Source: Campylobacterota bacterium
GTDB taxonomy: Bacteria > Campylobacterota > Campylobacteria > Campylobacterales > Sulfurimonadaceae
Assembly (NCBI GenBank): GCA_030837195.1
Contig: JAUPKZ010000005.1
Coordinates: 1 to 32,548, forward strand
Direction: 5' to 3'
Length of the DNA stretch: 32,548 nucleotides
A model generated the notes under the pieces. That model was not told where the DNA came from. It ran no database searches and saw only the letters and a list, made by a program, of their open reading frames with translations. Each line of letters starts with the position of its first letter. Positions within the stretch are counted from its first letter, which is position 1. Shown piece after piece: positions 1-32,548 of the stretch. Made by a program: the position numbers and the translations under genes.

Positions 1-330
1 TTTATCCAAATACTCAAAAGCTTTTTTACTATCTTTTTCTATGTTGCTTCCAGTCAAATAGTTCATACCCAAATCATATTGCGCCGGTGAATAGTTTGCG
101 TCCGCCGCTTTTTTGAGCCATTCAAAAGATTTTTTAGCATCTTTTTGCACCCCAAGCCCATTTGCATACAAATAGCTAAGCGCACTCTGAGACTGAGCAT
201 CCCCATCTTGCGCACTCTTTTCATAGAGCTTAAAAGCTCTTGCATAATCCTTATTTTTAAAAGCCTCCAAAGCCTCGTTTGCTTCTACGCTCAACAACGC
301 TAAAAACAAAAGTACGATATATTTCAACAT
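1..330 (-). CDS. Sel1-repeat (TPR-like) secreted protein, C-terminus cut off by the window edge
   Basis: Manual translation of the minus strand from ATG at 330: MLKYIVLLFLALLSVEANEALEAFKNKDYARAFKLYEKSAQDGDAQSQSALSYLYANGLGVQKDAKKSFEWLKKAADANYSPAQYDLGMNYL...; signal peptide plus Sel1 repeats, open to base 1. Confidence 0.85.
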   Translation of the reverse strand, partial: MLKYIVLLFLALLSVEANEALEAFKNKDYARAFKLYEKSAQDGDAQSQSALSYLYANGLGVQKDAKKSFEWLKKAADANYSPAQYDLGMNYLTGSNIEKDSKKAFEYLDK

Positions 331-405
331 TCTTATCCTTAGAAAATCAGATGCGTTATTATGCCTTAAAATATGATATTATTATAAACAAGAAGGGTGG
401 TGCAA

Positions 406-990
406 ATGAAAAATATTAAACTTTTTTTATCGTTATTTTTAGTAATTTTAATGTTCTCCGGTTTTTGGTCAGATAAAACAAAAAAAGAGCAAAGAGAAGA
501 GATTCAACAAGAGAGAATGCTTAGAATAAAAACAAATCATGAAACATTGGAGTTACTCTATAAATATGCTCCCGAATCAAAAAATGAAGTGCTTAAGTCA
601 TACGGATATGCTACTTTTAGTAATGTAGGCGTTAATCTTATACTTTTTTCGGCAGAAGGAGGCAAAGGGTTGGTTCATAACAACAGAACAGGCGTAAATA
701 CTTATATGAATATGGCATCAGGAGGGTTAGGTTTGGGGCTTGGAGCAAAAGATTTTAGAGCCGTATTTTTGTTTGAAAATAAAAAAGCTTATGAAAACTT
801 TATTAACTCCGGATGGGAGGCAAACGCACAAGCCGATGCTGCCGCAAAGTATGAAGAGAGCGGCGGTTCTCTAGGAGGAGCCGTAACGGTAGCACCCGGA
901 GTTACGCTATATAAGCTAACGCAAAACGGCTTAGCGCTTCAAGCTACGGTTCAAGGCACAAAATATTGGAGAGATGAGGATTTAAACTAA
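406..990 (+). CDS. SYLF/YSC84-domain lipid-binding-like protein
   Basis: ORF 397..990; ATG at 406 preceded by an agaaggg SD-like sequence. GLGLGAKDFRAVFLFENKKAYENFINSGWEANAQADAAAK...GVTLYKLTQNGLALQATVQGTKYW resembles the SYLF (YSC84/Ysc84-like) domain. Confidence 0.75.
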   Translation: MKNIKLFLSLFLVILMFSGFWSDKTKKEQREEIQQERMLRIKTNHETLELLYKYAPESKNEVLKSYGYATFSNVGVNLILFSAEGGKGLVHNNRTGVNTYMNMASGGLGLGLGAKDFRAVFLFENKKAYENFINSGWEANAQADAAAKYEESGGSLGGAVTVAPGVTLYKLTQNGLALQATVQGTKYWRDEDLN

Positions 991-1048
991 TTTTGGCTTA
1001 AGCTAATTAATCTTACAATTGTCGCATCTTAACCTAAGGAATAGTTAG

Positions 1049-1492
1049 ATGAAAAAAATTTTAGTAAGTTTAGCGGCAATAGTAGCACTTAGTTCGTCTT
1101 TAGCGGCAAATGTAAATAACCAAACAGGTTGTGGTCTTGGCTCTCTTATCATCAAAGATGATTCAACGGCTGTAATGCTTGCACTTCAAGCTACAACTAA
1201 CGGTACTTTCGGAAACCAAACTTTCGGTATAACTTCCGGAACTCTTAATTGTAAAAAAACTCAGTTTGTTATGAATAAACAAACTGAAGAGTTTGTTGCT
1301 TCAAATATGGATCAACTTGCAAAAGAGATAGCAAGAGGAGAAGGTGAAGCGTTAGATACTTTAGCAGAACTTCTTGAAGTTTCAGACAAAGCTGCATTTT
1401 TTGTTTCATTACAAGAAAACTACAACAAAATCTACACAAGCCAAGATGCAAAAATGGCTGATGTACTAGATAACATCTCTACAACTCTCTAA
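1049..1492 (+). CDS. DUF3015 family periplasmic protein
   Basis: Signal peptide MKKILVSLAAIVALSSSLAA, then NNQTGCGLGSLIIKDDSTAVMLALQATTNGTFGNQTFGITSGTLNCKK, typical of the DUF3015 family. Confidence 0.8.
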   Translation: MKKILVSLAAIVALSSSLAANVNNQTGCGLGSLIIKDDSTAVMLALQATTNGTFGNQTFGITSGTLNCKKTQFVMNKQTEEFVASNMDQLAKEIARGEGEALDTLAELLEVSDKAAFFVSLQENYNKIYTSQDAKMADVLDNISTTL

Positions 1493-1501
1493 ATTAATAC
1501 T

Positions 1502-1531
1502 CAATCAAACGGATTTTTTTTCGTTTGATTG
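1502..1531. promoter_or_regulatory. Perfect 10-bp inverted repeat (caatcaaacg / cgtttgattg) with a T-rich 10-nt loop
   Basis: Direct reading: CAATCAAACG-gatttttttt-CGTTTGATTG, 9 nt after the DUF3015 stop and about 20 nt before the DUF4105 coding frame. Confidence 0.8.
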
Positions 1532-1553
1532 GCTCTTACAATAGGAAATTAGC

Positions 1554-3386
1554 ATTTTAGTAAAAATTTTTTTATCTCTAGCATTTTTTTTAACTTCGCT
1601 CTGCGGCTCTTCACAAGCATATTTTTATAAACAAAAAGCACAAGAAAAAGTCCTCTCCGACTCAAGATACTGGAAACTACTGCTGCATATGCAAAATAAA
1701 GAAAGCGAGATTGACGATGAGAGATTTTTTTTGGCGCCAAAGGGTAAGATAGATGCGCTAAGCGAGCTTAATGCAACTATTGATGCACTATTAAATGAGA
1801 CAAGATTTGACGATAATTCAACTGCTTGCAAATTCCCTGCCAGAAAAGCTTGGCTTGCTCAAGAATTAGATATAAAAGAGCTCCCAACGGTTGAATGCAA
1901 AGAGTATGATGCAATAGTTCAAAGATTAAACCCAAAATCAGTTACCCTTGTCTTTCCTGCGGCTCATATAAACTCTCCTGCTTCTATGTTTGGACATACT
2001 TTTTTACGCATAAACTCTGCATACAATTCAAAGCTTCTCTCTTATGCGGTCAATTATGCCGCAGATGCCAATCCCGATACCGAGAATGCCGTTATTTTTG
2101 CCATTAAAGGACTTTTTGGCGGTTACAGCGGAAAATACTCTATGTTACCGTACTACGATAAGCTTAAAGAGTATAGAGACAGCGAACAAAGGGATATTTG
2201 GGAGTATGATTTAGATCTGAATGAAAATGAGATTAAAAGGATGCTACAGCACATATGGGAGCTTAACGATACGCTTTCATACTACTATTTTTTTACGGAA
2301 AACTGCTCTTATAATATGCTCTGGTTTTTAGAAGTTGCAAGACCGACTTTGCATTTAAGAGACTATTTTAATTATCAAGTTATCCCTTTTGAGAGCGTTC
2401 ATGCCGCAAATGAAGAGGGTATCATAAAAAATAGATTTTACAGGCCCTCAAAAAGAACTATTTTATTGGCATATGAAAAGAAAATAGATGAAAAATATAT
2501 AGATATTCCTGCAAAATTGATACACTCAGAGGCTGAGATTGAATCTATAGTTAACGATAAAGATATTGATATACAGCAAAAAAGATATATTTTAGAGGCA
2601 TCTATAGAACTTCTTGAGTACAATCTAAGTAAAGGAAAAATACCAAAAGAACGCTATCTGACTCTTTTTCATGAGCTATCAAAAGCTAGAGCTTCTCTAA
2701 AAAAAGGAGAGTCTCTATATATAACAACACCAAATAACCCAATAGATGGCCATAGAGCAGTAAAAACATCATTTGGTACCGGTATCAAAGACGGTGATGC
2801 TGCAACATATCTAGGAATTCGCCCTGCATACCATGACTTGAGCGATAGCAATTATGGCTATATGAGAGGAACCCAGATAGAATTTTTAGATTTTGAACTA
2901 CTTCACTATAAAAATCAAACTAAAATTCAAAAAGCAACACTTATCTCAATTGCTTCCATAGCACAGCAAAGCAGCTTTTTTGATATGCTCTCTTGGAGAA
3001 CTAAGCTTGGGTGGGATAGAAATATGCTAAGAGATGAAGCTCTCTTTAGCGGAACGGTAGGAGCAGGTTTTAGCTGGGGAAATGAGCTTGGTTATGCATA
3101 TATTATGGCTGATCCGCTTTTTTATATAGATAAAGGAGCAAAAACAGCTATTGGCGGAAGCGTAGGATTTGTTATAGATAAATACGACATAATGAGTACA
3201 AAGTTTGAATATACAAACAGGCTATATGACAGTGGCGATAACCAAAATATTTATAATCTATCTCAAAACTTCAGAACATCACAAAACACGCAAATAAGGT
3301 TTGAATATGATTATAGAAATAGATTTTTAAAAGAGCATAAATACAACGAAGATCTTTTTAGAGTAAGTTTAAACTACTACTTTTAG
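1554..3386 (+). CDS. DUF4105 domain protein with predicted signal peptide and C-terminal outer-membrane beta-barrel-like region; likely non-ATG start
   Basis: ORF 1689..3386 extends in frame upstream to TAG at 1542 and encodes ILVKIFLSLAFFLTSLCGSSQAYFYKQKAQEKVLSDSRYWKLLLHMQNK (signal peptide then mature N-terminus). Core AAHINSPASMFGHTFLRI...YYYFFTENCSYNMLWFLEVARP is DUF4105-like; ends in aromatic NYYF. Confidence 0.75.
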   Translation: MLVKIFLSLAFFLTSLCGSSQAYFYKQKAQEKVLSDSRYWKLLLHMQNKESEIDDERFFLAPKGKIDALSELNATIDALLNETRFDDNSTACKFPARKAWLAQELDIKELPTVECKEYDAIVQRLNPKSVTLVFPAAHINSPASMFGHTFLRINSAYNSKLLSYAVNYAADANPDTENAVIFAIKGLFGGYSGKYSMLPYYDKLKEYRDSEQRDIWEYDLDLNENEIKRMLQHIWELNDTLSYYYFFTENCSYNMLWFLEVARPTLHLRDYFNYQVIPFESVHAANEEGIIKNRFYRPSKRTILLAYEKKIDEKYIDIPAKLIHSEAEIESIVNDKDIDIQQKRYILEASIELLEYNLSKGKIPKERYLTLFHELSKARASLKKGESLYITTPNNPIDGHRAVKTSFGTGIKDGDAATYLGIRPAYHDLSDSNYGYMRGTQIEFLDFELLHYKNQTKIQKATLISIASIAQQSSFFDMLSWRTKLGWDRNMLRDEALFSGTVGAGFSWGNELGYAYIMADPLFYIDKGAKTAIGGSVGFVIDKYDIMSTKFEYTNRLYDSGDNQNIYNLSQNFRTSQNTQIRFEYDYRNRFLKEHKYNEDLFRVSLNYYF

Positions 3387-3388
3387 AG

Positions 3389-4069
3389 CTACAGAAGTTT
3401 AAATTCATAGCCACCTGAGATTTCACTCTTTTTATATCTATATTTACCGTCAAGCTCAATTACTGCTCTAAAATACCCTTTATGATTTCCTATACGAATC
3501 TCTTGAACGATAATTTTAGTACCTTTGATAGTATAATTTTTCACATCTGCATCACTCTCAAAATCAAGAACTATTCTATGCGGGTTTACAAGTATGAAAT
3601 CTCTTAATAATTTGTGTTTTGTAAAAACTTGTATCTTATTTTTGCTTGACAAAAATCTTATAAACGGCGTAGAAGCTATCTCCGCAAATTGTGAGCTTCT
3701 ATCCTCTTGAATGTTTTTTGTTTTTTGAGTTACTTTTTCTTTTGTACTGTTTTCTTCAATAACAATCTCTTCCTTAACGCCGTTTTGAGAGAGATAAACA
3801 GGCATATGCCAATCTATTTTATTGTCAAGCGATACGCTTTTACTCTCAATGGAGCCATCAAGATTTTTATACTCAAGAGTTACCTTTTGTACTACTCTTG
3901 CTTGCGATGGGAGATTTATAGGAACTTTTTTTAGTGGAGTTTTTTCCATATTTTCATTTGAGGTAACTGTTATATCTTTTTCACCTTCTATAGGAAAAAA
4001 TGGGTTTTCGCGTGCATTTAGGCTTAGAAGCAGCAAAAAAAAGAGAAAATAAATTTTACTCAACCACAA
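3389..4069 (-). CDS. AMIN-domain containing envelope protein
   Basis: Signal peptide and C-terminal FTKHKLLRDFILVNPHRIVLDFESDADVKNYTIKGTKIIVQEIRIGNHKGYFRAVIELDGKYRYKKSEISGGYEFKLL, AMIN-like; downstream of the recA-eno string as I recall in Helicobacter. Confidence 0.7.
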   Translation of the reverse strand: MWLSKIYFLFFLLLLSLNARENPFFPIEGEKDITVTSNENMEKTPLKKVPINLPSQARVVQKVTLEYKNLDGSIESKSVSLDNKIDWHMPVYLSQNGVKEEIVIEENSTKEKVTQKTKNIQEDRSSQFAEIASTPFIRFLSSKNKIQVFTKHKLLRDFILVNPHRIVLDFESDADVKNYTIKGTKIIVQEIRIGNHKGYFRAVIELDGKYRYKKSEISGGYEFKLL

Positions 4070-4108
4070 ACTCCTACTTTTATTTGTATGTATTATAGCA
4101 AGATTTAG

Positions 4109-4387
4109 CTATTTTGCCGAGAGTTCCTTAAGTTCAAAATACTCTCTTTGCAAATCCGCATTCTCAGTTTTAAGCCTTGCAATTTCATTTTGCAAATACT
4201 CTTGGTACTCTTGAAGTCCTAATAATATTTCTATAGAATTAGTACCGTAAAGCAATAACCCCAAATAGACACCCACACCAAACACCATACAGATGAGAAG
4301 CAAAAACTTTACTAAAGATATGCCAAAATACTTTTGAGTAAACCCATCGGTATTGTCTATCTCTTCATAAAGCTCTTTCTTGTCCAT
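4109..4387 (-). CDS. FtsB/DivIC-like small membrane coiled-coil protein
   Basis: 92 aa with one TM segment (FLLLICMVFGVGVYLGLLLYG) followed by a coiled coil (YQEYLQNEIARLKTENADLQREYFELKEL); immediately downstream of eno. Confidence 0.6.
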   Translation of the reverse strand: MDKKELYEEIDNTDGFTQKYFGISLVKFLLLICMVFGVGVYLGLLLYGTNSIEILLGLQEYQEYLQNEIARLKTENADLQREYFELKELSAK

Positions 4388-4398
4388 TATTTTATCTT

Positions 4399-6701
<2,303 letters not shown>

Positions 6702-6904
6702 AGATGGCTCACTTTCTTTAAATTTAGACTCAATTATATGTCATTTTTTTATATCTGTATAAAAATATTGCAAATTGACATATTTTTTATATAGAAATTT
6801 CCATATAAAATTAGTGAGATTTTATCCTTATTTGGTTAAAATTTAGTTTATATTTTCAAGGGTGTCTCTAAAAACCCTAATCTCTATGGACACAGGCAGA
6901 TAAT

Positions 6905-7768
6905 TTGAAAAAAACCCTTATTGCACACTCTCCGGATGCAGATGATATTTTTATGTACTATGCTATCAAGTTTGGATGGGTCGGTATGCAAAATATCGGT
7001 TTTGAAAATATTGCCCTAGATATACAAACACTCAATGAAGCCGCTCTAAACTCCGAATATGAGATAGCTGCAATCAGTTTTGCTCTATATCCTCTAATTA
7101 GGGAAAATTATGCGTTATTAAAAACTGCTGTTAGTTTTGGAGAGGGTTATGGACCAAAAATTATCAAAAAAAAAGATGCCAAACTAAAGAAAAACTTCAA
7201 AGTTGCCCTTAGCGGAAAGCATACTACCAATGCTATGCTTTTTCGCATAGCCTATCCTAACGCCAAAGTTGTCTATATGAATTTTTTGGAGATAGAAGAG
7301 GCTGTTTTAAACGGAAGTGTAGATGCAGGCGTGCTTATTCACGAGAGTATTCTTACATATAGTTCAGAGCTTGAAGTTGAAAAGGAGATGTGGGATATCT
7401 GGAGAGAGTTATCCGGCGGCGGTTTGCCTCTTCCTCTGGGCGGAATGGCAATTATTCGTTCAATCCCGCTTAACAAGGCAATAGTATATGAAGAAACTCT
7501 TACAAAAGCCGTAAAAATTGCCAGAGAACATAAATATAAGCTATCGCAAATGCTCCTAGAGAGAAACTTAGTGCGCATTGACGCACCGACACTCGATAAA
7601 TATCTAGAACTTTATGCAAATGATGACTCTATCTCACTTAGCCCTATTCAGTACAAAGCAATAGATAAGCTTTTTGAGATTGGATACAAACACGGCTTTT
7701 ACGACACGCTTATCAAAGCTGAAGATTTTACCATACCCTCAGAATACAAAGTTATTAGGAACTCATAG
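6905..7768 (+). CDS. mqnD: MqnD-like 1,4-dihydroxy-6-naphthoate synthase (futalosine menaquinone pathway)
   Basis: TTG start; KKTLIAHSPDADDIFMYYAIKFG ... ELSGGGLPLPLGGMAIIRS are MqnA/MqnD-family signatures; divergent from recA. Confidence 0.8.
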   Translation: MKKTLIAHSPDADDIFMYYAIKFGWVGMQNIGFENIALDIQTLNEAALNSEYEIAAISFALYPLIRENYALLKTAVSFGEGYGPKIIKKKDAKLKKNFKVALSGKHTTNAMLFRIAYPNAKVVYMNFLEIEEAVLNGSVDAGVLIHESILTYSSELEVEKEMWDIWRELSGGGLPLPLGGMAIIRSIPLNKAIVYEETLTKAVKIAREHKYKLSQMLLERNLVRIDAPTLDKYLELYANDDSISLSPIQYKAIDKLFEIGYKHGFYDTLIKAEDFTIPSEYKVIRNS

Positions 7769-8034
7769 TGGAAGCAAAACTCATTGAGCTTGGAATTGAA
7801 ACTTTTAAAATCGCCCTGCTTTTAGCGCTCCCTGCTCTCTTAGTCGGTATGTTTGTAGGTTTGGCGGTAAGTATCTTTCAGGCAACAACGCAAATAAACG
7901 AAATGACTCTTAGCTTTATACCTAAGATAATCGGTGTTGTCATTATCATTATTTTAACTATGCCTTGGATGCTTAACTCTATGACCGACTTTTCACTAAA
8001 TATTTTCAATATGATTCCGTCTTTTGTAGAGTAA
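7768..8034 (+). CDS. fliQ: Flagellar biosynthetic protein FliQ
   Basis: 88 aa, GTG start overlapping the mqnD stop (TAGTG); ALLVGMFVGLAVSIFQATTQINEMTLSFIPKIIGV is a classical FliQ motif. Confidence 0.95.
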   Translation: MEAKLIELGIETFKIALLLALPALLVGMFVGLAVSIFQATTQINEMTLSFIPKIIGVVIIIILTMPWMLNSMTDFSLNIFNMIPSFVE

Positions 8035-8852
8035 TGCGTAAAAAAATTATAGACTTTTCAAAATTTTCCTCTTTTAAAATTGGAGGCAAGTTTAGCGTTG
8101 ATATGATTGATGATGCTCAGGCTATACCTAAGAATGCTTTTATCGTAGGTGCTTGCAACAATATTTTAATAGGCAATAACCCTCCTATTTTAGCAAAACT
8201 AAGCAAGAAATTTGACTATATCAAAATAGAAAATAACACTCTAAAAATCGGTGCGGCAACGCCATCAGGCAAGATATTTTCCTTTTGCAAAAAACATAAC
8301 ATCGCAAATTTTGAGTTTTTATCACATCTGCCCGGAACACTCGGCGGGCTTGTTTACATGAATGCAGGCTTAAAAGAGTATGAAATATTTAACACGCTTA
8401 TTTTTGTAAAAACTGCTAATGCGGAAATAGAAAAAAAAGATATAGAGCATGGGTACAGATATACAAATATAACCTCTCCTATACTAGAAGCCACATTTGA
8501 GCTTAAATATGGATTTGACGAAGCAAAAGTCGATATCTTTAAAACAATGCGCTCCAACCAACCATCATTGCCGAGTGCGGGAAGCTGTTTTAAAAACCCT
8601 AAGGGAGACTACGCAGGAAGGCTAATCGAAGCAGTCGGGCTAAAGGGGTTTAGAGTAGGCGGTATGGAGTTTAGCTCACAGCATGCAAATTTTTTAGTAA
8701 ATGTGGGAAATGGGGCATTTGATGATGCGATTTTTTTGATAAAAGAGGCTCAAAGTAGAGTTTATGCTGCATTTAAAATTTGGCTTGAGTGTGAGATTGC
8801 AGTTTTAGATGTAGAGTACATGGGCGAAAATTCGCCGCTTGTACGCCCATAA
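8034..8852 (+). CDS. murB: UDP-N-acetylenolpyruvoylglucosamine reductase
   Basis: GACNNILIG, HLPGTLGGLVYMNAG, SAGSCFKNPKGDYAGRLIEAVGLKGFRVGGMEFSSQHANFLVN. Confidence 0.95.
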   Translation: MRKKIIDFSKFSSFKIGGKFSVDMIDDAQAIPKNAFIVGACNNILIGNNPPILAKLSKKFDYIKIENNTLKIGAATPSGKIFSFCKKHNIANFEFLSHLPGTLGGLVYMNAGLKEYEIFNTLIFVKTANAEIEKKDIEHGYRYTNITSPILEATFELKYGFDEAKVDIFKTMRSNQPSLPSAGSCFKNPKGDYAGRLIEAVGLKGFRVGGMEFSSQHANFLVNVGNGAFDDAIFLIKEAQSRVYAAFKIWLECEIAVLDVEYMGENSPLVRP

Positions 8853-8854
8853 TT

Positions 8855-8901
8855 AGGGACAATTTGTCCCTGACAATAAAACAGTTGAGTTCGTTTTATT
8901 G
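8855..8901. terminator. Two consecutive stem-loops between convergent murB and nifU (likely bidirectional terminator)
   Basis: AGGGACAA-t-TTGTCCCT (8855-8871) and CAATAAAAC-agttgagttc-GTTTTATTG (8874-8901), both perfect stems in a convergent intergenic gap. Confidence 0.6.
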
Positions 8902-8912
8902 CGTAACATCTG

Positions 8913-9887
8913 TTATATAGGTAAAACTCTTATTTTTTTAGATAGTTTCTCTTTTAGCGTCGCTTCGATAGCGTAAAGTGTTCCCGTTGCAGAAGACGCA
9001 CATCCGTTACATGCTCCTAAATATCTTATATAAACATCTATATACTCAGGGCTTGGCTTTACATCGATAACTTCCATATTACCCCCGTCCATTATCAAAA
9101 ACTGTCTAACATTTTCATCAATTACGGCATCAATAGCTTTGATTTGCTGTACAAGCGTCATAGCTTCAAAACTTGCCTTTGAACCTGCATCTGCAGCTGC
9201 TTTCATCTTCTCTTCATCCATCTCTCTTCGAGTATCTCTTAAAATATCAACAAGATAATATTCTCTCTTCTCGTGCCCGCCCGGTTTTATACAGCTCTTA
9301 CAAAAACCTCCGGCTTTTGTATAGTCTGTTATCTGTTCAACGGTTGTTAAGTCGTTTAACCTGATAACCTCTTGAATAGTTCTAAGACTTACCCTTGCAC
9401 ATTCGCAAACGATTATCTCATCTTCAAAGCTCTCTGCCTCTACGCCTAAATAGAGTGAAGCCGCTTTTTTGATAACATCATATGCCATAACAGAGCAGTG
9501 CATCTTTTGAGGCGGAACTGCAGGAACATCAGGATGGTCTCTTAGTGCAAACTCAACATCTATGTTTGTTATCTTCACGGCTTCTTTGACGGTTTTACCG
9601 ATACAAAGCTCAGTCATGATGTCTGAACTTGCTATTGCCGTGCCGCATCCAAAACTCTTAAACTTAGAGTTTACGATAATATCTGTTTTTGGGTCAACTT
9701 CCCAATATAATCTAACCGCATCACCACAGCTCTCTGCGCCGTAATCTGCAACTACAAGTTTATTTCCATTTTTTTCTACTTGTTCGGGTGTTATTTCACC
9801 TTGATGATTTGGGTTGTTCATCAAAGTTGTTACTTTATTTGAGTATGCATCCCATAAAGATGCACCAAGTAAGTCATTCTTTGCCAT
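8913..9887 (-). CDS. nifU: NifU-type Fe-S cluster assembly scaffold
   Basis: Three NifU modules: IscU-like (ADYGAESCGDAVRLYWEVD...FKSFGCGTAIASSD...MHCSVMA), BFD-like (VCECARVSLRTIQEVI...GGFCKSCIKPGGHE) and C-terminal NifU (RQFLIMDGGNMEVIDV...YLGACNGCASSATGT). Confidence 0.95.
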   Translation of the reverse strand: MAKNDLLGASLWDAYSNKVTTLMNNPNHQGEITPEQVEKNGNKLVVADYGAESCGDAVRLYWEVDPKTDIIVNSKFKSFGCGTAIASSDIMTELCIGKTVKEAVKITNIDVEFALRDHPDVPAVPPQKMHCSVMAYDVIKKAASLYLGVEAESFEDEIIVCECARVSLRTIQEVIRLNDLTTVEQITDYTKAGGFCKSCIKPGGHEKREYYLVDILRDTRREMDEEKMKAAADAGSKASFEAMTLVQQIKAIDAVIDENVRQFLIMDGGNMEVIDVKPSPEYIDVYIRYLGACNGCASSATGTLYAIEATLKEKLSKKIRVLPI

Positions 9888-9931
9888 AATATTTTCCTTT
9901 AATTTATTTTATAAATTTATAACTTTTATCT

Positions 9932-11251
<1,320 letters not shown>

Positions 11252-11285
11252 CTACCTTATTAAATTTTATCTTAACTGTTTAATT

Positions 11286-11338
11286 AAGACAAAAATTGTC
11301 TTGTTTTTATTCTGTAATAATAATCGTTTTGTTATTAT
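11286..11338. promoter_or_regulatory. Two inverted repeats upstream of nifS (candidate operators)
   Basis: AAGACAA-aaa-TTGTCTT (11286-11302) and ATAATAA-tcgttttg-TTATTAT (11317-11338) in the nifS upstream region. Confidence 0.4.
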
Positions 11339-11379
11339 GTTATGCTTAAGCCAACCTGTGATTATATATTATTTAAGGT

Positions 11380-12060
11380 TTATACAATTTTATACTCGCC
11401 AAATGCCAAATCATCAATCTTAAAATCTCCAAAACTTACCCTATGAAGAGCAACTACTCTATTTCCTACCGCACCAAACATTCTTTTTACCTGATGATAT
11501 CTTCCTTCACAAATCTCCAGCTTAACTAGAGTCGGAGTTGTCACTTCCATTTTTGCTGCCAAAAGAGGCTTTTTTTCGCCTCTCAATAAAAGTTCTCCGC
11601 TTGCAAAAATAGTGCTCTCATCCCCCTTAAGAGGCTCTGCAAGAGTTACTTCATATATTTTTTTTACACTGCTTTTTGGGCTTGTGAGCCTATGATTTAT
11701 CTCTCCGTCATCCGTTAGCAAAATAGCGCCCGTAGTATCGGCATCAAGTCTTCCGATGGTTGATATTTGGGGATTTCTTCTTTGATAGCGCATAGGTAAG
11801 AGTGAGTATATGAGTTTTCCGTTGTCGCTATGCGAACAAACATAACTTGATGGTTTATTCATCAAAAGAGTAAGTGTTTGCGGGTCTAATGCTTCATTTT
11901 CTACCGTAATTTGGTTGTGATGAGCTTTTATTGAGCCATCAAAAATTCTTTGCCCGTCAATACATACACTAAACATCTTTAGAAACTTTTTTATCTCACT
12001 TCTTGAACAATAACCAAGACTTGAGAGATGAGCATCGACTCTTTTATAACTATTTTGCAT
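11380..12060 (-). CDS. RsuA/RluB/E-family rRNA pseudouridine synthase
   Basis: S4-like N-terminus (RVDAHLSSLGYCSRSEIKKFLKM), catalytic motif IGRLDADTTGAILLTDDGEINHRLTSPK, and LEICEGRYHQVKRMFGAVGNRVVALHRVSFG. Confidence 0.9.
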   Translation of the reverse strand: MQNSYKRVDAHLSSLGYCSRSEIKKFLKMFSVCIDGQRIFDGSIKAHHNQITVENEALDPQTLTLLMNKPSSYVCSHSDNGKLIYSLLPMRYQRRNPQISTIGRLDADTTGAILLTDDGEINHRLTSPKSSVKKIYEVTLAEPLKGDESTIFASGELLLRGEKKPLLAAKMEVTTPTLVKLEICEGRYHQVKRMFGAVGNRVVALHRVSFGDFKIDDLAFGEYKIV

Positions 12061-12192
12061 TGTTTACTTTTTACACAATTATATCAAATATACAGATAAT
12101 AACAGATAATAACAGCCAATATGTTGTTTATTTTATAGATAGTTAATGGTATAATCTATAAAAACACTCAAGATAAAAGCAAAGAAGGGCTG

Positions 12193-13587
12193 ATGGTAAT
12201 ACTTAACAAACCTCGTAATGTCTTAATTGTTGATGACAATCTAAAAAATATACAACTTGCTGCCAATATTCTTAAATCAAGCGGATTATATACAATTTTT
12301 TTTGCAACAAGCGGGGAACATGCAATTGAACAATTAGAACTAAGAGAATATGCTCTTATACTTCTTGATATCAATATGCCAGGAATGGACGGCTATGAAA
12401 CCGCAAAAATGATAAAAAGTAATGAACGAACAAAAAAAACACCTATTATCTTTTTATCTGCAAATACTAATAAGGATAGCATTAAAAAGAGTTTTGAATG
12501 CGGCGGGGAAGATTATATTACAAAACCTTTCAATGAAACGGAGCTACTGCATAGAGTTAAAACTCATATAGAGCTCTTTTGTGCAAAAGAAAGGCTCCAG
12601 TATGAAGTTGATGAAGCAAATACGCTATTGCAGCAATATAAACTTGTCGTAGATATGAGTTCAAGCGTTTCTAAATCAGATTTAGAAGGCAATATTACCT
12701 ATGTCAATGATAATTTTTGTAAACTCTCAAAATATACAAAAGAGGAGCTTTTAGGAAAAAATCATAATATTTTTAGAAGTCCAGATGTTGATAGCTCTGT
12801 ATACAAAGAGTTATGGGATACTATAAAAAGTAAAAAAATTTGGAACGGAGTTATTAAAAATAGAGCAAAAGACGGTAGTTGTTACCACTTTGAGGCCACT
12901 ATCATGCCAATTCTCGATCAAAACGGAGATATCATTGAATATATAAGTGTTCGTACCGATATGACAAAAGAGATTCTTTTACGAGATGATATTATAGCTA
13001 CACAAAAAGAAGTTATCTCTACGCTTGGTGAGCTTGGCGAAAAAAGAAGCAAAGAAACAGGTGATCATGTTACAAGAGTTGCTCTCTTTGGTGAAGTACT
13101 GGCAAAAGCATATGGCTGCTCATCAGAAGAGATAGAACTACTTAAAATGGCATCTCCTATGCATGACATTGGTAAAGTTGTCATCCCTGATGCTATACTT
13201 CTTAAGCCGAGTGCTCTTACAAATGAAGAGTTTGAAATTATGAAAAAACACACTTTATATGGTTGGGAAATATTTAATAAATCAACACACCATCTTTTAC
13301 AGACATCTGCTCTCATAGCATATACACATCATGAAAAATGGGATGGCACTGGATATCCAAGAGGGCTTAGCGGTGAAGATATCCATATCTTTGGTCGTAT
13401 AACTGCAATTAGCGATGTATTTGATGCACTAACTCATGATAGAATTTATAAAAAAGCTTGGAGCATAGAAGAAACATTAGAGTTTATAAAAAGCGAACGA
13501 GGGAAAGCTTTTGAACCTAGACTTGTTGATTTGCTAATTGAAAATATGAATGAAATTATCGATATCAAAAATTTTTATAACAAATAG
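12193..13587 (+). CDS. Response regulator with REC, PAS and HD-GYP (c-di-GMP phosphodiesterase) domains
   Basis: REC: VLIVDDNLKNIQLAANIL...ILLDINMPGMDGYE...ITKPF; PAS: GNITYVNDNFCKLSKYTKEELLGKNHNIFRSPD; HD-GYP: MHDIGKVVIPDAILLKP...YTHHEKWDGTGYPRGLSG...ISDVFDALTHDRIYKKAW. Confidence 0.93.
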   Translation: MVILNKPRNVLIVDDNLKNIQLAANILKSSGLYTIFFATSGEHAIEQLELREYALILLDINMPGMDGYETAKMIKSNERTKKTPIIFLSANTNKDSIKKSFECGGEDYITKPFNETELLHRVKTHIELFCAKERLQYEVDEANTLLQQYKLVVDMSSSVSKSDLEGNITYVNDNFCKLSKYTKEELLGKNHNIFRSPDVDSSVYKELWDTIKSKKIWNGVIKNRAKDGSCYHFEATIMPILDQNGDIIEYISVRTDMTKEILLRDDIIATQKEVISTLGELGEKRSKETGDHVTRVALFGEVLAKAYGCSSEEIELLKMASPMHDIGKVVIPDAILLKPSALTNEEFEIMKKHTLYGWEIFNKSTHHLLQTSALIAYTHHEKWDGTGYPRGLSGEDIHIFGRITAISDVFDALTHDRIYKKAWSIEETLEFIKSERGKAFEPRLVDLLIENMNEIIDIKNFYNK

Positions 13588-14160
13588 ATGCTTAAGAGAG
13601 TTTATATTTTTTCCATATTTGCGGGGGTAATCTTTTTTTCCGGATTTGTAGTAATTCTCCCGACATTTACTACTAACAATATTTCAAAAATAGCGCTTGA
13701 CAAAGAAATTGATCTTCCGCTAATTTTAAATGATGAAAAAGAAATTAAGTTTATTTTTTTTGGCTATTCTGGTTGCAGAGATATTTGCACCCCTAGACTT
13801 CATTCACTACAAACATTTTACAATACACTTGATACAAATTTAAAAAACAAAATAGGCGTTGAGTTTATTGATATCTCAACACCGCAAGACACAACTCTTC
13901 CCGATAGATTTGCTACATTTTTTCATGAAGATTTTAAAGGAATCTATCTAGATGCAGATATTAGGAGAGAATATACTAAAGCATTTAATGTCTATTTCGC
14001 ACCTTCAATAAACGATAAAACAGAGTTTGACCATACTGCCGCTCTTTATATGGTGCAAAAAAAATCCGATAAAAAAATCATAAAATTTGTATATAACGCT
14101 TACCCTTATGATTTCAAACAAATACAAATTGATATTAAGGAGTTACTAAATGAACAATAA
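13588..14160 (+). CDS. SCO1/SenC-like membrane-anchored thioredoxin-fold protein
   Basis: N-terminal TM helix, [24 protein letters not shown] (CxxxC), conserved-type His in [11 protein letters not shown]. Confidence 0.8.
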
Positions 14161-16192
14161 TCCTTCGCAAACAACTTCTAGTGGAGTTTTCGATGATATT
14201 TTTATGCTTAAGCTTATTTTTATTCATTGGATTATTACTTCAACACTTAGTGCATATCTTTTTGACACCTATATCTTAGGATTTATCGGAGGTGGGATAC
14301 TCTATCTATTTTCTTATATTGCATACAAATCTCTTAAACAAACACAATTATACAAATATATTACCTCTTTAGTACTTCTTACATTCTCTATTATTATGAT
14401 CCAACAAAGTTTTGGAAGAATTGAGATGCATTTTCATATCTTTGTGGCACTCTCTTTTCTTGTTATTTATAAAGATCATAAAGTTATTTCCGTAGGCGCC
14501 ATTTTTATTATTTTACATCACCTAATTTTTAATTATCTACAAGATTTAAATATTCATATTTTTGATATGCCTATTATTGTCTTTAACTATGGTTGCGGTA
14601 TGGATATTGTTCTGCTGCATGCCGCATTCGTTATTTTTGAGTGGTTTGTTCTCTCCGTAATAGTGCAAAATATGGACAAGACAGAAAAAGAGCTCTATAG
14701 AACCAAAAATGCTCTTGCCTCGGTCAATAAAAACTTAGAGGATATAGTAGATATTAGAACGCTGGAGCTACAAACAGCAAAACAAGAGGCTGACTATGCA
14801 AACAGTATGAAATCGATCTTTTTAGCAAATATGTCCCACGAAATAAGAACTCCTATGAATGCTATTATAGGTTTTACAGATCTTTTAGACAAAAACATTA
14901 CCGATCATATCAATAAAAGCTATATTAAATCCGTTCAAGATAGTTCAAAAATTTTACTTGCTCTTATTAATGATATTTTAGATATCTCAAAAGTAGAGGC
15001 AGGAAAACTTGAGCTTGAACTTATTGAAACAGATGTGAGAGCTATCGCAAACGAGATACAAAATATATTTAGCCATAAAACGAAAGAAAAGGCTCTTAAA
15101 CTTAATGTTACAATAGATGAAACCGTTCCAAAGTCGCTTATACTTGATGAAATACGCCTAAGGCAGATTCTCTTTAACCTTGTAACTAATGCTATAAAAT
15201 TTACAAAGGAGGGGTATGTAACGCTAAAAATCAGTGCATCCTCGTACAAAGATCAAAATAAAATCTCTCTTTATTTAGAAGTAGAAGACAGCGGCATAGG
15301 TATAGAATTAAGCGAGCAAGAACGAATATTTGACTCTTTTACCCAACACAGCAACCAAAGCAACAAAACATACGGTGGCACAGGTCTTGGGCTAGCCATT
15401 GTTAAAAAACTGGTTGAACTTATGAACGGCACAATCGTATTAAAGAGTCAAAAAAATATCGGTACGATTTTTAGAATTATTTTACCGAATATCCAAATAG
15501 GTAATTCGATTACAATATCTCAAGAACATGAAAACCAAGAAATAGTTTTTGAAAAAGCGACTATTTTAGTTGTTGATGATATAGATCTAAACCGACAGCT
15601 TGTTAAAGAATACCTTGCAACGACATCTCTTGAAATTATTGAAGCTAAAGATGGACAAGAAGCTATCAATGCCATAAGAGAAAAAAGTATAGATTTGGTT
15701 CTTATGGATATTCAAATGCCAAATAAAAATGGCTATGAAGCAACGCAAGAAATAAGAAGTTTTGCAACCAACTTACCTATTATTGCGCTTACTGCATCTG
15801 TAGCTTTTGGTTTAGAAAGCGATAAAAACGCTATTTTTGATGATTTTTTACAAAAACCGATCAAAGAGAAAAAACTTCTCTTTAGTATTAGTAAGTTTCT
15901 CAAATGTCATTTAATCCCAGTTAAGAACAGTAGCACACAAGAAATAGCTTTTGAGGATGTAAATATTGTGCTAAATGACTATCTTGCACTCTGCCCAGAA
16001 CTAAATACATTGCTTATAAATGCCAAAAAACAAGGTGATATGCAGCTTATTGCAGATTTTGCAGAAAAACTTTATGATTGCGGTAAAAAAAGTAAAAATA
16101 CATATTTTATCAACATTTCTACAAAACTATCATATGCCATAGAGAGTTTTGATATAGGCGAATGCATGGTTTTGCTTGAGCGCTTCAAATAA
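14150..16192 (+). CDS. Membrane hybrid sensor histidine kinase with receiver domain
   Basis: His-rich multi-TM N-terminus ([24 protein letters not shown]...[13 protein letters not shown]); H-box [23 protein letters not shown] boxes [70 protein letters not shown]...[15 protein letters not shown]. Overlaps the SCO1-like gene by 11 nt. Confidence 0.93.
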
Positions 16193-16259
16193 CTCTTAAC
16201 CTTAAAATGGTACAATTTGAGTTTAAAAAGAGCTATAAATAAAGGAAATTAAAATTAGT

Positions 16260-17519
16260 ATGGGACAAACTATAACCGAAAAAATATTCTCAGAGCATGT
16301 AGGACATACCGTCTATGCCGGAGAGATAGTACGCTCACCTATCGATATGGTCATCGGAAATGACATAACTACGCCTATCTCTATCAAAGCTTTTGAAGAG
16401 AGCGGTGCTACAAAACTGGCAAATCCGGATAGCTTTTCGATAGTTCTAGATCACTTTATCCCCGCAAAAGATATAGCAAGCGCAAATCAAGCTAGAATAA
16501 GCCGCGATTTTGCAAAAAAACACAATATGAAAAACTTTTTTGATGAAAAAGACATGGGGATAGAACACGCTCTTTTACCTGAAAAAGGGCTTGTAGTACC
16601 GGGTGATGTCATCATCGGTGCTGATAGTCACACATGTACTCACGGGGCACTCGGGGCATTTTCAACGGGTATGGGTTCAACCGACCTAGCGTTTGCGATG
16701 GTAACAGGCGGGAACTGGTTTAAAGTTCCTGAGTCTATAAAAGTAAATCTTAGCGGAAAACCCGGAAAATACACCACCGGAAAAGATATTATACTAGAGA
16801 TTATCCGCATGATTGGGGTGGACGGCGCACTTTACAGAACTCTGGAGTTTACGGGAAGTACAATTGAGCATCTTACCATGGACGATAGATTTTCAATGTG
16901 CAATATGGCTATTGAAGCAGGAGCAAAAAGCGGAATCGTTGCATACGACGAAATAACAAAAGAGTTTCTAAGCGACAAGACATTGGCAAGAGAGCCTAAG
17001 ATACACTACTCTGATGCGGATGCAACTTATGTTATGACTCTTGATATAGATGTTGCAAAACTAGATCCAGTCATTGCATATCCATTTTTACCATCAAACG
17101 GTCATAGCGTAATGCAAGCCGTACAAGATAATATAAAAATAGATCAGGCATTTATAGGAAGCTGCACAAACGGCAGACTGAGCGATCTTAAAGTGGCAGC
17201 AGAAATACTAAAAGATAAAAAAGTTCATCCCGATGTAAGGCTGATTGTAACTCCCGGAACACAAAAGATTTTAAGAGAAGCAACAAAACTCGGTTATATA
17301 GACATAATCGTAGATGCAGGTGGGGTTGTAAGCAATCCGACTTGCGGAGCATGCCTTGGCGGATATATGGGAATTTTAGGCGACAATGAAGTTGCCGTAG
17401 CGACGACAAACCGCAACTTTGTGGGTCGTATGGGTTCAAGAAGCTCAAAAGTATATCTGGCAAACTCGGCAGTAGCTGCAATATCCGCAATTAAAGGCTA
17501 TATTGCGGATCCTAGATAA
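16260..17519 (+). CDS. leuC: 3-isopropylmalate dehydratase large subunit / homoaconitase family
   Basis: TITEKIFSEHVG, GADSHTCTHGALGAFSTGMGSTDLA, IGSCTNGRLSDLKVAAEILK, NPTCGACLGGYMGIL, TTNRNFVGRMGS. Confidence 0.9.
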   Translation: MGQTITEKIFSEHVGHTVYAGEIVRSPIDMVIGNDITTPISIKAFEESGATKLANPDSFSIVLDHFIPAKDIASANQARISRDFAKKHNMKNFFDEKDMGIEHALLPEKGLVVPGDVIIGADSHTCTHGALGAFSTGMGSTDLAFAMVTGGNWFKVPESIKVNLSGKPGKYTTGKDIILEIIRMIGVDGALYRTLEFTGSTIEHLTMDDRFSMCNMAIEAGAKSGIVAYDEITKEFLSDKTLAREPKIHYSDADATYVMTLDIDVAKLDPVIAYPFLPSNGHSVMQAVQDNIKIDQAFIGSCTNGRLSDLKVAAEILKDKKVHPDVRLIVTPGTQKILREATKLGYIDIIVDAGGVVSNPTCGACLGGYMGILGDNEVAVATTNRNFVGRMGSRSSKVYLANSAVAAISAIKGYIADPR

Positions 17520-17608
17520 ATAAAATTTATTAACTAACTTATCTATATTAGTTTGCTTTTAAGACAATTATAGGTAAAATTCCATTATATTATAAAAAAG
17601 GATAATAA

Positions 17609-18673
17609 ATGAAAAAATTATTATTTGTTCCGGCTATTTTGCTAAGCAGTATGCTTCTTGCATCAGAGTATGACTACGAAATAACTCCGCAGTTTGGGTA
17701 CAACATAGCAGAGGGTAACCTTGGCTTAGAAAACCAGATTTTAAGCGGAGCTGCTTTTCAGTACAACGGATGCAATTCGCTTATAAGCCCAGAGCTTAGC
17801 ATTTTATACAGTGAGGCAGATTATGAAAACTCAAACCTTGAGACTGATCTTTTCCGCATAGCACTCAACGGCGTTCATGAGTATGGCTCGGTTGCAGGAC
17901 TTTTCAATCCTATTACAAAAATGGGTATCGGTTATGAGACTCTAAGAGATCACGCAGCAGGAAACGAGGACAGTATGTTCTTAGATGCAGGTGTTGGAGC
18001 AAAAATTCCTTTTACGGACAACATCGCTCTTAAACTTGAAACTGTTTATATGCTAAAAGAGAATGACAGAAGATGGGATAGCAATTTGGCGCTACTAGCA
18101 GGTATAAACTATGCATTTGGCGCAAAAGAGCAGCCAAAGCCTCAGCCAAGACCAGAACCTAAGCCTGAGCCAAAACCAGAACCAAAACCAGAACCTAAGC
18201 CTGTTCCGGCACCGACTCCTGCGCCTACTCCAAAGCCTGTTGATGGCGATAATGATAAAGACGGCGTATTAAATTCAGTTGATAAGTGCCCTACTACTCC
18301 AGCAGGTCATAAAGTAGATAGCGACGGATGTTCAAAACTTGTAAATCTCCATATCAATTTTGATACTGCATCATATAAAGTAAAAGATGCTTACCAATCA
18401 AATGTAAAAGAGTTTGCAGATTTCTTAAAAGCTATGCCAAACTATGATGCAAAAATCGTTGGTCACACAGATAGCGTAGGAAGCGATAAAAGCAACCAAA
18501 CTCTCTCTGAGAATAGAGCAAATGCAGTTAAGAACCTAATCATCAAAGAGGGTGTTGACGCAAGCAGAATCTCTTCTAAAGGTATGGGTGAAAAAGCTCC
18601 TGTTGCTTCTAATGATACAAAAGAAGGCAAAGCAGAAAATAGAAGAATTGAAGCAGAGCTTATCAAAAAATAA
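17609..18673 (+). CDS. OmpA-family outer membrane protein with N-terminal barrel, Pro-rich linker and OmpA peptidoglycan-binding domain
   Basis: Signal peptide, barrel-like N-terminus, linker [64 protein letters not shown] (TSP3-like), OmpA C-terminus [28 protein letters not shown]...[30 protein letters not shown]. Confidence 0.92.
18131..18240 (+). repeat. Low-complexity Pro/Glu/Lys linker-encoding tandem repeat (ccnaarccngaa units)
   Basis: DNA encodes repeated (PEPK) units, degenerate 12-nt periodicity inside the OmpA-family gene. Confidence 0.8.
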
Positions 18674-19254
18674 TGATAACTCATCTGCCATGCGTACTCT
18701 TTGCAGGCGGTAAATCAAGCAGAATGGGGGAAGATAAAGCTCTTCTTCCATTTGGCAATTTTGATACTCTTGCGGAGTATCAACTCTCTCGTCTAAATAA
18801 AATCTTTAAAACAGTCTATGTTTCATGCAAAGAAAAATCGAAATTTAAATTTGAAGCAAGATTTATAGAAGACATTAGCACAACTTCAGCTTATGCACCC
18901 ACTATAGGATTTATTTCTGTTTTTAAAACTCTGCAATGTGAAGAATTTTTTGCCATTAGCGTAGATACTCCGTTTATAAGCGATGATATTATAAAAGCAC
19001 TTATACTCAAAAACTCTTGCAATGTTGAAGCGACAATAGCAAAAACTTCATCAGGAATGCAACCTATGTGCGGTATCTATCATAACTCGCTAAAAGATAA
19101 ATTTGAAAAAATGTTGCTTGAAGGTAACCATAAACTTGGATTTTTACTTAAAAACTCCAATATTGAGTATTTGAATTTTGATGATGAAGAGGCATTTCTC
19201 AACCTAAACCATCCGCATGAATACCAAAAAGCTCTTGAACTTTTAAAAATTTAA
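18673..19254 (+). CDS. mobA: Molybdenum cofactor guanylyltransferase
   Basis: [24 protein letters not shown] nucleotidyltransferase motif; [19 protein letters not shown]; next to moaC. Confidence 0.88.
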
Positions 19255-19301
19255 CAACTATTCGCTATAATTTAACCAAATCATTAAACAAACGAGAACT
19301 T

Positions 19302-19772
19302 ATGAATTTAACTCATTTAGATGAAAAAGATAGGCCTAAAATGGTCGATGTTAGCGACAAAAGTACTACAACAAGAGTTGCTATAGCCAGTGGAATTATA
19401 GAGATGAGCCAAGACGCTTATGATGCTATAGTTACACAAAAAACAAAAAAAGGTCCCGTACTTCAAACTGCTGTTATTGCTGCGATTATGGGAACAAAGA
19501 AAACAAGCGAGCTTATCCCGATGTGTCATCCGCTAAATCTTAGCGGTATAAACTGCGACATAGAAGAGCTCCCCGAGCTTCCCGGTTTTAAACTTAAGCT
19601 CAGCGCAAAACTTACAGGTCAAACCGGTGTAGAGATGGAAGCGCTTACCGGAGTGAGCATAGGATTGCTTACGATTTATGATATGGTAAAAGCGATAGAC
19701 AAAGGAATGGTTATCAGAAATATTCAGCTTGAAGAAAAGTCAGGAGGCAAGAGTGGAGATTTTAAACGCTAG
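19302..19772 (+). CDS. moaC: Cyclic pyranopterin monophosphate synthase accessory protein MoaC
   Basis: [72 protein letters not shown]. Confidence 0.97.
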
Positions 19773-20022
19773 AGAAGAGAAACTAGAACTCACATACCCC
19801 TGCTCTTGGTCATATAAACTTATAGCGCTTGAGCAAAAAGCAATAGAGGCTGCTATTAAAGATATCTTGGATGAGAGAGGGCATAAACTCACACACTCAA
19901 AAAATAGCAAAGGCGGAAAATATATAAGCATGAATCTAGATTTATTAGTCTATAATGAAGATGATAGAAATTTTATCTATGAGTCTTTAAGGGCGCATCA
20001 ATACATAAAAATGGTACTTTAA
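19753..20022 (+). CDS. DUF493 (YbeD-like) family protein
   Basis: [82 protein letters not shown] at 19753 preceded by AGGAGG (19742-19747) is a better start than ATG 19729. Confidence 0.8.
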
Positions 20023-20037
20023 AAACAGGAGTCTGCA

Positions 20038-21000
20038 ATGAGTTTAAGAGATATAGAGTTTAGTAAGCTAACACTTCAAGAGGTTAAAAATATTACCTCT
20101 TTTATTATTGATGAAAAAACAAAACCCCTAAGAGATGAAGTTGAAGAACTTTTACTTCAAAAAGAGCAGATAGAAAGAGCTCTAGAAAAAAAATCCTCAG
20201 AGCTTCAAGATGCAAAATATGCAATTTTTGATGATATAGAGTCTTTGATAGAGAAAAATGATACAGCGACCCTCTCTAAGCTTCATCAAGCAAAACTCCA
20301 ATCAATTGACCTTTATGAGATGCTAAGTGAAACCATAGAGAGCGCCATTATAACATCTTTGGAGAAGTCAAAAGACTCCGAAGCAAAACATATGATAGAG
20401 GAGATTGTAAAAGAGCTTACTTATGAAACAATCAAAGAGGGAACTCTTAGCACTCTAAGAGTAAGAAAAATCTTATCCACCATACTTCACTCAAGCATTG
20501 AAGTAGCGGAAGCGTCGCCTAACTTCTTAGAAGAGATACTTGAAGCTACTCTAAGAGGTATGAGAAGCGGGCTTATGCAGTCAATAGATAGATTTAAAAA
20601 ACGCCTTGCTTTTATGCCGCTTGAAGCCAAACATATTCTCATTAAAGATTATGATACTATCATGCAGGATTTAAACCAGACGGATATACTCTTCTCTCAA
20701 GTAGTGCATAACCTAGCTGAGGAAAGTGAGCCTATAACAAAAAAGGCTCTGCTTGATATAAACAAAAGAATGCACTATGATCTTGAAGAACTTGTTCATA
20801 TCTCAAAAGAGACTGCTCTTGTCATGAAAGATAGATTTTCGACTCTTGCCAAAAAAGCTGTTAAAAAAGCAGATGACGCTCTTCACTCAAATGCTGCAAA
20901 AGAGGCAAAAAGAATGGGAACACAAGCATGGGGCGTTGCAAAAGTAGCCCTTGGAAGTGCAATAAAGACGGCTAAAAATGTAATTGAGCCAAAAGAGTAA
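20038..21000 (+). CDS. Hypothetical coiled-coil protein with Lys/Ala-rich C-terminal helix
   Basis: 320 aa, no signal peptide; helical throughout; C-terminus LAKKAVKKADDALHSNAAKEAKRMGTQAWGVAKVALGSAIKTAKN. SD-like aacaggag before the ATG. Confidence 0.75.
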   Translation: MSLRDIEFSKLTLQEVKNITSFIIDEKTKPLRDEVEELLLQKEQIERALEKKSSELQDAKYAIFDDIESLIEKNDTATLSKLHQAKLQSIDLYEMLSETIESAIITSLEKSKDSEAKHMIEEIVKELTYETIKEGTLSTLRVRKILSTILHSSIEVAEASPNFLEEILEATLRGMRSGLMQSIDRFKKRLAFMPLEAKHILIKDYDTIMQDLNQTDILFSQVVHNLAEESEPITKKALLDINKRMHYDLEELVHISKETALVMKDRFSTLAKKAVKKADDALHSNAAKEAKRMGTQAWGVAKVALGSAIKTAKNVIEPKE

Positions 21001-21014
21001 ACCCTCTCTTTTGG
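20989..21014. terminator. Bidirectional terminator-like hairpin at convergent gene ends
   Basis: CCAAAAGAG-taaaccct-CTCTTTTGG; the stop codon of the upstream ORF lies in the loop. Confidence 0.6.
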
Positions 21015-21020
21015 AGTTTG

Positions 21021-21872
21021 CTACAACCATCCCTTTGAATCTTTAAGAACTGCTCTGTTTGCTTCATCATACAGCGAGATTATTTGGGTTATTATCTGCG
21101 TTCCGCTAGCAAAATAATTATCCGGATTTACCGCTATCGTCTCCTTGTAAAACTCTCTCTTTACAAAAGATATATACTCTTTTATAGATGTATCAATTTT
21201 TGCCGCTTTAGCTTCTATGTCTTGCGGATAATAATTTTTACCTTGTTTAATAGAGTTTTTTATACTTTTTTGAAAATATTCGTTAAATTTTACAACTTGA
21301 ACTATAACCGCTTCCAAATCATCTCTTTGTTCTTTGCTTACTTTGCCTTTTGCCGCGATACCAGAACCCATGCCTCTTAATTGTCCGACATACTCGCTAA
21401 GCGGCAACATCTGCTCCATCATCATAACCGATGTCTCATTTGCAAAAGGACTCATATGCTCAGAGCTTCGCTTGCTAACTGTTTGCGCAAAAAGCAAAAT
21501 CTGCTCTATCTCCTCTGTATATCTCTTAAAAGCAACTTCAGGCTTTAATTTAAGCCCTTTGCGATTGAGTTCCATTAATCTACCGCTAAGTTCCGAAGCT
21601 CTTTTACTTACGATAGGATCCGATGAGAGTTCCAAAGACTCCATAGTGCTAATTGCCATTCTCATATCGTCTTTAGCCTCTTGAACGAGCATTAAGGCAA
21701 TCAAGTTCCCGCTTAGATAGCTATTGGTAAGACCTCTGGTTTTTTGTGTTGCTATTACTAAATCTTTTAAAGAATTAATATATATACCGCTATCTGCCTG
21801 CTTATTATTACTAAATATCGGCTTTGCTTGAACGGCAAGTATCATAAATAAGATTAATATAAAAACACGCAT
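21021..21872 (-). CDS. Secreted helical protein resembling a nitrate/nitrite-sensing (NIT-like) domain
   Basis: Signal peptide MRVFILILFMILAVQAKP; KDLVIATQKTRGLTNSYLSGNLIALMLVQEAKDDMRMAIS resembles the QKERG-L start of NIT-type helical sensor domains; no output domain present. Confidence 0.6.
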   Translation of the reverse strand: MRVFILILFMILAVQAKPIFSNNKQADSGIYINSLKDLVIATQKTRGLTNSYLSGNLIALMLVQEAKDDMRMAISTMESLELSSDPIVSKRASELSGRLMELNRKGLKLKPEVAFKRYTEEIEQILLFAQTVSKRSSEHMSPFANETSVMMMEQMLPLSEYVGQLRGMGSGIAAKGKVSKEQRDDLEAVIVQVVKFNEYFQKSIKNSIKQGKNYYPQDIEAKAAKIDTSIKEYISFVKREFYKETIAVNPDNYFASGTQIITQIISLYDEANRAVLKDSKGWL

Positions 21873-21967
21873 TTTAACATCTCCAAATGTAATAAAAGAG
21901 ATATTTTATCTGCATAAAAATTAATAAAAACTTATAAAATGGATAATTTTAACTATTTATAATTACT

Positions 21968-23041
21968 TTATCCGTAATATTTAACTACACTATCCATTTT
22001 TGAGCCCATATTTAAAAGCAACATATCCGCGACTACTAAAGACGCCATTGCCTCGCAAACTACGCTTCCTCTTATAGCTACGCAAGGATCATGCCTTCCT
22101 TTTAGTGAAAAATTTACCTCTTCATTATCTATCGTAACTGTTTTTTGTTCTTTAAATATAGACGGAGTAGGTTTAAAATAGACGCTCATTACTATATCAT
22201 CACCGTTGCTTATGCCGCCTAGTATCCCACCAGAGTGGTTTGTCAAAAAGCCATCTTTTCTTATCTCGTCATTATTTTGTGAGCCTTTTAGCGAAGCACT
22301 AAGCACACCGTCGCCTATCTCTACAGCTTTGACTGCATTTATACCCATCATCGCATCTGCCAAAACGGCATCAAGCTTATAATAAAGCGGTTGTCCTAAA
22401 GATTTAGGAGGATTTTTAATACAAACTCTAACAATTCCGCCAACAGAATCATGTTCATTTTTTGCTCTTAAAATAGCATCCTGCTGTTCTTGTTCCATAC
22501 TTGGGTCTAGTGCATAAATGGGGCTTTTTTTGGCTGCTTCAAAGTCAAATTTTTTAGATTTTATACCATCTATCTCGCAAACTCCGCTTAAAACATCTAT
22601 ATTTAACTCTCGAAGCATTAACTTTGCAATAGCGCCGGCTGCGACTCTTGCTGCAGTCTCCCGTGCAGAGCTTCGCCCTCCCCCTCTATAGTCTCTTATA
22701 CCATACTTGTGAAAATATGTAAAATCCGCGTGTCCGGGGCGAAAAATATCTTTTATATTTGAGTAATCTTTTGATTTTTGATCAGTATTGTAAATAACCA
22801 TAGCTATCGGCGTACCCGTGCTTTTACCCTCAAAAACCCCGCTTAGTATCTCAACAACATCATCCTCTTTTCTTGCCGTTTCAAACTCGCTCTTACCCGG
22901 CTTTCTGCGATCCAGTTCACTTTGGATAAATGCCTCATCTATACTAAGACCTGCGGGAATGCCGTCTAATATGCACCCTATAGCCCTTCCGTGAGACTCG
23001 CCGAATGTGCTAAATCTTATTTTTTGTCCAAAGCTATTCAT
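21968..23041 (-). CDS. aroC: Chorismate synthase
   Basis: MNSFGQKIRFSTFGESHGRAIGCILDGIPAGL, RPGHADFTYFHKYGIRDYRGGGRSSARETAARVAAGAIAK, NHSGGILGGISNG, GRHDPCVAIRG. Confidence 0.98.
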   Translation of the reverse strand: MNSFGQKIRFSTFGESHGRAIGCILDGIPAGLSIDEAFIQSELDRRKPGKSEFETARKEDDVVEILSGVFEGKSTGTPIAMVIYNTDQKSKDYSNIKDIFRPGHADFTYFHKYGIRDYRGGGRSSARETAARVAAGAIAKLMLRELNIDVLSGVCEIDGIKSKKFDFEAAKKSPIYALDPSMEQEQQDAILRAKNEHDSVGGIVRVCIKNPPKSLGQPLYYKLDAVLADAMMGINAVKAVEIGDGVLSASLKGSQNNDEIRKDGFLTNHSGGILGGISNGDDIVMSVYFKPTPSIFKEQKTVTIDNEEVNFSLKGRHDPCVAIRGSVVCEAMASLVVADMLLLNMGSKMDSVVKYYG

Positions 23042-23042
23042 T

Positions 23043-23720
23043 TTACTCTCCGCTTAATAACTTCACCGCAACCTGCGCGGCCTCTTGCTGTGCAATTTTT
23101 TTACTTTTTCCTATTGCGCGTGCATACTCTCTACCCTCTATTATAACTGCTACTTCAAACTCTTTTAGATGATCCGGTCCTCTACTTGCAATAACTATAT
23201 ATTCGGGAATTTCGCCAAATCTAGCTTGTGTAAGCTCCTGAAGAGTCGTTTTAAAATCACGAAAAAGAGAATCAAGCGATATCTCTTTATGGTTTTTCTC
23301 TATCAAATCTATCGCTATAGACCTTGCAACTTCTAGTCCTGACTCAAGATATATAGTCCCTATAACTGCTTCAAAAGCATTTGAGAGAAGTGAAGCTTTT
23401 TCTCTGCCGCCGTTGTTCTCTTCTGCATTAGAGAGGTATATATACTCTCCCAGATTGATAGAACGGGCGAGTTTCTCAAAACCGTTCTCATTTACCAGTG
23501 CCGCTCTTATTTTTGAGAGCTTGCCCTCGTCTGCTTTGTTAAACTTAAAAAAAAGATACTCTCCGACTATCAAGTCTAAAACCGCATCGCCCAAAAATTC
23601 AAGTCGCTCATTATCGTAGGGCTGCTTGTAACTCTTATGTGTCAGCGCTTCGATAATGAGCTTTTGATTTTTAAATTTATAACCTAAAATCTCTTCCAAA
23701 CCCTCTATACTTTTACTCAT
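23043..23720 (-). CDS. rnc: Ribonuclease III
   Basis: [21 protein letters not shown] signature, [16 protein letters not shown], ds[25 protein letters not shown]...[18 protein letters not shown]. Confidence 0.97.
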
Positions 23721-24148
23721 TTTATTGCCTCTTTCATTTTAAGAGCCTCCTGTTTTGCCAAAATATCACATCTCTCATTTTCTGGATGCCCATCATGCCC
23801 TCTTACCCAAACAGCCCCTATTTTATGTGCTTTGGAGACATATATATACTCCCTCCATAGCTCCGGATTTTTAATATTTTTAAAATCTTTTTTTATCCAG
23901 CCTCCAAGCCACTCATTAATCCCTTTTACGACATACGAAGAGTCGGATACAATAGTTACTTCACATGGCTCTTTAAGCGCCTTTAACCCTTCTATAACCG
24001 CCAAAAGCTCCATTTGGTTATTCGTGGTATGTTCTCTTGCTCCGCTTATCTCTCTCTCAACAGTGCCAAATCTGAGTATGGCGCCGTATCCGCCTGCTCC
24101 GGGGTTACCCAAAGAGCTGCCGTCACAAAAAAGAGTTACTTTCTTCAC
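23717..24148 (-). CDS. rnhA: Ribonuclease HI
   Basis: [83 protein letters not shown]. Confidence 0.96.
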
Positions 24149-25169
24149 TAAAATCCCTATGATAATCTTTTACAATCAAAAGCTCTACTCTCATCTTTTC
24201 AATAGCATGACAGTTGCTACAGCGATGAAAAGCAAAAGGGTATGTTTGGTTGCAGTTGTCGCAAACATATTCAAACCCAAGCGTAGCTTTTGTATTTGGA
24301 TTTAAGTTGATAAGCAGATCAAGCTCAAAAACAAAACTCCCATTTGCCTCTTTTATATACTTTTTAGCACTATAAAGTTCTTTTAGAAAGCTATTTTGCA
24401 TTATTATATCAAAATTCAAATCTTTTTTATCACACTGCCACAATATATCAACAATAAGCGCACTCTTTGAAATATCTAAATTTTCCCATGCAATCTTTGG
24501 ATTTACCCTAAAGAGATACTCAAAGATCATATGTGTCATCTGATTTGTTTTTTTATAAATTTCGAGTAGTTTTTGAGCCTTATCTTCGGATGATATTTTT
24601 ACATCATTTAATATAATAAGAGCGTTTAAATATGCCTCTTCTACGCTTATGTCTTTTTTTAATTCGCTAAGCGGTTCCAACACATCCAACGCCGCAGTGT
24701 AATTTTTCATCTGTTCATAAACCAAAAGCAGATAACTAAGTGCTTGGGGTGTTCGCGGATTGTTTTTGAGGATCTCTAAGAATGTCTGTTTTGCTCTTTC
24801 TAAAAAGCCTGCCATGTAAAATGTTTTACCGAGCAAAAAGAGAGTGTCCCTGTAGTTTGTCTTATCTGCAACCTTTAGGAGTTGGCTATATATCTCTATG
24901 CTCTTTTCATAATTTCCGCTTTTTGTAAAAGAGTTTGCAAGCAAAAGCCACGACTTCTCAGAGAGGCAACCTTTTGAAACAAGGACTTCGAGCTCATTTT
25001 GGGATGGAACTTCATGAAACTGCTTTAAAAAATTATCTAAATGTTTATAGTCCTCTCTTTTTTTAAGCTTGTTAAACCAGTAAGATAGCGCCGTTATAAC
25101 AAAAATAATGATAAAAAAGATGATAATTCCAAAAAGCGGATCACGAAATTCCAAAAAATATAGATTCAT
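24123..25169 (-). CDS. Membrane-anchored TPR protein with C-terminal zinc ribbon (LapB/YciM-like architecture)
   Basis: N-terminal TM (FGIIIFFIIIFVITALSYWF), TPR units (SWLLLANSFTKSGNYEKSIEIYSQLLK, FLLGKTFYMAGFLERAKQTFLEILKNNP), C-terminal FEYVCDNCNQTYPFAFHRCSNCHAIEKMRVELL (two CxxC). Confidence 0.75.
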   Translation of the reverse strand: MNLYFLEFRDPLFGIIIFFIIIFVITALSYWFNKLKKREDYKHLDNFLKQFHEVPSQNELEVLVSKGCLSEKSWLLLANSFTKSGNYEKSIEIYSQLLKVADKTNYRDTLFLLGKTFYMAGFLERAKQTFLEILKNNPRTPQALSYLLLVYEQMKNYTAALDVLEPLSELKKDISVEEAYLNALIILNDVKISSEDKAQKLLEIYKKTNQMTHMIFEYLFRVNPKIAWENLDISKSALIVDILWQCDKKDLNFDIIMQNSFLKELYSAKKYIKEANGSFVFELDLLINLNPNTKATLGFEYVCDNCNQTYPFAFHRCSNCHAIEKMRVELLIVKDYHRDFSEESNSFL

Positions 25170-25636
25170 TACTCGTAAACCACTATGCCGTAATCATTTT
25201 TCAAATTGTAAAATGTAGAGTTCGGAGTAAACTCCAAATCTTTAATTTTTCCAAGCTGAATAATTGAATTTTTATTGACTTTGATGCCAAACTCAGTAAA
25301 AAATTTTTTAATATTTACAAACTTTACATCCTCAACGAACTTATACTCAAACTCTCTGTAAAGCTTCATCTTTTCGTAAGAAAAGATATGTTCGCTCACA
25401 TGCAGTCTGTCTGAAGCATATTTTATGGGCAAATACCCGGAGAGATCCGTTAAAACACCCTCTATATACATATGCTTTTGAGGAAGGGTATTTTTTTGTA
25501 TAAAAATATATTTATTGTTGAGTTTTAGATTTTTAGACTCTTTCCAATACTTATATGTAGGATTTGAAACACCAAGTTTTGAAGATATCTCACGCCAGAG
25601 CCAGTAAGAGTTAAGCGTATTTGGCAAATGCGTCAT
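25169..25636 (-). CDS. Hypothetical protein, first gene of the TPR-rnhA-rnc-aroC string; possible HTH-like N-terminus
   Basis: 155 aa ORF, stop overlaps the start of the TPR gene (TAATG); SYWLWREISSKLGVSNPTYKYWKES resembles a helix-turn-helix, weakly. Confidence 0.6.
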   Translation of the reverse strand: MTHLPNTLNSYWLWREISSKLGVSNPTYKYWKESKNLKLNNKYIFIQKNTLPQKHMYIEGVLTDLSGYLPIKYASDRLHVSEHIFSYEKMKLYREFEYKFVEDVKFVNIKKFFTEFGIKVNKNSIIQLGKIKDLEFTPNSTFYNLKNDYGIVVYE

Positions 25637-25687
25637 TTAACTAAGCTCCTTGATGTGATTTAATATCTAAATTATATAATTATTATA

Positions 25688-26734
25688 TTAAAAAGTTGCC
25701 ACAACCCATTTTGTTATAAAATAACCGCCGACCATAAGCCACAAAAACATCACTCCGGCACTATATATCGGCGCAAGACCCAATCCTTTAAATTTTGAAA
25801 ATACGGTTCCGATACCAAGAGCGGTCATAGCCATAGTTAGCAAAAATGTATCTATTTGATTAATGATATCGACAATATTTTGAGGAACTATGCCAAGAGA
25901 ATTAAACCCTGCCATACCTATAAAATAGACTGCGAACCAAGGAATAACAAGTTTTACCCCTCCTGCCTCGCCACCGCTCTTTTTTGCGCTCAAAGATAGG
26001 TAAATACCAAGAAGTATAAGCATAGGGGCTATCATAATAACTCTTGTCATCTTCACTATTACAGCCGAGTTTGCCATCTCGGCACTTGCATTTGGCACCG
26101 ATGCCGGAACCGCTACAACTTGAGCTACTTCATGTATAGTTCCGCCTACATAGATGCCGAACTCTTTAGCACTCATATCAAAGACACCCATATTGTAAAG
26201 CAGCGGATATATAAACATCGCTATGGTTCCAAAAAGAACTACCATAGATACGGCTATCGCCGCTTTATGCTCTTCGGCTTTTAAAACAGGTTCTGTCGCT
26301 AAAACTGCAGCAGCACCACACACGGAAGCACCTGACGCACTTAACATTGAGGTGTCTCTATCCATTTTAAAGAATCTTTGCCCTATCCAAGTCCCTAGTA
26401 TAAAAGTTGATGAGAGCATTATCAAAGAGACTAAAAAGCCCTCAACACCCACTTCGGCAATCTGCTGGAAGGTTATGCGAAAGCCGTAAAATACTATGGC
26501 AAAACGCAAAATCTTCTTTGCACTAAATGTAATCCCGCCGCTCCACTCTTTTGGAGTTTTGTTGTTAAGAGTATTTGCATAAAAAATTCCGATAACAATC
26601 CCTATAACAAGCGGTGATATGCCCAAAGATTTAATAAATGAAAGATCGGCAATCATAGTTGCCGCAGAAGCAAAAATAGCTACAAAAAGAATACCGCTTA
26701 GAGTACCTTTTCTGTTTTTTTGTGAAAATGGCAT
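25688..26734 (-). CDS. YeiH/UPF0324 family putative sulfate exporter-type transporter
   Basis: Multi-TM; GISPLVIGIVIGIFYANTL, LSASGASVCGAAAVLATEPVLKAEEHKAAIAVSMVVLFGTIAMFIYPLLY, YVGGTIHEVAQVVA. Confidence 0.9.
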   Translation of the reverse strand: MPFSQKNRKGTLSGILFVAIFASAATMIADLSFIKSLGISPLVIGIVIGIFYANTLNNKTPKEWSGGITFSAKKILRFAIVFYGFRITFQQIAEVGVEGFLVSLIMLSSTFILGTWIGQRFFKMDRDTSMLSASGASVCGAAAVLATEPVLKAEEHKAAIAVSMVVLFGTIAMFIYPLLYNMGVFDMSAKEFGIYVGGTIHEVAQVVAVPASVPNASAEMANSAVIVKMTRVIMIAPMLILLGIYLSLSAKKSGGEAGGVKLVIPWFAVYFIGMAGFNSLGIVPQNIVDIINQIDTFLLTMAMTALGIGTVFSKFKGLGLAPIYSAGVMFLWLMVGGYFITKWVVATF

Positions 26735-26774
26735 ATGGATGCCTCCTTATAAAAAGCGAATTATAGCAAACAAA

Positions 26775-29700
26775 TTACCTTACATTTACATTTAGCTTTG
26801 TTTTTATAAGCGAACTCTCAGCATCATTTATCTCATTAATATTGTCTATTATAATTTTTTGTGATTCTAAGCCTTTGGTTAAAACCAAGTATTCCGTAAT
26901 TGTTTTTTCTCTCATGGTTGCCAACTCTTTTAACTCATCAATAGTCACATTTTGCGCATTAACACACTCTTTAATAAGTATCTTTCTATATTCGTTGCTA
27001 AATTGCTCTTCCTTATAATTCTTTTTAATTACATCTTTTATATTTTTTAAATTTTCCTCAGAATTCGTTTGTTTATATATTTCTTCTAAAATTTCAATTG
27101 TTGCATGTTCTTGTTTTGTTTTTTCAAGAACTATTTTTTTAAGTTTTAATAGTCCAAGAGCATCTTTGTCTTTTATTGCATCATAGCTAGGGGCAATAAA
27201 TAGACTTAAAGAAGGTTTCTTCTCCAAAATCTGAACAAGATTATCAAGCTTTTCTCTCTCTGGAGGCAGTATTGCAAATTCTCCTGCTTCAAATTCGATA
27301 TCTTCTAATTCATCTGCGCTTATCCCCAAAGCTTTGCCTAAAAATTTAAACGGAGAGGCTATGGCTTTGCCTATAAGATTGACAAAAGCTTTAAAAATCA
27401 AAGCTCCGTATTTAAAATCAGGTTGATCCACATTTCCCTCAACCGGCATACTGATATCTATAACTCCATCACTATCCTCTAAAAGCACTATTGCAAGCCC
27501 AAGCGGAAGTTTTGTAATGTTTTCATCCTCTATCTCGTCACCTAGTTCAATATTTTTAATCAATATATTATTTTGACTCATAAGCTGCGAACTCTCAATC
27601 TTATACTTTAAGTCAAGATACAGCTTGCCTTTGTCAATCTTGTATCCTGCAAATTGTGCACTATAGCCGCTAAGAGAGTTAAGATCCAAGTTTTTAAAAT
27701 TAAAGTCTATATCCATAAAAGATTTGATATTTGAGCTTTTAAATGACCCTTGAAGCTTTGTTGAGCCGTAATCGTCCACCATTCCGTCGATATCGACAAA
27801 AGTTATCTCATTTGGTTTGTTTGATATTATATAAACATCCCCGTTTAAGCTATGCATCAAAGTTTTAAAATCAAGAGGCAGCGAATAGTCGGCAAATTTT
27901 GCGCTTCCGTTTAAAACTCTAAATCTCCAGAGCATATAGCTAAAATCTACTTGATTGCTCTCATTTGCATCTGCTTTGCTATTTGTCTGCTCTTTTTTGG
28001 TGCTATTTTGATCTTTCATCAATTTTGCAAGGTTAATAGTTTTGTTTTCATCTATCATCGCATCTAGGTAGAATGAATCAAGGGTTACCTCATCAATCTC
28101 AAGATAGTTTGAAGTATTGTTAAACTGAAACGATTTTACATCCGTTTTTACAAAAGAGGTAATTATGCTGTTGTCTCTGCTATCTTGCAAGAAGAAGTCC
28201 TCAACCTTCATATTTCCATTTGCTCTTATGTAAGGTTTTTCTTGTGATTCGCGAAATGAAACATCACTTTTTAAGCTCAAAAAACCTTCTGATATTTTTA
28301 AAAATGTATTCTTCTGTAAATACGGAGTAATCTCTTTTAGAGCAACCCTTTGAAGCTCTATTTTGCCGTTTTGCTCAATCGGAGAACGCTTTATGTTGCC
28401 GTTTGATTTTATCTTGCCCCCGTTATTTACTCTCATAGCAATATCATACTTGATTAGGCTGTCTCTTTTTGAGTCTATGTCCGTTACAACTGCATCTATC
28501 TTGTCTAAAACCAGTTCAGAAGCACCGTTTACGCTCTTATCGTTAAAATGCACCTTGGCAGAATTAAGATGAAATGCTCCCATTTTAGCTCTAAGTAGCG
28601 CTTGATTCTTATTATCTGCTTTTTTATCTACCTTTTGTTTCTCTTTTGCAATACTATCTTCTTTTGGTTCGACAAGATGCATCAAATCTATACTCTTGTT
28701 TTTATCCATAGCTGCAAAAATACTAAATCCATCAAGTGCAATTTTATCTATACTCAGCTCTTTTGTGGCAGTGCTAAAATAAGCGTCATAAATAGCAAAT
28801 TTTTTAAAATCAACAACTTTTTTATCGTTATCTCTTCTACTAAGTGAAAAATTGTCCAACGAGAGATTTGCATTATTTAGGGTAGTTTGCATCTCTTCAT
28901 TTTGTTTTTTCAAATTAATGTTAAAATCAAAACTAGCCATCAAACTCTTTAGCAAAACATTGTAAGTTTTAAGATTTTTTATAGCGACATTATCTGCATA
29001 AGCTACATAATCAAGCATATTTAAATCGGTACAATTAACCTCTGAGTTTATTTCAGGTACTTTATGTATTATATCCCCTTTTGCACCGCACCTAAAACTA
29101 TTATTTATCAAAAAATCAAGCGAATAAGCAAAAGGTTTTTCACCTTCAAGAGTTACATTTTTAAGATTAAAATTAAGCTCATTTAACTTTGTTTGCACAA
29201 CAGGTTTTAGCGTAGCATCGCTAAGAGTTGCAGAGATTTTTTTCGCACTTATGCCCTCTAATAAAATGTTCCACGGCCTTGCCTCTTCTTTTGAAATAGT
29301 TTGGTTTCCATCTGCTTTTGCATCATTGCTTTTCATATAAGCAAGAAAATCTATCTCGCCTTTTTCATCTCTCTTTATATTTACATTTAATGCATCAAGC
29401 GAGATATCTTTAACACTGACATCACGCAAAAGAGGCAAAAGCAGTGCATCATCTATTTTTAATGATTTTAAAGTGACTATATCACCTCCGCTATGCTTTG
29501 GTTTTACTCTTAGATTCTCTAAAGCGGCAGAGAGGTTATCTATTTTCGTGCTATTGATATCGCTCATATTAAAACGGTAATTCGCATCAAGTGACAATGC
29601 CCCGTCCGCAACTTCTATATCAAAACTATCTTGTATATATTTAAATACACTATAAAGTTTTAAAGAATCCAGCTTTAAACTTCCCTCTGTCACGACGGGC

Positions 29701-30341
29701 TCAAACCCCTTTATATTACCCCTAAAATCTATAGTTGCACCATCGCTTAGGGTTGTTGTCAACCTAATAGTTGCTTTACTTGAACTAGCATTATGTGTAT
29801 CTATGCTCTCAATTTTTACATCAAGAGCTTTTGAAGCAAACTCAAACTTTGTGCTTTTTGTATAATCTTCATAGCTAAGAAGACCTTCTCTTATCCTAAG
29901 AGCATCTAAGATAATTCGCATAGGCTTAGAGTTGTTTTCTTGCGCAATTACAGTTTGGGCTTTTTTTGGTTTTAAAATCTGCTCAAAATTTATACTTTTA
30001 TCTTTATTTTGAATAAGAAAAATTTGAGGTTTTTGAAGAGTTATATTTTTTATATGAAGTGCTTTGTAAAAAAGTGAGTGAGGTTCTACATTTGCGCTTA
30101 AGAGCTCAAATGATGCCAAAGTTTTATCTTCAAGCGTCAAAAGTGAGACATTTTTTATCTCCATTGTAAAAGCAAACGGATTAAATGTTATGTTCTCTAT
30201 AGAGAGTTTTGCGTTCATCTCATCTGTGACAATACGCTCTAACTGAGATTTTATGATTGCAGGCAGTGCAAAAAAGCCAAAAAGAGTATAAAAAACAACC
30301 GCCGCTAGAACTATTTTTTTTACCATAGAAGACTCCTGCAA
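26775..30341 (-). CDS. DUF748 / AsmA-like giant envelope protein
   Basis: 1188 aa; N-terminal TM anchor; AsmA-like repeats (KIDKGKLYLDLKYKIESSQLMSQNNILIKNIELGDEIED); C-terminus LPPEREKLDNLVQILEKKPSLSLFIAPSYDAIKDKDALGLLKL characteristic of DUF748. Confidence 0.85.
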   Translation of the reverse strand: MQESSMVKKIVLAAVVFYTLFGFFALPAIIKSQLERIVTDEMNAKLSIENITFNPFAFTMEIKNVSLLTLEDKTLASFELLSANVEPHSLFYKALHIKNITLQKPQIFLIQNKDKSINFEQILKPKKAQTVIAQENNSKPMRIILDALRIREGLLSYEDYTKSTKFEFASKALDVKIESIDTHNASSSKATIRLTTTLSDGATIDFRGNIKGFEPVVTEGSLKLDSLKLYSVFKYIQDSFDIEVADGALSLDANYRFNMSDINSTKIDNLSAALENLRVKPKHSGGDIVTLKSLKIDDALLLPLLRDVSVKDISLDALNVNIKRDEKGEIDFLAYMKSNDAKADGNQTISKEEARPWNILLEGISAKKISATLSDATLKPVVQTKLNELNFNLKNVTLEGEKPFAYSLDFLINNSFRCGAKGDIIHKVPEINSEVNCTDLNMLDYVAYADNVAIKNLKTYNVLLKSLMASFDFNINLKKQNEEMQTTLNNANLSLDNFSLSRRDNDKKVVDFKKFAIYDAYFSTATKELSIDKIALDGFSIFAAMDKNKSIDLMHLVEPKEDSIAKEKQKVDKKADNKNQALLRAKMGAFHLNSAKVHFNDKSVNGASELVLDKIDAVVTDIDSKRDSLIKYDIAMRVNNGGKIKSNGNIKRSPIEQNGKIELQRVALKEITPYLQKNTFLKISEGFLSLKSDVSFRESQEKPYIRANGNMKVEDFFLQDSRDNSIITSFVKTDVKSFQFNNTSNYLEIDEVTLDSFYLDAMIDENKTINLAKLMKDQNSTKKEQTNSKADANESNQVDFSYMLWRFRVLNGSAKFADYSLPLDFKTLMHSLNGDVYIISNKPNEITFVDIDGMVDDYGSTKLQGSFKSSNIKSFMDIDFNFKNLDLNSLSGYSAQFAGYKIDKGKLYLDLKYKIESSQLMSQNNILIKNIELGDEIEDENITKLPLGLAIVLLEDSDGVIDISMPVEGNVDQPDFKYGALIFKAFVNLIGKAIASPFKFLGKALGISADELEDIEFEAGEFAILPPEREKLDNLVQILEKKPSLSLFIAPSYDAIKDKDALGLLKLKKIVLEKTKQEHATIEILEEIYKQTNSEENLKNIKDVIKKNYKEEQFSNEYRKILIKECVNAQNVTIDELKELATMREKTITEYLVLTKGLESQKIIIDNINEINDAESSLIKTKLNVNVR

Positions 30342-30385
30342 AGAAAGCTTCTACAGTTTATCGTATTCTTTTTTAAAAAAAGATT

Positions 30386-31819
30386 TTACTTTGCATTTTC
30401 AACAACATCTGCCCTTGGGTATGTAAATGTTGACTCCCTAACTACCGTTATTTTATCCTCATGCCCTAACGCATAAGCGCGAATCGTTATAGGTATGATA
30501 GTATCATGTCTTGCATCGTTTGCAAGCTTATCGTAAGTTCTAAGTACAACTACTTTCTTCTTCTTTACATCCGGAGTTACATCAAAAGGTTCGGTGGGCT
30601 TTAGTATCTCGAGTTTGCCTTGTACCTCTTTTGGCAGTATCACTTCAAAATAAAAATCCATCTTCTCGTTTTGTGTATTTTGCAGCAAAAACTCATATGC
30701 ATTATCAACCGCAACTCTTCCATCACTCTCTTTATGAACAGAGTAAAGTCTATTTTCTTTGTTGATATTTAATAGCATATGCTCTTTTGCGCTTCCCATC
30801 ATAACCATACCAATCGCAAGCCCTATAAGCAATACTATATATGCAAGAACTTTAGGGCGAAAATATTGTGTTTTCCCCTTTTTATAAATCGTTTCATGAT
30901 CACTTGACCAAGTAACAAGCGAAGGCTTGCCGAGTTTTCCCATAACTACAGTACAAGCATCTACGCATTCAAGACAGTTTATACACTCAAGCTGCAACCC
31001 TTTTCGGATATCTATGTGTGTCGGACAGACCGTTACACAACTCTCACATGCCGTACACTCCGCATGCGGTTCAAACTTTTGAAGCTCGCTTTGTTTTGTA
31101 AAAACTTTTTGCTTCTCTTCATTGTATATATGACCGCCTCTGTTTGTGTTGTAAAGAGCCATAACCGTATGATCATCATATAAAACAGACTGCACTCTTG
31201 AATACGGGCAGACATAGATACAGTAATCCTCCTGTAAAAACACTATATCATAAATCAAAAATAAAGCACTCGCAACCAATGTCCCGACCAATATAATATG
31301 CTCAAATGGATCCGCAATGTATGTAAAAAAATCCTCAGGCGGTACAAAATACCAGATAAGATTTGCGCTTGCCACAAAAGATAAAATCGTCCAAATCAAA
31401 ACTGCTATGGCTTTTTTAATTTTGTTTTCGACTAAACTCATATCTGGTTCTTGCTGCTTGTTTTTAATGCGTTTTCTGAGTTTTAAGAGCTTGGTTTCAA
31501 TAATATCTCTATAAATTACCCTAAAAATAGTTTGTGGACAGATCCAGCCGCAAAAAACTCTTCCTCCTACAACCGTCATTCCAAAGATACCTAAAAAGAG
31601 TATCATCAGCAAAAACGGCAAAAGATACAACTCCTGCATATCAAACTGCACAAACGCAAGATGGAGTTTTAGCTTGTCAAAACTCAACAAAAAAAAGTAG
31701 CTCTCGTTTATCTTTATCCATGGCAAAACTAAAATAACAACACTGAGAAAAATAAAGAAATAATATCTTTTATATCTCCACGGCGTTGGTAGCTTTAAAC
31801 CGTTTTTTTCATCGCTCAT
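30386..31819 (-). CDS. ccoG: Cytochrome c oxidase accessory protein CcoG (FixG-type)
   Basis: GGRVFCGWICPQTIFR, EDYCIYVCPYSRVQSVLYDDHT, ECTACESCVTVCPTHIDIRKGLQLECINCLECVDACTVVMGKLGKPSLVTW. Confidence 0.95.
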   Translation of the reverse strand: MSDEKNGLKLPTPWRYKRYYFFIFLSVVILVLPWIKINESYFFLLSFDKLKLHLAFVQFDMQELYLLPFLLMILFLGIFGMTVVGGRVFCGWICPQTIFRVIYRDIIETKLLKLRKRIKNKQQEPDMSLVENKIKKAIAVLIWTILSFVASANLIWYFVPPEDFFTYIADPFEHIILVGTLVASALFLIYDIVFLQEDYCIYVCPYSRVQSVLYDDHTVMALYNTNRGGHIYNEEKQKVFTKQSELQKFEPHAECTACESCVTVCPTHIDIRKGLQLECINCLECVDACTVVMGKLGKPSLVTWSSDHETIYKKGKTQYFRPKVLAYIVLLIGLAIGMVMMGSAKEHMLLNINKENRLYSVHKESDGRVAVDNAYEFLLQNTQNEKMDFYFEVILPKEVQGKLEILKPTEPFDVTPDVKKKKVVVLRTYDKLANDARHDTIIPITIRAYALGHEDKITVVRESTFTYPRADVVENAK

Positions 31820-31983
31820 ATATATTTATCCTCTAGTTTCATGACAAATTTTTGACACTATTATACCAAATTATTATTTTAATTATAACAATCTCTTTAA
31901 AATATGAAAAAATTTGCAAAAGCCTCTTTTATGCTCAATTTTGATAAAATTGAAAAAATTTTATATACATTCAAAGAAACTTT

Positions 31984-32548
31984 ATGACAACAAAAAAGTA
32001 TATCTTAAAAACCATAAAAAAACGGCCTCTTATTATAGACGGCGCTATGGGTACACAGCTTCAACAGCGAGATGAAAAAATTCCAAAAGAGGCGTGGGAA
32101 GGCAACGAGGGGTGTAACGAACTTCTTAACACTACATGCCCAGAGGTTTTAAGTGAGATTTACCGTGCCTATCTGACATCGGGTGCAGATCTCATCACGA
32201 CCAATACTTTTGGCTCATTTTCTTGGGTTTTGGATGAGTACGGCATCTCTCATAGAGCTTATGAACTGACCTATGCTGGAACAAAACTTGCAAAAAAGGA
32301 GTGCGAAAAGTTCTCCACGCCAGAGCATCCGAGATTTGTTTTAGGCTCTATCGGACCGGGAACAAAACTCCCGTCTTTGGGACACATCACTTACGATGAG
32401 ATGTTTGAGGGCTACACGGAGTTTTGTTTAGCGTTGATTGACGGTGGAGCGGATATTTTCTTGCTTGAGACTTGTCAAGACCCTCTCCAGATAAAAGCGG
32501 CTCTTCACGCTTGCGAAGCGGCAAGTAGGCAAAGAGGAGTGGAGATTC
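31984..32548 (+). CDS. metH: Methionine synthase (homocysteine S-methyltransferase domain), 5' part, runs off the window
   Basis: Manual translation: MTTKKYILKTIKKRPLIIDGAMGTQLQQRDEKIPKEAWEGNEGCNELLNTTCPEVLSEIYRAYLTSGADLITTNTFGSFSWVLDEYGISHRAYELTYAGTKLAKKECEKF...VLGSIGPGTKLPSLGHITYDEMFEGYTEFCLALIDGGADIFLLETCQD; absent from the ORF track because there is no stop in the window. Confidence 0.93.
   Translation, partial: MTTKKYILKTIKKRPLIIDGAMGTQLQQRDEKIPKEAWEGNEGCNELLNTTCPEVLSEIYRAYLTSGADLITTNTFGSFSWVLDEYGISHRAYELTYAGTKLAKKECEKFSTPEHPRFVLGSIGPGTKLPSLGHITYDEMFEGYTEFCLALIDGGADIFLLETCQDPLQIKAALHACEAASRQRGVEI

Follow-up and report, generated by a model that had tools for sequence, protein, structure and literature searches.

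The DUF3015-DUF4105 Locus

The window (the whole stretch of DNA analysed, 32,548 nucleotides of contig JAUPKZ010000005.1 from a Campylobacterota bacterium of the family Sulfurimonadaceae) carries two neighbouring genes on the forward strand, encoding a DUF3015 protein and a DUF4105/Lnb_N protein, with a stem-loop between them (Table 1). The reading frame of the second gene is open between TAG 1542-1544 and TAG 3384-3386, and contains no in-frame ATG, GTG or TTG across 1545-1688. An ORF finder that accepts these three codons therefore places the start at 1689 and returns a protein of 565 aa. Both properties of the frame had been reported in an earlier note on this DNA, which proposed initiation at an ATT codon, either 1548 or 1554, and both were found again in the sequence. 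Taken alone, a run of 48 codons without a canonical start would be unremarkable, and it is conservation that carries the argument.

Table 1. Features of the DUF3015-DUF4105 locus (positions in the window)
Feature	Position	Strand	Evidence or remark
DUF3015 gene, secreted product, ATG start	1049..1492	+	Pfam PF11220, E=6e-40
Stem-loop between DUF3015 and DUF4105	1501..1532	+	13-bp stem, T6 loop
Putative Shine-Dalgarno sequence, AGGA	1543..1546	+	7 nt 5' of start codon; overlaps in-frame TAG 1542-1544
Proposed AUU start codon	1554..1556	+	ATT/ATC/ATA at the SD-defined codon in 66/69 orthologs
Predicted signal peptide MLVKIFLSLAFFLTSLCGSSQA, residue 1 read as fMet	1554..1619	+	Sequence, coding pattern, hydrophobic leader in orthologs
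Full DUF4105/Lnb_N gene from the proposed start	1554..3386	+	610 aa; Pfam, AlphaFold2, Foldseek
First in-frame ATG, probably an internal Met of the N-terminal domain and not a start	1689..1691	+	Inside DUF7843

The neighbouring DUF3015 gene begins with a canonical codon. In 68 of 69 loci from the genus, a homolog is found 5' of the DUF4105 gene in the same orientation, usually 42-79 nt from the DUF4105 start codon, and the pair also occurs in Salinivibrio, Pseudoalteromonas and Acinetobacter; a functional link between the two genes is likely. In the gammaproteobacterial pairs (L352, L353, L355) both genes are annotated as unknowns. The stem-loop between the genes is conserved in folding across the genus (median folding z = -4.3, with z < -2 in 58/68 orthologs), whereas its stem sequences have diverged. 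No classical terminator with a T tail was called at this stem-loop, which could possibly, as a guess, be an attenuator or a terminator-like element. In Pseudoalteromonas (L353), too, a hairpin-like sequence separates the two genes.

Position of the Translation Start

The bases of the start region are ataggaaattagcATTTTAGTAAAAATT, in which AGGA is followed after 7 nt by the ATT at 1554. The 3' end of 16S rRNA reads GGATCACCTCCTTTCTAGAG in two relatives and is compatible with AGGA or AAGG as the Shine-Dalgarno (SD) sequence. AGG stands at a fixed distance from the start codon in 68 of 69 orthologs from the genus, in support of AGGA, called SD-like in the earlier note, as the SD. Of the two ATT codons named there, SD spacing and conservation favor 1554. 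A start at 1548 was rejected, as this codon lies 1 nt from AGGA, too near the SD, and is not conserved: the aligned column holds TTT, CTT, ACT, ATC and others. On this comparative evidence, ATT 1554-1556 is very probably the translation start of the DUF4105/Lnb_N gene.

The gene was matched in 83 of 135 Sulfurimonas genomes, and 69 distinct sequences from this genus were used to count start codons. The start was assigned by a rule blind to codon identity, as the in-frame codon beginning 6-8 nt after AGG within a zone 18-50 codons 5' of the conserved YW..LLH motif. The codon so defined is ATT in 41 sequences, ATC in 22 and ATA in three (66/69 together). The remaining three comprise one GCT, followed by GTG, one CAT in an out-of-frame sequence, and one sequence with no AGG. 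Isoleucine codons occupy the columns beside the start in 0-32% of sequences, except for one signal-peptide column (72%). An in-frame stop, usually a TAG overlapping the SD, lies exactly three codons upstream of the start in 40/68 orthologs and thus narrows the choice of other starts, and no ATG occurs in any frame within the 45 nt upstream in 60/68. A few orthologs have canonical codons nearby: GTG in L032, an upstream ATG in L021, an ATG one codon upstream in L060 and L072, and a TTG one codon downstream in L028 and L062. The non-canonical start proposed in the earlier note is thereby supported, not as a local oddity of AUU but as an ATT/ATC/ATA state that extends across the genus. The third base of the codon moves among T, C and A, with about 20 changes on the tree. 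Avoidance of G at this base was considered as a stand-alone statistic and rejected as too weak, since with G3 = 0.106 at four-fold sites the probability of no ATG in 20 changes is about 0.1.

Outside Sulfurimonas, ATC, ATT or ATA occurs at the same place in members of other genera (L038, L040, L041, L045, L156, L170, L172, L175, L179, L184, L185, and L190). Sulfuricurvum-like relatives start with TTG (L042-L049 except L045, and L195-L201), so a very weak start is not an absolute need; ATG is used in L050 and L194, and GTG in a few other relatives. A tree of 105 proteins requires at least 25 changes of start state, of which only five lead from the ATH to the NTG class or back. Annotations of three gammaproteobacterial relatives give the gene an ATG start, and there too it follows a DUF3015 gene. 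Confident start assignments leave out distant families such as L086-L091. L088-L090 belong to another family of the order; their DUF4105 frame adjoins the DUF3015 end or overlaps it, shows no clear start, and could be translationally coupled to DUF3015.

Signal Peptide and Encoded Protein

Translation from 1554 would give (M)LVKIFLSLAFFLTSLCGSSQA-YFYKQ, which on inspection is a signal peptide. Over 19 independent close ortholog pairs, differences from the start to the YW motif number 156/80/218 at codon positions 1/2/3, and 110/73/336 in the coding control that follows; by this pattern, the stretch upstream of ATG 1689 evolves as coding sequence. The signal peptide placed upstream of the first ATG by the earlier note therefore gains comparative support, both from this pattern and from a hydrophobic leader in orthologs. 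DUF7843 covers residues 37-106 of the extended frame in Pfam, and ATG 1689 is residue 49 of that frame, so a start at 1689 would lose the signal peptide and cut into this domain.

DUF7843 is followed by Lnb_N, a permuted NlpC/P60 domain (PF13387, 184 bits against a Pfam cut-off of 22), and by a C-terminal DUF7840 domain. GH at 147-148 and NCSY at 250-253 are invariant. The AlphaFold2 model, built from the window sequence and those of related loci, has a mean pLDDT of 81.6, low around 174-211, and shows a run of long C-terminal strands (404-609) ending in the residues YF. Foldseek matched it to the outer-membrane barrels FapF, NanC, KdgM and others, with E-values of about 1e-5 to 1e-4 and modest TM-scores. 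With an antiparallel barrel in the model, a terminal aromatic residue and a signal peptide, the DUF7840 region is predicted to be an outer-membrane β-barrel. Outer-membrane barrels need a signal peptide for export.

DUF4105/Lnb_N proteins are permuted NlpC/P60 enzymes, and one of them, Lnb (DUF4105), is reported to be the enzyme that N-acylates lipoproteins in Bacteroides (PMC12994826). The window protein has Lnb_N and the conserved GH and NCSY motifs in common with Bacteroides Lnb, but fuses Lnb_N to DUF7843 and a predicted C-terminal outer-membrane barrel. No relative of the window protein was found in a sequence search of solved structures, and none of the NCBIfam models matches it. Lnt-like matches are present in 134/135 genomes of the genus; with such a gene nearly everywhere, the window protein is presumably no substitute for Lnt.

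Rarity of Such Starts in These Genomes

Are starts of this kind simply common in these bacteria? From 1.6 Mb of a complete genome and 0.8 Mb of a second one, 545 ortholog ORF pairs were obtained, in which only three genuine genes have homology that clearly reaches upstream of every canonical codon: the DUF4105 gene, a MATE transporter and truD. Most ORF pairs passing the loose filter were discarded as UTR similarity, rRNA or shadow ORFs. The MATE-family transporter (G134:C1:1260164-1261522 (-) and G008:C1:1430955-1432313 (-)) lacks a canonical start at its conserved N-terminus. In both genomes compared its start region reads AGAGG-TATCACA-ATT, with AGAGG as SD, and the first ATG lies about 39 codons inside the homologous region. 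The truD gene (G134:C1:1239680-1240798 (-), G008:C1:1411771-1412877 (-), L322-L327) has lost the ATG of other Sulfurimonas in the genome that carries the window and in the nearest relatives of that genome, where the likely start is the ATT of AAAGGAGCTAAA-ATT or a later ATA. Of 30 genomes checked, the six closest alone lack this ATG, and truD was accordingly rejected as a second genus-wide case. The infC gene was likewise rejected as an AUH gene here, since it starts with TTG in 30/30 loci of the genus (L092-L121), in the near-invariant context GAGGTAAATTTTTG. Given this rarity, the restriction of the truD change to one clade and the TTG of infC, the start of the DUF4105 gene appears gene-specific and not a sign of generally loose initiation.

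Alternative Explanations

The start could instead be ATG 1689 or a nearby CTG, yielding a cytoplasmic protein with no signal peptide behind an accidental open frame. ATG 1689 is the first canonical codon, and an ATG aligns with it in 50/68 orthologs, but other codons stand there in 18/68, so it is not a general start. This comparison, suggested in the earlier note together with a search for orthologs devoid of a signal peptide, had a mixed outcome: the ATG is frequent, the hydrophobic leader is found throughout the orthologs, and the AUU start is not refuted. The position of 1689 within DUF7843, the coding substitution pattern and leader upstream of it, and the export that a C-terminal barrel requires all argue against the downstream start, which is very improbable. 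Still less credible is a sequencing or assembly error, raised in the earlier note as a frameshift or miscalled base in the A/T tract that would hide an upstream ATG. T tracts do lie within about 1567-1594, but the same arrangement recurs in over 60 genomes that were assembled separately, some of them in a single contig (G134, G008, G133, and G014), and these independent genomes exclude an error. Alternatively, ribosomes might load at a start further upstream in a different frame, or through coupling to the termination of DUF3015, and then shift into this frame, the AUH codon being merely a conserved isoleucine. The close and nearly constant presence of DUF3015 upstream, and the frame that abuts its stop in the distant family L088-L090, would suit such entry. 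Against it stand the fixed SD and its spacing to the AUH codon, the hairpin between the genes, the stop that closes the upstream frame three codons before the start in many orthologs, and the lack of any upstream ATG in most; we consider this route improbable, if slightly less so than a start at 1689.

A more serious question concerns not the AUU start at 1554 but its meaning. The weak codon may be real and have no regulatory role, simply tolerated for a product needed in traces. Drift of the third base among T, C and A, the TTG of Sulfuricurvum and the example of truD, where such a start arose in one clade only, are what tolerance would produce. Against tolerance, the AUH codon has been kept across the genus and several other genera even though one base change would give ATG, and such starts are rare genome-wide. 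Mere tolerance has a substantial, though lesser, chance of being correct. Since nearly all relatives in the genus use AUU, AUC or AUA and not AUG, the weak start has probably been kept on purpose, and by analogy with other weak starts, low dosage is somewhat favored as the selected function of the AUH codon.

Proposed Role of the Weak Start

In the account we prefer, AGGA would select the near-cognate AUU 7 nt downstream, which would be read as fMet. The product would be a secreted protein of 610 aa in which a signal peptide is followed by DUF7843, a periplasmic enzyme domain of the Lnb-like type and, at the C-terminus, an outer-membrane barrel. Low copy of this membrane enzyme may result from the weak codon, to which the hairpin behind DUF3015 perhaps contributes. 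IF3 should discriminate against AUU 1554 as it does against other AUH starts, and the output of the gene could then follow IF3 or the growth state. As a whole, this account of a start at AUU 1554, a secreted enzyme and a low dosage set by the codon is probably correct. The AUU/AUA starts of S. aureus cvfC1, ccpN, and citZ give about 10% of the expression from AUG in poor medium, and a ccpN reporter gives up to 30% in rich medium (PMC13009471). Discrimination by IF3 against non-canonical starts has been shown for the GTC of sigR (PMC5472188). Because initiation from AUU and AUA reaches a small fraction of that from AUG and IF3 discriminates against them, the gene would be kept at low output, and low dosage is plausible for an enzyme of the outer membrane. 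That the AUH start acts as a genus-wide IF3 or growth-state switch for the Lnb-like enzyme, to which the hairpin would add a further brake, is a speculative extension and rather unlikely. Such a switch would concern bacteria whose own infC has no AUH start.

Comparison with Known Near-Cognate Starts

To our knowledge, good documentation exists for few genes starting with AUU, AUC or AUA, and such starts escape gene finders. Here, most of a genus and related genera would have kept an AUH start on the gene for a secreted enzyme. Annotation from the first ATG drops the signal peptide, which implies systematic misannotation of the family in Sulfurimonas. The gene would also be a clean natural case in which to test whether selection uses near-cognate starts to control the dosage of outer-membrane proteins.

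A known example is infC, which starts with AUU in E. coli and AUA in S. aureus and underlies IF3 autoregulation. The DUF4105 start would fall in the same AUH class discriminated by IF3, but infC encodes IF3 and regulates itself, whereas the window gene encodes a DUF4105/Lnb_N protein in a genus whose infC begins with TTG. S. aureus ccpN (AUA) and cvfC1 (AUU) likewise have conserved near-cognate starts that lower initiation, found by start-site mapping and conservation with support from Ribo-seq (PMC13009471). Their SD motifs are extended, and their products are a transcription repressor and a small protein, respectively, whereas the window gene has a short AGGA, a start assigned by sequence comparison and, as predicted, an outer-membrane enzyme as product. 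In E. coli pcnB, translation is limited by an AUU start, as cited in a later paper (Binns and Masters 2002, in PMC5601948); on that citation it too is a protein-coding gene with a limiting AUU, but an unrelated one, for a poly(A) polymerase of a gammaproteobacterium. The GTC start of Streptomyces sigR, demonstrated to be repressed by IF3, is similarly conserved in its genus, misannotated by gene finders and protein-limiting (PMC5472188). It differs in its codon and in encoding a sigma factor, and the effect of IF3 is demonstrated there and inferred at the window gene. As judged from its conservation, the DUF4105 gene joins infC, pcnB, ccpN, cvfC1, and sigR as an unusually well-conserved putative case.
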